From contig CANHQJ010000010.1 of assembly GCA_947462875.1 (NCBI GenBank), forward strand, positions 1 to 64,000: a stretch of DNA of 64,000 nt, read 5' to 3'. Source of the stretch: Verrucomicrobiia bacterium. GTDB taxonomy: Bacteria; Verrucomicrobiota; Verrucomicrobiia; Verrucomicrobiales; Akkermansiaceae. The position numbers were made by a program, and so were the translations under genes. A model generated the notes under the pieces. It saw nothing but the letters and a program-made list of their open reading frames with translations, was not told the origin of the DNA and made no database searches. Below, in pieces: positions 1 through 64,000 of this stretch; the stretch's first letter is position 1; each line of letters begins with the position of its first letter.

Positions 1-564
1 TAAGGTAGCCGAATCCACGATTGTTACTCTCCGCTCCTGATGGTGATAGCTCTCGGGGGCGAACACTCGCAATACTGCCACGGTTGCCGTTTGCTTTTTC
101 TGCGGCTCGCAAGGCGGCAAGTTCCCACATTCGCAGTTCGCTGATTGGTTGGGGATCGAATTGAGTGGAGAGGACATAACAATGAGAATCTAGCTCATCT
201 AAAGCAGGTCGTCGATGACAAAGGATTCTGGCTTTCAGTTTTTTGTAAAGTGCTGGCTACCATCACCAGACCTTACGAACAGAATCCTCTTTTTAACAAG
301 CGTCGCGCCTGCGCCCACGATACGGGACCACATAGCAGGCGACCCCGGACTGTCTTCGGTGCTGAACTGAACGATATCGACTTTTCTGCCTTATCCGGCT
401 TGCTTTCTTGCTGCTTCAACTCCGTTTTTTGCCCATTGTGGAGCGGTTGATTCATCGACGGCGAGATAGGTGCTTCCAAGGACATTGCGATGGGACTGTA
501 TAAGTTTGAAATTGTACTGTCGAGATGAAAGGTCTGGCCGAGCACACGATGTGAAATATGGCAG
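1..564. other. Left edge of the element, no confident gene
   Basis: No reading frame here looks convincingly coding. On the minus strand one frame stays open from about 255 to the window edge, with a Met at 130, and would begin MWELAALRAAEKANGNRGS. It could be the start of a gene truncated by the window. Another minus frame at 273-578 and a plus frame at 145-450 are open for about 100 codons each, but their composition is not protein-like. This may be non-coding or decayed element DNA. Confidence 0.4.
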
Positions 565-888
565 TCATTTTTGCCCATTTTCTGCTGAATCCAGCATTCG
601 CCGAAGAGCCGCTCTGGCGGTAGGGCTGTTTTTCACTCTCTCCAGGATGGCGGAGTCATTTTCTGACAGGTTCGCGGTGATGACCTCCTGACGTTCCACG
701 GGCCTGCCGTGCTTGTAGGCGAGTGCAAGAGTAGCGGCCTGCAACCGGGTCTTGTGATCGGGCTCCACGGTGCCGCTGCGGGTCGTCTGGGTAGCGGTCA
801 GTGCATCGCGAATGGCAATCGCGATCTGCTCGTCCGGGAGTTCCGTGGCGAGTGCTTCGGCGAGTGTGTTAGTGGGGGGCGGTTTCAT
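565..888 (-). CDS. 107-aa phage-type hypothetical protein
   Basis: The protein is acidic and helical. Its middle part (PDHKTRLQAATLALAYKHG, then RPVERQEV) resembles the small helical DNA-packaging or terminase small-subunit-like proteins of phages, but I cannot assign a family. The ATG at 886-888 was chosen because it overlaps the stop of the 58-aa ORF upstream by ATGA, suggesting translational coupling. The frame stays open to 1095, but that longer form would run through the well-formed 58-aa gene in another frame. It is the most distal gene of the primase transcript that I can define. Confidence 0.55.
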   Translation of the reverse strand: MKPPPTNTLAEALATELPDEQIAIAIRDALTATQTTRSGTVEPDHKTRLQAATLALAYKHGRPVERQEVITANLSENDSAILERVKNSPTARAALRRMLDSAENGQK

Positions 889-1061
889 TTTTTGCGGATG
901 ATTCGGGTTATGCGGCGGACGGGTTTTTCTACGAGGAATTCTGCGACGAGTTTTTCGCGGATGGCGGCCGGCAGTTCGCACAGAAACTCCGCAATGCGTT
1001 CCGGTGGGAATGCTTCGGCCAACGCGCGGGTGTATTTTTCGATCTGGTTTTCTTGTTTCAT
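885..1061 (-). CDS. 58-aa hypothetical protein of the element
   Basis: A short ORF with clearly protein-like composition, starting MKQENQIEKYTRALAEAF and ending in a basic tail (RRITRIIRKK). It is predicted almost entirely helical, with an acidic first half and a cationic C-terminus. The TGA overlaps the ATG of the following 107-aa gene, the sort of arrangement expected in a compact phage operon. No family recognised. It could be a small DNA-binding or regulatory protein, but nothing in the sequence proves this. Confidence 0.5.
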   Translation of the reverse strand: MKQENQIEKYTRALAEAFPPERIAEFLCELPAAIREKLVAEFLVEKPVRRITRIIRKK

Positions 1062-1091
1062 TTGGTTTCGGTGTTGTTGGATGAGTTTCCT

Positions 1092-1202
1092 TCATGGCAT
1101 CGAGCGTGTGATGGCTTCAAAGAGCATGAAGAGTAGAATGGCGATGATTGCGGCGGTGATGAAGTTGTTCATTGGTTCTGGTGGTGGTGATTGATTTTGC
1201 AT
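1092..1202 (-). CDS. 36-aa single-pass membrane peptide
   Basis: The ORF begins MQNQSPPPEPMNNFITAAI, continues with a hydrophobic stretch (AIIAILLFMLF, roughly residues 17-27) and ends EAITRSMP. The layout is a proline-rich N-terminus, one transmembrane helix and a short tail. It sits just downstream of the primase terminator, in line with the two small genes to its left. Such tiny membrane peptides are common in phages and satellites, but the function is unknown and the ORF could be fortuitous. Confidence 0.35.
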   Translation of the reverse strand: MQNQSPPPEPMNNFITAAIIAILLFMLFEAITRSMP

Positions 1203-1238
1203 GATTTTAAATTTGTGGATTTTTGATCTGATTTAATA

Positions 1239-1362
1239 GGGACAGGAACGGGACAAAAAGCGTCCCTCTATAGAGGGACGCATTGTCCCGTCCCGTTTCT
1301 AGTCAGGACATTTTTTAATTGTCCCAAACTTGTCCCGTTTGTCCCGTTTGGTTAATTGTCCA
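1239..1362. repeat. Cluster of TGTCCC/GGGACA repeats, possible replication iterons
   Basis: The hexamer TGTCCC or its complement occurs at 1239-1244, 1250-1255, 1284-1289, 1320-1325, 1331-1336 and 1340-1345, most often extended to TGTCCCGT. The first two copies are in one orientation and the rest in the other, on either side of the palindrome at 1260-1281. An AT-rich stretch (about 1204-1238) lies beside them. The cluster overlaps the 3' end of the primase-helicase gene, where phage-satellite origins with iterons are known to sit. Part of it encodes the C-terminal TGQTGQ of the primase, so coding repetition is an alternative. Confidence 0.5.
1255..1281 (-). terminator. Rho-independent terminator after the primase-helicase gene
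   Basis: Positions 1260-1281 form a perfect 22-bp palindrome with TATA at its centre. On the minus strand it is followed directly by five T residues (1259-1255). It lies 34 bases beyond the stop of the minus-strand primase gene. The structure fits an intrinsic terminator. A perfect palindrome among direct repeats could also be a protein-binding site. Confidence 0.7.
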
Positions 1363-3474
1363 AGTGCCACGTTTGTTTTTCTTCAATACGCCAAGGATTT
1401 CCGCGCGCTGCATCTGCTTCTTAATGGTCTCTGGTTTCGGTGGTGTTTTTGTCCCCTTTATGTCCCAAATGATTTTTGCGGCTTGCTCTGGTGATAAATC
1501 GGGACAAGCGCATGTTGTCCCGGTTTCATCCGTAGCAAGGTCAAAAATCTCACTCCATTTTTCCCGCTCCTTGGTCACCTTGGCGTTTTCTTTCGCCTGT
1601 CCCACAATCTGCGAGTAGATGCCAAGAGTTGCATGCATGCATTGCTGCTTGTCCCATGCAAAGCACAACCCATGCTGTTTAGGGATTGAGCCGTGGCGGT
1701 TATCGTTTCCATAGATTGTGGAAATGTCGGTGTTCGGGTCTTTATCAATGCGAAGATTGGCGTAGCCTTTCCTTGCAAGTTCACTCCCGAAGTGTCCGCG
1801 TGTTTTGCCTGTTTCAGTGCCAGGGTTTTCATGAATCACTACGATGATGCAGCAATTAAATTCCTGTGCAATCCTCATCATTTCAGCCACGACATCGCAT
1901 GCAATCTCGGTGCTGTTTACGTCCTTCACGAAGTCCGCGCCACCGTCTAACACGATGCAATCAATCTTGCCCTTTTCTGCGAGTTTTTTCACTTTCAAAC
2001 GCAATATGTCCATGCGTTCTCTCATGCTAAACTTTCCAATTGGGTAACTGTATAGACGCTCGATCTCTGCGATGCCTGAGCGTTTCCTTGCCCGTTCTAC
2101 GCAAGCGTGATGATCTGCGGGTGATTGCTCGGTGTCAAAGTGTAGAATTGCTCCTGTTGCTTCTCCAATCCAAGCAAAGCCTAGAGTGTCACCCTGTGCA
2201 TGACATGCGCCACGGATTGCAACACCAACGGCAGATGTCACCGTGCCAGTCTTGCCCGTCTTTACCTTCGAGCCGATCACGCTGAGATTTCCGCGCGCTC
2301 CTATTGGAATACCTAAGAACGTAAGACAAACCTCATCGGGTGGCGGTGGCTTATTCGGATCGTAGCGCACTTCTTCCAGTCGTTTCAGCAAGTCGGCTTC
2401 ATATTCTGCCTGTGTGAGCTGTGGTTTATTCGACTGATTATTTTCTGGAGTATGAATCAATTCAGTAAACTGTTTTTTTACATCGCTCTCGGTCGGTGAT
2501 GCCTTTGCAATCCAGTCGTTCGGGTCTTCGTAGCCTTCCGGCGCTTGGGAGTATGAAAACATGCAGTCAGCGGGTATGCTCGCCCTCACACTCTCCAACC
2601 ACTTCTGCGCGGGGGTCTTACCGTCCTTGCCCTTCTTTGCGTCCGGATCGTTCTGCACGATCGCTATGATGCGAGTGGTCTTGCTGATAAGCGATGAAAC
2701 GTCTGTGTTCGATGACGCTCCCCGCGTGACGATGTAGGCGTAATACGCATCATGCTCCCAATGCCGGAGCGCGGCCATCACTGCGAACGCATCCCACTGG
2801 CTTTCCAGAATGAACGTGGTGTTCGCCAGTTTCGGATCACCGATGATGAGCGCGCTATTGGTGCCGCCTTTCGGATCGTAATACCACGTATCTTTTTCGT
2901 GGTCTTTCACATGGCACCGCACGACTTCGCCGTCCTCATAGACGGGGAACGCAACGTGACCATTGTAAAGGCCGATGAGTTTCTTTTCCTTGAGATACTG
3001 AATCGCCCTCTGATCAATGCCGCGGTTGATCGCCACGGATTCGACATACTCGTCGGTGAAATTGTTGACTCGCGACTCCCACAAGGCCACGAATTTATTC
3101 GCTTTCTTCGGTTGCTTCGGTTCGGGTTTGGCTTCCACTTTCCCGTCCGCCATATCGTCAGACAGTCGGATGATGCGACCGTTTTTCACTCCCTTGGGTG
3201 CGTCGTCGATGACATGCCCGGTGATGAGCTCGGCGGCTTCCTTGAAAGAAACGGCCTTGATCGCCTGGACGAATGAGAAAATGTCTCCGCTCGCTCCGCA
3301 GCCAAAGCATTTGTAAATGCCAAGCTTCGGATTGACCTTGAAGCTGCCGGATTTTTCGTTGTGGAACGGGCAGCATGCGGTGTTGTTCTTGTCGAGATCG
3401 ATGAACCGCTTCACCACGGAAACGATGTCGTACTGCTCGCGGATTCGGTCGAGTTCTTGTTGTGGTATCTTCAT
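1315..3474 (-). CDS. CHC2 zinc-finger primase fused to RecA-like helicase (719 aa)
   Basis: Replication initiator of the element. The N-terminus is a DnaG/phage-type CHC2 zinc finger with ligands C35, H38, C56 and C59. A toprim-like region follows at about 215-325 (FILESQWDAFAVMAAL, then a span ending DPNDW). The C-terminal half is a RecA/RepA-type ATPase with Walker A at 401-409 (GSKVKTGKT) and Walker B ending in D510 (IDCIVLD). A sensor-like segment follows (IIVVIHENP). It should unwind and prime DNA at the element's own origin, as in P4 alpha-type or satellite Pri-Rep proteins. The ATG at 3474 overlaps the stop of the small gene upstream. It ends in a TGQTGQ repeat encoded by the iteron-like DNA. 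Confidence 0.85.
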   Translation of the reverse strand: MKIPQQELDRIREQYDIVSVVKRFIDLDKNNTACCPFHNEKSGSFKVNPKLGIYKCFGCGASGDIFSFVQAIKAVSFKEAAELITGHVIDDAPKGVKNGRIIRLSDDMADGKVEAKPEPKQPKKANKFVALWESRVNNFTDEYVESVAINRGIDQRAIQYLKEKKLIGLYNGHVAFPVYEDGEVVRCHVKDHEKDTWYYDPKGGTNSALIIGDPKLANTTFILESQWDAFAVMAALRHWEHDAYYAYIVTRGASSNTDVSSLISKTTRIIAIVQNDPDAKKGKDGKTPAQKWLESVRASIPADCMFSYSQAPEGYEDPNDWIAKASPTESDVKKQFTELIHTPENNQSNKPQLTQAEYEADLLKRLEEVRYDPNKPPPPDEVCLTFLGIPIGARGNLSVIGSKVKTGKTGTVTSAVGVAIRGACHAQGDTLGFAWIGEATGAILHFDTEQSPADHHACVERARKRSGIAEIERLYSYPIGKFSMRERMDILRLKVKKLAEKGKIDCIVLDGGADFVKDVNSTEIACDVVAEMMRIAQEFNCCIIVVIHENPGTETGKTRGHFGSELARKGYANLRIDKDPNTDISTIYGNDNRHGSIPKQHGLCFAWDKQQCMHATLGIYSQIVGQAKENAKVTKEREKWSEIFDLATDETGTTCACPDLSPEQAAKIIWDIKGTKTPPKPETIKKQMQRAEILGVLKKNKRGTWTINQTGQTGQVWDN

Positions 3475-3650
3475 CTCCCGACCTCCTCATCTTTATCGTT
3501 TGGGGTTGGTGAGTCGAACGTATGAAGCTGATGAGAGAGAGGAGCTTTTGTTTGCTCCTTCTCATCTCGCAAACGCTGTTCGGGGAATTCATGCTGGATA
3601 ATCCACTTGAGGCGACAAGTTTGCCGATCCTTGCAATGATGATGACTCAT
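3471..3650 (-). CDS. 59-aa hypothetical protein upstream of primase
   Basis: A small hydrophilic protein starting MSHHHCKDRQTCRLKW. Its N-terminal HHHC and a second Cys at position 11 could bind a metal. The start at 3650 is favoured by a near-perfect Shine-Dalgarno (AAGGAGGT on the minus strand, 3657-3664) about seven bases upstream, one of the clearest in the window. The TGA overlaps the primase ATG by four bases. The frame is open further up to 3749, giving a 92-aa alternative that lacks such a ribosome-binding site. Function unknown. Confidence 0.55.
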   Translation of the reverse strand: MSHHHCKDRQTCRLKWIIQHEFPEQRLRDEKEQTKAPLSHQLHTFDSPTPNDKDEEVGR

Positions 3651-3811
3651 AGCAGCACCTCCTTCGTCATGGAAGCCGTTCCTTGATGTGCTTGTTTCGC
3701 CTTTCAAGTAGTTGATGAGGCTAACTCGTTGTGAAATGAATGTTTTCATGCGCTAACATTTTAGTTGTAAGCCGCCTGAATGGATGTAGACTTTGGGCAG
3801 ATGAAAGCTTG

Positions 3812-3840
3812 CGAGTCCGATCCAGTTCTGGGTCGGCTCG
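3812..3840. other. Imperfect inverted repeat between HTH and primase transcription units
   Basis: The arms CGAG-CCGA-CCAG and CTGG-TCGG-CTCG pair around a two-base loop with two interruptions. A T-rich run follows on the plus strand. It sits just beyond the 3' end of the minus-strand HTH gene. It could be a terminator or an operator; no plus-strand gene feeds into it, so an operator is at least as likely. Confidence 0.35.
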
Positions 3841-3846
3841 TTTGTT

Positions 3847-4071
3847 TTAGACGGGGTCGATGGGGTTAATTTTGAAACGGCGATCTAAGGAAGCACGCAC
3901 GGCTTCTGGCTCGCAGAAAACCCTTTTTCCCACCTTTAAAATCGGGAAAAATTTTCTGGCTCTCCATTCCGCCCAGGTGCGCTTTGATGGCGCTGATGGA
4001 CCTGTCCCGAATAGTATTTCTCGGCACTCATCGAGGCCGACGTATCGTTGTTGTTGCAGTTGGTTACTCAT
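3847..4071 (-). CDS. AlpA/excisionase-type helix-turn-helix protein (74 aa)
   Basis: A small winged-HTH DNA-binding protein of the MerR-like/HTH_17 type. The segment from RTWAEWRARKFFPILKVGKR to VFCEPEAVRASL is the classic layout of AlpA, Xis and phage excisionases: recognition helix, then a wing, then a tail helix. The start ATG at 4071 was chosen over an upstream TTG (4080). It lies between the primase operon and the integrase, where such proteins control excision or switch on element transcription. Whether it acts as excisionase, activator or both cannot be read from the sequence. Confidence 0.75.
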   Translation of the reverse strand: MSNQLQQQRYVGLDECREILFGTGPSAPSKRTWAEWRARKFFPILKVGKRVFCEPEAVRASLDRRFKINPIDPV

Positions 4072-4146
4072 AACGAGCAAACAAATGCATAATACCTAAA
4101 ATAAATACGTGGGTCTCAAGTATTAGACTTGTCCCCTATGTATTTT

Positions 4147-4962
4147 TCACTTCCTACTTTTTCCTCTTCCTCCGGCGGGTAGCCAACTAAAACACAAGCG
4201 CTCCATAAGCGAGTCAAACGTAGATTCTGCAATGAGTTGTGGGTTTGGAACTGCATTTTCAAAGATGCTCCTTACGGCCTTTTTCGTCGGCACCCCACCA
4301 GCGGTTTGAGCAGCGATTTCAACAGATTTGAAAAAAATTTTGTAACGATCATCGACAGGGAGAGATTCAATATGAGCAATCTTGTTAATCCACGTACCTA
4401 GCCGAATCAAGAAATCCCCAGCTCCGTCATCTTGTATTTTCACAATCAACCATTCGCCGATATGCTTTTCAAATCTGCTCTCGTCTTTGGATATTTCCTC
4501 CCAAAATTTTAAGTTCGCTTCGGATATAGCTTTACCTGTGGTCTCTTCTAATTCGTTGGACAGTCGCCTGATTGCAAGCATTCGCCAGTGAGATGCTATC
4601 GCGGCATCACTAATGTCATGTTTCTTAAAGCGTTGCCGTAGCGCCATAAGTAAAAGAAGCTCGCCCTTGGGAATATGCAATTCATCAACTGGCGAATCGC
4701 TAGAATTCTTGCAGCCACCCTTTGCCAAATGAGGAAAGTGTAATTTCAAGTCATTCAGCAAAGCATGATATTTTCGAGTTTTTTTGTCGAATAATAAGAA
4801 ACCAGATGTTGCGTCATTCTTTTCGTGTGCGATCCAGAATTCAGGAGTTTCAGAACGAACATACTTCGTTTTATCAGCTTTGACCGATAAAGCATCTGGC
4901 GTTTTTTCTGGCTTAGCAATTGGCTTCTTGGCTGCCGTTTTTTTTGCTGGTCTTTTCATCAT
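4147..4962 (-). CDS. 271-aa protein of unknown function, possible cargo
   Basis: No family recognised. The N-terminus is a Lys/Ala/Pro-rich basic tail (MMKRPAKKTAAKKPIAKPEK), like a histone H1 tail. A mixed alpha/beta section follows (GFLLFDKKTRKYHALLNDL), then a mostly helical acidic body to the end. There is no signal peptide or membrane segment, so it should be cytoplasmic. The DNA is visibly richer in A and T than the chromosomal genes to the right, suggesting separate acquisition. It sits between integrase and HTH gene, a position where satellites and prophages often carry accessory genes, including anti-phage genes. That role is inference only. Confidence 0.65.
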   Translation of the reverse strand: MMKRPAKKTAAKKPIAKPEKTPDALSVKADKTKYVRSETPEFWIAHEKNDATSGFLLFDKKTRKYHALLNDLKLHFPHLAKGGCKNSSDSPVDELHIPKGELLLLMALRQRFKKHDISDAAIASHWRMLAIRRLSNELEETTGKAISEANLKFWEEISKDESRFEKHIGEWLIVKIQDDGAGDFLIRLGTWINKIAHIESLPVDDRYKIFFKSVEIAAQTAGGVPTKKAVRSIFENAVPNPQLIAESTFDSLMERLCFSWLPAGGRGKSRK

Positions 4963-4989
4963 GTCTATTTGGTCAGTGGTGTAAACTGC

Positions 4990-6255
4990 TTAGATGACTT
5001 TGAGCTTTTGTTTCTGAGGCATCACTTTTTTGATCACTGCGTGGCCCTTCGCCGTCCGAGGGTACACAGAGAAAAACTTCGCCCCGTCTTCCCGCGTATG
5101 TAGGTTCAGGTAGTGGCGTTTGACGATCGTTTCGGAGTTGCCGGCCTGCAATGCGGCGTCCCCTACGGACCGGTGCAAGGCGACGTGGTAGCTGATGAAG
5201 CTGTGGCGCATTTCATCGTGCTTGAGCTTATGGTCCATGCGGATCTTGGCGATCCTCCTTTTGTAGTTCGTTGGCAAGATCGGCTTGCAGTAGGCCTGTA
5301 GCCATGCCGCGAGGTTGGGGGGAATCTCCACCTGCCGCTGTTGACGCGTTTTTGATATGCCTGCCGGAATCGTGATGACGTTGGTATCCAGATTGATGAG
5401 CTGTTTCTCTCTATCGTTCATGCGCTGTGCTTCCTCTGGGCGGATCCCGGCAAAGTAGCAGAGCGCGAAATAGGGGATCAATTCGCCCCCATCTGCCATG
5501 AGGCTGGTGAAAAGCGATAGCACTTTTTCAGGACTGGACGTAGTGGGGTGCAGTGCTTGCTCTTCCCTCACGATCTTGTTTTTGTGACGAATCACCTGCT
5601 CCACCGGATTGATGAAGCAGTAGGGCCGCTTGGTAGCCAGGTCTTTTTCCATGCACCATTTGAAGAACGCATGCAGCTCGTCCCGGTAGTTGTTCCATGT
5701 CTTGCGGGAAATCTTCTCAGACTCACCGACACGAATCGACTTGAGAAACAGGGTGATCTGTTCGCTCGTGATGGTATGCACGTCGGCGTTGTTCGCGGCA
5801 TCGGCGAATCGCTTCAGCGAGCGTTTCAGAGCATTGATGGTCCGATCCCTGAGCAGGCTCTCTTTATCCTCGATGTAGCGTGAGATCGCATTGGTGAGGG
5901 CAATGGTGTAGTCTGGAGCGCGATGGTTCACCAAGAAGTATTTCACGGCCTCGGTGAGGGAGTAGATACCGAGAGCCTCATAAGCCCGGCATGCTTCGTC
6001 GTGCTTTTCCTGAGTGAGGGAGGAAAGGATCATGTGCTGCTGCCGGCCCGCATTCTCCATGGAGATGCGTTTCATCGATGCGAACGTTTTGGCTTTCGTC
6101 TCATCCGAGAAGAACTTGCGCTGCCATTTCCCGTTTTCTTGCCAACCTTGAACGAGGTGAGTGAGATAGCCATTGCGCATCACCTGCCGAATGGTAATTT
6201 CAGATGCTGACGTTTTTGGGGCGATTGTGCGCGTGCGTTTCGTCGTCTTGCTCAT
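4990..6255 (-). CDS. int: Tyrosine recombinase (integrase), 421 aa
   Basis: Catalyses site-specific integration and excision of the element. The arm-binding and core-binding region covers about residues 20-230, with a SAM-like helical section at 110-200. The catalytic domain shows R272 (AGIRPEE), K302 (SKTRQQR), the second box DEMRHSF with R350 and H351, and the nucleophile Y382 (KRHYLN). The position usually holding His before the second Arg is Asp347, a variant common among phage integrases. The gene starts about 95 bases from the tRNA fragment at the right boundary, the standard layout for an element that carries its own integrase next to the attachment site. A repeat-rich leader separates the two. 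Confidence 0.92.
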   Translation of the reverse strand: MSKTTKRTRTIAPKTSASEITIRQVMRNGYLTHLVQGWQENGKWQRKFFSDETKAKTFASMKRISMENAGRQQHMILSSLTQEKHDEACRAYEALGIYSLTEAVKYFLVNHRAPDYTIALTNAISRYIEDKESLLRDRTINALKRSLKRFADAANNADVHTITSEQITLFLKSIRVGESEKISRKTWNNYRDELHAFFKWCMEKDLATKRPYCFINPVEQVIRHKNKIVREEQALHPTTSSPEKVLSLFTSLMADGGELIPYFALCYFAGIRPEEAQRMNDREKQLINLDTNVITIPAGISKTRQQRQVEIPPNLAAWLQAYCKPILPTNYKRRIAKIRMDHKLKHDEMRHSFISYHVALHRSVGDAALQAGNSETIVKRHYLNLHTREDGAKFFSVYPRTAKGHAVIKKVMPQKQKLKVI

Positions 6256-6257
6256 GT

Positions 6258-6317
6258 GTGCATCCTAGTGCATCTCTCCGACTCTGGCAACAACTATTGC
6301 ACTGTTTGTTGCACTGT
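6258..6317. repeat. Short direct repeats between integrase and attachment site
   Basis: Two direct repeat pairs lie here. GTGCATC is at 6258-6264 and 6268-6274, spaced 10 bases (one helical turn). TTGCACTGT is at 6297-6305 and 6309-6317, spaced 12 bases. Lambda-type integrases and excisionases bind short arm-type repeats beside the crossover site, so these are good candidates for Int or Xis binding. They could also be an operator for the integrase gene. Confidence 0.45.
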
Positions 6318-6349
6318 ATTTTTTTTCCCTTTATTTATGTGGTTTGTTT

Positions 6350-6377
6350 GCAGGTTCGAAACCTGCACCGCGCACCA
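6350..6377 (+). other. tRNA 3'-end fragment, right attachment site (attR)
   Basis: The sequence holds a complete T arm (GCAGGTTCGAAACCTGC, 6350-6366), the 3' half of an acceptor stem (ACCGCGC, 6367-6373), a discriminator A and CCA (6375-6377). The DNA just before it is AT-rich and does not resemble the rest of a tRNA, so the gene is cut at this point. This is the scar left when an element integrates into a tRNA 3' end. The intact tRNA, whose 5' strand should begin GCGCGGT, should lie at the left end of the element outside the window. The anticodon cannot be inferred. Confidence 0.8.
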
Positions 6378-6391
6378 TGTTTTTCTGCCAT

Positions 6392-9070
6392 TCATGGAGC
6401 GGCAATGCGCAATCGGAAGTACTGGTTTGTCGAGGTCCGCACCCCCTGAATGACCCGCTGGGTCGAAGACGCGGGATAAAACGGGGCATTTCCCGATACG
6501 TTCCAAAGCGACCACTGTTGCAGATTTGTGCTTGTTTCAATCAATACCGAACGATTGGCCGGGTGGGTGAAGGAGAGTGAAAAGACATTTCCGTCAGTGA
6601 TTGTTGTCGGTTGGTAGGGGGCGTTGTACGACTGTGGATTGGTGCCGAGCAGGTATTCAAGATGGTTGTTTTGCCCGTCGCCATCGGGATTCGCCGTGCC
6701 CTGGGCCTCGGGTGTGGAGGTGCTGGGAAAATGCGTCAATTGCCACTGGGAAAAACTTTGTCGCGCGGGCAGTGCGGCATTGATCCATTCGGTGAGCAGT
6801 TGCTCGGCGGCGAGATCGCGCTCGTTCGTGCCGAGAGGCGGCATCCTGTTGGCGCCGATGCCTGAGAGGCGTTTGAGAATCATCGAGCGCGAGGTGTCGC
6901 CGGGGATGCACCATCGATGGAGCGGATCCCCTCCATCATTGACCAAAAGCCCGTTGATGAGTTGCGCGGAATCCGTGGGTGTCGTGGCGCGCGCATCCCA
7001 GTTGCCGACGGCGGCACCGCCGGGTTGATGGCATTGCGCGCAATTGACCGAAAGATACGAGCGCACGCGCCACTCGAGGGATGAGGTCGTATCATCCGCC
7101 GCGGCATACTTCGGCAGCGTGGCCACCGCCGTCGGTTCGGTGCCGGGCGTGATGTATCCTGCCGCCATCATTGCCTCGATTTGGTGGGGCGTTTGCGTGC
7201 CGTAGGGATGCATGCGATTCAGTTGTGGGGTGTTGAAACTGAGCGCCAGGCCTCCCCCATCGGTATGGCAAACACGGCACTCCGTCCGGCTCGGGTAGCG
7301 CCAGGTTTGTGCCGGGCTGCTTGCGGGAATGAGTTCCGTCAGTCCCTGTTCCGGGACGAGATCCGCATCGCTTTGATCGGCACGCCATTTGTACGTCAGT
7401 CCATAGATTTCTGTCGCCGTCTTGACGATGATGCGGGTTTCGAGTTTGCGGCGCGTGGCCGGATTTCCGCGCGTGGTGTCTATATCGAAGTGCTTGATCC
7501 ATGTCATGCCCGTGGGAAACGTCCAGTTGCCGTTTTGGCTGAAGCCGATGGTGTCCGTGAGATTCTTGATCGCAAACCAGCGTGTCTTGATGGCGTGGTC
7601 GCTCCAGAAGGGAACGTTGGGCGCATACGGAACCACGCCCGCTTGCGGCGTGAGCGTGGCGAGATGGGAGAAGACGCCGGTTTGCGACAACAGCAAAGGT
7701 GGTGATGTGCCGCTGGTGCCGGAGCGGGCGAGGCGCTTGACTTGACCGGCCGTGAGATCACAGAGCAGCGCGTCCTGATTGCGTGGATCGTAGCCCCAGC
7801 CGGAAATGTTATTGTCTGTGGCGATGCGCGCGCCTGTCCAGGAACCGTTGGAACCTTCGGTGAGGGCTACGATGAATCCGGTGTTGTAATCGCAAAACAG
7901 ATACCTGCCGAAGAGTTCCGGCAATCGATCACCGCGGTAGACCACACCACCCGTGATGGACGTACCATGAATCACGGCATCGCTGCCCTGGCCATCGTTC
8001 GTGTGATCGTATTCGTAAATGGGATCTTGCGACGTCCAGCCCGCGGGTGGGAGGGTGGGAGCCACCGCAGGGGTGTGTGCGTTTTTCCCCTCGCGCCAAC
8101 TCCAGCCCGCGTTAAACCCGCTGGTAACCAGATTGATTTCCTCGTAGCGACCTTGCCCCACATCCGCGACAAACAATCGCCCCGTGAGAGGATCGAAACT
8201 CATGCGCCATGGATTGCGATAGCATGCGGAGTAGATTTCCGTGCGGATGGCAGACTTCGGAAATGTGTAACCATTGTAGGTGGCATTGCCCGTTCCCTGA
8301 GCCATCGCGACGAAGGGGTTATCGGGCGGAATGCGGTAGCTCCCCGCGGTGATGGCGCTATCGCCTACCGTGGTGGTGCTGCTTTCGTCATGGAGGTTCG
8401 GTGCGAGAGAGCCGGGCTTGGCATCGACATCGATGCGCAGGATGTGACCGAGGAAATCTTTTGCGATGCGCCTTGCATTGTCGCTGCCATCGCGTTGCGC
8501 ACCTTCATCGCCGGTGGAAATATACAGGTAGCCATCGGGGCCGAATGCCATGTCGCCGCCGTTGTGATTGTCCTGCTCATCTCGCTGGGTGATGATCGGC
8601 GCTATTGTGGAAGCGAGAGCGGAGGTGGCGGCATTGTAATTTCCTGCCGTCCCCGTGGCCTGGAAACGCGCGACCCGCTGGTAGGTCAGGTTGCTGATGC
8701 GCAAGCTGTAGAAAAGATAAAAGTAGCCGTTCTGGTTGTAGTTCGGATGAAACGCCATCGAGAGCAATCCGCATTCGCTGTTGGTGTAGGCGGTAAGCGG
8801 CATGAACTGTGACTTTGTCATCGTATCCAAATTCACGATTTGAATTCCCAGCCCGCGCTCCAGGACGAACAAGCGATTCGTCACCCCCGGCGGCGATGCC
8901 ACATCGATCGGGGAGGAGAAAGTAAGCGTGCCCAATGCGTTTTCCGTGGTAAATCCCGTGGTCACAGGAAGCGCGGCAGGGAGATTGAGTGTGTTGGCGG
9001 CTTGTCGCACCAATTGCCCGTGGCAAATGCCGAACACAAAAATTGCAGTCGTGATGAGTAACGCACGCAT
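6392..9070 (-). CDS. Secreted sugar-dehydrogenase-like propeller fused to a diheme module (892 aa)
   Basis: A signal peptide (about residues 1-18) is followed by a GSDH/soluble aldose-sugar-dehydrogenase-type beta-propeller (about 40-455), with the typical HNGGDMAFGPDGYLY and RNPWRMSFDP segments. From SQTGVFSHLATLTPQAG onward the sequence matches the HNE_0200 (TIGR03806) family. It carries two c-type heme sites, C598-C601-H602 (CRVCH) and C677-C680-H681 (CAQCH). The last about 100 residues form the DGDGQNNHLEYLLGTNP domain that recurs in the two giant proteins further right. It probably oxidises a sugar and passes electrons to its hemes outside the cytoplasm; the substrate is unknown. Its stop is 15 bases from the tRNA scar, so it is the first chromosomal gene. 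Confidence 0.82.
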   Translation of the reverse strand: MRALLITTAIFVFGICHGQLVRQAANTLNLPAALPVTTGFTTENALGTLTFSSPIDVASPPGVTNRLFVLERGLGIQIVNLDTMTKSQFMPLTAYTNSECGLLSMAFHPNYNQNGYFYLFYSLRISNLTYQRVARFQATGTAGNYNAATSALASTIAPIITQRDEQDNHNGGDMAFGPDGYLYISTGDEGAQRDGSDNARRIAKDFLGHILRIDVDAKPGSLAPNLHDESSTTTVGDSAITAGSYRIPPDNPFVAMAQGTGNATYNGYTFPKSAIRTEIYSACYRNPWRMSFDPLTGRLFVADVGQGRYEEINLVTSGFNAGWSWREGKNAHTPAVAPTLPPAGWTSQDPIYEYDHTNDGQGSDAVIHGTSITGGVVYRGDRLPELFGRYLFCDYNTGFIVALTEGSNGSWTGARIATDNNISGWGYDPRNQDALLCDLTAGQVKRLARSGTSGTSPPLLLSQTGVFSHLATLTPQAGVVPYAPNVPFWSDHAIKTRWFAIKNLTDTIGFSQNGNWTFPTGMTWIKHFDIDTTRGNPATRRKLETRIIVKTATEIYGLTYKWRADQSDADLVPEQGLTELIPASSPAQTWRYPSRTECRVCHTDGGGLALSFNTPQLNRMHPYGTQTPHQIEAMMAAGYITPGTEPTAVATLPKYAAADDTTSSLEWRVRSYLSVNCAQCHQPGGAAVGNWDARATTPTDSAQLINGLLVNDGGDPLHRWCIPGDTSRSMILKRLSGIGANRMPPLGTNERDLAAEQLLTEWINAALPARQSFSQWQLTHFPSTSTPEAQGTANPDGDGQNNHLEYLLGTNPQSYNAPYQPTTITDGNVFSLSFTHPANRSVLIETSTNLQQWSLWNVSGNAPFYPASSTQRVIQGVRTSTNQYFRLRIAAP

Positions 9071-9307
9071 GACAGGGTGGTGTGGTTTTTCGTGAAAATT
9101 CCTGCTCTTTTTGGCGAATCGGAAAACGACAAAAACAGACGGCGATACTATGATCTCACTCGGTGAATTGTCAAAATGTTACTCACTGCTCCATGAAATC
9201 ACAGGTCAGGCATGGGCCTTTTTTCAAAATCAACTTGCCGACTGAGTCAGACAGCTTAGCTTGTTGGTATGGAATGTGCATAAACGTTCTTCAACCTCCT
9301 TCCACTC

Positions 9308-10147
9308 ATGTCCTCCGTTGCTCAATTTTATTCTTTGGTCCGCTTGCTCGATGACGATACCCCGACGGTGCGTGATACGGTGTGCGAAAAATTGCGCGAG
9401 TATGGCGGCGATGTGAGTGAGGTCTTGGCGGAGTGCCCGCATCCGTTGACGGATTCGGAGATCGGTCTGCTCTCGGATGTGCTGAAGCCGTGTCGTCGCG
9501 ATGCCTTGCTGGTGGACTGGGAAGTGCCGTTTCATGGCTGGCGGGCGATGGATGATGACTGGGATCACCTGGAGGCCTGCCTGCGTCAGATTTCCGATTT
9601 CCTCCACGATGGCGTGTCACTGCGGCCACCGCTCTCCGATTTGCTCGATCTGCTGGCCGAGGAGGCGCGGGAGGCTTGTGATGAGGCGGGCATCGATGGG
9701 CTGCGCATGTACTTGTTCGAGAGCGGAAAATTCAAGGGCAATCACGAGCACTACCACGATCCGCGCAATTCGGATCTCGCATGGGCGGTGCAGGAAGGGA
9801 AATCCAATCCCATCGGCCTGGCCACCATTTTCATTCTGGTGGCCCAACGTCTGGATCTGGAGGTGGATGGCGTGAATTTCCCCGGCCACTTTTTGTGCCG
9901 CGTGGAGCATGGCGGACAGCAGTTGTTGGTCGATTGTTTCAACAGCGGCCGCATGCATGATCTGAATGACATTCTAACGCGCCAGGATGAGATCGATGAC
10001 ACCATCGCCCGTGCCTTGTCGGCGACGGCCACACCGGGGGAAATTCTCATCCGCACGTTGCGGAATTTGGAAGTGTCTCTGCAGCGACAGGAAGAGACCG
10101 AGGATGCGGCCCTGATCCATCGCCTCGTGGAGTCGTTGAAACCGTGA
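9308..10147 (+). CDS. SirB1/transglutaminase-like family protein (279 aa)
   Basis: The core stretch NPIGLATIFILVAQRLDLEV, then DGVNFPGHFLCRV, is the signature of the SirB1 family, a transglutaminase-fold group. The N-terminal 100 residues are helical and may be repeat-like. No signal peptide, so cytoplasmic. The biochemical role of the family is not settled; some members are linked to regulation. It precedes moxR by about 90 bases on the same strand and may share its transcript, although the gap contains no obvious terminator. The 237 bases before it (9071-9307) hold nothing I can identify. Confidence 0.8.
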   Translation: MSSVAQFYSLVRLLDDDTPTVRDTVCEKLREYGGDVSEVLAECPHPLTDSEIGLLSDVLKPCRRDALLVDWEVPFHGWRAMDDDWDHLEACLRQISDFLHDGVSLRPPLSDLLDLLAEEAREACDEAGIDGLRMYLFESGKFKGNHEHYHDPRNSDLAWAVQEGKSNPIGLATIFILVAQRLDLEVDGVNFPGHFLCRVEHGGQQLLVDCFNSGRMHDLNDILTRQDEIDDTIARALSATATPGEILIRTLRNLEVSLQRQEETEDAALIHRLVESLKP

Positions 10148-10237
10148 GCGGCGAGAAATCGCATAGACAAATGGGCCCTGATCTGTCGATATCTTTGTCG
10201 CAGCGGTTGATGCCGTTTGTTGACTTTGATTGATCGC

Positions 10238-11257
10238 ATGAGCACTCCCATTTCCTCCACACCGCCGACCAGTGAATCGTTGGCACTTATCGAAGCGCAG
10301 GTGAGCGCGTCTTCCGCATGGATCCAGCCGCTGCGGCAGGAGATTGCCCGCTACCTGATCGGTCAGACCACGCTGGTGGATCGCTTGCTGATCTCGCTGC
10401 TGGTGAAAGGTCACATCTTGTTAGAAGGGGTGCCGGGCCTGGCGAAAACGCTGGCCTTGAAAACGCTGGCATCGCTGGTGAACGCGCAGTTTCATCGCAT
10501 CCAGTTCACGCCTGACATGCTGCCGGCGGATATCGTGGGCACGGAGATCTACGACCCGAAAGAAGCGCGTTTCCGCGTGAAGCACGGGCCGGTGTTCGCG
10601 AACTTTATCTTGGCGGATGAGATCAACCGCGCGCCGGCCAAGGTGCAGAGCGCGCTGCTGGAGGCGATGCAGGAAAAGCAGGTCACCATCGGCGAGCAAA
10701 CCTTCCCGCTGCCAGCGCCGTTTTTCGTGCTCGCCACGCAAAATCCGTTAGAGCAGGAGGGGACCTATCCGCTGCCGGAAGCACAGCTCGATCGTTTCAT
10801 GATGAAGGTGATCATGGACTACCCGACGGAGGATGAGGAAATGCAGGTGCTCGATCTGGCGGCGACGACCGAAGACATGCTGGTGCCGCAGGCGATGGTC
10901 AGCCTGGAGGCGATCCAGCAGGCGCGCCAGGTGGTGAACCGCCTGCATCTCGATGAAAAAGTGAAACGTTACATCGTGCGCCTGGTACAGGCGACGCGGC
11001 GTCCGGACGACTACGGCGTGCCGATCGCGCCACTGATCCGCGTGGGTGCCTCGCCGCGTGCCACCATCAATCTCGCTCTCACCAGCCGCGCTCATGCGTT
11101 TCTCGAGGGTCGCGCCTACGTGACGCCGCACGATGTGAAATCGGTGGCGATGGATGTGCTGCGCCATCGCGTGACAGTGACCTATGAAGCCGAGGCCGAG
11201 GGCCTGAACAGCGAGCAGATCATCGCACGACTGCTCAACGAGTTGCCGGTGCCATGA
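10238..11257 (+). CDS. moxR: MoxR-family AAA+ ATPase
   Basis: AAA+ chaperone-like ATPase of 339 residues. Walker A is at 64-71 (GVPGLAKT) and Walker B ends in D127-E128 (FILADEINRAP). The conserved LATQNPLEQEGTYPLPEAQLDRF stretch carries the sensor-1 Asn and the arginine-finger region. MoxR proteins act with von Willebrand A (VWA) proteins encoded beside them in metal insertion, complex maturation or envelope stress, which fits the VWA genes that follow. The ATG at 10238 is preferred to a TTG at 10217. Its stop overlaps the start of the DUF58 gene (ATGATG), so the two are translationally coupled. Confidence 0.93.
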   Translation: MSTPISSTPPTSESLALIEAQVSASSAWIQPLRQEIARYLIGQTTLVDRLLISLLVKGHILLEGVPGLAKTLALKTLASLVNAQFHRIQFTPDMLPADIVGTEIYDPKEARFRVKHGPVFANFILADEINRAPAKVQSALLEAMQEKQVTIGEQTFPLPAPFFVLATQNPLEQEGTYPLPEAQLDRFMMKVIMDYPTEDEEMQVLDLAATTEDMLVPQAMVSLEAIQQARQVVNRLHLDEKVKRYIVRLVQATRRPDDYGVPIAPLIRVGASPRATINLALTSRAHAFLEGRAYVTPHDVKSVAMDVLRHRVTVTYEAEAEGLNSEQIIARLLNELPVP

Positions 11258-12201
11258 TGCGCAAGCCCGTCCAGCACACGATCACGGCGGAGGATGAGGC
11301 CCGTGCGGCGGAAATCCTCGGGCGTGTGCGGCGTATGGAAGTGTGCACGCACCGGCTGGTGAATGACGCGCTTGCGGGTCGCTACGCCAGCGTGTTCAAG
11401 GGGCGCGGCATGGATTTTGACCGGGTGAGAAATTATGTGGCGGGCGATGACGTGCGCACCATCGACTGGAATGTCACCGCGCGCACCGGCGAGGCGCACA
11501 TCAAGGTGTTCACCGAAGAGCGGGAGCTTACGATTCTGCTGTTGATCGATATCAGCGCCTCGTCGGACTTCGGATCGGTGGAAAGCTCCAAGCGCGAGCT
11601 GGCCGCGGAGGCGGCGGGCGTGTTGGCGGCATCGGCGATTCGCAATCGCGACAAGGTCGGCGTGATTTTGTTTTGTGACGACGTGGAACTTTACATTCCG
11701 CCGGGCAAGGGCCGCACGCACATCATGCGCATCATCCGCGAGATTTTGTTTTTCCGCGCGCGGCGCAAGGGTACGGATATCGTGTGTGCGCTCGATTTCG
11801 CGAACCGCGTGCTGCACCGCCGTGCGGTGTTGTTTTTGGTGTCGGACTTTTGTCTCGGAGCCGATCAGGAAAAAAAGATGCAGCGCCTGCTGACGAAGTT
11901 GCAGGTGAGCAGCCGCCGCCACGATGTGATCGCGGTATCCGTCACCGATCCGCGCGAGGAGAGCTTGCCGGATGTGGGTTTGTTGTGCATCGAGGATGCC
12001 GAAACGGGCGAGGTGGTGGAGTTGGCGACGTCGAGCCAGGAGGTGCGCGATAGCTACACGCGGCAGGCGCGCGACAGGCGGGAAAACACCGCGGCAAAAA
12101 TCCGTTCGCGCGGCATCGATCTGGTGGAATGCGTGAACGGGGAAAACTGGATGCCGCAGTTGTTAGGATTTTTTCAGAATCGGCGTCAACGCAGTGGCTA
12201 A
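11254..12201 (+). CDS. DUF58 (VWA-like) protein
   Basis: Cytoplasmic 315-residue protein with the DUF58 signature RTIDWNVTAR (69-78) and a VWA-type metal-ion-dependent adhesion site D99-I-S101-A-S103 (LLIDISASS). DUF58 proteins are near-constant partners of MoxR ATPases and probably serve as an adaptor or substrate-binding unit. There is no signal peptide or membrane helix, unlike the BatA and BatB products downstream. It overlaps moxR by four bases and is followed after six bases by the next gene, consistent with a single operon. Confidence 0.9.
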   Translation: MMRKPVQHTITAEDEARAAEILGRVRRMEVCTHRLVNDALAGRYASVFKGRGMDFDRVRNYVAGDDVRTIDWNVTARTGEAHIKVFTEERELTILLLIDISASSDFGSVESSKRELAAEAAGVLAASAIRNRDKVGVILFCDDVELYIPPGKGRTHIMRIIREILFFRARRKGTDIVCALDFANRVLHRRAVLFLVSDFCLGADQEKKMQRLLTKLQVSSRRHDVIAVSVTDPREESLPDVGLLCIEDAETGEVVELATSSQEVRDSYTRQARDRRENTAAKIRSRGIDLVECVNGENWMPQLLGFFQNRRQRSG

Positions 12202-12207
12202 CGGGAA

Positions 12208-12813
12208 ATGAAAGATGGCATGTTACATCGCTTCGGCTTCGGTTTGTTGATGGGCGCGATTCTTTTGCGAGTGGCTTCGGCGCAGACCGCACCGGCGGCG
12301 GAAGAAGACATCCGCGAGGTGCGCGAGGTGATCGCCATCCCCGCCGAGCCTGTGCCATCGTATGTGGGCTGGTGGATCGCGGGGGGAGCCGTGGTGCTGT
12401 TGGTGGCTGTGATTTTCCTCGTACGCTGGCTGCGTTCGCGTCGTCCCGGTGTGTCGGCGATGAGTGCGGCTCTGGCGGAACTGCGCGTGATCGAGTCGGG
12501 CCATGTGCCGCTCGACGATGAGGCGTTTGCCTCACGCGTGGCGGATGTGCTGCGTGCCTATGTCGTGAATGTGCATGGCATCGCGGCACCGCAGCGCACG
12601 TCACAGGAATTTTTGCAGGAGTGCCTGCGCCAGCAGCGCTGGGACAAGGGCACGCTGGAGCACCTGCGTTCGTTTTTGCGGAGTTGTGATATGGCGAAAT
12701 TCGCCGCGCTTTCACTCACGTCGTCCGAGCGGCAAAGCCTGGTAACCCAGGCCCGCGAACTGGTGTTGGCGCCGTTGCCCACGGAGGAAAACAAGGAATC
12801 ATCGGCCGCATGA
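12208..12813 (+). CDS. DUF4381-type membrane protein
   Basis: A 201-residue protein with an N-terminal signal sequence, a short periplasmic stretch and one transmembrane helix at about 50-72 (VGWWIAGGAVVLLVAVIFLV). A cytoplasmic domain follows whose TSQEFLQECLRQQRW region is typical of the DUF4381 family found between DUF58 and BatA genes. GGGAAA just before the ATG may be a weak ribosome-binding site. Its stop overlaps the batA start by four bases. Function unknown beyond its constant association with the Bat system. Confidence 0.78.
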   Translation: MKDGMLHRFGFGLLMGAILLRVASAQTAPAAEEDIREVREVIAIPAEPVPSYVGWWIAGGAVVLLVAVIFLVRWLRSRRPGVSAMSAALAELRVIESGHVPLDDEAFASRVADVLRAYVVNVHGIAAPQRTSQEFLQECLRQQRWDKGTLEHLRSFLRSCDMAKFAALSLTSSERQSLVTQARELVLAPLPTEENKESSAA

Positions 12814-13814
12814 ATGTTTCGTTTCAATTCGCCCATCCCTGGTTCTTGCTGCTGCTGTTGCTGCTGCCCGTGATGGCGTGGTGGAAGGGTAGGCGAGGTC
12901 AGCCGCTGGCGCTGCGCTTGCCGAGCATCGACGATGCGGTAAAGGTCGGTGCCCGCTCGCATTCGCGCGCCGGGGCGTGGCTGTTTTTGCTGAGCCTGCT
13001 TTCGTTCGCGTTGCTGGTGGTGGCGCTGGCTCGTCCGCGCCGGGTGAGGGGCACGAGCGATGTGGAATCGCAGGGCATCGATATCATACTGACCATCGAC
13101 GTGTCTGGTTCGATGGAGGCACTGGATTTCAAACTGCAAGGCAAACAGTCGAACCGGCTGGAAGTGGTGAAGGATGTGGTGGCGAAATTTGTCGTGCAGC
13201 GACCGGATGACCGCATCGGCATGGTGGCGTTCGCGGGGCGTCCGTATCTCGCGGCGCCTCTCACGAACGATGAAGACTGGATCGCGAAGCGCCTGCAGGA
13301 TGTGAAAATCGGTCAGGTGGAGGATGGCACGGCGATCGGCTCCGCGATTGTTTCCTCGGTGGATCACCTGCGTGATTCCGAGGCGAAAAGCAAGATCGTG
13401 ATCTTGCTGACCGATGGCGTGAATACCAGCGGCTCGATCAATCCACTGACCGCGACGGAAGCGGCCAAGGCGCTGGGCATCAAGATCTACACCATCGGTG
13501 CCGGCACCAATGGCGAAGCGCCCTATCCCGTGCGCACGATGTTCGGCACGCAGACGCAGATGGTGAAGGTGGAGATCGATGAGAAGACACTGGGAGAAAT
13601 CGCCGAGAAGACAGGCGGAAAATACTTCCGCGCCACCGATACCGATTCGTTGGAAAAAATTTACGAAGTGATCAACCAGCTCGAAACCACCGCGCGCAAG
13701 GAGAAAAAATACGAGGACTATGACGAATGGTTCGCCGTGGCGCTCTGGCCGGGACTGGGTCTGCTGTTGATCGAGTGGTTGTTGCGTCACACGCGTTATC
13801 GGAGATTGCCATGA
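12810..13814 (+). CDS. batA: BatA-like VWA membrane protein
   Basis: 334 residues: N-terminal membrane helices (about 10-25 and 55-75), a VWA domain with an intact MIDAS motif D97-V-S99-G-S101 (TIDVSGSM), and a C-terminal helix (WPGLGLLLIEWLL) close to the end. This is the BatA layout, with the VWA domain held on the periplasmic face between helices. Bat proteins were first described in Bacteroides aerotolerance, but their direct activity is not established. It overlaps its neighbours on both sides by ATGA. Confidence 0.88.
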   Translation: MNVSFQFAHPWFLLLLLLLPVMAWWKGRRGQPLALRLPSIDDAVKVGARSHSRAGAWLFLLSLLSFALLVVALARPRRVRGTSDVESQGIDIILTIDVSGSMEALDFKLQGKQSNRLEVVKDVVAKFVVQRPDDRIGMVAFAGRPYLAAPLTNDEDWIAKRLQDVKIGQVEDGTAIGSAIVSSVDHLRDSEAKSKIVILLTDGVNTSGSINPLTATEAAKALGIKIYTIGAGTNGEAPYPVRTMFGTQTQMVKVEIDEKTLGEIAEKTGGKYFRATDTDSLEKIYEVINQLETTARKEKKYEDYDEWFAVALWPGLGLLLIEWLLRHTRYRRLP

Positions 13815-15670
13815 TTGCCTTTGCAGAACAATCCGGATTGCAGTTCGGCCAGCCCTGGTGGTTGGCGGTGGGTCTTGTCGTCTGCATTTCGATCGCGTTG
13901 TTCTATCGGAAATTCGATCGCCGCCGTCAGAGCGATTTGGAAAAAATGGCACACGCCCGATTCCTGCCGCTGCTCTTTGCCGGGGACTCGCCGCAACGCC
14001 GCCGGCTGAAACGGATGTTGTGGATCGCGGCCATAGGGCTGAGTTTCACGGCGCTGGCTCGTCCGCAGATGGGCTATGAATTTCGCGAGGTGCGGCGTCG
14101 CGGCATCGACCTGTTGTTCGCGCTCGATACCTCGCAGAGCATGCTCGCGGATGACCTCACTCCCAACCGCCTCGACCGTGCGCGCCTCGGCATTCATGAT
14201 TTTGTCGATCGCCTGGAGGGCGACCGCATCGGGCTGATTCCCTTTGCCGGCAGTGCGTATGCCTTGTGCCCGCTCACGCTCGACTACGATGCCTTTCGCG
14301 AATCGCTGCAAGTGATCAACACCCAGATGATTCCGCATCAGGGTACCGACCTCGCCAGCGCGATCCAGGAGGCCGAGCGTTTGTTCGAGGAAAACCAGAA
14401 CAACCAGCGCATCCTTGTGCTCATCACCGATGGCGAGGACTTGCAAGGAGATGTGCTGGATGCGGCGAAAAAAGCGCATGAAAAAGGCATGGTGATCTAC
14501 ACCGTGGGTGTCGGAAATCCCGAGGGTTCGACGATTCCCGTGCAATACCAAAATGGCCGCCGCGATGTCATGCGCGATCAAAAGGGCGAAGTCGTGCGCA
14601 CCAAGCTGGACGAAAGCACCTTGAAAAAAATCGCCGAGACCACCAAAGGCCTCTACGTGCCGCTGGGTCGCGGTGCGGAAGGCCTGAACACGATCTATCA
14701 GGAAAAACTACGCCTGATGCCGAAAACCGACCTGAACCAGCGCATGGAAAAAATCCCCTTGGAAAAATTCGTTTGGCCCCTGACGCTCGCGGTGCTTTTG
14801 TTGTTGGTGGAATTTTTTCTGCCAGATCGCAAACGAGCGAAGTCAACCAACGCGGCTCTCATGGGATGGATGATCGCTTTCCTGTGCACTGCCGCGTTGA
14901 GCCATCCGCTGCACGCGCAGGCGACGGGGACGGTGAATTACAATCGCGGCACGGAAGCTTATCAGCGCGGTGAATTCGTGGAAGCGGCGGATCTCTTGCG
15001 TGAGTCTCTCCACACCCAGGATCTGGGCCTGCAACAACGCGCCTATTACAATCTGGGCAATGCCCTCTATCGGCTCGGGCAACAAGCGCAGGAAAAGGAA
15101 CCACAAACCACCATCAAGCGCTGGCAGGATTCCATCAAAGCCTACGAGGACGCGCTGGCCCTGCGCGGCGACGATGATGATGCCCGCTACAATCGCGATC
15201 TGGTGAAAAAGAAACTCGAAGAACTGCAACAACAACAGCAGCAACAAAATCCGCAGGACCAGCAAAACAAGGACCAGCAGGAGCAGGAGAAAAAAGAACA
15301 AGAGAAAAAAGAGCAGGAACAACAGGAAAAGGAGAAACAGGAGCAGGAGCAGAAGGGCGAAGAGCAGAAGCAGGATCCGAAAGAAGGGAAGGAAGAGGAA
15401 GGAAAGGAACAAGGAGAAGAAGAGAAGGGCGAGCCGAAGGAGGAAAAGGGCGAGCCGAAGGAATCTCAGGAAGCTCAACAACAACCATCGGAAAAAGAGG
15501 GCAAGGAGGAAGGTCAACAGGCGGCGCAACCCGCGCAAGCGCGCGAGATGACGGCGGAGGAAGCGAAGCAGTTGCTGGAATCGCTGCGCCATGAGGAGCG
15601 ACGTGTCATCCCCATCCCGCAGCGCCGCGAGGGCAAATCCGACAACACAACCAAAGGGAAAACATGGTAG
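13811..15670 (+). CDS. BatB-BatC fusion: VWA domain plus TPR with charged tail
   Basis: The first about 350 residues are BatB: membrane helices at 15-32 and 68-83, a VWA domain with MIDAS D106-T-S108-Q-S110, and a helix near 320. A second membrane or signal-like segment at about 350-370 is followed by BatC-type TPR repeats (from about 375, VNYNRGTEAYQRGEF). From about 472 to 575 comes a very low-complexity Gln/Glu/Lys region. In many genomes batB and batC are separate. Here they are one 619-residue product starting at the ATG at 13811, which overlaps the batA stop. The tail may be disordered and stretch through the periplasm. Confidence 0.85.
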   Translation: MIAFAEQSGLQFGQPWWLAVGLVVCISIALFYRKFDRRRQSDLEKMAHARFLPLLFAGDSPQRRRLKRMLWIAAIGLSFTALARPQMGYEFREVRRRGIDLLFALDTSQSMLADDLTPNRLDRARLGIHDFVDRLEGDRIGLIPFAGSAYALCPLTLDYDAFRESLQVINTQMIPHQGTDLASAIQEAERLFEENQNNQRILVLITDGEDLQGDVLDAAKKAHEKGMVIYTVGVGNPEGSTIPVQYQNGRRDVMRDQKGEVVRTKLDESTLKKIAETTKGLYVPLGRGAEGLNTIYQEKLRLMPKTDLNQRMEKIPLEKFVWPLTLAVLLLLVEFFLPDRKRAKSTNAALMGWMIAFLCTAALSHPLHAQATGTVNYNRGTEAYQRGEFVEAADLLRESLHTQDLGLQQRAYYNLGNALYRLGQQAQEKEPQTTIKRWQDSIKAYEDALALRGDDDDARYNRDLVKKKLEELQQQQQQQNPQDQQNKDQQEQEKKEQEKKEQEQQEKEKQEQEQKGEEQKQDPKEGKEEEGKEQGEEEKGEPKEEKGEPKESQEAQQQPSEKEGKEEGQQAAQPAQAREMTAEEAKQLLESLRHEERRVIPIPQRREGKSDNTTKGKTW

Positions 15671-17451
15671 AGATCGCACGACATTGGTGGGCGCGTTCGC
15701 TGCTCGCGGCTTGGCTGATCTTGTCCGCCCATGGCGCGGAGGTGCGGGTGACGCTGGATGCGAACCGCATCGCTACGGGGGAAGCGGCGAATTTCACGAT
15801 TCAAGTCAGTGGTGGAAGAGCGGAGCAACCGGTCATCGCGGCGGTGCCGAATTTGATCGTCGATTTCCAGGGAAAAAACCAGATGATCTCCATCGTCAAT
15901 GGGGTGACCACTCAGATCGTATCTTTTTCCTACACCGTAGGTTCTCAAGTAGCGGGTGAATACACGATCCCCCCGGTTGTGGTGAAAGTCGATGGACAGG
16001 AGTTGCAAACGAAGCCGCAACAACTCGTGGTGTTCGACGATGGCAGTGGCAAAACGACGCCCGATGCACCAACTGAGGACCCCAATCGTTTCGGCACGAT
16101 GTCGGTCGAGCTGGCGATTCCCGAGCGCACGGAAATTTACCTCGGTGAAATCGCGCCCGTGCGGATTCAGGCGTTTTTGCCGATGGATGCGCAAATTCAA
16201 CTGCGCAGCATCATCCAACCGGAAAACGGCGCGTTCACGCTGCACAATGTCAGCGATCAGCCGCAGCAAAGTGTCGAAGTCAAGGACGGCAAACAGTATC
16301 GCACGCTCACCTGGTTCGGCGGCATATCCGCGACCAAGGCGGGGACGCAGTCGGTCAATCTCTCGGTCAAAGCGATGGTGGCCTTGCCGGATCGTTCGAA
16401 GCCCGTACTGCGCCCGCGCCTTGGCGATCCGAATGATCCGTTTCGCCATGCCTTTGGCCGCGGCGCGCAGGTGAGATATACGGAAAACGATGTCACTTTG
16501 CGCAGCGCCGACATGCCGCTCACCGTGCGTGCCTTGCCGGAGGAGGGAAAACCCGCCAACTTCTCCGGCGCGGTGGGCGAGTTCGCGTTCGATGCGTTGG
16601 AGATTCCCGCGCAGTGGAAAACCGGCGAGCCGCAGCGGGTGGCCCTGCGCATCAAGGGCAGCGGGAACTTTGCCACCATGAAGGCCCCCGAGCTGAGCCC
16701 GGCGGACTTGTGGAAATGGTATCCGGGACAGGATCAATTCACGCCGGGAGACATCGCCTCTTTTTCGGGCAGCAAGGTGTTTCAATACAATGCCATCGCC
16801 CGGCGCAATGGCGAATACGATGTGGCTTTCGCCCTCAGTTATTTCGACCCGAAACAAGCGAAGTATCTCACGATTGCTTCCGATGGGAAACGCGTTTCCA
16901 TCAGCGGTGACGCCATGCAAGAGGAAAAGGCTCCGACGACAGAAGTCGCCGCGCCCGCGTCGATGGAAGAAACGCCGGGTCTGATGCCTTTGCGGAAACG
17001 CAATGATCGCGCCGCATTTTTTGCGGGTTTTGCGGGACGCGTGAATCCTTTTTTGTTAGGTGGAATCGCCTTGTTCTTCTCCGCCCTGGCTCCTGCCGCA
17101 GCATGGTGGCGGAGGCGTTTGCAAGATCCCCTTTTGCGCGAGCGGCAACAGCGCAAAAAAGACATCGCGCAGGCGCTCGCCGAGGCGCAGCAGCATGTGC
17201 GCGCAGAATCCGCTGCGCTATACTGGGAGTCGGCTCGACGCGCCCTCCAGATCCAGTTGGCCGCGCAATGGCGGGTGAAAGCACATGCCATTTCGCTGCA
17301 CGATGTGGCCAAAAACTGTGGCGCTGATTCTCCAGTCACCGCATTTTTTCGCGAGGCGGATCGCTGGTCTTATGCTTCAACCGCGCAAGAAGCGGACTGG
17401 TCGCGTTGGCAATCTCTTCATCAACAAGCTCTGCAATCGATCGATTCATGA
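15664..17451 (+). CDS. batD: BatD-like oxygen-tolerance protein (595 aa)
   Basis: Signal peptide (about residues 1-24), then repeated immunoglobulin-like beta domains (EVRVTLDANRIATGEAANFTI is the typical BatD start). One transmembrane helix lies near 455-475 (NPFLLGGIALFFSALAPAAAWW), followed by a cytoplasmic helical tail. This is the standard BatD design: a large periplasmic part anchored near the C-terminus. It overlaps the BatB-BatC gene by seven bases and the BatE gene by four. Confidence 0.87.
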   Translation: MVEIARHWWARSLLAAWLILSAHGAEVRVTLDANRIATGEAANFTIQVSGGRAEQPVIAAVPNLIVDFQGKNQMISIVNGVTTQIVSFSYTVGSQVAGEYTIPPVVVKVDGQELQTKPQQLVVFDDGSGKTTPDAPTEDPNRFGTMSVELAIPERTEIYLGEIAPVRIQAFLPMDAQIQLRSIIQPENGAFTLHNVSDQPQQSVEVKDGKQYRTLTWFGGISATKAGTQSVNLSVKAMVALPDRSKPVLRPRLGDPNDPFRHAFGRGAQVRYTENDVTLRSADMPLTVRALPEEGKPANFSGAVGEFAFDALEIPAQWKTGEPQRVALRIKGSGNFATMKAPELSPADLWKWYPGQDQFTPGDIASFSGSKVFQYNAIARRNGEYDVAFALSYFDPKQAKYLTIASDGKRVSISGDAMQEEKAPTTEVAAPASMEETPGLMPLRKRNDRAAFFAGFAGRVNPFLLGGIALFFSALAPAAAWWRRRLQDPLLRERQQRKKDIAQALAEAQQHVRAESAALYWESARRALQIQLAAQWRVKAHAISLHDVAKNCGADSPVTAFFREADRWSYASTAQEADWSRWQSLHQQALQSIDS

Positions 17452-18182
17452 AAGCTTTTCTCATCCTATGGTTCGCGCTGACGCTACTGGCACAGGCTGG
17501 TGCCCCTCCTTTCGTACTTGCGCAATGGTCTGCGGAGAAAGGTGATTGGGAGCAGGCGATTTCCAGTTATTCCGCAGCGTTGCAATACGAAGGACCGAGT
17601 GCCAGCGTCTATTACAATCTCGGCTTCTGCCATCAACAAACCGGTGATGCGGGGCGCGCGGTGCTCGCCTATGAGCGCTGCCTTGCACTGAGTCCCCGCG
17701 CGGCGGATGCTCAAAACAATCTGACCATGCTGCGCAAGGAATTGTCACTGCCCGATGCGAAGATCCGGGCCCGTGATCTGCCCGCATGGATCGCGTGGAT
17801 CAGTCGGGATGAATGGTTCCTTGTTTTTCTAACAGCAAGCGTCCTTCTCGTTGCTTTGTTCTGGTGCGCTTGGCTGTCATCGCGTCGCAATGCGAGATTC
17901 CTGTGTTTTGCGGCATCGGCATTCGCCTGTACGGTGATGGCGGGTTCGGCATGGGTGATGAAACAGCGCGAATCGGAGGACCTCCTGGCTGTAGTGCTGG
18001 CGGCCGATCAATCGCTCCAGCTATCGCCTTTTCCGACCTCGGAGAAAGTGACCTCATGCCCTGCAGGCTCCGTGGTGAGCTTGGAGCAAGAGCACGGAGA
18101 TTACGTCTTCGCCGAGCTCACACCGGGCAACACGCGCGGGTGGCTGCGCAAGGATTCGTTGGAGAAAATCGCGCCGCGCTGA
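17448..18182 (+). CDS. batE: BatE-like TPR/SH3 membrane protein
   Basis: 244 residues from the ATG at 17448, which overlaps the batD stop. A signal sequence is followed by two TPR motifs (about 20-95), two transmembrane helices at about 120-142 and 150-168, and a C-terminal bacterial SH3-like domain (about 185-240, VSLEQEHGDYVFAELTPG). This is the last gene of the Bat operon. Its TGA abuts the stop codon of the convergent phosphatase gene with no base between them, leaving no room for a separate terminator. Confidence 0.83.
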   Translation: MKAFLILWFALTLLAQAGAPPFVLAQWSAEKGDWEQAISSYSAALQYEGPSASVYYNLGFCHQQTGDAGRAVLAYERCLALSPRAADAQNNLTMLRKELSLPDAKIRARDLPAWIAWISRDEWFLVFLTASVLLVALFWCAWLSSRRNARFLCFAASAFACTVMAGSAWVMKQRESEDLLAVVLAADQSLQLSPFPTSEKVTSCPAGSVVSLEQEHGDYVFAELTPGNTRGWLRKDSLEKIAPR

Positions 18183-19913
18183 CTATTGCCGCTTCGGATA
18201 GGTGGCCTCATCGAAGACCTTGCCATCGGCGGTCTTTGCCTCGCAGTGGAATTGGTCCTGCTGAAGTGTGACGCGGAAGAGGTGATTCAGGTTGGCCTGC
18301 TTGGCGACCCACGGGCGTTTTAGCAGATCTTTCGGCTGAACGGGCCGTACAGCAGCCCCCCAGGCGCCGTCGCCGAGATAGGGGATGCCGTTGGCGTCGT
18401 CACGTTTGCCCGCGGTGAGCGGCCAGGTGCGTTTGTAGGTGTGATGATCATGCTCGAATACGGCATCCACCCCCTGCGTTTCAAACAGCGGACACCACTT
18501 CTGCTGGATATCCACGGCATCCTCTTTCACGCCCGTGCCCCACGCGGGTCGATGATAGGCGGCGAAAACAAAAGGAACCTTGCGACGCTCGGCAGCGGAG
18601 CTTTGCAAGAATTTCACTTGCTCGGAAATGCGCTGGGTGTGTCCTGAGTCTAACAAAATCAAACTCAGGTAGTTGCCGAAATCGAGGTTGTAGTAGGAAA
18701 TCGCCCGACCATCGCGCTGACCCATGCGGAACAAGCTGTAGAACTGCGTCGATTTTTCCGGACCGGGGGTGTTTTTTTCGGGAAAAAATCCGGTGCCCAC
18801 CACTTCATGATTGCCCATGCCGATGACCATGGGAATCAGCCGTCCATCGGGGGCCTTGGCGTTTTGCACCCAGGAGTCGATCCAGTCGTACCAGCGCTCG
18901 ACGATGCTGTCATTCGCGTAGGCGAGGTCGCCGATCAGCGCGGCGAACAGCGGGTCCTCGGCTCCCGCGCGTTTGTTCATGGCATCGAGCAGACTACGGC
19001 CGTGATACATGTCGCCGCCGATGACAAAATGCATGGGGCGAAATGTTTCCGGCGCGGTCTGCATCAGATGCGGACCGTTGAGGCTTTGATCGGCTTGATT
19101 GCGGATGGTGAACTCGTAGCGCGTATCGCCTCTGAGTCCTGTGAGAGATGCAGCGTGAACCTTGCTGTCGCTGGTGGCAAAAGCGTGTGACTTCGTGTCC
19201 ATCCACGTCCACTCGGCTTGCCCGGCGATACGATAGCCCAGCGAGTAGGTCCTGGCCGCGGAGGCGGGCGCTTTGGCGATTTCCGGGTATGCCGTTTTCC
19301 ACTCGGCTTCCGGAGCTTTCTTGGCGAGGTATTGCCAGGTGTCCTGGCGTTTGATCAGAGGCGTCGATTTTTTCCCTTGAATCGTCAAACTAAGATCAAA
19401 CGAAAGATCGCTGCTATCGGCCTTGTCGTTGATCACCTGCGCGCTGACGATGGAGCCTTCCTTGAGCAGTGCGGCTGCTTTTCCGAGCGGGAAACGCTCC
19501 CACTTGGTCGCCTCGTGCGATCCCTGGGACTGGATCTTGTCATCGCTGCCGGTGCAGTTCTTCCGCAGCACCTCTTTGCCATCGATGAACAGCACGAAGC
19601 CGTCATCATACAATACATCCGCCACCAAGGCATCCTGCTCCTCCGCCTGCCCGCTCCAGGTGATTTTTTTGCGCAGAGCGATGTTCACATAGCGATCTTT
19701 CATCTGCGACAAAACGGTGCCGTCATCACCATCGCCATAGCCGAATCCTGCTTGTCCCACCGCCCACACGCCTTCGATCGTGTTTGGCGTGCCCCGATCC
19801 ACCCAGCGGATCTCCGCTTCGTGGCAGGGATCGTGATACCACTGTACGAATGGCCCGTGATCAACAGCGGCGGCGAGGCTGATGAGTGAGAAATACAAGG
19901 GGTAACGGAGCAT
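18183..19913 (-). CDS. Secreted purple-acid-phosphatase-like metallophosphoesterase
   Basis: 576 residues with a signal peptide. The N-terminal half contains a fibronectin-III-like segment (about 225-275). The catalytic domain follows with the dimetal motifs in order: GGDMYHGRS (about 298), GDLAYAND (about 329), GNHEVVG (about 367), AAYHRPAW (about 455) and EHDHHTYKRT (about 490). These match the GDx, GDxxY, GNHE, xxxH and GHxH blocks of purple acid phosphatases. It should hydrolyse phosphate esters in the periplasm or outside the cell. The 236 bases upstream (19914-20149) show no gene. Confidence 0.85.
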   Translation of the reverse strand: MLRYPLYFSLISLAAAVDHGPFVQWYHDPCHEAEIRWVDRGTPNTIEGVWAVGQAGFGYGDGDDGTVLSQMKDRYVNIALRKKITWSGQAEEQDALVADVLYDDGFVLFIDGKEVLRKNCTGSDDKIQSQGSHEATKWERFPLGKAAALLKEGSIVSAQVINDKADSSDLSFDLSLTIQGKKSTPLIKRQDTWQYLAKKAPEAEWKTAYPEIAKAPASAARTYSLGYRIAGQAEWTWMDTKSHAFATSDSKVHAASLTGLRGDTRYEFTIRNQADQSLNGPHLMQTAPETFRPMHFVIGGDMYHGRSLLDAMNKRAGAEDPLFAALIGDLAYANDSIVERWYDWIDSWVQNAKAPDGRLIPMVIGMGNHEVVGTGFFPEKNTPGPEKSTQFYSLFRMGQRDGRAISYYNLDFGNYLSLILLDSGHTQRISEQVKFLQSSAAERRKVPFVFAAYHRPAWGTGVKEDAVDIQQKWCPLFETQGVDAVFEHDHHTYKRTWPLTAGKRDDANGIPYLGDGAWGAAVRPVQPKDLLKRPWVAKQANLNHLFRVTLQQDQFHCEAKTADGKVFDEATYPKRQ

Positions 19914-20149
19914 GAATGAGATTCACACCGGGGAGAAAAAATGCAAGGGGGAAATCAGCTTGATCACTGTCGATTCAATGACGATGCCAAATGACGGAAC
20001 TGCCGGCTTGCGTATGATTCAGTGACTTCAGCATATCAACGTTTTGCCATATCCGTCATTTATGGCGACGTGGCGTTTTCCGATGAATGAGTCATTGCTC
20101 CAGCATTTTTGCGAGTGGGAGCAGCGGTTCCGATCAGTGGACGATCGCT

Positions 20150-20917
20150 TCACAACTCCCACCAGCCGCAGGTTTCATCCTGCGATGCGCAGTTCACCGC
20201 TACGTGCGTGAGGCCTTTGCCGGTGAGGACTTGCTGCATCGCGCGCGTGGCGATTTGGCGGCAGTTGCAGTCGCTGCTGAGGTGGCCGAGCACGACGTGC
20301 CGCAGTGCCGCGTGGCTGATGTTTTCTAACAACTCGGCAGCCTGTCGGTTCGACAAATGCCCGTGCCGCGAGCTGATGCGTTGTTTGATCGACCACGGGC
20401 GCTTGGTGTCGGCGGCGAGCAGTTCGTCGTCGTAATTCGCCTCCAGATACAGCCCGTGCATGCCCTGCAAGTGCTGGGTGACGCTGTGGGTGACGTGGCC
20501 GGCATCGCTGATCAGTCCGAGACTTTTTTCCGCGCTGCGCAGCACGTAGCCGACGGGATCGACGGCGTCGTGGAGGATGGAAAAACTCTGCACCGTGAGA
20601 TCGCCGATGGGAAAGGCCTGACCGGCCTCGAAGGTGTGCCACGTCGCCTGGATGCCGGATTCGCGCAGCACGTGAGCGGTGGCGCTGGTGGCGTAGAGAG
20701 GGATGTTGCGTTGCTTCAGCAGGGTTTTCAAGCCGCGCACGTGATCGCCGTGTTCGTGCGTGAGCAGGATCGCATCGATGGCATCCGCGCCCAGCGACTG
20801 CGCGCGCGCGAGCAACTGCTTGGCGCTCAGGCCGGCATCGACGAGGACGGTGGTGTGGGCGGATTTTGCGAGAGTGGCATTGCCACTGCTGCCGCTGCCA
20901 AGAATTGCGAATTGCAC
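20150..20917 (-). CDS. MBL-fold metallohydrolase, YycJ-like
   Basis: A metallo-beta-lactamase-fold protein with the metal-binding THEHGDH motif and later His/Asp ligands (DAGHVTH, LGHLSSDC). The opening VQFAILGSGSSGNATL is the family's usual N-terminus. I therefore start at the GTG at 20917 (255 aa) rather than at a TTG at 20986, which would add an unrelated leader. Relatives include Bacillus YycJ, linked to cell division and DNA repair; the substrate is not defined. It is divergent from the M50 protease gene, whose start is only 100 bases away. Confidence 0.82.
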   Translation of the reverse strand: MQFAILGSGSSGNATLAKSAHTTVLVDAGLSAKQLLARAQSLGADAIDAILLTHEHGDHVRGLKTLLKQRNIPLYATSATAHVLRESGIQATWHTFEAGQAFPIGDLTVQSFSILHDAVDPVGYVLRSAEKSLGLISDAGHVTHSVTQHLQGMHGLYLEANYDDELLAADTKRPWSIKQRISSRHGHLSNRQAAELLENISHAALRHVVLGHLSSDCNCRQIATRAMQQVLTGKGLTHVAVNCASQDETCGWWEL

Positions 20918-21016
20918 GGCCGAACCATGCCTGAGGAGGGGGGTACAGGTCAAGTGCCGCGATGAATCCGCAACACATCCTTGCAATCTTGGGCATTTCC
21001 GCCATGGTTCGGGGAG

Positions 21017-21655
21017 ATGATACGTTTTACTTTATTTGGCATTCCTGTTGAAATCCAACCGTGGTTTTGGGTGATTCTCGCATTGCTCGGATCAAGTTTC
21101 GGACAGGTCGGTGGCACGGCGAACGAGGCGCTCTCCGTGGCGCTTTTTGTGATTGCCGGGGCGATTTCGATTTTAGTGCACGAACTCGGTCATGCGGTCA
21201 CGGGACAAATGTTCAAGGCCCGTCCGTTCATCGTATTGCATGGTTTCGGCGGCTTCGCGGCATTTCCCGGTGCGCGATTCACGCGCATGCAGAGTTTTGT
21301 CGTCACGGCGGCAGGGCCATTGGTGCAGCTGATTCTCGGCGCCATCGTTCTGGCGGCGTGGTTCTTCCTGCCGGATCTGTCGGAGGCGTTCCGCAGTTTT
21401 GTGATGGATCTGGCGATTGTCAGTCTTTTCTGGGCCCTGCTGAATTTGATCCCTGTCTTTCCGCTCGATGGCGGGCAGATGATGGCGGCCGCGCTGGGCC
21501 CGCAACGCCGGAAACTTTGTTTGCAGTTGAGCATTGCCGTCGCGGTGACGGCATCGGCAGCCCTGTTGTTGCTGAAAATCGGATTCATGATGCCGATTTT
21601 CATGCTCTACTTCGCCTATCAGAATTTCCAGGAGCTGAAAGAGACACATCGCTGA
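21017..21655 (+). CDS. M50-family site-2-type membrane metalloprotease
   Basis: 212 residues, nearly all membrane-embedded, with the zinc motif HELGH in the second helix (ILVHELGHAVTG, about residue 57) and the third ligand motif PLDGG near the C-terminal third (IPVFPLDGGQMM). This is the rhomboid-like small M50 group that cuts membrane proteins within the bilayer. The ATG at 21017 has GGGGAG just before it and starts at IRFTLFGIPV, typical of the family. Target unknown. Confidence 0.87.
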   Translation: MIRFTLFGIPVEIQPWFWVILALLGSSFGQVGGTANEALSVALFVIAGAISILVHELGHAVTGQMFKARPFIVLHGFGGFAAFPGARFTRMQSFVVTAAGPLVQLILGAIVLAAWFFLPDLSEAFRSFVMDLAIVSLFWALLNLIPVFPLDGGQMMAAALGPQRRKLCLQLSIAVAVTASAALLLLKIGFMMPIFMLYFAYQNFQELKETHR

Positions 21656-21658
21656 TGG

Positions 21659-22408
21659 TTAGAAAAACAGCAGACGTGTGCCCGCGATCACGGAAAACGC
21701 GATCACCAGTGACTCGAACCAGCGCTGCGGCACGCGCTTGACGAGAAATTTCCCGGCAATCACTCCCAGCCACACGCCGGGCACAAGCAGGAGATTGATT
21801 TTGAGTGTTTGCCAGGTGATCAAATCCAACTGCACCGTCATCGGCACCTTGATCAGATTGATCAGCAGAAAAAACCGCGCACTGATGCCGATGAGCTCCA
21901 TTTTCGGGATGCGACGCGATAGCAAAAACAACTGGATCACCGGTCCTGCGGCATTGGCAATCATCGTCGCCATGCCGCCGGTGATGCCCGCCGTCACGCC
22001 GAAGGCCCGTGAATCGGCGATGCGATGAAACAGCGGTTGATTCCACAGACGCAGCGCCTGCACCGCGACCATCAGCAGGACCGAGAGCCCGATGCCGTGA
22101 CGCGCTTGTCCGTCATCGATGCTCGCCAGGATCGCATAACCGATCGCCAAGCCGATCAACGTCGGCAGCAATAATTTCCAGACCGGTTTCCACGAACCAT
22201 GTTCGCGAAAGGCCGGATAGACCGTGAGATCGGCGATGATGAGCAGCGGCAGCACCAGTCCCACCGAGGTTTTCGCGCCAAACAAATCCGCGAACAGCAG
22301 AACCGAAATGAGCGAGATCCCCGTGAAGCCGGTCTTGGATAGCCCCACGCACAGGGCACCGCAGAGTGCCATGGTCCATGCCGCCGGACTATCGAGCACC
22401 ATGTTCAC
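21659..22408 (-). CDS. TSUP (TauE/SafE) family membrane transporter
   Basis: 249 residues with about seven to eight membrane helices. The paired motifs GLSKTGFTG (first half) and TAGITGGMATMIANAAGP (second half) are the inverted-repeat signature of the sulfite/sulfonate exporter family. Export of sulfite or organosulfur compounds would suit a sulfatase-rich genome, but substrate cannot be told from sequence. The start overlaps the EVE gene's stop by four bases, so the two are co-transcribed. Confidence 0.88.
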   Translation of the reverse strand: MNMVLDSPAAWTMALCGALCVGLSKTGFTGISLISVLLFADLFGAKTSVGLVLPLLIIADLTVYPAFREHGSWKPVWKLLLPTLIGLAIGYAILASIDDGQARHGIGLSVLLMVAVQALRLWNQPLFHRIADSRAFGVTAGITGGMATMIANAAGPVIQLFLLSRRIPKMELIGISARFFLLINLIKVPMTVQLDLITWQTLKINLLLVPGVWLGVIAGKFLVKRVPQRWFESLVIAFSVIAGTRLLFF

Positions 22409-22860
22409 CGGCCCAGTTTCACCACGAGATCAAAATGTTTTTTCACCACCGGCGTGATCGAGAGCCGCGTGCCTTTTTGCAACACCACCATGCCTTCCAG
22501 CTTCGGTTCCTGCCGCAGCGCCTCCAGCGTGACCATTTGCGAAAACTCTTTCACAAACGCAAAGTCCACCAGCCACCAGCGCGGCTTCGCCTCGGTCGAT
22601 TTTTCGTCGAAATACTCCGATGCCGGGTCCCACTGCGTCGGATCAGGATACGGCTCCGATGCCACCTTCGCCACGCCCACCACACCGGGCGGTGTGGCAT
22701 TGCTGTGATAAAACAGAGCCAGATCACCGATCCGCATGTCGCGCCACATGAAATTGCGCGCCTGATAATTGCGCACGCCACTCCACGGCTCCTGCTTCAC
22801 TTTTTTCAGATCGGAAATCGAAAACACATCCGGTTCGCTCTTGATCAGCCAATGCTTCAT
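22405..22860 (-). CDS. EVE-domain protein
   Basis: 151 residues forming a single EVE (DUF55) domain: KHWLIKSEPDVFSISDLKK, WSGVRNYQARNFMW and GDLALFYHSN are the family's conserved blocks. EVE domains are PUA-related and recognise modified bases in DNA or RNA. The Met at 22860 was chosen because the family begins with MxxWLxKSEP. It is immediately upstream of the TSUP transporter gene, with a start-stop overlap. Confidence 0.9.
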   Translation of the reverse strand: MKHWLIKSEPDVFSISDLKKVKQEPWSGVRNYQARNFMWRDMRIGDLALFYHSNATPPGVVGVAKVASEPYPDPTQWDPASEYFDEKSTEAKPRWWLVDFAFVKEFSQMVTLEALRQEPKLEGMVVLQKGTRLSITPVVKKHFDLVVKLGR

Positions 22861-22910
22861 ACCGCGCGAAGCTACGACCATTTGCGACCAAGCTCAACTC
22901 ATTAAAATGA

Positions 22911-22962
22911 GGAGAAGGGATTTGCCATCCCTTGCATCACCACCACCGCGCAATCCCTTCTT
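22911..22962. repeat. Palindromic intergenic repeat, copy A (partial)
   Basis: Positions 22911-22933 read GGAGAAGGGATTTG then CCATCCCTT, a small hairpin. An outer arm at 22951-22962 (CAATCCCTTCTT) is complementary to 22913-22924. It belongs to the same family as the elements at 23706-23784 and 29336-29394, but its second half is degenerate. It fills the gap between the EVE gene and the end of the DUF1080 gene, overlapping the latter's stop. Confidence 0.6.
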
Positions 22963-23644
22963 ACTTCTTCTCCAAGGGCGCGAGCTCCACCTTGCGGAAC
23001 TCGACTTCCGAGCCCTCGGCCTGGAGCGCGATCTTTCCTTTGGTGGCGGTGGCGTTTTTGCCGTGGTTCACGAGGGTGCCGTTGACGTGGACGATGATCT
23101 CCGCGCCACGCGCCTCGATGGTCATCGTGTTCCACTCGCCGAGCGGTTTTTCGGAATCGTCGGTGAGGTTGAGGATTTGGCGGGCATCGGGCTGGTCGCC
23201 GCCGAATTTCTGGCCCTCCTTGCGCGGGCGGCGTTTTTCCATCTCCGGCACCTCGATGTTTTCCTGGATGCACCAGAAATCCCCCGCGCTCTTGTGCATC
23301 ATCTGCACTTCGATGGATTGCGGAAACATTTTGTAGAGCGCGCGCGGCTTGGACGCGTGAACGAGCACGCCGCAGTTGCCGGGCTTCGCTGGAAATCGAT
23401 ATTCGACCGTGAGCTTGTAATCGCAATATTCCTTTTCCGTGATCAAATGCCCCAGCGGCGTTCCCAGCGAGACCAACATGCCATCGCGGACGATGAAGCT
23501 GGGGCTGATGTCTTTTTTCTGATCCGCAGCGGGAACATCGGCAACCCAGCCATCGAGGTTCTTGCCGTTGAAAAGGAAAATTGGTTCAGCGGCAAACAGC
23601 AGGCTGTGAGAAAGCGCGAGGATCGTCAGAGTTGATTTGAGCAT
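22961..23644 (-). CDS. Secreted DUF1080 (3-keto-disaccharide hydrolase-like) protein
   Basis: 227 residues from the ATG at 23644, with a signal peptide (LTILALSHSLLFAA) and then a single DUF1080 domain: LFNGKNLDGW, PGNCGVLVHASKP and WNTMTIEARGAEIIVHVNG are its conserved blocks. The fold is a concanavalin-like jelly roll. Characterised relatives act on 3-keto-glycosides, and the family is greatly expanded in Verrucomicrobiota and Planctomycetota. It is probably a periplasmic carbohydrate-active protein. No operon partner is evident, and repeat elements lie on both sides. Confidence 0.85.
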   Translation of the reverse strand: MLKSTLTILALSHSLLFAAEPIFLFNGKNLDGWVADVPAADQKKDISPSFIVRDGMLVSLGTPLGHLITEKEYCDYKLTVEYRFPAKPGNCGVLVHASKPRALYKMFPQSIEVQMMHKSAGDFWCIQENIEVPEMEKRRPRKEGQKFGGDQPDARQILNLTDDSEKPLGEWNTMTIEARGAEIIVHVNGTLVNHGKNATATKGKIALQAEGSEVEFRKVELAPLEKK

Positions 23645-23705
23645 GCCCCCACTCTGGCGGCGGATCGGGAGATGACAAATCAAAATTTTCGGGCATTTTT
23701 TCTAT

Positions 23706-23784
23706 GGAGAAGGGATTTGTAATCCCTCATTCTTTTTGCATAAGAAAAGCATAAGAAAAATCAGGGATGACAAATCCCTGCTCC
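23706..23784. repeat. Palindromic intergenic repeat, copy B
   Basis: Two 22-base units face each other. The first (23706-23727) reads GGAGAAGGGATTTG then TAATCCCT. The second (23763-23784), read on the opposite strand, differs from it at two positions. Each unit is itself a hairpin (AGGGATT/AATCCCT), so the whole is a hairpin pair separated by 35 AT-rich bases. It lies 83 bases upstream of the RND operon in a gap without genes. The layout recalls REP/BIME elements; no RAYT transposase is in the window. Confidence 0.75.
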
Positions 23785-23866
23785 GTAGCTTCCTGAACAA
23801 ATCTTAAGGAATGAGGCATCGCTTGGAGCGGGCAGGTGGGCTAGAAATTCGGCTTCGTACTAACGC

Positions 23867-26800
23867 ATGATTTCTTCCATCCTTCGTCGTCCCATCACAG
23901 TGCTTGTCGCGGTGGCTGCCATTCTTTGCGGATCGTATCTCGCGATCAAAAAAATGCCGCGCGATATTTTCCCGCCGCTGGGCGTGCCGACCATTTACGT
24001 GGCGCAGCCCTACGGTGGGATGGATGCCGCGCAGATGGAATCGTATCTCACGTATTTTTATGAGTATCACTTCCTCTACATCGCGAACCTGAAGCATGTG
24101 GAATCGAAGACCATCCAGGGGGCTTCGATCATGAAGCTGGAGTTCCACCCCGGCACCGACATGTCGGCGGCGATGGCGGAAACGATTTCGTATGTGAACC
24201 GTGCGCGCGCTTTCATGCCGGCGGGCGCGCCGAATCCGTTTGTGACACGCTTCGATGCCGGATCGGTGCCGGTCGGGTATCTCACGTTTTCCACGGAAAA
24301 TCCCAACCGCACGCTCGGACAAATGCAGGACGAGGCGCTGAACAAGGTGCGACCGCTGTTTGCGACTTTGCCCGGTGTTTCCGCCCCACCGCCTTTCGGT
24401 GGATCGGCGCGCACGATCGTGGTGAATGTGGATGCCGACAAACTGCGCGCGCGTGGCCTCAGCCCCGATGAAGTGGTGCAAACCATCGCCAAGAGCAATG
24501 TCGTGTCTCCCTCGGGCAACATGATTCTCGGCGATCTCTATCCGATCGTGCCCATGAATACCGTGGTCGGAAAACCCGCCGAGCTCGCCGATGTGCCGAT
24601 CCGTTCCGCTGCCGAGGGTGCGGTCTATGTGCGCGATGTGGCTACGGTCACCGATGGCTCGGACATCACCACGTCCTACGCTCTCGTGAATGGCCGACGC
24701 ACCGTCTATCTGCCTGTGACGAAACGCTCGGAGGCTTCGACCCTGGCGGTGGTCGATCAGGTGAAAAGCAACATCCCGAAATTCCAATCGGCCGTTTCGG
24801 AGGACGTGAAAGTTTCCTACGAGTTCGATCAATCGCCGGTGGTGTGGAGTTCCATCAACGTGCTGGTGAAAGAAGCGGGGCTCGGCGCGATTCTAACAGG
24901 TCTGATGGTTCTCCTTTTTTTGCGTGACCTGCGCAGTGCGTTCATCGTGGTGGTGAACATCCCGATCTCGCTGTTGGCGGCATCGCTGGCGATGGGTCTC
25001 ACGGGACAAACGGTCAACCTGATGACACTCGGTGGTCTGGCACTGGCGGTGGGCATCCTCGTCGATGAGGCAACGGTCGCAGTGGAAAACATCCACGCGC
25101 GAATGGCGCGCGGCGCTCCGGTGGGTCGGGCGTCCGCCGATGCGATCAAGGAAACGGCCTTGCCGCGCTTGTTGGCGATGCTCTGCATTCTGGCGATGTT
25201 TATCCCCGCTTTTTTCATGGAAGGGGCGGCGCGCGCCTTGTTCCAACCACTGGCCCTGGCGGTGGGCTTCTCGATGATCGCGAGTTATTTGCTTTCATCC
25301 ACACTGGTGCCAGTTCTAACCATCTGGCTGCTGCGCGGTCGCAAGGCGCAGGAAGAGAAATCGTTTTTCCTCACCCGCTTGTATGAAGCTCTGCTACGTC
25401 CGCTGATCGCGATGCGCTGGATTCTCATCCCGATCTATCTGGGCGGAGCGGCGCTGCTTCTGTTAGGCATCGCGCCACGTCTCGGCACCGAAATTTTCCC
25501 GCGCGCCAATACCGATCAGTTCGCCCTGCGTTTCCGCGCACCGGCAGGAACCCGCGTGGAAAAAACCGAGGAGCATGCCAAGGCGGTGCTTTCGTTGATC
25601 GAACGCGAGGTCGGCAAGGACAAGATCAAGCTCACCATCGGCCTCGTCGGCGTGCATGCGGCGAACTATCCTGTGAACCTCATTCACCTCTGGAATGGCG
25701 GCCCCGAGGAAGGCTGGCTGGCGGTGCAGTTGCAGGCGGACTCGGGCGTGAATGTCTTTGCTTTGCAGGAAAAATTGCGCGCGGTGCTGAAGCAGGAAAT
25801 GCCTTACTTGCGCTTGTCCTTCGAGCCGTCCGACATCACCACGCGCGTGATGTCCTTCGGCGCGACCACGCCCATCGAGGTCGCCATCGGCGGCGCGGAC
25901 CTAGCGGTATCGAAAGCCCATGCGGAAAAAATTCTCGCGGAAATGAAAAAGGTGCCGCAGCTGCGCGATGTGCAGATCGCCCAGGAAACGGAATTCCCCT
26001 CGGTGAAAATCGAGGTCGACCGCGAGCGTGCGGGCTTGCTCGGCGTGAACATGCAGGACGTCGCGCGCGCGATGGTCGCCGCCACCACGTCGAGTCGTTT
26101 CACCCAAGCGAATTTCTGGGCGGATCCGAGCAAAGGCGTTTCCTACAACGTGCAGGTGCAAATCCCGCAGGCGGATACCAAAACGCTCGAAGACCTCGGC
26201 AACATCGACATCACTTCTTCCTCGGGTCAGCCCATCGCCCTGCGCAACATCGCCAAGATCACGACCACGACTTCGGTGAGCCAGTTCGAGCGTTTCAACA
26301 TGGCGCGTCTCATTTCCGTCACGGCGAATTATCATGATACGGATTACGGCACAGCGATGAAAAAAGTCCGTGCCGCCATCGCCGCTGCGGGAGCGCCGCC
26401 AGCAAAAACCTCGGTGGAACTGCGGGGACAAGCGCCCACCATGGACGCTCTGGAAAAAGGATTCCGCCAAGGTCTCGGCATCGCGGTGCTGGTGTTGTTT
26501 TTTCTGCTCGCCGCGAATTTCCAGTCATGGCGCATGGCCTTCGTCGCCATCTCCACCGTGCCCGCGGTGTTGTTAGGTGTCGTCGTCACGCTGTGGCTCA
26601 CCGGCACGACCTTGAACATCCAGTCGGCGATCGGCAGCATCATGGCCATCGGCGTGGCACTGGCGAACGCGATTTTGTTAGTCACCTTCGCCGAGCGCGA
26701 ACGCAGAGCGAACGAAGGCGATGCCCGCATCGGCGCGCGTCTCGGGGCTTCGTCGCGCTTGCGCCCCATCATGATGACTTCCCTAGCGATGATCGCCGGC

Positions 26801-27013
26801 ATGATTCCCATGGCCCTCGGCACCGGCGAAGGCGGCGAGCAAATCGCGCCCCTTGGTCGCGCGGTGGTCGGCGGTCTGGTCTTTGCCACGGTGGCGACCT
26901 TGCTGCTGCTGCCCGCCTGCTTCGCGCTTCTTGCCGGAAAAAACACCCGCTCCATCTCGCTCGATCCCGATGACGAGGAAAGCGTTCATTTCACCCCTTC
27001 CACCCAAGCCTAA
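23867..27013 (+). CDS. RND-family efflux permease (1048 aa)
   Basis: Full-length inner-membrane RND pump with two repeats of a transmembrane bundle and large periplasmic loops (about 40-330 and 560-860). The fourth-helix motif is ILVDEATVAVENI, with D400-E401 where most hydrophobe/amphiphile exporters have Asp-Asp. It begins MISSILRRPITVLVAVAA, the usual RND opening. It forms a tripartite pump with the two genes behind it. It is first in the operon; more often the adaptor comes first. Substrate (drug, lipid or metabolite) cannot be told. The upstream gap holds repeat copy B. Confidence 0.92.
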   Translation: MISSILRRPITVLVAVAAILCGSYLAIKKMPRDIFPPLGVPTIYVAQPYGGMDAAQMESYLTYFYEYHFLYIANLKHVESKTIQGASIMKLEFHPGTDMSAAMAETISYVNRARAFMPAGAPNPFVTRFDAGSVPVGYLTFSTENPNRTLGQMQDEALNKVRPLFATLPGVSAPPPFGGSARTIVVNVDADKLRARGLSPDEVVQTIAKSNVVSPSGNMILGDLYPIVPMNTVVGKPAELADVPIRSAAEGAVYVRDVATVTDGSDITTSYALVNGRRTVYLPVTKRSEASTLAVVDQVKSNIPKFQSAVSEDVKVSYEFDQSPVVWSSINVLVKEAGLGAILTGLMVLLFLRDLRSAFIVVVNIPISLLAASLAMGLTGQTVNLMTLGGLALAVGILVDEATVAVENIHARMARGAPVGRASADAIKETALPRLLAMLCILAMFIPAFFMEGAARALFQPLALAVGFSMIASYLLSSTLVPVLTIWLLRGRKAQEEKSFFLTRLYEALLRPLIAMRWILIPIYLGGAALLLLGIAPRLGTEIFPRANTDQFALRFRAPAGTRVEKTEEHAKAVLSLIEREVGKDKIKLTIGLVGVHAANYPVNLIHLWNGGPEEGWLAVQLQADSGVNVFALQEKLRAVLKQEMPYLRLSFEPSDITTRVMSFGATTPIEVAIGGADLAVSKAHAEKILAEMKKVPQLRDVQIAQETEFPSVKIEVDRERAGLLGVNMQDVARAMVAATTSSRFTQANFWADPSKGVSYNVQVQIPQADTKTLEDLGNIDITSSSGQPIALRNIAKITTTTSVSQFERFNMARLISVTANYHDTDYGTAMKKVRAAIAAAGAPPAKTSVELRGQAPTMDALEKGFRQGLGIAVLVLFFLLAANFQSWRMAFVAISTVPAVLLGVVVTLWLTGTTLNIQSAIGSIMAIGVALANAILLVTFAERERRANEGDARIGARLGASSRLRPIMMTSLAMIAGMIPMALGTGEGGEQIAPLGRAVVGGLVFATVATLLLLPACFALLAGKNTRSISLDPDDEESVHFTPSTQA

Positions 27014-27020
27014 CAATTTT

Positions 27021-28010
27021 ATGATGCGACTTCTCACCATCCTTTGTTTCCTCATCGCACCGCTCGGTGCCGTGGAGGTCATGCTCACGCCCCTGCAACG
27101 CGGTATCATCCATCGTTGGGTCACCATTCCCGCGACCTTGCAGCCGAACCAATCCACCACCTTGCACGCCCGCGTTTCCGGTCATGTGAAATCCATTTCC
27201 GTCGATGTCGGCGATCGGGTCAAGGCCGGGCAAGTCATTGCCGTTTTGGAAGTGCCGGAACTGGAGGCCGACATCATCAGCGCAAAAACCGCACGCGAAG
27301 TTGCCGCCACCACGTTCCAGCGCCTCACCATGGCCAGCGAAAAAGCCCCCGGCCTGGTCTTGCCGCAGGATCTCGATGAAGCCGAGGGCGCGGTGAAAAT
27401 CGCCGATGCAGCCCTCAAGCGCACCGAAGTTCTTCTCGAATACGCCACCATTAAGGCACCCTTCGATGGCGTCATCACCGCCCGTCATGCTGATCTCGGT
27501 GCCTTCATCCCCGCAGGCGGCACGGGCACGGCGGGTGCCGTCGTCACGATCGCCGATCTTTCCACCCTGCGCGCCGAAGTCCCCGTGCCGGAAAACGAAG
27601 CCCGTTTCATGAAACCCGGCACGCTCGCCCGCATGGTCGGTCACGAGTGGGAAGGAAAAATTTCGCGCAGCGCGCAGACCATAGCTCCCCGCTCGGCGAC
27701 AATGAAGGTCGAAGTCGATGTCGCCAATGCCGACGGCAAATGGATCGACGGTGCCTACATCAAAGCCCAGCTCGCCGCTGAAACGCACACCAATGCCCTG
27801 CTTGCTCCGGCGAGTGCTGTATTCATCGAAAAAGTATCTTCGTCCGTCTTTTTGTTCAAAGACGGCAAAGCGGTCAAAACTCCCGTCACCACCGGTTTCA
27901 ACGACGGCAAGAACATCGAAATCCTCACCGGCTTGCAGGGCGAGGAAACTCCGATCGTTTTGACCGGTCTGACCCTCACCGATGGCCAAGCCGTTACTCT
28001 GAAAAAATAA
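27021..28010 (+). CDS. RND periplasmic adaptor (membrane fusion protein)
   Basis: 329 residues with a signal peptide, the split lipoyl domain (LHARVSGHVKSISVDVGDRV, later ATIKAPFDGVITARHADLG), a short helical hairpin between the halves (about 85-130), a beta-barrel and a membrane-proximal domain. It bridges the RND permease to the outer-membrane channel. The start at 27021 lies eight bases after the permease stop and begins MMRLLTILCFLIAPLG. The hairpin is short for an AcrA-like protein. There is no lipobox, so it is probably held by its partner proteins. Confidence 0.9.
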   Translation: MMRLLTILCFLIAPLGAVEVMLTPLQRGIIHRWVTIPATLQPNQSTTLHARVSGHVKSISVDVGDRVKAGQVIAVLEVPELEADIISAKTAREVAATTFQRLTMASEKAPGLVLPQDLDEAEGAVKIADAALKRTEVLLEYATIKAPFDGVITARHADLGAFIPAGGTGTAGAVVTIADLSTLRAEVPVPENEARFMKPGTLARMVGHEWEGKISRSAQTIAPRSATMKVEVDVANADGKWIDGAYIKAQLAAETHTNALLAPASAVFIEKVSSSVFLFKDGKAVKTPVTTGFNDGKNIEILTGLQGEETPIVLTGLTLTDGQAVTLKK

Positions 28011-28023
28011 CCCTCATCCACTC

Positions 28024-29331
28024 ATGCGCTGTTTCCTCATTCTTTTCTTATGGGCAGGTCTGCTTCATGCAGCGGAAGAACCTGCCACGTTGCCCACCAA
28101 CGACATCAACCTCGCCACCGCGCTGCGTTTGGCGGGGGCGAATCATCTCGATATCGAAACCGCCCGCGTTTCCCTGCAAACCGCACGCGCGCAGTATGCC
28201 GATACGCGCCGGAAATTTTTCCCGTGGCTCACCGTGGGCACGAGCTATCACCGCACCGCGGGCAATTTGCAGGACATTCCCGGCAATGTCACCGAGGAAT
28301 CGAAAAACAACTACCAGGCAGGTCTCGGCGTCGCAGCGGAATTGCGCATCGGTGAAGTGATCTATCAAAATCTTTCGGCGAAACAACGCGCCAAGGCGGC
28401 GGAGCACGAAGTCGATGCGGCGCGCAATCAATCGGTGGCACAAGTGACGCAGGCCTACTTCCGCCTTCTGCGGGCACAGGCGAGTTTGCAAGTGAGCCAG
28501 CAATCGCGCGTGCTGGCGGGTGATTACGAAACGCAGCTCAGTGCCGCGGTGAAAGCGGGCGTGGCCTTTGAAGCGGATCAGCTGCGGGCGCAAGTGCAGA
28601 CCTTTCGCCACGACCTGATGATACGCAAAACGCAGGAAGATGTGGAAACGGCATCGGCGAAACTGTGCGAAATGCTGCGTTTGCCGAACGGGCTGAAGCT
28701 GCGTGGCGATACCGGCGAACTCACGCCGTTGACGTACATTTCTCCTGAATCCTCGATGACCTCGCTCGTCACCACGGCACTGAATCGTCGTCCGGAATTG
28801 CGCAGTCGCGAAGCCATGCTGGCCGCTGCCAGGACGGATGCCGAGGGCACGCGCAAGGCACCGTGGTATCCCGATGTCACGGTGCGCGGTTTTGTCGGCG
28901 GATTCGGCGGCGGCTTCAATTCGCACACGGGAAATTTCGATGATGTGGCCGATGGCGTGATCGGCATCGGCTGGCGCGTCGGTCCCGGCGGATTGTTCGA
29001 TCGCCAGCGCAGCGCCACAGCGGACAGCCTCGCCGACAAGGAATCCGTGCTCGTGGAAAAAACCCGTCAACGCATCACCCGCGAAGTGCTGGAGTCCGTG
29101 GCCGCGGTGCGTTCCTTGCGCGATCGCATCGCCATCTCGGAAAAACTGTTAGCCGCTGCCGAAAAAGCCTACGCACTCACCCGCGAGCGTGGCAAACAGG
29201 GCATCGGTGGCGTGTTGGAAACCCTGCGTTCCGAGGAAGATCTCAGTTTCGCCCGTCTCGCCTACTTTGATCTAGTGACCGAGTCGAACATCGCGCAGAC
29301 GCAACTGCGTTACGCGATGGGGACTCCATGA
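28024..29331 (+). CDS. TolC-family outer-membrane efflux protein
   Basis: 435 residues with a signal peptide, then the duplicated TolC fold: long coiled helices (LATALRLAGANHLDIETARVS and the second copy beginning SSMTSLVTTALNRRPELRSREAML). The second half has the typical ALNRRPELRSREAML stretch, where OMFs read NRPDL. It starts 13 bases after the adaptor, so it is the third gene of one efflux operon. No N-terminal lipobox Cys is seen. Repeat copy C follows four bases after the stop. Confidence 0.9.
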   Translation: MRCFLILFLWAGLLHAAEEPATLPTNDINLATALRLAGANHLDIETARVSLQTARAQYADTRRKFFPWLTVGTSYHRTAGNLQDIPGNVTEESKNNYQAGLGVAAELRIGEVIYQNLSAKQRAKAAEHEVDAARNQSVAQVTQAYFRLLRAQASLQVSQQSRVLAGDYETQLSAAVKAGVAFEADQLRAQVQTFRHDLMIRKTQEDVETASAKLCEMLRLPNGLKLRGDTGELTPLTYISPESSMTSLVTTALNRRPELRSREAMLAAARTDAEGTRKAPWYPDVTVRGFVGGFGGGFNSHTGNFDDVADGVIGIGWRVGPGGLFDRQRSATADSLADKESVLVEKTRQRITREVLESVAAVRSLRDRIAISEKLLAAAEKAYALTRERGKQGIGGVLETLRSEEDLSFARLAYFDLVTESNIAQTQLRYAMGTP

Positions 29332-29335
29332 GTAA

Positions 29336-29394
29336 GGAGCAGGGATTTTCAATCCCTGAATTTGGAAAAACAAGGGATTGAAAATCCCTTCTCC
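29336..29394. repeat. Palindromic intergenic repeat, copy C
   Basis: The first unit (29336-29357) reads GGAGCAGGGATTTTC then AATCCCT. The second (29373-29394), on the opposite strand, differs at one of 22 positions. Fifteen bases separate them. As in copy B, each unit forms a hairpin and the pair forms a larger one. It sits immediately after the efflux operon and could double as its terminator, although no clear T-run follows on the plus strand. Confidence 0.75.
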
Positions 29395-29442
29395 TTATTC
29401 TTGATAGACACGCGCTATGTATAGGGTAGGATAGGAGCTGCC

Positions 29443-30288
29443 ATGAATCCTCCACCGATTTCCTCCCCGCCCGCCAAATCATCTTCGCGCGGATGTTTGC
29501 TCTATTCCGGCATCGTGATCGTCACGTTTTTGCTCGTGTTCCTGACAGCGTGCGTCATCACCTACGTGATGCCGAAGAAATTTGAGAGCACGGCATTGGT
29601 ACAAGTGCGGCCTTCGACGTATCAAAAAGGTACCTCAACTCCTCAACAGTTGGCAACGGAGTTTGAAGTGATACGCGCCAATCTGACTCTCAAGCCCGTG
29701 GTGCAAAAACTGGATCTCTCCAAGAACTGGAACATGACGGAAGAGGATGCAATTGCCGTTTTACGCGGCATCGTTGACGCACAGAACATCAGAGGTACGG
29801 ACCTGATACAAATCAAAGTAAGACATACCAGTGGGGAGCAAGCGCGCGACATTGCCAAGGAAGTCTATGAGGCCTACAAAAAACGCCGTGAGGATAAGGC
29901 GCGTGAGATCCTAGCGGATTCGCTCAAAGAGATGGAAAAAGCCATCGTGGATCAGGCTGATGTCGTTGAGGAAAAACGAAAACAACGGGATAACCTCCTA
30001 ACAAGATCGAACGGCAATGCCAGCGATCCGACTGTCCTCGAAGTCCAGAAAGAATTCGAAACCCAAATGGCTTTGTTAGAAAAAATGCGCGAAAAGTTCG
30101 GAACGGATCAGTTGATTCTCAGAAATATCTCAATGATTGAACTTCACGAAGAACCTTTCGTTCCTCGATATCCCTCCAGCCCCAACGTTAATCTCAACCT
30201 GATCATGGGAGCGGCCCTGGGTTTGCTCTTCGGCTTGCTGATTGCCTTGTTCGTTCGTGTTGTTTTTGGGCGCCGGATTTCCGGTTGA
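29443..30288 (+). CDS. Wzz-like polysaccharide co-polymerase (281 aa)
   Basis: Two transmembrane helices, at about 20-43 and 258-280, enclose a periplasmic section rich in coiled coil (about 135-215, KEMEKAIVDQADVVEEKRKQ). The PRYPSSPNVNLNLIMG segment just before the second helix is the proline-rich feature of Wzz/GumC-type proteins. These set the chain length of O-antigen, capsule or exopolysaccharide. There is no tyrosine-kinase domain and no glycan gene cluster beside it, so it is an orphan copy. A ribosome-binding site (AGGAG) precedes the ATG. The gene is AT-richer than its neighbours. Confidence 0.78.
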   Translation: MNPPPISSPPAKSSSRGCLLYSGIVIVTFLLVFLTACVITYVMPKKFESTALVQVRPSTYQKGTSTPQQLATEFEVIRANLTLKPVVQKLDLSKNWNMTEEDAIAVLRGIVDAQNIRGTDLIQIKVRHTSGEQARDIAKEVYEAYKKRREDKAREILADSLKEMEKAIVDQADVVEEKRKQRDNLLTRSNGNASDPTVLEVQKEFETQMALLEKMREKFGTDQLILRNISMIELHEEPFVPRYPSSPNVNLNLIMGAALGLLFGLLIALFVRVVFGRRISG

Positions 30289-30329
30289 TGCTGATCATCC
30301 TGCGGCGCTTAGCTTTCACAGCCCCCAAA

Positions 30330-31229
30330 TCACCGCGCAGCGGAGCCTTTCCAGCATACCGCCAACACCGTGAGCGCTGCGGGCAGGTAGAGCAGGGTGA
30401 ACAGAAACAGGCGTCGGGCGCTGGCGCGGTCGCCCGCTTGGCCGAAGTTGCGGGATAGCATGATCAGCCGCACGCCTAACAGAACGCCGCACATCAGCCA
30501 CGGCAAGGTGGCCAGTCCGCTCAGATACGGCCACAGTGGCAACAGCATCAGGCAGGCGGAAAACCAGAGGCACAGCCGCGCGCTTTTCACGCCGGACACG
30601 TCGCCATTTGACCACATGCGATACCCCGCGCTTTCGTATTCCTCGCGGCACATCCAGTTGATGGCGATGAAATGTGGCAACTGCCAGAGAAACAACAAGG
30701 CGAACAAAAACCAGGCGGATTCATCCAAGGCCCCGCCCGCGGCGGTCCAGCCGATCATCGGCGGAATCGCTCCCGGTACGGCTCCGATCAGGGTATTGAC
30801 CGAATGTTTCCGCTTCATCGGGGTGTAGAGAAACACATAGGTCACCAGCGTGATCAGCGCGAGAACGGCCGTCATTTTGTTCACCATCACCGAGAGATGC
30901 ACGAGCCCGAAGGCGCTGAGCAGGACGCCGATCACAAAAGCCACCAGCACGTCCATGCGCTTCGACGGCAGGGGCCGGTCCGCCGTGCGGGCCATGCGCG
31001 CATCGAGATCGATTTCCATCAGCTGATTGAACGCCGCCGAGCCGAAGGCCGCCGCCGCGGTGCCGAGGATGGTGTGAAACAGCTGCATCCAGTCCCAGCC
31101 ATGCGTTTTGGCACCGAGAAAGTAGCCGAAAAATGTCGTCACCAGCACGAAGGTGTTCAGCCGCACCTTCGTAAGGACCGCGAGGTCCTTGCGAAACATC
31201 CCCGGTGTCGGCGAAAGGTCATCGTTCAT
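30330..31229 (-). CDS. ctaB: Protoheme IX farnesyltransferase (heme O synthase)
   Basis: Membrane prenyltransferase of the UbiA superfamily, about 299 residues with seven to nine helices. The allylic diphosphate-binding motif lies in NQLMEIDLDARMARTADRP, and a second acidic motif appears in the SNGDVSGVKSAR loop. It converts heme B to heme O for terminal oxidases. The ATG at 31229 (MNDDLSP) is preferred to a GTG four codons upstream. No cytochrome oxidase genes are next to it. A small lipoprotein gene lies just upstream on the same strand. Confidence 0.92.
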   Translation of the reverse strand: MNDDLSPTPGMFRKDLAVLTKVRLNTFVLVTTFFGYFLGAKTHGWDWMQLFHTILGTAAAAFGSAAFNQLMEIDLDARMARTADRPLPSKRMDVLVAFVIGVLLSAFGLVHLSVMVNKMTAVLALITLVTYVFLYTPMKRKHSVNTLIGAVPGAIPPMIGWTAAGGALDESAWFLFALLFLWQLPHFIAINWMCREEYESAGYRMWSNGDVSGVKSARLCLWFSACLMLLPLWPYLSGLATLPWLMCGVLLGVRLIMLSRNFGQAGDRASARRLFLFTLLYLPAALTVLAVCWKGSAAR

Positions 31230-31307
31230 GCGCGCCGCCACTTTGCACAGATTCGATCAAATCACAAACGCCAATTTGTCGCGTCGATTGATTTCATCCG
31301 CAAGCGA

Positions 31308-31469
31308 TCAACGCGAATTGTCCAGCGCGTCCTTGATCGGGCGCTTGATGACGTAGTCCTGTGACACCGTGCGTCCCCCCTGTGTCACGGTGCGCTGCGT
31401 GAGGCAGGAGCTGAAGAGCAAGGAGGAAACAAGAGCGAGCAGGAGCGAGAAAGTGGAAATGGTCTTCAT
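31308..31469 (-). CDS. Small secreted lipoprotein (53 aa)
   Basis: A short ORF with all the marks of a lipoprotein: MKTISTFSLLLALVSS, a hydrophobic core, the lipobox LFSSC with Cys22, and a mature part of only 32 residues (LTQRTVTQGGRTVSQDYVI, then KRPIKDAL). It ends 78 bases before the ctaB start on the same strand, so the two are probably co-transcribed. No family recognised. The TVTQGGRTVSQDYVIKRPI segment looks like a small surface or assembly factor, but nothing more can be said. Confidence 0.7.
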   Translation of the reverse strand: MKTISTFSLLLALVSSLLFSSCLTQRTVTQGGRTVSQDYVIKRPIKDALDNSR

Positions 31470-31605
31470 TTGCCCAAAAAACTAGATTCCCCGCATGCGA
31501 CGTCAAGCTCATTCCCGTGGTGGCGATGCTTTCCGGGATATCGCGGACTTTTCTGTTGTCGGCTTGTAGGTTTTGGCATCAGACTCGCGTAACCCATTCC
31601 ACGAT

Positions 31606-32949
31606 ATGAAAGCATTCTTCTTCTTTTTGTTCGGCCTCACCTTGGCCCATGCGGCGAAACCGATGAATGTGGTCGTGTTGTTTGCCGATGACTGGCGGCA
31701 CGACACGCTGGGCTGCGCGGGTCATCCGTTTTTGCAAACGCCGAATCTCGATCAACTGGCGAAGGAAGGATGCCGTTTCACGCACAGCTGCGTCACCACC
31801 TCGATCTGCGGGGTGAGCCGTGCGACCTTGTTCACGGGCCAGTGGATGTCGCGCCATGGCAACATCGCGATGAAGGAATTCAAGACTCCCTGGAGCGAAA
31901 CGTATCCCGGTCTGCTGCGCTCGAACGGCTACCACGTCGGCCACATCGGCAAGTGGCACAATGGGGATTTTCCGGCGAAGGAGTTTGACTTCGGGCGCTC
32001 TTATTCCGGCACCCACTGGATCAAACAAAAGGACGGTACCAAGATCCATGTGACGCAGAAAAATGAAAACGACGCGCTGGAGTTCCTGCAGCAGCGGCCC
32101 AAGGACAAGCCGTTCTGCCTGACGCTGGCGTTTTTCGCGACGCATGCCGAGGATGGCAATCCCAAACAATTCCTGCCTCAACCACAGAGCATGTCGCTTT
32201 ATGAAAACATCAAGGTTCCCGTGCCGCCGAATGCCACCGAGGAGTCACTGAAGCGCCTGCCGCCGTTTCTCTCGGATAAACGCAACGAAGGCCGCGTGCG
32301 CTGGCACTGGCGTTTCGACACTCCGGAAAAATACCAGGAGATGATGAAAAACTACTACCGCCTCGCCACCGAAGTGGATGCGACCTGCGGCAAGGTGATG
32401 GAGGAACTGAAAAAACAAGATCTTTTGGAAAACACGCTGGTGATTTTCGCGGGAGATAACGGTTACTTCCACGCCGAGCACGGACTGGCCGACAAATGGT
32501 ATCCGCATCAGGAAAGCATCCGCGTGCCACTCATCGTGCGCGATCCCCGCCTGAAAGCGGACAAGCGCGGCCGCACCAATGACGACTTCGCGCTCAATGC
32601 CGATCTCGCGCCCACGATCCTCGCCGCCACGGGCATCAAGGCCCCGAAGACCATGCAGGGGCAGGATCTTTCGCCGCTTTATCTCGCGGAGAACAAACCC
32701 GCGTGGAGACAGGAGTTTCTGTATGAGTTCAGCGCCTTTGGTGGCAACATCCATCGCATTCCCTCGTCCGAGGCCTTGGTGCGCAAGGATTGGAAATACT
32801 TCTATTGGCCGGACTTCCAGGTCGAGCAGTTGTTCCACATCACCGAGGATCCGCGCGAGGAAAAGGATCTGGCGAAGGATCCGGCGCAGGCCGCGCGCAT
32901 GGCGGAAATGCGTGCGCGTCTGGCGGAACTCAAAGCGGCGGCGAAATAA
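31606..32949 (+). CDS. Secreted sulfatase with variant CGVSR active site (447 aa)
   Basis: Alkaline-phosphatase-superfamily sulfatase with a signal peptide, the metal-binding FADDW (D28, D29) and an active-site segment [13 protein letters not shown] with C68 as the residue expected to become formylglycine. The usual motif is C-x-P/A-S-R; here Val fills the third position. [10 protein letters not shown] supplies the later Asp/Asn metal ligands. It should remove sulfate from a carbohydrate or other organic ester outside the cytoplasm. The 136 bases before it separate it from the divergent lipoprotein gene. Start chosen at the signal-peptide Met. Confidence 0.88.
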
Positions 32950-33001
32950 CAGTCAGACATCTCTCACGGTCATGAAACGTTTACCCACTGACTCCATCCA
33001 T

Positions 33002-34894
33002 ATGAAATTCTTGTTCCGCATCTTACTCACCACCCTCGGGTTGTTGGTCTCTCCCGTGATCGCGGAGGTCAAGCGCCCTAACATTTTGTGGCTCACCAGC
33101 GAGGACAATCACACGTTTCTCGGCTGCTATGGCGACAAACTCGCACGCACGCCCACGATCGACAAGCTCGCCAAGGATGGCATCCTCTACGAACGTTGTT
33201 TTTCGCAACCGGTCTGCGCGCCGTCGCGCTTTGCTTTGATCACGGGCAGTTTCGCCGTCAGTTCCGGGCCTGCGGGGCACATGCGCGCCGGGGGAAAAAT
33301 CCCGCAGGCGATGCAGGGATTCCCCGCCTTGCTCCGTGCGGCCGGCTACTATACCACCAACAATGCGAAGACCGATTACAACAGTCCGATTTCGATCAAG
33401 GATACGTGGGACCAAAGCGGCAATGACGCCCATTGGCGCAAACGGGCCAAGCCGGAGCAGCCGTTTTTCAGTGTGTTCAACCACGAGATCACGCACGAAA
33501 GCTGCCTGTTTCCCGTGCAGGATCGCAAACCTTCGTCGCCTCCCCTGGATCGCGCGCTGGTGCGCATTCCCCCCTATCAACCGGACACGCCGGAGCTGCG
33601 CGATGACTGGGGGCGCTACCATGATCACATTCACACGATGGACGGCATGATCGCGGAAAAACTCGATGAGCTGGAAAAAGCCGGCCTCGCCGAGGACACG
33701 ATCGTGTTTTACTTCGCGGATAACGGCGGTGTCTTGCCGCGCAGCAAACGCTTTTTGCAACAGAGCGGTACGAATGTCCCTCTGATCGTCTATTTCCCGC
33801 CGAAGTGGCGTCACCTCGCTCCTGCCGCGCCGGGCACGCGCGTCAAGGACCCCGTGTGTTTTCCCGACTTCGGCCCCACGGTCCTGTCGCTGGCAGGGGT
33901 GAAATCCACCGCCGTGATGCAGGGCAAGCCCTTCGCCGGCGAAGCGCGCGCCGAGCCTAATCAATTTGTGTTTTGCACACGCGACCGCATGGATGAGCGC
34001 TACGACACCATGCGCTCGGTGGCCGAACGCCGCTGGCTCTACATCCGCAATTTCCGCCCGGACCTGCCCTATGTGCAGCCGCTGAACTACATGTTTCAGG
34101 CGCGCGGCTACCAGTCGTGGGCGAAGCTCGCGGAGCAGGGGAAACTCACCGATGCCACCTCGATGTTCTGGGGCAGCAAGCCCAGCGAGGAGCTCTACGA
34201 CATGGAGTCGGATCCGGACAACGTGAAAAATCTCGCTTACGATCCCGCGCACCGTGCCACCGTCGAGCGCATGCGCGCGGCCTTGAAACGGCATACCCTC
34301 GATATCGTGGACAATGGCTTCATGCCCGAGGGCTCGGAGCACGAAGGCTACGATGCCTCGCGTCAGGCGGGTGCTTATCCGTTAGAGCGGGTCTATGATC
34401 TCGCGATGGTGGCATCCTCGCGCGATGCGGCGAAACTCCCGACCTTGATCCAGGCGCTCGCTGATGAGAACGAGGCCGTGCGTTGGTGGGCGGCGCAAGG
34501 ATGCACGGTGCTCGGCAACAAAGCCGCCGATGCGGAAAAAGCCCTGCGCGATCGACTCAACGACGATGTGCTTTCCGTGCAAGTGGCCGCCGCCGAGGCG
34601 CTGGCGAAACAAGGCCATGCCGATGCCGCATTGCCCGTGCTGGAGCGTGTGCTCACGCAGAATGCCGCCCCGTTTGCCGCGCTGCAGGCCGCCAATGTGC
34701 TCGACCGCATGGGTGAACAAGCGCGCCCGCTGTTGTCCGTGATGGAAAAACGTCTCAAAAAGCTTCCTTCCGGCAAGGGTGCCAATAGCGCGGCAGCCTA
34801 TCAGCAACGAATTCTCGAACGCATCATCGCCGTCTTGCAAGGTCGCGAAAAAGCTTTAGTCTATCCCGCGAAAGAATTTTCTCCCTCTCTCTAA
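33002..34894 (+). CDS. Secreted sulfatase with C-terminal HEAT-like repeats (630 aa)
   Basis: Signal peptide (about 1-21), then a sulfatase domain with LTSEDN and C72-A-P-S-R (PVCAPSRFALITG), a fully canonical formylglycine site. FADNGGVLPRSKRF supplies later ligands. After the catalytic part, from about residue 495, comes a run of helical pairs (WAAQGCTVLGNKAADAEKAL, VQVAAAEALAKQGHADAALP) typical of HEAT/PBS-type repeats, probably for binding a partner or polymer. An upstream Met at 32972 would add ten residues before the signal peptide and is less likely. It follows the first sulfatase by 52 bases. Confidence 0.9.
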   Translation: MKFLFRILLTTLGLLVSPVIAEVKRPNILWLTSEDNHTFLGCYGDKLARTPTIDKLAKDGILYERCFSQPVCAPSRFALITGSFAVSSGPAGHMRAGGKIPQAMQGFPALLRAAGYYTTNNAKTDYNSPISIKDTWDQSGNDAHWRKRAKPEQPFFSVFNHEITHESCLFPVQDRKPSSPPLDRALVRIPPYQPDTPELRDDWGRYHDHIHTMDGMIAEKLDELEKAGLAEDTIVFYFADNGGVLPRSKRFLQQSGTNVPLIVYFPPKWRHLAPAAPGTRVKDPVCFPDFGPTVLSLAGVKSTAVMQGKPFAGEARAEPNQFVFCTRDRMDERYDTMRSVAERRWLYIRNFRPDLPYVQPLNYMFQARGYQSWAKLAEQGKLTDATSMFWGSKPSEELYDMESDPDNVKNLAYDPAHRATVERMRAALKRHTLDIVDNGFMPEGSEHEGYDASRQAGAYPLERVYDLAMVASSRDAAKLPTLIQALADENEAVRWWAAQGCTVLGNKAADAEKALRDRLNDDVLSVQVAAAEALAKQGHADAALPVLERVLTQNAAPFAALQAANVLDRMGEQARPLLSVMEKRLKKLPSGKGANSAAAYQQRILERIIAVLQGREKALVYPAKEFSPSL

Positions 34895-34900
34895 CCAGTC

Positions 34901-36445
34901 ATGAATCCTGTATCGATCTTCAACGATGTCATCGGCCCCGTGATGCGCGGGCCCTCGAGCTCTCATTGCGCCGCCGCGCTCCGCATCGGTCGCCTCGCCC
35001 GTGATCTGATGGATGGCGACATTTCCTCCGTGCTGATCGAGTTCGATCGCGAGGGCTCGCTGCCCACCACGCACGACAGCCAGGGCTCCGACATGGGCCT
35101 GTTCGGCGGTTTGTTAGGCTGGGATGCCGATGACGAACGCCTGCCGAATTCGATGCGGACGTATGAAGAAAGCGGTATGGTGCAGCACATCGTCACCGTC
35201 GATGTCGGCGATCCGCATCCGAACACCTATCGCCTCACTCTCACGAATGCGCGGGAGAAACACTCGGTCATCGCCATTTCCACCGGTGGCGGCATGATGG
35301 AAGTGCACAGCATCGATGGCGTTTCCCTGCACATGGATGGCGGTTATCACGAGACCTTGCTGTGGGTCGATCCCGCGACGGAGCTTTCCTTCGACGGCAT
35401 GGAAGTGATCGCCCACGCCGCCGGTGGGCAAAAACTCCTGCAAGTGCGCGGCGATCATTTTCCCGAAGTGCCTGCAAGTGTCGCCACCATGGTGAAACGC
35501 CTCTCGCCCGTATTGCCCGTGCCCTCGCGCAAGGAAATCAAGCTGCCCTTCACTTCCTGCGCGGAAATGCTGGAGTGGGATGGTGACAAAAAAACGCCCT
35601 TGTGGAAACTGGCGGTCGCCTATGAAAGGGCGCGCGGAAATTTCACCGAGGAGGAAGTCATCGAGCGCATGAAACACATCGTGCGCATTCTGCGTCGGTC
35701 CATCGACAGTGGCATCGCGGGCACGAGCTATGAGGACCGCGTGTTGCATCACCAGAGCGGACGTTTCGCTGAACTGATGCAAGCCGGGCGTTTGCTCAAT
35801 GGCGGCGCGCTCAATCGCATCGTGCTCTACGTCACCGCGCTGATGGAAGTGAAAAGCTCCATGGGCGTGATCGTCGCCGCGCCCACCGCCGGTGCCTGCG
35901 CGGCCTTGCCCGGAGCGGTCATCGCCATGGCGGAGGAGCTGGATCTCGATGAAGAGGAAATGGCCAAGGCCATGCTCGCCGCCGGGCTCATCGGCGTCTT
36001 CATCGCCACGCGCTGGACCTTTGCCGCGGAAGTGGGCGGTTGTCAGGCCGAGGGCGGTTCCGCCGCTTGCATGGCGGGCGCGGCTCTCATCACCCTGGCC
36101 GGTGGCACACGCGATCAGGCGATCGCCGCGGCCTCGATGTCGTTCCAGTCGATGCTCGGCCTGATCTGCGATCCCATCGCCAACCGCGTCGAGGCGCCCT
36201 GTCTCGGCAAAAACGTCATGGCCGCCAGCAACGCGCTGTCTTGCGCGAACATGGCCTTGGCCGATTTCGACCCGCTGATCCCGCTCGATGAAGTCATCGA
36301 CTCCGCCAAACACGTCTCCACCATGATGCCGCGCGAACACCGCTGCACCTCCCTCGGCGGCCTGGCCATCACACCCACCTCGCTGGAGATCGAACGCAAA
36401 CTCGCTTCGCTGAAAAGCAAAGGCTGCGGTTCGTGTTCTTGCTGA
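34901..36445 (+). CDS. sdaA: Iron-sulfur L-serine dehydratase (L-serine ammonia-lyase)
   Basis: Single-chain bacterial type L-serine dehydratase, 514 residues, converting L-serine to pyruvate and ammonia in the cytoplasm. The N-terminal beta domain (GPVMRGPSSSHCAAALRIGR) is followed by the catalytic alpha domain. The three [4Fe-4S] cysteines are C381, C423 and C434, spaced 42 and 11 residues, the same spacing as in characterised E. coli and Legionella enzymes. The chain ends in a Cys (GCGSCSC, C514), as in the enzymes whose C-terminal Cys caps the cluster's fourth iron. It starts six bases after the sulfatase stop. Confidence 0.94.
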   Translation: MNPVSIFNDVIGPVMRGPSSSHCAAALRIGRLARDLMDGDISSVLIEFDREGSLPTTHDSQGSDMGLFGGLLGWDADDERLPNSMRTYEESGMVQHIVTVDVGDPHPNTYRLTLTNAREKHSVIAISTGGGMMEVHSIDGVSLHMDGGYHETLLWVDPATELSFDGMEVIAHAAGGQKLLQVRGDHFPEVPASVATMVKRLSPVLPVPSRKEIKLPFTSCAEMLEWDGDKKTPLWKLAVAYERARGNFTEEEVIERMKHIVRILRRSIDSGIAGTSYEDRVLHHQSGRFAELMQAGRLLNGGALNRIVLYVTALMEVKSSMGVIVAAPTAGACAALPGAVIAMAEELDLDEEEMAKAMLAAGLIGVFIATRWTFAAEVGGCQAEGGSAACMAGAALITLAGGTRDQAIAAASMSFQSMLGLICDPIANRVEAPCLGKNVMAASNALSCANMALADFDPLIPLDEVIDSAKHVSTMMPREHRCTSLGGLAITPTSLEIERKLASLKSKGCGSCSC

Positions 36446-36549
36446 TTGAGTGCATCCCGTGGCGGAGAGATGATATGGCGTGATCAATCAGGATGATCCC
36501 ACGATCCCCCTTGCGCAAATCTCGGGGAGAGGCTACAGACTGTCTCGTG

Positions 36550-39500
36550 ATGATGAAATCAATCTTCTTGCTCCTGGGGTTCGGTCTTGCGGTTCATGCT
36601 GCGCCGCCGCGCAATGCGTTGCCGCTGACGGCGGAGCAGTGGCCGGAGAACTATCGGCTGCATGTGGAGGGCGCGAGCAAGGTTTCGTGGGGTGAGGATC
36701 TTTCGATTCCGTTGGATCGCGCTGTTTCGCATGACATCGCGCTGGAGCAGTCAGCCAAGGGGGATCCCTTGTTGCGGGTGTGGAGTGCGGGGAAACTGGT
36801 GCGTGGGCCGGAAAAAGTTCCTGCGCTGGGGAATCGCGGTGGCGAGTATCCGGAGGCCCGACTCGATCTCGGGGCCGATTTCACGGCGATGGCGGCCTTT
36901 TCCACCACGGCTGATGGGACCTTGTTCGCGATGTGCGATGCGAAGGGCCCGTGGTCGCCGGGGGCCAAGGCTTTGTTCTTGCGCGGGGGTAAACTGATTT
37001 ATGACATCGGCTGGCTGGGGGAGTGCAGTGGTGGGCGCAAGGTCACGGATGGCAAGCCGCACACGGTGGTGCTGACATCGCAGAAGGGCACTGTGCAGCT
37101 GTGGCTCGATGGGAAAAAGGTCGCGGAACAGGAGTCGTTCCAGAGTCCCGACGTCAAGGGGCATGTGTGGAAGGTGGGACAGGCGAGCAAGGACTTCGGC
37201 GGGGCGTTCCAGCGTGGCTCCATTTCCGCGCTGCGGGTGTGGAAACGCGCCATGCCACCTGCGGAGATCGCGCTGCTGTTTCAAAACGACGCGAAGGGAG
37301 CGAACACGCCCGACTTCTCCTACGTGCCGCGTGCGGGGCAGAAGCCGAAGCTGGAGGGCGGCACGGGATGGGTGCAGGCGCTGGAACGCAGCGATCACGC
37401 GGAGCTCGTGCAGGCGTGGAACGGTCAATCGCTGAAAGAGGGCGATGCCATTTATCAGGCGATGTGCATCGTTTGCCATGGTGATCTGAAAAAGCCGGGT
37501 TCGCTACCCACGGCTCTGCGTTTTGGCGAGGGGCAGTTCAAGAACGGCGCGGATCCGTATTCGATGTATCTCACACTCACGCATGGTTACAATCAAATGA
37601 CGGCGATGCCGCAATACACCACGGCGCAGAAATACGCGGTGATTCATTACATCCGCGAAACCTATCTGAAACCGCACAATCCCTCGCAATACACGCCGGT
37701 GACGCCGGAGTCTCTGGCATCCTTGCCCAAGGCGATGCTTTCGGCAGAGGTGGAAAAAGAGGATCGTTCCTTGCCGCCGTTCAAGCGCATGGAGCTGGGG
37801 CCCGCGCTGCAGTGGACCTATCAGATTGAAAAAGGCAACATCGCGCAAAAGGGCATCGCCATCCGGCTGGATGCCGGTCCTGGCGGCGTGACGAAAGGCC
37901 GGGCGTGGATGGTGTATGATCACGACACCATGCGTCTCGCCGCGGCGACCACGGGTGACTTCGTCGATTGGCGCGGCATTGCGTTTGACGGCAGTCACGG
38001 CACGCACACGTCTCTCAGTGGCGAAAAACACATCGTGCTGCCCGAGGGACCGGGCTGGGCGATGACGGACTTTGAGGACAAACGGGCACCGGCGAAGGAT
38101 GGCAGAAAGTATGGTCCGCATCCGGGGTTGAAATACCTGGGTCTTTATTTCTATCAGAACCAGTGCGTGATCGAAGAGGAAATCCACGGCGCGCGTCTGC
38201 TGGAGTCGCCGTCATGGATCGAGAATGGCGACAAGCCGGTGTTTGTGCGCACGATCCACGGGCTCGCGCCATGGCAAATGCTGAAGCTGCGCGTGGCTCC
38301 GGATTCGTTGGAGGTGGTGATGAAAGGCGAGGGCACCCTGGCGAAAGAAGGCGGCTACTGGGTTGCCAGCTTGCCCAGTCAGGCGAAGGTGCGGTTTTTC
38401 CTTTCCCGTGCCGATGCGGCATCGATCACAGCGCTTGCCGGTGCTATGCCTGAAACGATTGATCTCGTCGCGCTGACAAAAGGTGGTCCGGCGCAATCGA
38501 CGGCCACCGTCACCACCACCTCGGTGGCGGGCAAGGAAGACGCGCCGTTTGTCGCCGATGAATTTCCGCTGCCTATCGAAAATCCCTATCAAAGCTGGAT
38601 GCGGCCCGGGGGATTTGATTTCACGCCGGATGGCAAAGGTGCGATCGTGGCGATGTGGAATGGCGATGTCTGGCGCGTGGATGGCATCAAGGAAAAAGCC
38701 CCGGCGACTCTCACGTGGCGTCGCATCGCGAGCGGATTGTTCCAACCCCTGGGCGTGAAATTCCGCGGCGAGGAACTGTTCATCACCTGCCGAGATCAGA
38801 TCGCGAAACTCGTGGATCTCAATGGCGATGGGGAGATCGACCAGGTCGCCTGTTTCAACAACGACGCGCAGGTGACCGAGCATTTCCATGAATTTGCCAT
38901 GGGCTTGCAGACCGACAAGGAAGGGAATTTCTACTATGCCAAATCCGCGCGGCATGCGCTCGATAGCGTGGTACCGCATCACGGCACGCTGCTCAAGGTC
39001 AGCAAGGAGGGAACTACTACGGAAATCGTAGCAAACGGCTTCCGCGCGGCGAACGGGGTTTGTTTGAACGAAGACGGCAGTTTTTTCGTGACCGATCAGG
39101 AAGGTCACTGGACGCCGAAAAACCGCATCAACCACGTCAAGCCCGGTGGCTTTTACGGCAACATGTATGGATACTCGAATGTCACGGATTCCTCCGATGC
39201 CGCGATGCAGCCGCCGATGGTGTGGATGACCAATGCGAAGGACCGCAGTCCCGCCGAGCTGCTGTGGGTGCCGAAAAACGCGTGGGGCAATCTGGGCGGC
39301 AGCTTGCTGAATCTGAGCTACGGCACGGGCCGTGTGTTCATCGTGCCGCATGAGGAAGTGAAGGGTCAGTGGCAGGGCGCGGTGTGCGAGTTGCCGATGC
39401 CGGCCTTCAAGTCGGGCATCATGCGCGGGCGTTTCGCCGATGACGGCGCGCTCTACACCACTGGCATGTTTGCCTGGGCGGGCAATGCGAATGCGCCCGG

Positions 39501-39825
39501 TGGATTCTATCGGATTCGTCGCGGCAGCAAGTCGGTACCCGTGCCGATGGCCCTTCACGCGGCGAAACAAAAAATCACAGTGACATTCAGCGAAGCCATC
39601 ACCACGGATGCCGCATCGCTCAAGGTGTGGAGCCTGAAACGCACGGCGCAGTACGGCTCGAAGCACTACGACGAAAAACCGCTGACCATCGCCAGCACCA
39701 AACTCAGCGAAGACAAACGCACCATCACGCTGGAGATTCCCGATCTCGCGCCCACCTATTGTTATGAATTGAAAATCGGCGATAGCGTCCTGCACGGAAC
39801 CATTCACGAACTGAACGAACGATGA
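36550..39825 (+). CDS. Secreted LamG / cytochrome c / DUF6797 / propeller protein (1091 aa)
   Basis: Signal peptide, then a concanavalin/LamG-like domain (about 60-270), a single c-type heme site C306-C309-H310 (MCIVCHGD), a DUF6797-type region (about 410-600, including GNIAQKGIAIRLDAGPG and MVYDHDTMRLAAATTGDF) and a C-terminal L-sorbosone-dehydrogenase-like beta-propeller (about 680-1000). Such multidomain proteins are typical of Verrucomicrobiota and Planctomycetota and probably oxidise sugars at the cell surface; the substrate is unknown. The Met pair at 36550/36553 opens the signal peptide. The stop overlaps the next sulfatase start by four bases. Confidence 0.8.
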   Translation: MMKSIFLLLGFGLAVHAAPPRNALPLTAEQWPENYRLHVEGASKVSWGEDLSIPLDRAVSHDIALEQSAKGDPLLRVWSAGKLVRGPEKVPALGNRGGEYPEARLDLGADFTAMAAFSTTADGTLFAMCDAKGPWSPGAKALFLRGGKLIYDIGWLGECSGGRKVTDGKPHTVVLTSQKGTVQLWLDGKKVAEQESFQSPDVKGHVWKVGQASKDFGGAFQRGSISALRVWKRAMPPAEIALLFQNDAKGANTPDFSYVPRAGQKPKLEGGTGWVQALERSDHAELVQAWNGQSLKEGDAIYQAMCIVCHGDLKKPGSLPTALRFGEGQFKNGADPYSMYLTLTHGYNQMTAMPQYTTAQKYAVIHYIRETYLKPHNPSQYTPVTPESLASLPKAMLSAEVEKEDRSLPPFKRMELGPALQWTYQIEKGNIAQKGIAIRLDAGPGGVTKGRAWMVYDHDTMRLAAATTGDFVDWRGIAFDGSHGTHTSLSGEKHIVLPEGPGWAMTDFEDKRAPAKDGRKYGPHPGLKYLGLYFYQNQCVIEEEIHGARLLESPSWIENGDKPVFVRTIHGLAPWQMLKLRVAPDSLEVVMKGEGTLAKEGGYWVASLPSQAKVRFFLSRADAASITALAGAMPETIDLVALTKGGPAQSTATVTTTSVAGKEDAPFVADEFPLPIENPYQSWMRPGGFDFTPDGKGAIVAMWNGDVWRVDGIKEKAPATLTWRRIASGLFQPLGVKFRGEELFITCRDQIAKLVDLNGDGEIDQVACFNNDAQVTEHFHEFAMGLQTDKEGNFYYAKSARHALDSVVPHHGTLLKVSKEGTTTEIVANGFRAANGVCLNEDGSFFVTDQEGHWTPKNRINHVKPGGFYGNMYGYSNVTDSSDAAMQPPMVWMTNAKDRSPAELLWVPKNAWGNLGGSLLNLSYGTGRVFIVPHEEVKGQWQGAVCELPMPAFKSGIMRGRFADDGALYTTGMFAWAGNANAPGGFYRIRRGSKSVPVPMALHAAKQKITVTFSEAITTDAASLKVWSLKRTAQYGSKHYDEKPLTIASTKLSEDKRTITLEIPDLAPTYCYELKIGDSVLHGTIHELNER

Positions 39826-41207
39826 AACGGAAAAAATTTCTCCTGCTGCGATTTTTGTCTGTCGTGCTCGCCTGCGGAGCCGTCTCTGCGGCACCGAAGC
39901 CGAACGTGATCCTCATTTTCGCCGATGACCTCGGCTACGGCGATCTCGGTTGTTACGGCGCGGAAAAAATCCGCACGCCGCATCTCGATCGAATGGCGGC
40001 AGAGGGGGTGCGTTTTACCGATTTTTATGTGGCGGCGGAAGTGTGTACGCCGAGTCGCGCGGCCTTGCTCACCGGGCGCTACCCGCTGCGCAGCGGCATG
40101 TGCGGCAATGTCGAACGCGTGCTTTTTCCCAACTCGAAAGGGGGGCTGCCGCCAGGTGAAATCACCATCGCCGAGGCCCTTCGCGGCAGCGGCTACGCGA
40201 CCATGCACATCGGCAAGTGGCATCTCGGCATCCACGAAGGCTCGCGTCCTCTCGATCAGGGTTTCGAGCACAGTTTTGGTTTGCCCTATTCGAACGACAT
40301 GGATGCGAAGCCCGGATTGCCCAAGGGGTCCACATCCTCGGCCACTCCGCCAGCCGATGGCTGGAACGTGCCCCTGATGCGCGATGGCAAGATCATCGAA
40401 CAACCCGCGGACCAGACGACCCTGACAAAACGCTACACCGAGGAAGCGGTGAAATTCATCGGCGATCACAAAACGCAGCCGTTTTTTCTGTACCTGGCCC
40501 ACACCTTTCCGCATGTGCCTTTGTTCGCTTCGGCTGATTTCAAAGGCAAGAGCAAGGCGGGGATTTATGGGGATACCGTGGAGGAGCTCGACTGGAGCGT
40601 GGGACAAATCTTGGAAGCATTGCGCAAGGAGAACCTGCAGGAAAACACGCTGGTGGTCTTTACCAGTGACAACGGTCCCTGGCTGATCATGGGCGAGCAA
40701 GGTGGCTCTGCCGGGCCTTTGCGCGATGGCAAAGGCAGCACCTGGGACGGTGGCATGCGCGTGCCATGCCTTGCGTGGATGCCAGGGCGCATCAAGCCGT
40801 CGGTGTCGTCGCAGTTGGTGCAGGCGATGGACTGGTTTCCCACGGCTTTGTCGATGGCAGGGGTCAAGTTGCCGGACGGCGTGGCGCTGGATGGCATCAA
40901 CCTCAGCCCGCATTTGTTAGAGAGCCTGACGTTGCCGGAGCGTCCCTATTTTTTCTATCGTGGTCCGCAATTGTTCGCCTGTCGCATCGGTCCGTGGAAG
41001 GCGCATTTTGTCACGCAAGGCGGGTATGGAAGCCAACCGAAGAAACCGCACGAGCCGCCCTTGCTCTATCACCTGGGCGATGACCCGGCGGAGAGCAAAG
41101 ACGTCGCCGCGCAGCATCCCGAAGTTCTGAAAAAAATCCAGCAAGCTGTGCAAACACATCAGTCACAGATGGTGCCGGGCGTGAAACAACTCAAATCGAA
41201 CGAATGA
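39822..41207 (+). CDS. Secreted sulfatase, CTPSR type (461 aa)
   Basis: Signal peptide, then the classical sulfatase opening PNVILIFADDLGYGDLGCYG with metal-binding D35-D36. The formylglycine site is C75-T-P-S-R (VCTPSRAALLTGRYP), followed by the HIGKWHLG substrate-site block. TSDNGPW supplies the later metal ligands. It resembles arylsulfatase A or N-acetylgalactosamine-6-sulfatase type enzymes, but the sugar specificity cannot be read. Its start overlaps the upstream propeller gene and its stop overlaps the next sulfatase, so the three form one translationally coupled unit. Confidence 0.92.
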   Translation: MKRKKFLLLRFLSVVLACGAVSAAPKPNVILIFADDLGYGDLGCYGAEKIRTPHLDRMAAEGVRFTDFYVAAEVCTPSRAALLTGRYPLRSGMCGNVERVLFPNSKGGLPPGEITIAEALRGSGYATMHIGKWHLGIHEGSRPLDQGFEHSFGLPYSNDMDAKPGLPKGSTSSATPPADGWNVPLMRDGKIIEQPADQTTLTKRYTEEAVKFIGDHKTQPFFLYLAHTFPHVPLFASADFKGKSKAGIYGDTVEELDWSVGQILEALRKENLQENTLVVFTSDNGPWLIMGEQGGSAGPLRDGKGSTWDGGMRVPCLAWMPGRIKPSVSSQLVQAMDWFPTALSMAGVKLPDGVALDGINLSPHLLESLTLPERPYFFYRGPQLFACRIGPWKAHFVTQGGYGSQPKKPHEPPLLYHLGDDPAESKDVAAQHPEVLKKIQQAVQTHQSQMVPGVKQLKSNE

Positions 41208-42787
41208 TGAATCTTTTTACGAAGGTGATTTTGTCAGGTTGCTGCTTTTTAGCAACGCTGCATGCCGCGCCCAAGCCGAACGTCGTGCTGATTCTGGCCG
41301 ATGACCTCGGTTATTCCGATCTCGGCTGTTACGGCAGCGAGATCGCCACGCCCAACCTTGATGCGCTCGCCAAAAACGGTCTGCGTTTCACCCAGTTCTA
41401 CAATACGGCGCGCTGCTGGCCGACGCGGGCGGCCTTGCTGACGGGATATTACGCGCAGCAAATCCACCGTGATGCCCTGCCATCCGTGCGCGGCGGGGTC
41501 ATGGGCAAACGTCAGCCATGGGCACCGCTGTTGCCCGCCTATCTCACCAAAGTTGGCTATCGCAGCTACCATACGGGCAAATGGCACATCGACGGCAAGG
41601 TGCTGGACGGGGGCTTTGACAAATCGCTCAACATCGCGAGTCCGGGGAATTTTTTCACGACGGCTGGCACCTATCGCGATGATGTCGCGGTGAAGCCTGT
41701 GCAGGTCGGCGAGGAGCACTACATCACCATCACCACGGCGAATCATGCGATCGAGTGCCTGAAGGATCATGCGAAAAACACGCCGGACAAACCGTTTTTC
41801 CAGTACATCGCTTTTCATGCTCCGCACTTTCCTTTGCATGCCCTACCGCAGGACATCGCGAAGTATCGCGACAAGTACCTGGAAGGCTGGGACAAACTGC
41901 GCCAGCAGCGTTACCGGCGTCAGCGCGAGATGGGTTTGATTACCACGGAACTGTCGTTGGTGGAAAAAGACGTCGGCCCGCCCGCGCCGTTTCCCGAGTT
42001 TCGCGAAAAGCTGGGCGACGGGGAGATTCTCCATCCGCTGCCGTGGAATGATCTAACGGAAGAGCAGAAGCGTTTCCAGGCCACCAAGATGGCGATCCAC
42101 GCGGCGATGGTCGATCGCATGGATCAGGAGATCGGTCGCATCATCGCGCAGCTCAAGGCGATGAATGCCTATGACAATACGCTCATCCTTTTTGCCTCTG
42201 ACAACGGCGCGAGTGCCGAGGTGATGGTGCGCGATGGGGGACATGACAAAAATGCCGAGCCTGGCAGTGCTGCGACCTACCTTTGTCTGGGACCGGGGTT
42301 TTCCAGTGCCTGCAACACGCCGTTCCGTCGGCACAAAACGTGGGTGCACGAGGGCGGCATCAGCACGTCCCTGATCGCGCACTGGCCCAGGGGCATCGCG
42401 GCGAAAAACGAACTGCGCCACACGCCCGCGCACGTCATCGACATCGTGCCCACCATTCTGGAACTGGCGGGAGTGGAAAAACCGGGCGAATGGCAGGGCG
42501 AAAAAGTGCCGCCCGCGCCGGGGAAAAGTCTGGTGCCTGCGCTCGGCAGCGATGTCGCCATCGAGCGCGAAGGCCTGTGGTGGATGCATGAGGGGCATCG
42601 TGCGGCGCGTTGTGGTGATTGGAAGATTGTTTCCCTGCACGGCAAAGACTGGGAGCTTTACGATTTGTCGAAAGACCGCGCCGAACAGCACAACCTGGCG
42701 GAAAAAGCCCCGGAAACCTTGCAGCGGTTGATGCAATACTGGCAGCGGCAGTGCGCGGAATTCACACGTTTGGTGGAGAAACCATAG
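41204..42787 (+). CDS. Secreted arylsulfatase, CWPTR type (527 aa)
   Basis: Signal peptide, metal-binding LADDLGYSDLGCYG, and a formylglycine site C71-W-P-T-R (ARCWPTRAALLTGYY), a version well known in large bacterial arylsulfatases. The substrate block is HTGKWH and the later ligands lie in FASDNGASAEV. C-terminal subdomain with WELYDLSKDRAEQHNL. It overlaps the preceding sulfatase by four bases and ends this operon. The 171 bases downstream show no gene and no strong terminator. Confidence 0.92.
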   Translation: MMNLFTKVILSGCCFLATLHAAPKPNVVLILADDLGYSDLGCYGSEIATPNLDALAKNGLRFTQFYNTARCWPTRAALLTGYYAQQIHRDALPSVRGGVMGKRQPWAPLLPAYLTKVGYRSYHTGKWHIDGKVLDGGFDKSLNIASPGNFFTTAGTYRDDVAVKPVQVGEEHYITITTANHAIECLKDHAKNTPDKPFFQYIAFHAPHFPLHALPQDIAKYRDKYLEGWDKLRQQRYRRQREMGLITTELSLVEKDVGPPAPFPEFREKLGDGEILHPLPWNDLTEEQKRFQATKMAIHAAMVDRMDQEIGRIIAQLKAMNAYDNTLILFASDNGASAEVMVRDGGHDKNAEPGSAATYLCLGPGFSSACNTPFRRHKTWVHEGGISTSLIAHWPRGIAAKNELRHTPAHVIDIVPTILELAGVEKPGEWQGEKVPPAPGKSLVPALGSDVAIEREGLWWMHEGHRAARCGDWKIVSLHGKDWELYDLSKDRAEQHNLAEKAPETLQRLMQYWQRQCAEFTRLVEKP

Positions 42788-42958
42788 CAGCAGAGTTTCC
42801 GGGCGCTCATTCGGGCGGGGAGCGGGGAGCGGACGGTAATGATCACGCATTTTTTGATTATCAACGCTTTTGTTTTGACCTGCCCCGAGAATTTTGGTAG
42901 GCACGCAGGGTAAAGAAACGTTTCCCCAATTTCTTTCAACCCTGCGACGCCCAAATCC

Positions 42959-45900
42959 ATGAAAGCTAAAAAAAACAATCGTATTCTCGCCGCTGTTCTC
43001 TCCCTCGTGGGATTCTCCTGCACATTTCCGATGGCCCATGCCGTCAATCTCTATTGGGACGTCGATGAAGCTACAGCGGGTGCTGGCGGCAGCTCGCCTG
43101 CCAGTACCCTATGGCAAACCGGTGGCAACACCTGGAGCACCAGCCCTAACGGCACCGTGGCCACTTCCGCCACCACCACCACGGTGAATGACGATCTTTT
43201 TTTCTCCGCTGGAATCAATGCCACAGGTAGTTACACCGTTTTTCTGGATGATTCCCAGAGCGCCAAGAGTCTGAATGTCCAGGATGGCACGGTGACCATC
43301 AGCGGCGCGGGCGGTGGGGTGATCAATTTCGGTAGTGGTGTTGGTGCCATCTCGATTGGTAACAACATCAGTGCCACGGCCGCATTATCAGCGATAGTGG
43401 GCGACAGCACGAACACGATCCTCGCGGGTACGGGTGGTCTCGTCAAAACCGGAGTCGGCACGCTCACGCTCAACGGCTCCTCGGCGCACAGCGTCACGGG
43501 AGGATTGAATCTCGCCGGAGGGACTACGGTGCTGAATTTCGCCAATCTCACCACACCGAGCGATCTCATCAATGGCGGCAACGCGCTGACATTGTCGGGA
43601 GGCGCCTTGCAGGTAACGGGTAAGACTGCGGAAACCACCAATCAGAGTTTCAGCGGACTTACCGTCAGCTCCGGCGGAGGGCAGATACTTGCCACGAATA
43701 ACAGTGCTACCAATCCTGTCAATTTGTCTCTGGGAGCCATGACGACCAGTGCTTCCGGTGGCAGTCTGATCGTGGGAACAAACAATACGGCTGGCACAGC
43801 GGGACTGAGCATCACCACCGGCACGGACAAGGATGCCACGGGCATTTACGGCGGCCGGGTGGTTTACTCCTCTGGCACTGCCAACACAGGTTTTGAGTGG
43901 GCTACCACCGCAACCGCCAGCCCCGGGCCATACGAGCTCTCCGCCTATTCGGCTTATTCGGCGCTCAACACTGCCGCTGGTTCTGATAGCGTGAACTCCC
44001 GTATCACGGCCGCGGCCACCATGACCGGAAGTCGCACCACGAACAGTCTTAAGATTCAAAATCCAACAGGCGCCACTACCTTTGCCATCGGCGCGGGAAA
44101 TGTCCTGACTCTCACGAGTGGTGGTTTGCTGATCACGGGTTCGAACAACGACATGAATGTCACCGGCGGCAGCATCACTGCGGGCAACGGCGCCTCTCCC
44201 GCGGATCTTGTGCTCCATCAATTCAATCCTGCGCAGCAACTCGCGATCGGCGTCACAGGAGCGAATTTAAACAACACCCCTGAAATTTCAGCTAATATTG
44301 TCAACAATGGTAGCCAGCCCGTGACATTGGTCAAAAACGGCTCTGGAAGTATCCGGTTCATGGGAACCAACACCTTTACTGGCGGCATCATCGTCAATCA
44401 GGGGAATGTGGATTTCGGGACGAATGCCCTGAACAACAATCCGATGACATTTAATGCCAATAGCGTTTTTTACACCAACGGAACACACGTCACCAGCGGT
44501 TCACTCACTCTCAATAACGGTAGTCAGGTCACCATATGCAATAACAATTCCAGCTTCACAGTGAATGCCAACGTCACCGGCTCGGGAGGCATCAGCGCGG
44601 CAAACGGTGGCCAGGGAGCGATGACATTGAATCTGAACGGAACGGCGAACACCTTCAGCGGGCCACTGCGTTTTACCCACAACAACGGCACACAATCGTG
44701 TGCGATCAATGTGGCAAGTCTGGTTGATACGGAAGCGCTGGGAACGGGTAACATTACGTTTGGTGCCGGAACGGCGAGTTCTATTAGCCACAATTTCGGC
44801 ATTGCAGGTGCCGCGGCTCCGATCACACTAACGAATCGACGTTTCGAGTTGGCCTCGGATCAGGTGAACCAGCAAATCAACAACAACAGCGCGCAAAATT
44901 TCACGATCAACCCCGACTTGTTGATCACTGGCACCCGCGGGAAAAATCTGGTGTTAGGTGGCACGGGCACAGGTATCAGTACCTTGGCGGGAGCCATTGG
45001 CAATCACCCCACGCCAACGACTGCGGGAACGATCCCCATCGGCGTAAGAACGACAGCGGTAGTCGCGGCAAATTCCGCCATTACGCTGGCCTCGGTCGAG
45101 GGGATTGTCACTGGATCGTCCATTACCGGCACGGGCATTGCGGCAAACACGACGATTCAGACTGTCAATCCATTCACCAGACAAATTACTTTGAACAATG
45201 CCACAACTGGGGGGATTGCGCTAGGCACGAATTTCACCATTGCCAACGTAGTGAATTCCGTATCTGTGACCAAATCCGGCGCGAGCACATGGGTGCTGTC
45301 AGGCAACAACACCTACACCGGGCCGACTTTGATTTCCGCCGGTGTTTTGACAGTGGGTCACGCGAATGCACTGGGAGCCACAACCACAGGGACATCGGTA
45401 TCGAATGGAGCGCAGCTCGCCCTGGAGGGAAGCATCATCACGGCGGCGGAACCCTTGACTTTGACGCCGGGCACGAGCACGACGCCTTTGCTGCGAAATA
45501 ACAGTGGCAACAACACGTGGAATGGCGTGATTACTGCCAACAGCGCCACTTCTTCGCATGCTGTCCGGGTGGAGGCCAACGCAGGCAGTTCGCTGACATT
45601 GGCCAATACGGTCAACGTGACGGGCAGCGCGCATCAGTTTGTGTTGCAAGGTGATGGTGTCGTGAATGTCACGGGTCAGGTCACGGGAGTCGGGGCTTTG
45701 ACTTCCGGCCAGACCGGTGCGGGTCAGCGCATTCTGAGCAATCCATTGAACGACTACAGTGGTAACACCAGCGTGAATGGCGGCACCTTGCAGATGGGTG
45801 CCAACAACGTCATTCCTTCGGGAACGGGCAAGGGATCCGTGATCCTCAACGGCGGAGCGATCGCAGGCATTCTGGATCTCAATGGATTTGATGTGGCCAT

Positions 45901-48900
45901 CAATGGTCTCACCGGAGCCACAGGAGACTTGCCGGGCCGTATCCTGAACAATGCCACGGGCACGAACAAAACACTGACCCTTGGCAACAATAATGCGACC
46001 GCCTCGTTCTCCGGCATCATCGCCGACAACTCCGCGGGAACGGGAACGGTGGCGTTGACCAAGACCGGTACGGGCGTGCAGACCTTGGCGGGAGCCAACA
46101 CCTACACGGGCGCGACCACGGTCAATCAGGGCTCGTTAAACGTGACTGGCAGCACTGCCGCCGGCAGCGCGGTCAGCGTGGCCTCGGGTGCAACTCTCAC
46201 GGGAACAGGAGCTGTGGCCGGTGCGGTCACGGTCGCCTCCGGTGGCGCCTTGACAGCAGGCAATGGCGCGTCGGGATCGCTTGGGGTCGGCAGTCTTACC
46301 TTCAGCGGCTCAGCTACGGTGAACATCGGTGCTTTGAGCAATTACGCAACCACGGCAGCGATCAACAACTCCGGCACGCTCACGGTGAATGGCGCCCCCG
46401 GAGCGGTGACGGTGAATCTATCGACCACCCCGGTGGCTTCCGGAACCTATCGGTTGATCAGCCTCACCAGCGGCATCACCGACGCCAGCGGATTCACGCT
46501 CGGCACGGTGCCGGCACTGGTGGGACGGCAAACGGGTGGCTCGCTGGTATACAGCGGTGTCACGAATTCGCTCAACTATGTGATGGCCGGACCGACCGTT
46601 GTATGGTCGGGAGCGCAGAGCAGCGAGTGGAGCACCAACGTCATTTCGCCGTTGAAAAACTGGAATCTCAGCAGCGGTGGTACTACGGATTTCTTCACCG
46701 ATGATGACGTGGTGTTTGACGACACCGCCACCAACAAGACAGTGGACATCAGCAATGGCAATGTCTCGCCTCTGAGTGTGTTGTTCAACAACTCGACGGG
46801 CAACAATTACACCTTGCAGGGTGTCAACGGCATCGCGGGCAACGCGACGTTGGTCAAGAGCAATACCGGCACCGCGACCATCACCACGGTGAATGCCTTC
46901 ACCGGCAATCTAACCATCAATGCCGGTTCGCTGGTGATGGGTGGCGCGGGTCAGTTAGGAGCGGGCAGCTATGCGGGTCAGATTTCCAACAACGGTTCGC
47001 TGAGCTACAGCAGCACGGCTGCTCAGACGCTTTCGGGTGTGATTTCCGGCACGGGGACGATTGCCCAAAATGGCAGCGGTATTCTCACACTCTCGGGTGC
47101 AAATACCTACACGGGTGCCACCACGATCAATGCCGGAATCTTGAAAATCGGCAATGCCTCCGCGTTAGGCGCAGGTACCGGTGTCGCCGACGGGACCACC
47201 ATCGTCTCGGGAGCCACGCTCGATCTGGGAGGCACGTCCGGCGCTAACAATACCGAGCGGATCTCGGTATCCGGAACCGGTGTCGGCGGCTTGGGCGCGA
47301 TCACCAGCTCAACGCCGATTGCCTCGCCTTTCATCGGCGTACGGCACCTGACCCTGACGGGGGACACGACGCTTGATTTCACGAATCGCTGGGACGTGGG
47401 TGACAATGTGGCGGGCTCCACCGATTTTCTGGTGGGTGGCGGCTATAATCTCACCGTTCTCGGGACCAACGCCACGGCGCATACCAGCCTGAATTTCCTC
47501 GGAGAAACGGACCTTGGCGATGTCAACGTCGATTTGGGCAACGCGGCAGCCAACATCCTCTATCTGCAAGGAGACACCACCCTGGGAAGAGCGGCGAACA
47601 CGGTGAAACTTCTGAACGCATCCACGCTAGAGCTCTTCACGAACTCCACCCTGACCAGCATCGACAAAAAGTGGCAATTGAATGACGGCACGATCCGTGT
47701 GAGCAAGACGGGCAATTTGGACTTGCTCGGAACCATCGATCTTACCGGTGCCTGCACGATCAATGCGAATGCGGCAACGGCGGCGGTCACGGCCAGTAAT
47801 GTGATCAGTGGTACGGGAGATTTGATCAAACTGGGCACAGGAAGCCTGATTCTCACCGGCACCAATACTTACGTGGGAGTCACTTCGATCGCCGGAGGAA
47901 TCTTGAGTGTGGGGAGCATTGCCGATAGCGGCATTGCTTGTCCCATCGGCTCGGGAAATACCATTTCACTCGGACAGAACTCGACGTCGGCCGGGCGTTT
48001 GCAGTTTACCGGTGCGGCTGGTGGATCATCCAATCGCGCGCTCTTATTGAACAATGGGACGAACGGTGCCGGGGCGATTGAAAATACCGTAGCGGGTCAG
48101 ACTCTGACCCTGAGCGGTGATGTGACCGCTTTTTCCACCTTCAGTGCTTGTTCCCTGACTCTGTTAGGTGCTGGTGACGGCATTCTGAGCGGTGCGATTA
48201 AAGACGGAGCGAATGTCTCGCTGGTGAAGGCAGGTACGGGAACGTGGACGCTGACTGGACTCAATACCCATTATGGATCGAATACGGTCAATGAAGGCAC
48301 ATTGGTGATCAACAACGACTATGATGTGCTGGCTGATGGCACGACCAGCCGGTTGATCGTGGGCTCAGGTAGCGGCACCAACGGTGCTGTGATCATAGGC
48401 AACAGCGCCAATGTGGTGAAATTCGGTGGTGATGGTTACACCAATGCGGCGCAGATTGGCATCAACGGCGGCACGGGATCGCTGACGATCAACACCAATG
48501 GCACAGTGAGTCTTTTGGGAGCCAGTGGCACGAGCGCAACTTCGCTCCACATCGGTGTTACGATCTCCACAGGTGCTGGCACGGGTTCTGTCACTGTCAG
48601 TAATGGTACTCTCAACGTGGGTCAGCGCATCTTGATGGGCGCGAACAATGTCGCCTGTAGCGGCACTCTCACCATCACCAACGGCACCGTGGATGTGGGC
48701 ACCAATGGCACCTACGGCTACACGGGGAACAACCCCGGTGTGGTCGGTTTTGGTTCTGGCACGGCCACTCTCAATCTCGATGGCGGGAAACTGAAAGTCT
48801 ACGCCTTCAAATCTCAGGGCTCGGGCACATCGACCATCCACTTCAACGGCGGCATCCTCGAGGCTCAGGGCAGCCCCACCTTTTTCATGGGCAATAACGG

Positions 48901-49753
48901 CGCCTCCGATGCTCAGCCCACGGCTGCGGGAGTTTACAATACCGTGGTGAAAAGTGGCGGTGCCATCATCAATACCAATGGTTTTGACATCACCATACCC
49001 CGTCCGATGGCCACCGATCCTCTGTCCACGGGTGGTGGTCTCATCAAAAATGGCGCAGGCACCTTGACGCTCACTGGTGCTAACACTTACACCGGTGCCA
49101 CTGCTGTGACGGCGGGAACGCTGGCCCTGGTGGGAGGCAGCCAGGCCTCGCCGGTGACGGTGAGCACGGGGGCTTCGTTAGGGTTCACACTTGGTTCGCC
49201 CACGACCTCGACGAGCACGTTCAATCTGAGCGCAGGCACCATCAAGATCACGGGCACGCCTACTTTGAACAGCCACACCTTGATCACCGCGTCCACAGGC
49301 ATCACCGGCACACCGGTGCTGGATGCTGCGATCACGGGCTACGAGCTGAAGGTCGAAGGCAACAGCCTCAAACTTGTCAAACTGGGATACGCGTCCTGGT
49401 CGGCTGTCAACGGTGCCGGTGCGAACCTGAATGACGATCACGATACCGATGGGGTGCCGAACGGCGTGGAGTATTTCCTGGGCGGACCGAATGGCAATAC
49501 GACCGGCTTCACGGCTTTGCCGGGTGTGACGAATACGGGCGGCACCTTGAGTGTGACCTGGGTGATGGGATCGGGCTATGCGGGTGTGTATGGCAGCAAC
49601 TTCACTGTGGAAACCTCCGATACGCTCACGGGCACGTGGACAACCGAGTCCCTCGGAGTGACGGTGACCGTCACGGGCAGCAACGTGAAATACACCTTCC
49701 CTACGCCGCTGGGTTCGAAGCGCTTCGCGCGTCTGAAGGTTACGGGCCCGTGA
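42959..49753 (+). CDS. Giant secreted beta-strand repeat (PATR) protein, 2264 aa
   Basis: Signal peptide (about 1-28), then a very long low-Cys, Gly/Thr/Asn-rich body made of autotransporter-associated beta-strand repeats. Clear copies read KTGVGTLTLNG, KSGASTWVLSGNNTYTG, KTGTGVQTLAGANTYTG, QNGSGILTLSGANTYTG, KLGTGSLILTGTNTYVG, KAGTGTWTLTGLN and KNGAGTLTLTGANTYTG. The body should fold as a beta-helix. It has no C-terminal autotransporter barrel. It ends in a DHDTDGVPNGVEYFLGG domain of about 105 residues closing with RFARLKVTGP, shared with two other proteins here. Probable surface fibre or adhesin. A hairpin terminator follows. Confidence 0.85.
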   Translation: MKAKKNNRILAAVLSLVGFSCTFPMAHAVNLYWDVDEATAGAGGSSPASTLWQTGGNTWSTSPNGTVATSATTTTVNDDLFFSAGINATGSYTVFLDDSQSAKSLNVQDGTVTISGAGGGVINFGSGVGAISIGNNISATAALSAIVGDSTNTILAGTGGLVKTGVGTLTLNGSSAHSVTGGLNLAGGTTVLNFANLTTPSDLINGGNALTLSGGALQVTGKTAETTNQSFSGLTVSSGGGQILATNNSATNPVNLSLGAMTTSASGGSLIVGTNNTAGTAGLSITTGTDKDATGIYGGRVVYSSGTANTGFEWATTATASPGPYELSAYSAYSALNTAAGSDSVNSRITAAATMTGSRTTNSLKIQNPTGATTFAIGAGNVLTLTSGGLLITGSNNDMNVTGGSITAGNGASPADLVLHQFNPAQQLAIGVTGANLNNTPEISANIVNNGSQPVTLVKNGSGSIRFMGTNTFTGGIIVNQGNVDFGTNALNNNPMTFNANSVFYTNGTHVTSGSLTLNNGSQVTICNNNSSFTVNANVTGSGGISAANGGQGAMTLNLNGTANTFSGPLRFTHNNGTQSCAINVASLVDTEALGTGNITFGAGTASSISHNFGIAGAAAPITLTNRRFELASDQVNQQINNNSAQNFTINPDLLITGTRGKNLVLGGTGTGISTLAGAIGNHPTPTTAGTIPIGVRTTAVVAANSAITLASVEGIVTGSSITGTGIAANTTIQTVNPFTRQITLNNATTGGIALGTNFTIANVVNSVSVTKSGASTWVLSGNNTYTGPTLISAGVLTVGHANALGATTTGTSVSNGAQLALEGSIITAAEPLTLTPGTSTTPLLRNNSGNNTWNGVITANSATSSHAVRVEANAGSSLTLANTVNVTGSAHQFVLQGDGVVNVTGQVTGVGALTSGQTGAGQRILSNPLNDYSGNTSVNGGTLQMGANNVIPSGTGKGSVILNGGAIAGILDLNGFDVAINGLTGATGDLPGRILNNATGTNKTLTLGNNNATASFSGIIADNSAGTGTVALTKTGTGVQTLAGANTYTGATTVNQGSLNVTGSTAAGSAVSVASGATLTGTGAVAGAVTVASGGALTAGNGASGSLGVGSLTFSGSATVNIGALSNYATTAAINNSGTLTVNGAPGAVTVNLSTTPVASGTYRLISLTSGITDASGFTLGTVPALVGRQTGGSLVYSGVTNSLNYVMAGPTVVWSGAQSSEWSTNVISPLKNWNLSSGGTTDFFTDDDVVFDDTATNKTVDISNGNVSPLSVLFNNSTGNNYTLQGVNGIAGNATLVKSNTGTATITTVNAFTGNLTINAGSLVMGGAGQLGAGSYAGQISNNGSLSYSSTAAQTLSGVISGTGTIAQNGSGILTLSGANTYTGATTINAGILKIGNASALGAGTGVADGTTIVSGATLDLGGTSGANNTERISVSGTGVGGLGAITSSTPIASPFIGVRHLTLTGDTTLDFTNRWDVGDNVAGSTDFLVGGGYNLTVLGTNATAHTSLNFLGETDLGDVNVDLGNAAANILYLQGDTTLGRAANTVKLLNASTLELFTNSTLTSIDKKWQLNDGTIRVSKTGNLDLLGTIDLTGACTINANAATAAVTASNVISGTGDLIKLGTGSLILTGTNTYVGVTSIAGGILSVGSIADSGIACPIGSGNTISLGQNSTSAGRLQFTGAAGGSSNRALLLNNGTNGAGAIENTVAGQTLTLSGDVTAFSTFSACSLTLLGAGDGILSGAIKDGANVSLVKAGTGTWTLTGLNTHYGSNTVNEGTLVINNDYDVLADGTTSRLIVGSGSGTNGAVIIGNSANVVKFGGDGYTNAAQIGINGGTGSLTINTNGTVSLLGASGTSATSLHIGVTISTGAGTGSVTVSNGTLNVGQRILMGANNVACSGTLTITNGTVDVGTNGTYGYTGNNPGVVGFGSGTATLNLDGGKLKVYAFKSQGSGTSTIHFNGGILEAQGSPTFFMGNNGASDAQPTAAGVYNTVVKSGGAIINTNGFDITIPRPMATDPLSTGGGLIKNGAGTLTLTGANTYTGATAVTAGTLALVGGSQASPVTVSTGASLGFTLGSPTTSTSTFNLSAGTIKITGTPTLNSHTLITASTGITGTPVLDAAITGYELKVEGNSLKLVKLGYASWSAVNGAGANLNDDHDTDGVPNGVEYFLGGPNGNTTGFTALPGVTNTGGTLSVTWVMGSGYAGVYGSNFTVETSDTLTGTWTTESLGVTVTVTGSNVKYTFPTPLGSKRFARLKVTGP

Positions 49754-49793
49754 CCTTGATGGTGCTTTGCCAGCGCAAGCCAATGCCGTTCAT

Positions 49794-49826
49794 AACAGCC
49801 TGGATTGTCAAATCCGGCTGTTTTTG
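49794..49826 (+). terminator. Hairpin terminator after the giant PATR gene
   Basis: The stem AACAGCC/GGCTGTT encloses a second stem GGATT/AATCC with a short loop. The 3' arm runs into five T residues. It lies about 40 bases after the stop. This is a textbook intrinsic terminator for the plus-strand gene. Confidence 0.8.
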
Positions 49827-50177
49827 TCGCATTGTGGGCGCTACCGAACAGATTTCAAATCCAGGGATGAAATTTTCTCAGAACCGGGAGCGATCTGCGG
49901 TTCATAATCAAAACACATTCCTTGTGCCGAATTCCGGGCAAATGACACTCCATGCCGCATTCGGGAGCAATGGCTCGCAAATGGAACGGAAACAGGACAA
50001 GCCATTGGTGAGTCGTATCCTGAATAATCAAACTTGTCCATCAATGGGCAGGTGGTTCAAAAAAAATGATGCACATATCATTGAAATTTCCGCTCGGCGA
50101 GAAAGGATTGGTTTGAAAAATGCTAGAGTGAAACTCCGGTTTTTCTTTTCATTTTCATCTAAGTTTTTTAAAAAATC
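49827..50177. other. Intergenic gap between giant PATR gene and PEP-CTERM relic
   Basis: No coding sequence is convincing here; the open frame running through it is a shadow of the preceding gene's 3' end. The last about 60 bases are strongly AT-rich and could hold the promoter of the small gene at 50178. I see no clear -35/-10 pair and no Shine-Dalgarno before that start. Confidence 0.5.
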
Positions 50178-50477
50178 ATGAAACCACGCACCCTCAATCC
50201 CTGTCGCCTCTGCCTTCCGCTTGCCACCGCTCTTGCCGCATTGCTGGCCGTTCCGTCGATCCATGCGCAATCTTTGTCAGGCACGACCAATGGTGCGTGG
50301 CTTACTACGACTAACTGGACTGGCGGCGTTCCCGCTGGCTCCTCCACGGATCCAGCCAACACCAACATCGCGGTGTTCAATGTGCCCGAACCACAGATGG
50401 AAAGGATTGCTCGGATTGTTAGGATTCGTGATAATTCACCGTCTGGTGAAATGAGTTCCGTTCATCAATTATACTAA
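50178..50477 (+). pseudogene. Decayed small PATR/PEP-CTERM protein gene
   Basis: The first about 70 residues are a good signal peptide (LATALAALLAVPSIHAQ) and the usual start of a beta-strand repeat protein (GTTNGAWLTTTNWTGG). The text then reaches VPEP, the PEP-CTERM sorting motif. The open frame continues as nonsense (QMERIARIVRI) to a stop at 50475. In the +1 frame the same DNA reads GLLGLLGFVIIHRLVK then stop (ending 50454). That is the hydrophobic helix and basic end a PEP-CTERM tail should have. So the gene has lost nearly all its body and then suffered a one-base frameshift. It is probably non-functional. Confidence 0.65.
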
Positions 50478-50599
50478 TGATGCATCATTTAAAAAATATC
50501 CGTGAAAAATAAGCTTGACCTTTTTGTGTTAGTCACTTGTCGTGATTGTGTCAATTTAAGTAGCAACGCTTTTGGATCAAAGCAACAAAGGGAAATTTC

Positions 50600-53500
50600 A
50601 TGAAAACAAATAAAACATATCATACCAAATGGCTCATGGCTGTCACCGCATTGGTGATTTCAGCGATGACTTTTTTCGCCTCGGGGCAGACCGATTCCAC
50701 GCTGTCAAGCCTTGAGGCCAGCAGTGGAACTCTTGCCCCGGTGTTCGCCAGTGGCACCACAAGCTACACCGCCACGGTGCCTTTTGCCACTGCGAATATC
50801 ACAGTCACCCCGACCGCGGCAGATCCCGTTTTACCAACCATTACGGTCAATGGAAATGTCGTGGCTTCGGGCAATGCGTCTGGTGCCATCAACCTTGTTG
50901 TCGGTGCCAATGTGATTACCACCGTGGTTGTATCGCAAGACACCAGCACGACGACCACCTACACGCTTACCGTCACCCGCGCCGCACCCAGCACGATTGC
51001 CACGCTGGATGACCTCTTGACCAATACCAGCGGGTTCACTCCCGTTTTTGCGAGCGGAACAACCAGCTACACAGAGGATGTTCCATTCGCGATTTCCAGC
51101 ATGAGAGTGACGCCCTACAAGACCGATCCCGGCGCGACGATCACGGTCAACGGCAATCCTGTTCTCTCTGGCAACTTATCCCCGAACATCCTTCTTAGCG
51201 TGGGCGCGAACATTGTCACCACCGTGGTCACGGCAGAAGATGGTGTCACCACGAACACCTACACCATCACCGTCACGCGTGCCGCAGCGAGTACCAATAA
51301 TGATCTCACCAGCCTGGTACCCAGCGCCGGAACGCTCAGTCCCGCATTCGCTAGTGGCACGCTCGCCTACACGGCTACCTTTCCCTATCCAGCCCCGAGC
51401 ATCACTTTGACGCCGACAGCCGCCGACTCGCTCGCGTCGATCAAAGTGAAAGGTGTCACCGTCATTTCCGGCGATACCTCCGGGCCCATCAGTCTCGTGC
51501 CAGGAGCCAATGTCATCAATACCGTGGTCACCGCGGAAGATGGCAGCACCAAGACATACGCTCTCACCGTAACTGTCACCGTCGTTGATCCCGTCGCCAT
51601 TCCCGGCGGCCCCTACACTGTCTTTGCAGGCGGTACGCTCGTCCTGAACGGCAACGCGTCGCTGCCATCGGATGGCAATACGATCACAACGTATGAGTGG
51701 GACGTTGACAATGACGGCGATTATGACGAGGCCATCACCGGCGCCACGCCAGCAGCGATCAGCGAACTCGATCTGACCAGCATTTACGGCATGTCCCTCG
51801 GCGGTAATACGATCAAGCTCAGAGTCACCGACTCCGCGTCCAAAACCTCGGTGACGTCGGCAATCGTCAACATCCTGCCCGCCGTCGCAGTGGTTTATGA
51901 ACCTTTCAATTACACCAGCACCGGACTCAATGGAGCTTCTGGCACCAGTGAAGTTGGACTCACAGGCACGTGGAGCGCGAGCGCCGATTCTTTCCTGGGT
52001 CCAAACCGGGCCTACGGTCCTCTGGTATCCCGGGGGGCAGGCATCGGAAATCTTCAAGGCGGCGTGAACCGTTTCGGCGGAGCTCGCTCCATTAACTCTT
52101 CCGCGCTGGCCGGGAATGGACTACTGGCCGACGGAGCCACCCTGTGGATCAGTTTGATCATGGGATACGACGTCGCCCCAAACAATTGTCGATTGGCTTT
52201 TGCTTTAGCTAACAGCTCTCTCAGCACTGCGAACTTCAATTACAACATCCTCAATGAAGGTGCTCAACTTGGCTCGGGTGTGGGCGTGTCTTTGTCCGGC
52301 AACTCCAATGGCGTTGTTCAAGCCACTCAATTTCGCGATTCGACCACAGGCACCGGCTTTGCCGGGAATGTCTTAGGCGCTGCTTCTGGCACCTTGATCA
52401 CTGCCAATACATCCCGTTTGATTGTCTGCAAGATCACGTGGGGAGCTGGAGCCACCGATACCATCCAGATCTATGCTCCAGACGCCAACTTGAACCTCGG
52501 ATCGGCCGTCTCAACGCTGACATGCAATGTTAATCAATCAACATTCGACACGATCACCTGGGCCCGCGGCGATAAAATGCTTTTGGACGAGATCCGCTTT
52601 GGTGGCAGCTATCAAGCCGTGATTGAAACCGGCAGCGCTTGGGATCTGAATGATGATCTTGCCGGAGCGGGCGACTCAGCTCCAGCGGGAACCTGGAATT
52701 CGGACGCGCTCTGGAACCTCGCGCCAAACGGCACCCTTGTCCCTATTCCCTGGCAAGCGGGAGGAGTTGCTACATTCGCTGCTGGAAACGATGCTACTGG
52801 CGCATACACCGTTACTGTGGCTGGCACGCAAGACATTGGAGGCATGGTTTTCGAAGAGGGAACGGTCACCGTCACCGGCGGCACTGCTCTGCGATTGATC
52901 AAGGACACCACCATCTCCGTAGCCTCCGGACTCACGGCCACTGTTGCGACTCCTTTTTCCGAGGATGCCCCGGGCCGTCAGTTTGCAAAGGCAGGTGCGG
53001 GAATTCTCGTGCTATCTGGCAATAACAGCGCGGCGACCAGTGGTATGAGTATTTCTGGAGGTGTTGTGCGGTTCAATTCCCCTGCGGCGATCAATGGCGC
53101 CGCCCGTAACGTGGCGATAGGGTTGAATGGAGCTTTGAGTTTTGGCTCTGGTTTCGGAGCTGGAAACATACCCGCTGCCTTGTTAGAACGAGTTTCTGCT
53201 GGTTCATCCGGCGCGATTGCGGCGGATAATTATGAGTCCACGGATTTCAATTTCGCCACCGCTGGTCTCACGGCAGCGTATCTCGGTGCGGTGGGCAATG
53301 TGAATTACACCGGTAACTTGACACAAAACGGCAGCACTTATCGCCTCGGCGGTGGTGGTGGTATTCTTACGATGGCCAATGCCAACGCGCTTACCGGTGC
53401 CAACTCCCTCATCGTCAATGGCAATGTCAATCTTGCCGGGAACAACAATTACACCGGCACCACGACCATCAATCCAGGTTCCTCCCTTACCATTCAAGGT

Positions 53501-55483
53501 AGCTCCACTACCAGTGGCCTATTGCTTAAAACGCCTAACACCCTTTTGACCCTTGGTAACGATAGCTCTCTCGGGACTGGAACGCTGACAGTAGAAAACA
53601 GCTTCGCAGGCCCTGGTACGCTTGCGGCCATTGGAACGGTTGTCACCACAAATCCCGTGATTGCACAAACCGACTTCAACTTCGGTGGAACCGGTGCCCT
53701 TACCATCGGTGCGGTTACTTTAACAGCGGCCCGCACCATCACCAATAACAACACCACGGCTGTCAGCACCATCACCAGTATCGCGAGTTCTGCTTCAAGC
53801 ACCCTTGCTTTTGCGGGTAATGGAAGCACTACGGTTACGGGTGTGATAGGCGGTGGTTCCGGGATCACTACACTGAGCAAATCCGGCACTGGTATCTTGG
53901 CTCTCAATAGCGCTAATACCTTCACGGGTGCGATCACGGTCAGCGGCGGCACTCTGAAGGTGGGAAATGCGGGAGCGCTTGTCTTTGGGATCCCTCAGAC
54001 CACCGCGACATCCGGCACCACCGTCAGCAGCGGTGCCACTTTGGATCTCAACGGCACCACCGGCCTGAACGAGCCGATCACTGTTAGCGGTACGGGCATC
54101 GGCTCCAATGGCGCACTGGTCAATACTTCCGGCACTCCCGCAACTATTGACAACGGGATCGCCGGGGCGACCGTCGCGGCCACGGGAAGTGGCTCGGGTT
54201 ACAGCACTCCTCCCACCGTCGCCATCGTCGGCACGGGCACGGGAGCAACGGCCATCGCAAGGTTGGGCCTGACGGCGCAAAGCTTTACGGTTACCACTGG
54301 CAACAGGGTTTACACGGCAAATCCAACCATCACCATCTCCGGTGGCGGCGGTACTGGTGCCACGGCCTCGCCGGTGATGACGGGAGGTCAAGTCACAGGG
54401 ATTACCATTACGGCCGCAGGAGCAGGTTACACGAGTGCACCTACCGCTACCGTAACGGGAGGGACATCCACGGGGACCACGACCACGACGTTCGTGGGCA
54501 ACGCCACCAACTTCTGTGTGGGCGGCCTGACCGTGACTACTCCCGGTTCGGGATACACGGGAACACCGACCTTCACCTTTAACGGAGTCGCACAAACGGC
54601 GACGGCGACCCGCTCTTCGGTGGCTCTTGGCGCGGCCACCAGTATCGGTGGAGCCGGCGACATGACGATCAATGCGGTGATATCCGGCGCGCAGACTTTG
54701 ACCAAAGTCGGGGCCGGCACTGTGACCCTCGCCGCGATCAACACCTATGGCAGCACGGTCATCAGCGCTGGCACGCTCAAGTTGGGGGTGAACGATGCCT
54801 TGCCCAATACGGCTGTTAGCATCGGGAACGCCAGACTGGATGCAGCGACTTTCGTGGACTCTACGATCGGCACTTTGGCCGTTACTGGAAATGCGACGAT
54901 CAATTTGGGAGCCGGAGCCGCTCTGGGTTTTGCCACTGGCAGCTCTGCATGGACTGGCACTCTTACCCTGACCGGCACATTCGTTTCCGGTTCTTCTCTG
55001 CGTTTCGGCACTTCCAGTGGCGGACTCACACCCGCTCAACTCGCGCTCATTTTCATGACCGGCTGGACCTCATTTGCTTTAGATAGCGGTGGATATCTCA
55101 CCGCAACCGTGGCCGGCTTTGACTCATGGAAGACTGCCAATAGTGCAATTGGCACGCCGGCGGATGACCACGACAACGACGGTGTGGCGAACGGCGTCGA
55201 GTATTTCCTCGGCGGACCGAATGGCAACACGACCGGCTTCACGGCACTGCCGGGCGTGACGAACACGGGCGGCACGTTGAGCGTCACCTGGGTGATGGGT
55301 AGCGGCTACACAGGGGTGTATAATACAAATTTCTTCGTGGAAACCTCCGACACGCTTACAGGCACATGGACGACGGAGAGCTCGCCGGGCACGGTGACCG
55401 TTTCCGGCAGCAATGTGACCTACACCTTCCCGACGCCGCTGGGCACGAAGAAATTCGCCCGTCTCAAAGTCACAGGTCCGTAA
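50600..55483 (+). CDS. Giant secreted cadherin-like/PKD/PATR protein, 1627 aa
   Basis: Signal peptide, then three cadherin-like beta-sandwich repeats (about 33-335; each starts with L/S-x-L then GTLxPxFASGTxxYTAxV), and a PKD-like domain (about 338-425, with EWDVDNDGDYDEAITG). A jelly-roll-like region follows, then PATR repeats (KAGAGILVLSGNN, KSGTGILALNSANTFTG, KVGAGTVTLAAINTYG). A separate GSGY/PTV module interrupts the PATR body at about 1190-1345. The chain ends in the same DHDNDGVANGVEYFLGG domain as the upstream giant protein. AAAGGGAAA precedes the ATG and may serve as ribosome-binding site. Probable surface adhesin or fibre. Confidence 0.85.
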   Translation: MKTNKTYHTKWLMAVTALVISAMTFFASGQTDSTLSSLEASSGTLAPVFASGTTSYTATVPFATANITVTPTAADPVLPTITVNGNVVASGNASGAINLVVGANVITTVVVSQDTSTTTTYTLTVTRAAPSTIATLDDLLTNTSGFTPVFASGTTSYTEDVPFAISSMRVTPYKTDPGATITVNGNPVLSGNLSPNILLSVGANIVTTVVTAEDGVTTNTYTITVTRAAASTNNDLTSLVPSAGTLSPAFASGTLAYTATFPYPAPSITLTPTAADSLASIKVKGVTVISGDTSGPISLVPGANVINTVVTAEDGSTKTYALTVTVTVVDPVAIPGGPYTVFAGGTLVLNGNASLPSDGNTITTYEWDVDNDGDYDEAITGATPAAISELDLTSIYGMSLGGNTIKLRVTDSASKTSVTSAIVNILPAVAVVYEPFNYTSTGLNGASGTSEVGLTGTWSASADSFLGPNRAYGPLVSRGAGIGNLQGGVNRFGGARSINSSALAGNGLLADGATLWISLIMGYDVAPNNCRLAFALANSSLSTANFNYNILNEGAQLGSGVGVSLSGNSNGVVQATQFRDSTTGTGFAGNVLGAASGTLITANTSRLIVCKITWGAGATDTIQIYAPDANLNLGSAVSTLTCNVNQSTFDTITWARGDKMLLDEIRFGGSYQAVIETGSAWDLNDDLAGAGDSAPAGTWNSDALWNLAPNGTLVPIPWQAGGVATFAAGNDATGAYTVTVAGTQDIGGMVFEEGTVTVTGGTALRLIKDTTISVASGLTATVATPFSEDAPGRQFAKAGAGILVLSGNNSAATSGMSISGGVVRFNSPAAINGAARNVAIGLNGALSFGSGFGAGNIPAALLERVSAGSSGAIAADNYESTDFNFATAGLTAAYLGAVGNVNYTGNLTQNGSTYRLGGGGGILTMANANALTGANSLIVNGNVNLAGNNNYTGTTTINPGSSLTIQGSSTTSGLLLKTPNTLLTLGNDSSLGTGTLTVENSFAGPGTLAAIGTVVTTNPVIAQTDFNFGGTGALTIGAVTLTAARTITNNNTTAVSTITSIASSASSTLAFAGNGSTTVTGVIGGGSGITTLSKSGTGILALNSANTFTGAITVSGGTLKVGNAGALVFGIPQTTATSGTTVSSGATLDLNGTTGLNEPITVSGTGIGSNGALVNTSGTPATIDNGIAGATVAATGSGSGYSTPPTVAIVGTGTGATAIARLGLTAQSFTVTTGNRVYTANPTITISGGGGTGATASPVMTGGQVTGITITAAGAGYTSAPTATVTGGTSTGTTTTTFVGNATNFCVGGLTVTTPGSGYTGTPTFTFNGVAQTATATRSSVALGAATSIGGAGDMTINAVISGAQTLTKVGAGTVTLAAINTYGSTVISAGTLKLGVNDALPNTAVSIGNARLDAATFVDSTIGTLAVTGNATINLGAGAALGFATGSSAWTGTLTLTGTFVSGSSLRFGTSSGGLTPAQLALIFMTGWTSFALDSGGYLTATVAGFDSWKTANSAIGTPADDHDNDGVANGVEYFLGGPNGNTTGFTALPGVTNTGGTLSVTWVMGSGYTGVYNTNFFVETSDTLTGTWTTESSPGTVTVSGSNVTYTFPTPLGTKKFARLKVTGP

Positions 55484-55520
55484 CCGTGGTGGCGGCATCT
55501 GCCGCCTGACCCCGCAAACT

Positions 55521-55563
55521 CATGACAGCCCGGATTCCCGCGAATTCGGGCTGCTTTGTCATG
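55521..55563 (+). terminator. Hairpin terminator after second giant gene
   Basis: The arms CAGCCCGGATTC (55527-55538) and GAATTCGGGCTG (55543-55554) pair with one mismatch around a short loop. Outer bases ATGACA and TGTCAT extend the pairing to 55563. The remaining DNA up to 55797 contains one more small hairpin (CCTGC/GCAGG near 55660-55680) and no gene that I can support. Confidence 0.65.
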
Positions 55564-55797
55564 CAAAGCAAAAGCGTGAGATGATGTTTGCATGGGGCCA
55601 TGACGGTTTGCTGTCGCCAAGTCATTGATTCTCAATTGATCCATGGAGTCGAACAGCGATCCTGCCCATTTTTGAGCAGGTTGGGGGCAAATATCACGTT
55701 GATTTTTTGGCTCCAAGATGAAAATCTGTGTCTGTCGTAACATGTTCTCATTTTTCATACAGGTGCGACAGACCCGTTACGCGATTCCTCACAGCTC

Positions 55798-58221
55798 ATG
55801 AAAACAGAACGATCGATTTTACCATGTCCGGGGAATTTCCTCCGCATTCTACTGCGAGGGACTAGTGCGGTTTTGTTGGCAGGTGTGATGGCCCGGGCGG
55901 CGGCGCCGAAAACAGCCTTGCGCATGCCGGATTTCACCAAGGGCGATGTCATTCCGGCGGATGCGAAGCACGATTGGAATTTGGGAGCCACGGGTTTGCG
56001 GGGGTGGATGTTTTTTGATCGGCTGGTCACCACCGATGCGCGGCAAATTTCCATCACCAAAGTCGAAAAGGGATCACCCGCGGATGGCAAGATCGCCGTC
56101 GGCGATGTGATACTGGGGGTCAATGGCAAGGCCTTTGCGAAGGACCCGCGCACGGAATGGGGGAAGGCGCTCACGAATTCGGAAGCCCTGCCCGGGGGCG
56201 AGTTCCGTGTGACACGCTGGCGTGCGGGCAAGACGGAGGAAGTGGTTTTGAAGTTGCCGGTGCTCGGATCATACAGCGCGACGGCACCGTATGAATGTAA
56301 AAAGTCGGCATTGATTCTGGAGCAGGGGTGCAAGGCGCTCGCCGCGTCGATGAACGATACCCGCTATAAGCCGAATCCGATCGTGCGCTCGCTCAATGCA
56401 CTGGCATTGCTGGCTAGCGGGGACGCGAAATACGAAGCGTTGGTGAAACGGGAAGCCGAGTGGGCCGCGGCATTCACGACGGATGGATTTCAGACGTGGT
56501 ACTATGGCTACGTGATGATGTTTCTCGCGGAATATCAGATGGCCACGAAAGATGATCGTGTGCTGCCGGGTTTGCGAAGGCTGGCACTGGAGGCGGCGAA
56601 GGGGCAAAGCGCGGTGGGTTCATGGGGGCATAAGTTCGCGCAGCCGGATGGACGGCTGAGCGGTTACGGGATGATGAATTCACCCGGCGTTCCGCTGACG
56701 ACGGCGATGATCATGGCACGGGCTGCTGGCTTGAAGGATCCGGCGCTGGATGAGGCGATCGAGCGCAGTGCGAAGTTGCTGCGTTTCTACATCGGCAAGG
56801 GCTCGATCCCTTATGGCGATCATACGGCGTGGACGCAGACGCACGATGACAATGGCAAGAATGGCATGGTCGCCACCATGTTCCAGCTGTTAGGGGAAGA
56901 CGAAGGCGCGGAGTTCTTTTCGAGAATGAGTGTCGCTTCGCACGGCGCCGAGCGCGATACAGGGCACACGGGGAATTTTTTCAACGTCCTCTGGGCGATG
57001 CCGGGCGTGTCGCTCTCCGGGCCGCAGGCGACCGGGGCGTGGATGCAGGAGTTCGGGCAATGGTACTTCGATCTCGCCCGCCGCTGGGATGGAACCTTCG
57101 TGCATCTGGGACCACCGGAAGCGAAAAATGACAGCTATGCCGGATGGGATGCCACGGGTGCCTATCTGTTGGCCTATGCGATGCCATTGAAAAAAATCCA
57201 TCTTACGGGCAAGCGCGCGAGCATCGCCAAGCCGCTCGATGCCCGGTCGGCCGCTTCTTTGATCGCCGATGGTCGCGGCTGGAGCAACAAGGATCGGACG
57301 AGCCATTATGATGCGATGGGCGAGAAGGAGTTGTTGGATCGTCTCGGCAGTTGGTCGCCCACCGTGCGTGAACGCGCCGCGCAGGCGCTGAGCCGGCGAA
57401 AGTCATTTCCGTTAGAATCTGTCATCGCGATGCTGGGATCGCCGCAACTGGAGGCGCGTTATGGTGCCTGTGAGGCGCTGGCTTTGTTCAAGGAAAGCGC
57501 CGCACCCGCCGTGCCGAAGCTGATGCAGGCCTTTCACGACAAAGATCTCTGGATGCGCGTGTGTGCGGCGAAGGCCCTTGCGGCGATTGGGCAACCGGCA
57601 ATGAATGCCGTGCCGGCGTTGCTGGAGCGCATGGCTGTCGGTGCCACCAAGGAGGATCCGCGGGCGATGGAGCAGCGCTATCTTTGCTCGGCCTTGTTCG
57701 GGACGATGCTGAAGCGCTCGCTCGATGGAGTGGACCGCGATCTGTTGCGCAAGGCGGTGGTGGCCGGGTTGCAGAATCAGGACGGCCGCGCGCGCGGTGA
57801 GATCGGCGGCATCTATCAGCAACTGAGCTACGAGGATATCAAGCCGCTTTTGCCCGCCATTCGCGAAGCCATCGTGACGCAGGCACCCAGTGGCGAGATG
57901 TTTGCCAGCGGCATTCGCCTCAGTGGCGTCGAGCTGCTCGCGAAGCACCGCATTCGCGAGGGCATGACACTGTGCCTGCAAGTCATGGAAATCGACAAGT
58001 GGGGCAAAAAAGACCGCATCGGCCGCTGTTTGAAAATCATGGCCATGTATGGTGGCGCGGCGAAGCCCATGCTGCCTCAGTTGCGTCAGTTGGAAAAAGA
58101 TTTCCTCGCGCATCCTGAGGCGAAGTCCTTGGTCGCATTTCAGCCCATGCTGCAAAAACTGATCAAGGACATCGAGACTGCTGCTGGCACAATGGAATTG
58201 CGCTCGCTGGAAAATCCCTAA
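55798..58221 (+). CDS. Secreted DUF6288-type protein with PDZ and HEAT-like repeats (807 aa)
   Basis: Signal peptide, then the characteristic MPDFTKGDVIPADAKHDWNL opening and a PDZ domain (about 75-155, ITKVEKGSPADGKIAVGDVI, then LGVNGKAF). An alpha/alpha-toroid-like middle follows (about 170-480, with YGYVMMFLAEYQMATKD and GHTGNFFNVLWAMPG). The C-terminal third is built of HEAT-type helical pairs (RYGACEALALFKESAAPAVP, MRVCAAKALAAIGQ). Function unknown; the toroid shape is shared with glycan-processing enzymes and with terpene cyclases. It begins a same-strand run of genes with gaps of 8 to 10 bases. Confidence 0.72.
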   Translation: MKTERSILPCPGNFLRILLRGTSAVLLAGVMARAAAPKTALRMPDFTKGDVIPADAKHDWNLGATGLRGWMFFDRLVTTDARQISITKVEKGSPADGKIAVGDVILGVNGKAFAKDPRTEWGKALTNSEALPGGEFRVTRWRAGKTEEVVLKLPVLGSYSATAPYECKKSALILEQGCKALAASMNDTRYKPNPIVRSLNALALLASGDAKYEALVKREAEWAAAFTTDGFQTWYYGYVMMFLAEYQMATKDDRVLPGLRRLALEAAKGQSAVGSWGHKFAQPDGRLSGYGMMNSPGVPLTTAMIMARAAGLKDPALDEAIERSAKLLRFYIGKGSIPYGDHTAWTQTHDDNGKNGMVATMFQLLGEDEGAEFFSRMSVASHGAERDTGHTGNFFNVLWAMPGVSLSGPQATGAWMQEFGQWYFDLARRWDGTFVHLGPPEAKNDSYAGWDATGAYLLAYAMPLKKIHLTGKRASIAKPLDARSAASLIADGRGWSNKDRTSHYDAMGEKELLDRLGSWSPTVRERAAQALSRRKSFPLESVIAMLGSPQLEARYGACEALALFKESAAPAVPKLMQAFHDKDLWMRVCAAKALAAIGQPAMNAVPALLERMAVGATKEDPRAMEQRYLCSALFGTMLKRSLDGVDRDLLRKAVVAGLQNQDGRARGEIGGIYQQLSYEDIKPLLPAIREAIVTQAPSGEMFASGIRLSGVELLAKHRIREGMTLCLQVMEIDKWGKKDRIGRCLKIMAMYGGAAKPMLPQLRQLEKDFLAHPEAKSLVAFQPMLQKLIKDIETAAGTMELRSLENP

Positions 58222-58229
58222 CCTTGCCC

Positions 58230-61001
58230 ATGTCTTTTCTGAAACACATTGCGATCGTTCTTGTTCTTCTCCTGGCTCCCAGTTTTGCGGCGGAGAATGC
58301 CAGGCACAATGTGTTGTTGCTGACGGCCGATGACCTGAACTACAACAGTCTCGGTTTTGCGGGCAATCCGTTGCCAGGCATCACGCCCCATCTCGATCGC
58401 CTGGCAAAGCAGGGCCTGTGGCTGGAGCAGGCGCATGTCACGGTCGCCGTGTGCCAGCCCAGCCGCCAATGCCTGTTGACGGGAAGGTATCCGCATCGGA
58501 ATGGTTCCACTGGCTTTTATCCGGTGAGCGAGGGGGTGCCGACCCTGGCGGAAATACTCAAGTCCGCCGGCTATGAGATCGGCATTCTCGGGAAAGCGAT
58601 CCATTTGCGGCCGGAGAGCAAGTTTCCCTGGCACTTCATCCGGGATGAGGACTTGCTCGGGCGTGGCCGGGATCCGCAAAAATACTATGAATATAGTAAA
58701 GAATTCCTCTCGCAGGCGAAGGCCGCGGGCAAGCCTTTCTTTCTGATGGCGAATTCGCATGATCCGCATCGCCCGTTCGCGGGTAGCGAGGGCAAGCAAC
58801 CAAACAACTATCCCGCGCCGAAACGCACTTTCAAGCCTGAGGAAATCTCCATGCCGGGTTTTCTGCCGGACTTGCCCGATGTGCGCACGGAAATCGCCCA
58901 GTATTCCTCTTCGGTCAATCGCTGCGACCAATCCATGGGCGAAGTGCTGCGCGCGCTCGATGAGTCAGGTCTCGCGGAAAATACGATCGTGATTTTCCTC
59001 AGCGATAATGGCATCGCGATGCCCTTCGCCAAAAGCAATTGTTACCTCACCAGCACACGCACCCCATGGCTCATGCGCTGGCCGGGGAAAATCGCTCCCG
59101 GCACGGTGGACCGCGAGCATTTGATTTCCGGCATCGACTTCATGCCCACGATTCTGGAGGCGGTCGGCCTGCCGATTCCGCCCGACACCGATGGCCGATC
59201 CTTCCTGCCCATTCTGCGCGGACAGAAGCAGGAAGGCCGCACGCAGGTGGTCACCTGTTACAATGAAGCCTTTGGCAACAAGTCGTACCCGATGCGTTGC
59301 GTGCAGAACAAGCGCTTCGGCTACATTTACAACAACTGGTCTAACGGGAAAAAGTCGTATGGCACCGAGGGCATGAGCGGGCTTTCATTCAAGGCCATGC
59401 AAAAGGCCGGGGCCACAGATCGGAAAATCGCCGAGCGCGTCGAGCTGCTCGTGCATCGTGTGCCGGAGGAACTCTACGACTTCGCCGCCGATCCGGATGC
59501 GTTGCACAATCTCATCGATGATCCCGCTCACGACGAGACCCGCAAGACACTGCGCGCGGAGATGCGCGCCTGGATGGAAAAAACGCAGGATCCTCTGTTG
59601 GCGAATTACGTTGCGATGATAGAAGTCGCGCAGGGAACCGGGCCTAACAACATTCATCTGGCGCAAGGGCTGATGGCCGGCGAGGTCTCGGCGGATTCGG
59701 TCATTCTGCAATCACGACTCACCGCCGTGGCGGCACCGGTGGACGGAAAAACTCCGGGACTGGCGGGTAGCGGGCGGTTCGAGATTTCTGCCAACGCCTC
59801 ATTCGAGCCATCGCAATTTTCGCCATGGCTCCATGCCACCGAGGCGAGCGATTTCATTTTGCGCGCTCCTATGGGGAAACTGGCGCCCGCCACCGTTTAT
59901 TACTTCCGCGTTCATTACGGCACGGATGAGAAACACACGAAGGTGAGTCAGGTCGCCACGTTCAAGACGCTGCCGAACAGCGATCAAGTGGCTCCCGTGA
60001 GTTTTGTTCTCACCAGTTGCCTCAACTACGCCTTCTTCCAAAGCTCCAAGGGCGGATCGGAAACATCGGCCTCTGATCGCAAACTCGGCTATCCCGCGCT
60101 GGAGCCGCTGCGTGCGCTGAAGCCCGATTTCCTCATCATCAATGGCGATTGCGTCTATTACGATCATCCCGTGCAAACGCGCGCCAAAACCCTCGCCGAG
60201 ATGCGGCAAAAGTGGCACGAGCAATACTCGATGCCGCGGTTCGTGCAATTGTTCGCGCAAACTCCGGTGTATTGGACCAAGGACGATCACGACTACCGGA
60301 TGAACGATTCCGATGCCACGGGCGATTACGAGCCATCGCATCGCCTGGGCATTGACACATTCCGCGAACAAGTGCCGGTCGTGAGCGGCAGTGACGCCGT
60401 TACCTATCGCACGCATCGCATCGGCCGCGACTTGCAGCTCTGGTTCGTCGAAGGGCGCGACTATCGCAGTCCTAACAAAACGGCCGATGGCCCAGTGAAG
60501 ACAATCTGGGGTGCCGAGCAAAAAGCCTGGCTGCAGCGCACTCTCAAGGAAAGCGATGCCACTTACAAAATTCTCATTTCTCCCACGCCGATGATTGGTC
60601 CTGATGATGGCTATAAAAAAGACAACCATGCGAACACGGCCGGCTTCCGGCACGAGGGCGAGGAATTTTTCGCATGGCTCCGGTCTAACAAAATCAATAC
60701 GGATCGATTTTTCATTTTGTGCGGCGACCGCCATTGGAAATACCACTCGCGCCATCCCGGCGGCATCGAGGAACTTTCCAGCGGTGCCTTGAACGTTGAA
60801 AACGCCCGCCTCGGTCACAAACCGGGGGCGAAAAAATCGAACGATCCGGAGGGCAAGTTGTCGCTGCTCTATACGGATGCCGTGCCCAGCGGGGGATTTC
60901 TGCGCGTATCTCTGACCCCAGGCCAGGCGAGTGATGCCGCACTCGAGTTTTTCCACCACGATGACAAAGGCCATGTCCTCTATCGCTACCGGGCCAAGTA
61001 A
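58230..61001 (+). CDS. Sulfatase-PhoD phosphoesterase fusion (923 aa)
   Basis: One signal peptide, then a complete sulfatase (about 24-475): TADDLNYNSLGFAGN, formylglycine site C75-Q-P-S-R (AVCQPSRQCLLTGRYP) and FLSDNGIAMPF with later ligands. A PhoD-type N-terminal beta-sandwich follows (about 475-585), then a PhoD/alkaline phosphatase D metallophosphoesterase core: LIINGDCVYYD, YWTKDDHDYRMND and LCGDRHWKYHS supply the metal ligands. The reading frame is open throughout. The enzyme may act on substrates carrying both sulfate and phosphate esters. The ATG at 58230 is preferred to a TTG two codons upstream. Confidence 0.86.
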   Translation: MSFLKHIAIVLVLLLAPSFAAENARHNVLLLTADDLNYNSLGFAGNPLPGITPHLDRLAKQGLWLEQAHVTVAVCQPSRQCLLTGRYPHRNGSTGFYPVSEGVPTLAEILKSAGYEIGILGKAIHLRPESKFPWHFIRDEDLLGRGRDPQKYYEYSKEFLSQAKAAGKPFFLMANSHDPHRPFAGSEGKQPNNYPAPKRTFKPEEISMPGFLPDLPDVRTEIAQYSSSVNRCDQSMGEVLRALDESGLAENTIVIFLSDNGIAMPFAKSNCYLTSTRTPWLMRWPGKIAPGTVDREHLISGIDFMPTILEAVGLPIPPDTDGRSFLPILRGQKQEGRTQVVTCYNEAFGNKSYPMRCVQNKRFGYIYNNWSNGKKSYGTEGMSGLSFKAMQKAGATDRKIAERVELLVHRVPEELYDFAADPDALHNLIDDPAHDETRKTLRAEMRAWMEKTQDPLLANYVAMIEVAQGTGPNNIHLAQGLMAGEVSADSVILQSRLTAVAAPVDGKTPGLAGSGRFEISANASFEPSQFSPWLHATEASDFILRAPMGKLAPATVYYFRVHYGTDEKHTKVSQVATFKTLPNSDQVAPVSFVLTSCLNYAFFQSSKGGSETSASDRKLGYPALEPLRALKPDFLIINGDCVYYDHPVQTRAKTLAEMRQKWHEQYSMPRFVQLFAQTPVYWTKDDHDYRMNDSDATGDYEPSHRLGIDTFREQVPVVSGSDAVTYRTHRIGRDLQLWFVEGRDYRSPNKTADGPVKTIWGAEQKAWLQRTLKESDATYKILISPTPMIGPDDGYKKDNHANTAGFRHEGEEFFAWLRSNKINTDRFFILCGDRHWKYHSRHPGGIEELSSGALNVENARLGHKPGAKKSNDPEGKLSLLYTDAVPSGGFLRVSLTPGQASDAALEFFHHDDKGHVLYRYRAK

Positions 61002-61011
61002 CTTTCTCTCC

Positions 61012-62961
61012 ATGATCACTCACATCCATCGAACCATGGCTTTGGCGCTGACTCTCGTCATGCTCCCTTGTGTTTCCCGAGCACAGACGAGCGGGCTGGA
61101 TGGGGCCACAGGAAACATCTTCAAGGTTGATCCGGCCAAGAGCAGCTTCGAGCTTCTCAAGGAAACGGAATACGAGCCCAAGACGGACATCGGCCAATCG
61201 CGGTTCACGGTGTTTGGCAGCGATGACACCAAGGTGATTCAGATCGAGGAAAGGATCGATTTTTCCGACATCAAGGGTCCCGTGGTCGTCGCGTTTCAGG
61301 GGATCGATGCACCGAATGTGAAAGCGTTGCAGGCGAGAAAAGCGTTCGAGGCCCGTGTCGCCACGGTGCGCATCGGCGAGACGCAGGTGGCCGGCGTGGA
61401 TCCATCCTTACAAAAAGTCGAGGGACTTTTCACGCCATCCGCGGGCGATGCTCCGCGCGGCGGCATGATCCGCATCGGTGATCAGGACATCGCCGTGACG
61501 CTGCGCAAAAACAATGCGCAGCTATTTGTGAGAAAGCCCATCCGTTTTGCCGATCTCGCGGCGGGATTTTGGAAAACGACCATTCATGGCAAGGAGATCG
61601 GCGGGCGTTTTGTCATCGATACGATGGAAGTGACAAAACTCGAAGATCAGCGCAAGACGGATGATCACAAATTGCCGCGCGTATTGGTCATCGGTGATTC
61701 CATCAGCATGAACTATCACGAGGCAGCCAAAGAAGCGCTCAAAGGAATCGCGAACTACCATCGCAACGAAGGCAATGCCGCTTCCAGCACGCAGGGCGTG
61801 CGCAATCTGGAATTGTGGCTCGGAAATTATCAGGAAAAAGGCCTCCACTGGGATGTGATCCAGTTCAATCATGGATTGCACGATCTGAAGCAGATCTACG
61901 ATGCCAAGACTGACACGTTCGGAGCGTACTCGGTGCCTATCGAAGACTACAAAAAGAACCTCGAAAAGGAAATCGCCATCCTCAAAAAAACCGGTGCGAA
62001 GCTGATCTGGTGCAGCACCACACCTGTGCCCAATCACAACAAAGGCCAGTATGCCCGCCGCAAGGGCGCGGAGAAGGAATACAATGAAGCGGCCCGTGAA
62101 GTGATGAAAGGACACCCCGAGATCCTGATCAATGATCTCGCGCGGGTGGTTGATGAATCGCCGGTTTTCGACAAATGGCGCCAAACGAAAGACGTGCATT
62201 TCTATCAGAAAGAAGAACAAAAAGCCCTGGGCGATGCCGTCGCCAAAGCGGTGCGCGCGGCGCTGGACAAATCCACCAGCAGTGTCGATGAGCCGCTCGT
62301 TTTGCCCGTCCGTTTTCACATCACCACGGGCGCGACCATGACGTTGAAAGGGCAGGGGATGGAGATGTGGGTGACGGCTGCCGATCTCACCGGTCCGGTG
62401 CTGACAGAAATCAATCGCATCTGGAAACCGGCCAATATCAGCTTTGCGGTGGAACGCGCGCAACAGGAGCCGTTGCGGCAACCTGACAATTTCGCGCAGC
62501 TCTGCGAAAGCATCGCTAACTTCAAGCGTGGCGATGAACAACGCTTCGGCTCACAGCGGACGGACAACATCGGCAAGCTGTTGGATCCGGCCCATCGCCA
62601 TCCCACGGCGCTGAATGTCTATCTGCTTCCTTTCATCGGATCGACCTATCAGGGCTATGCGAACATCGGCGGCAATCATGCCGTCGTCGGCGTGTGGACC
62701 GACAAGGCGACTAACGGAAAAAAACCACCGGTCAAAACCTTGCTCGTCGAGCCGGAGCCGATGAAGGTCGGCTCTCTGGCGCGCACCATCGCCCACGAAA
62801 TCGGTCACAATCTTACTTTGCCGCATCCGGACAAATCGCTTGTTTCGGAGGTCGGTCGCTTGATGGGCGGCCGCAAGCATGGCTACAACCTCACGCCGGA
62901 AGAAATCGCCCAGGCACGTGCCAGCGCACGGAAACATCTCGCTGTTGCCAAAAATCGTTAG
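61012..62961 (+). CDS. SGNH hydrolase fused to metzincin-like metalloprotease (649 aa)
   Basis: Signal peptide (about 1-24), a beta-rich N-domain (about 35-215), then an SGNH/GDSL esterase domain: GDSIS with catalytic S230, FNHGLHD as the third block and DVHF for the catalytic Asp/His. From about 430 a second enzyme begins, with HEIGHNLTLPH giving zinc ligands H595, H599, H605 and catalytic E596, and LMGG (M618) as a possible Met-turn. The position of the usual Gly in HExxHxxGxxH is Thr602. It likely deacylates a glycan and also cleaves protein, perhaps a glycoprotein. It starts ten bases after the preceding gene. Confidence 0.82.
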   Translation: MITHIHRTMALALTLVMLPCVSRAQTSGLDGATGNIFKVDPAKSSFELLKETEYEPKTDIGQSRFTVFGSDDTKVIQIEERIDFSDIKGPVVVAFQGIDAPNVKALQARKAFEARVATVRIGETQVAGVDPSLQKVEGLFTPSAGDAPRGGMIRIGDQDIAVTLRKNNAQLFVRKPIRFADLAAGFWKTTIHGKEIGGRFVIDTMEVTKLEDQRKTDDHKLPRVLVIGDSISMNYHEAAKEALKGIANYHRNEGNAASSTQGVRNLELWLGNYQEKGLHWDVIQFNHGLHDLKQIYDAKTDTFGAYSVPIEDYKKNLEKEIAILKKTGAKLIWCSTTPVPNHNKGQYARRKGAEKEYNEAAREVMKGHPEILINDLARVVDESPVFDKWRQTKDVHFYQKEEQKALGDAVAKAVRAALDKSTSSVDEPLVLPVRFHITTGATMTLKGQGMEMWVTAADLTGPVLTEINRIWKPANISFAVERAQQEPLRQPDNFAQLCESIANFKRGDEQRFGSQRTDNIGKLLDPAHRHPTALNVYLLPFIGSTYQGYANIGGNHAVVGVWTDKATNGKKPPVKTLLVEPEPMKVGSLARTIAHEIGHNLTLPHPDKSLVSEVGRLMGGRKHGYNLTPEEIAQARASARKHLAVAKNR

Positions 62962-62970
62962 AAACGAATC

Positions 62971-64000
62971 ATGAAACATCTCTTCTCACTGACACTACTG
63001 CTGGCGGCTCCCCTGGTCGCGCAGACGCGAACGTTTCCGAAAGCCGGTGCCGATCAAAACACTCCCGCGCTGACGCAGTATTTTTCCTGGATCAACAATA
63101 CCAACGAAGGAACCACGGAAGCGCAGACGCTCGCGAATCTGGCCTTTTTCCAATGGCTTCGCGACGAATACGGCATGATCCTCGACATCTATGCCTTCGA
63201 TGCCGGATTCGTCGATGGGAAAAATTTCACCGGCATTCTCGCGGAGTCGGATCGTTTCAAACAACAATTCCCGCAAGGTCTCGACCGCGTCTACCAAACG
63301 GCGAAGAAGATGGACACCCGGCTCGGTCATTGGGGCGGGCCGGATGGTTTTGGCGATACTCCGGAATCCGAGCAAGCGCGCATCGACATGATGGTGTCGC
63401 TCTGTCGCGATTACGATTGGGCTCTCTACAAATTCGACCTCGTCTGCGGAAAACTCCGCCCCGAGAAGGAAGCGTCGTTCATCCGCATGATGAAAGAGTC
63501 GCGCAAGCACAGCCCGGATTTGATCGCACTCAATCACCGCCTGCCACTCGGCGAGGAGGGACTTTCCCTGATGACCACGAGTTTGTGGGATGGCCAGGAA
63601 ACCTATATCGATGTCCACGTCGGCAATCGCGTGACCGCGCCGCACCACCGCGTCGGCGCGATGAGCCGTGGCAATACAAAGGATTTCAACCGTCTCTTCG
63701 AAGACCATGGCGTCTGCATTTCCTCCTGCCTCGATCACTACGATGACGACATGATCCTGCAAGCCTTCGGCCGCAATCTAATCCTCGCCCCCGAAGTGTA
63801 TGGCAATCCCTGGTTGCTGCGCGATGACGAGTTTCCGAAGTTCGCACGCATCTTCACTCTCGCCCGCAACCACCGTGACATACTCATCAATGCCACCGCA
63901 CTGCCCGAGGAAACCTACGGCAAGCACGCGGTCTCGCGCGGCGATGGGAAAACGCGTTTTCTCACCCTGAGCAACCTGACGTGGGAGCCCGTTACCTACA
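62971..64000 (+). CDS. Secreted glycoside-hydrolase-like protein, 3' end beyond the window
   Basis: 343 residues are visible, and the frame is open to the edge. A signal peptide (HLFSLTLLLAAPLVAQ) precedes a TIM-barrel-type enzyme: FFQWLRDEYGMILDIYAFDAG, later WALYKFDLVCGKLRP and LLRDDEFPKFARIF. The KFDLVCG strand resembles the nucleophile strand of clan-D alpha-galactosidase-type glycosidases (GH27/GH36), but family membership is tentative. It lies nine bases after the SGNH-metzincin gene, so all four genes from 55798 are probably one operon directed at a glycan. Confidence 0.6.
   Translation, partial: MKHLFSLTLLLAAPLVAQTRTFPKAGADQNTPALTQYFSWINNTNEGTTEAQTLANLAFFQWLRDEYGMILDIYAFDAGFVDGKNFTGILAESDRFKQQFPQGLDRVYQTAKKMDTRLGHWGGPDGFGDTPESEQARIDMMVSLCRDYDWALYKFDLVCGKLRPEKEASFIRMMKESRKHSPDLIALNHRLPLGEEGLSLMTTSLWDGQETYIDVHVGNRVTAPHHRVGAMSRGNTKDFNRLFEDHGVCISSCLDHYDDDMILQAFGRNLILAPEVYGNPWLLRDDEFPKFARIFTLARNHRDILINATALPEETYGKHAVSRGDGKTRFLTLSNLTWEPVTY

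What the first reader, a model, noticed from the sequence alone, without database searches (positions are those of the whole stretch)
1..6377. Phage-satellite-like element in a verrucomicrobial chromosome
The order integrase, accessory gene, AlpA-like HTH, primase-helicase with candidate iterons, ending at a tRNA 3' end, matches the backbone of Gram-negative phage-inducible chromosomal islands. Such satellites are described mainly in Proteobacteria and Firmicutes; I know of no characterised case in Verrucomicrobiota. If the part left of the window lacks its own structural genes, this would be a phage parasite of a new host phylum.
Basis: partly seen in the sequence, partly recalled or inferred. 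Interest (0 to 1): 0.7.

Follow-up and report, generated by a model that had tools for sequence, protein, structure and literature searches.

The report
Probable phage satellite in verrucomicrobial tRNA-Val
This stretch is one end of a mobile DNA element that sits in a tRNA gene, copies itself from its own replication origin, carries an anti-virus cargo and probably travels in the particles of a helper virus, a lifestyle not yet described for this bacterial phylum.

Summary
Window 1-6377 is the right end of an integrated element that is cut by the contig start. Its left end lies on contig C4, behind an intact tRNA-Val(GAC). Both ends share a 29-bp core repeat and identical paired integrase-type sites. 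A congeneric genome has the empty site, purB-tRNA-Val-GSDH. At least 15.1 kb is known; the middle is unsequenced.
From attR inward, all on one strand, lie: tyrosine integrase, conserved unknown, Xis/AlpA-like protein, primase-helicase, an origin (opposed GGGACA iterons around an AT-core palindrome) and a small protein. Homologues of the small protein directly precede the large terminase in two verrucomicrobial prophages, but lack it in four similar islands. The C4 half carries a PLD-helicase, a type IIG-like methylase and an AAA ATPase, and no structural genes.
Other genomes of the class hold similar backbones in complete 6.4-13.3 kb tRNA-bounded islands; some carry TerS, tape-measure or lone capsid genes. 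A PICI-like phage satellite is the best reading (about 0.7). Membership in PICI or P4 is not shown: the AlpA and primase profiles differ, and induction, packaging and helper are untested. The unsequenced middle is the main caveat.

The parts
6350..6378 (+). attR core: 29-bp copy of the 3' end of tRNA-Val(GAC); the partner attL is inside the intact tRNA gene at C4:231193-231267
   Evidence: empty site in G379 joins purB, tRNA-Val and GSDH
6297..6316 (+). paired arm-type integrase sites TTGCACTG-N4-TTGCACTG; the same pair lies inside the other end (L012 9396-9415), with an inverted copy at L012 9362
   Evidence: one pair in the 64-kb window, one in L012, none in 202 kb of other sequence
4990..6255 (-). 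tyrosine recombinase (integrase), 421 aa
   Evidence: PF13495 4e-6, phrog_1 4e-17; recombinase-like IRPEE, RHSF and HYL segments
4147..4962 (-). 271-aa protein of unknown function; a gene of similar size sits at this place (int - X - AlpA-like) in several related elements
   Evidence: no family match; position conserved in L265, L269, L270, L271
3847..4080 (-). 77-aa winged-HTH, excisionase/AlpA-like regulator
   Evidence: HTH_17 E 0.12 only; AF2 model pLDDT 76, top Foldseek hit mycobacteriophage Pukovnik Xis 4j2n, rmsd 1.8, weak E
1315..3474 (-). primase-helicase, 719 aa: CHC2 zinc ribbon plus RecA-like helicase half
   Evidence: PF01807 7e-26; helicase half 43-46% identical to proteins of same-family genomes
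1239..1523 (.). probable replication origin: opposed GGGACA iterons around the palindrome GCGTCCCTCTATAGAGGGACGC (1260-1281)
565..888 (-). 107-aa terminase-small-subunit-like protein
   Evidence: homologues 50-70 bp upstream of TerL in prophages L268 and L272 and on the TerL side in L267; same family without TerL in L265, L269, L270, L271
1..560 (-). unassigned, apparently decayed coding remnant at the contig edge
   Evidence: broken frames; no match in phages, PHROGs or TerL searches

Best explanation
The window end is one half of a phage-satellite-like integrative element. Shown by sequence: it is inserted in the 3' end of tRNA-Val(GAC) between purB and GSDH, with core and arm-type sites at both ends. 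It has its own integrase, an Xis/AlpA-like protein, and a primase-helicase followed by an iteron origin with an AT-core palindrome, all transcribed inward from int. Next comes a TerS-like gene with no TerL in the 560 bp before the contig end. An anti-phage-type module (PLD-SNF2 helicase plus type IIG-like methylase, beside an AAA ATPase) sits behind attL. Inferred: when a suitable phage infects or is induced, the Xis/AlpA-like protein and integrase excise the element. Primase-helicase then replicates it from the iterons. Its own TerS steers the helper's TerL to pack the satellite DNA into helper particles. Between such events the defence cargo protects the host against other phages.
For: Element limits. 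GC is 0.50-0.53 inside against 0.57-0.58 outside. Origin: 10 iteron hexamers in 331 bp. Eight related elements, this one included, have their own iteron word at the 3' end of the primase-helicase gene, beside an AT-core palindrome 33-87 bp after the stop codon. The word changes at nearly all places together (GGGACA in two, GGGAAA in two others) while spacing is kept. PMC6092414 gives two iteron sets flanking an AT-rich region 3' of pri-rep as the PICI origin layout. TerS-like gene next to TerL in prophages and alone in islands. Related complete islands: 10.9 kb in tRNA-Ala with a lone capsid gene, 10.1 kb in tRNA-Glu with a lone capsid gene, 13.3 kb in tRNA-Thr with a tape-measure gene, 7.6 kb in tRNA-Leu with TerS, 6.4 kb in tRNA-Arg with HNH nuclease. 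Defence cargo.
Against: The part between C4:239994 and C10:1 is not assembled, and no examined contig end continues the methylase. The TerS assignment rests on synteny; no TerS profile matches the protein and its single-sequence model is poor. No helper phage with the matching TerL was found in ten genomes of the genus. The HTH and primase do not belong to the defining P4/PICMI profile families. The 560 bp beyond the TerS-like gene look decayed, so the element may be damaged. Excision, packaging and transfer are not shown.
Confidence: 0.7

Rival explanations
1. It is a prophage or prophage remnant whose structural genes lie in the unassembled middle; the TerS-like gene is then simply the start of a normal packaging module.
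For: The TerS-like family occurs in real prophages just upstream of TerL. The middle is unsequenced and the region after the TerS-like gene is decayed.
Against: TerL follows within 50-70 bp in prophages L268 and L272, but no TerL lies in the 560 bp available here. No TerL of that type was found in the whole assembly; the clear TerL hit in the genome is in a Mu-like prophage on C3. The opposite end carries defence genes, not lysis or tail genes.
Confidence: 0.15
2. It is an integrative and mobilizable element or integrated replicon that spreads by conjugation or by unknown means and carries a restriction-type defence cargo, with no phage dependence.
For: Integrase, Xis, primase-helicase and an iteron origin are also compatible with plasmid-like integrated replicons. 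A large part of the known DNA is defence cargo.
Against: No relaxase or conjugation gene among the proteins scanned in either half. Sister islands carry TerS, capsid, tape-measure or HNH genes, pointing to phage particles.
Confidence: 0.12
3. The two contig ends belong to two different elements that both used tRNA-Val(GAC), in tandem or in different strains of the binned population.
For: The junction is not assembled, and tRNA sites often take tandem elements (general knowledge).
Against: Both ends carry the same paired TTGCACTG arm-type sites with identical 4-bp spacing, found nowhere else searched, and flank the same empty site.
Confidence: 0.05

Closest known systems
Gram-negative PICIs (e.g. 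EcCICFT073; PMC6092414)
   Same: att-bounded island near 15 kb; integrase, AlpA-type regulator and fused primase-replication protein in one direction; iterons on both sides of an AT-rich site right after the replication gene; optional terS; accessory phage-resistance genes
   Different: HTH does not match Phage_AlpA; replication protein is CHC2 plus a RecA-like helicase; large restriction-type cargo; no named helper; host of another phylum; middle unknown
P4-like satellites (PMC8628076)
   Same: integrase, small HTH, primase-helicase, defence hotspot, integrated in the chromosome
   Different: no psu, sid, delta or epsilon seen in the known part; alpha-type primase profile not matched; has a TerS-like gene
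PICMI (PMC10803314)
   Same: minimal set of integrase, HTH_17-type AlpA and primase; anti-phage cargo
   Different: PICMIs sit at fis, use DUF3987/DUF5906 primases and have no identifiable packaging gene; this one is in tRNA-Val and larger
cf-PICI (capsid-forming PICI; described in PMC10803314)
   Same: sister islands L052 and L295 carry a capsid gene
   Different: those islands have a lone capsid gene with no portal or TerL seen, and this element shows no capsid gene in its known part
PLD-SNF2 helicase with type IIG-like restriction-methylase modules (PADLOC HKD+Snf2 C3a139; REase_MTase_IIG)
   Same: domain content of the cargo proteins
   Different: no PADLOC system definition was tested; methylase C-terminus missing; pairing with the AAA ATPase is by neighbourhood only

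Membership tests
Gram-negative PICI | Specific att site with integrase | tested here: met
   29-bp core in tRNA-Val, empty site in G379
Gram-negative PICI | att site never used by prophages | not tested
   too few tRNA-Val sites of the genus were read to tell
Gram-negative PICI | AlpA/MerR-type regulator | tested here: inconclusive
   HTH_17 E 0.12, no Phage_AlpA hit; Xis-like fold, weak E
Gram-negative PICI | Primase-replication gene followed at its 3' side by an origin with two iteron sets flanking an AT-rich site | tested here: met
Gram-negative PICI | Unidirectional transcription from int inward | tested here: met
   all five main genes of the C10 half on the minus strand; the cargo half has its own directions
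[quoted passage not shown]
   none in the 15.1 kb known; middle unsequenced
Gram-negative PICI | Size 12-15 kb | tested here: inconclusive
   at least 15.1 kb plus an unknown gap
Gram-negative PICI | Phage-dependent induction and packaging | not testable with these tools
   needs culture or virion reads
P4-like satellite | psu, sid, delta, epsilon, alpha (PF03288) and Phage_AlpA (PF05930) components | tested here: not met
   none among the Pfam hits of the known part; definition from PMC8628076
PICMI | integration next to fis with a DUF3987/DUF5906 primase | tested here: not met
   tRNA-Val site, CHC2 primase; definition
cf-PICI | own capsid-forming genes | tested here: inconclusive
   none in the known part; gap open
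Integrative and mobilizable element | relaxase or oriT | tested here: inconclusive
   no relaxase family among the proteins scanned; oriT not searched; gap open
Complete prophage | TerL, portal, capsid and tail genes | tested here: inconclusive
   none in the known part; no TerS-associated type of TerL in the assembly; gap open

The most novel reading that the evidence does not exclude
The class of this genome hosts its own family of phage satellites. It is built on a primase joined or adjacent to a RecA-like helicase, with a diagnostic origin in which element-specific iterons face an AT-core palindrome and change together from element to element. Members hijack helpers by different single packaging or virion genes (TerS, HNH nuclease, tape measure, or a lone capsid protein without protease) and carry restriction-type defences.
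Probability: 0.5. Interest if true: 0.78.

Novelty: new variant of a known kind. Interest (0 to 1): 0.6.

Why it matters
Characterised satellites come mostly from Proteobacteria and Firmicutes, with marine cyanobacterial and actinobacterial types added recently (PMC10803314, PMC11389934). I found no paper in the held open-access library that describes one in Verrucomicrobiota. A satellite family there would give a route for gene and defence transfer in a group with gut and aquatic members. It might bear on why Verrucomicrobia contigs were 3.5 times over-represented among contigs with transduction patterns in a mouse gut study (PMC7667829). The origin signature and the lone packaging genes give search handles for finding more.

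Tried and rejected
The end of C4 overlaps no other contig, profile PDLC03596 finds no further methylase piece, and the contig starts plus part of the contig ends showed no obvious continuation. The far ends of most large contigs (C1, C2, C5-C8, C11-C21, C24-C28) were not read. Scans of viral and genome contigs with the primase protein mostly returned the shared CHC2 zinc ribbon of DnaG. The integrase has no close relative in IMG/VR. The remnant at window 1-560 matched nothing. A PDB sequence search with the primase-helicase alignment gave only ABC transporters near threshold. Folding the TerS-like protein alone was poor (pLDDT 52), so no fold search was made with it; its relatives came from genome stretches outside the fold tool's stated list and were not sent. 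I first took the 89-aa HTH behind attL for the TerS; its weak hits to TerS and repressor families fit any small HTH and it is not used as evidence.
Full report
WHAT IS THERE. The window is bases 1-64000 of contig C10 of a 39-contig, 3.95-Mb assembly, and base 1 of the window is base 1 of the contig. The finding therefore describes an element cut by an assembly break. On the minus strand, going inward from position 6377, lie a tyrosine integrase (4990-6255), a 271-aa unknown (4147-4962), a 77-aa HTH (3847-4080), a 719-aa primase-helicase (1315-3474) and a 107-aa protein (565-888), followed by a decayed 560-bp remnant.

THE TWO ENDS. The tRNA remnant at 6350-6378 has one other exact copy in the genome, inside an intact tRNA-Val(GAC) at C4:231193-231267, 8.7 kb before the end of contig C4. 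Left of that tRNA is purB; right of the window remnant is a GSDH gene. In genome G379 of the same genus, purB, tRNA-Val(GAC) and GSDH are adjacent, so the C4 end and the C10 start are the two sides of one insertion. The shared core is 29 bp. Each end also carries the pair TTGCACTG-N4-TTGCACTG (window 6297-6316; L012 9396-9415), which occurs nowhere else in the window, in the rest of L012, or in 202 kb of other sequence checked. This is what arm-type integrase sites of a single element look like. GC is 0.50 and 0.53 in the two halves against 0.57-0.58 in the flanks.

THE LEFT HALF. Behind attL on C4 are an 89-aa HTH, a 106-aa unknown, a 374-aa AAA ATPase, an 1118-aa PLD-SNF2 helicase and a type IIG-like methylase of at least 949 aa that runs off the contig. 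PADLOC profiles match the last two strongly (HKD+Snf2 3e-46; REase_MTase_IIG 7e-119, reaching profile position 943 of 1148). No structural, lysis, relaxase or conjugation gene was found in either half. Known length is 15.1 kb plus an unassembled middle of unknown size. Reading the contig starts and part of the contig ends did not close it.

THE ORIGIN. At the 3' side of the primase-helicase are 10 GGGACA/TGTCCC in 331 bp; no 331-bp stretch of the window outside the element has more than one, and none of 2000 shuffles reaches ten. They lead up to a palindrome with an AT core, GCGTCCCTCTATAGAGGGACGC (1260-1281), with opposed copies beyond it. Seven homologous elements have the same plan with their own word: GGGACA (L045), AGGGAAA (L046), GGGAAA (L047), ACCGCCA (L052), CACCTCA (L051), ACCCCGA (L054), GGGATCA (L055); in L047 no opposed copy was found beyond the palindrome. 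The iteron word is significant against dinucleotide shuffles in this element and six others (0 of 200); in L046 it is not significant on its own. In the four closest elements the iteron spacing is nearly the same, relative to the stop codon, although the word differs. A palindrome of this type was found by the formal scan in eight elements (window, L045, L047, L051, L052, L054, L055, L059) at 35-87 bp after the stop, against 0-5 of 200 shuffles per region; L046 has a related one. It was absent from L048 and L049 and from eight further islands tested that were not in the helicase alignment. PMC6092414 describes two iteron sets flanking an AT-rich region right after pri-rep as the origin layout of all PICIs it studied, and says no other known bacterial replicon shares it.

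THE TERMINASE-LIKE GENE. The 107-aa protein matches no family. Nine other genomes of 384 in the class have homologues. In prophages L268 and L272 the homologue lies 50-70 bp upstream of TerL, and in L267 on the same side as TerL with other genes between (TerL by phrog_24361 and phrog_2). In L265, L269, L270 and L271 it lies in islands with integrase, unknown and AlpA-like genes and a primase, helicase or other ATPase gene before it, and with no TerL of that type in the sequence read (only about 1.4 kb follows it in L270). This element has the second arrangement. Calling it TerS is an inference from position. PMC6092414 lists terS as an optional PICI gene that directs packaging.

RELATED ISLANDS. 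Matches to the primase-helicase that go beyond the DnaG zinc ribbon occur in about 20 of 383 other genomes of the class. Four of these give complete tRNA-bounded islands: L052 (tRNA-Ala, 10.9 kb), L055 (tRNA-Thr, 13.3 kb), L051 (tRNA-Leu, 7.6 kb) and L061 (tRNA-Arg, 6.4 kb); a fifth, L295 (tRNA-Glu, 10.1 kb), was found through its capsid gene. L052 and L295 carry a single HK97-type capsid gene of about 360-380 aa, and no TerL or portal homologue was detected with the queries used. In several phage contigs and in G172 the relatives are 700-760-aa proteins with an extra N-terminal part, read as a protease fusion. The same lone gene is in L296 and in IMG/VR contig L250. L055 carries a tape-measure gene (phrog_9483 3e-25), L045 and L051 a TerS (phrog_57 4e-16 and 9e-5), L061 an HNH nuclease. 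L053, L063 and L265 carry restriction- or helicase-type cargo. Single packaging or virion genes beside an integrase and primase are what satellites, rather than conjugative elements, carry.

MECHANISM. Most likely: helper infection or induction turns on the Xis/AlpA-like gene; integrase excises a circle; primase-helicase replicates it at the iterons; the element's TerS recruits helper TerL to pack element DNA; particles deliver it to a new tRNA-Val; the restriction-type cargo protects the host. The sequence shows the parts; every dynamic step is inferred. No TerL of the matching type was found in ten genomes of the genus. The own genome does hold a Mu-like prophage on C3 whose TerL is of another type; whether either kind could help is unknown.

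COMPARISON AND VERDICT. It works like a PICI. As family membership, att site, origin layout and transcription direction are met; regulator family, size and lack of structural genes are inconclusive; induction and packaging are untestable here. P4-like and PICMI definitions are not met. The held open-access literature gave no verrucomicrobial satellite, but subscription papers and preprints are not in it.

Noticed in passing
L052:8282-9424, L295:10685-11758, L296:1170-2273, L250:3873-5018: Lone HK97-type capsid genes (about 360-380 aa, without the extra N-terminal part seen in phage relatives) beside integrases, two of them inside complete tRNA-bounded islands of 10-11 kb; a possible new satellite type.
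   Followed up: partly
L298 (G000:C3:150000-169900): Mu-like prophage with TerL, portal-like, protease-like and head genes in the same genome; a candidate helper or competitor.
   Followed up: partly
L080:1-4852 (G000:C29 start): A second integrase plus AlpA-like gene at a contig start, probably another element of this kind cut by the assembly.
   Followed up: no
L081:100-2960 (G000:C23 start): Two divergent integrase genes at a contig start.
   Followed up: no
L051:5670-13245, L061:6550-12970: Small islands flanked by repeats of the 5' half of tRNA-Leu or tRNA-Arg (38 and 43 bp), so integration is in the anticodon region rather than the 3' end.
   Followed up: partly
L056:12016-13146: AAA ATPase 76% identical to the one in the C4 half, beside a primase-helicase of another genome; suggests shared cargo among such islands.
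   Followed up: no
L045:3047-3937: TIR-like protein, by eye, near a primase-helicase and TerS gene: possible defence cargo.
   Followed up: no
L070 (G000:C39): 3.2-kb contig with RecN-like and FabI-like genes that looks foreign to this genome (by eye only); possible binning contamination.
   Followed up: no
L266:9734-9978 (G263, same genus): Frameshifted copy of the TerS-like gene near a type I HsdM-like gene: perhaps a decayed relative of this element in another species of the genus.
   Followed up: no
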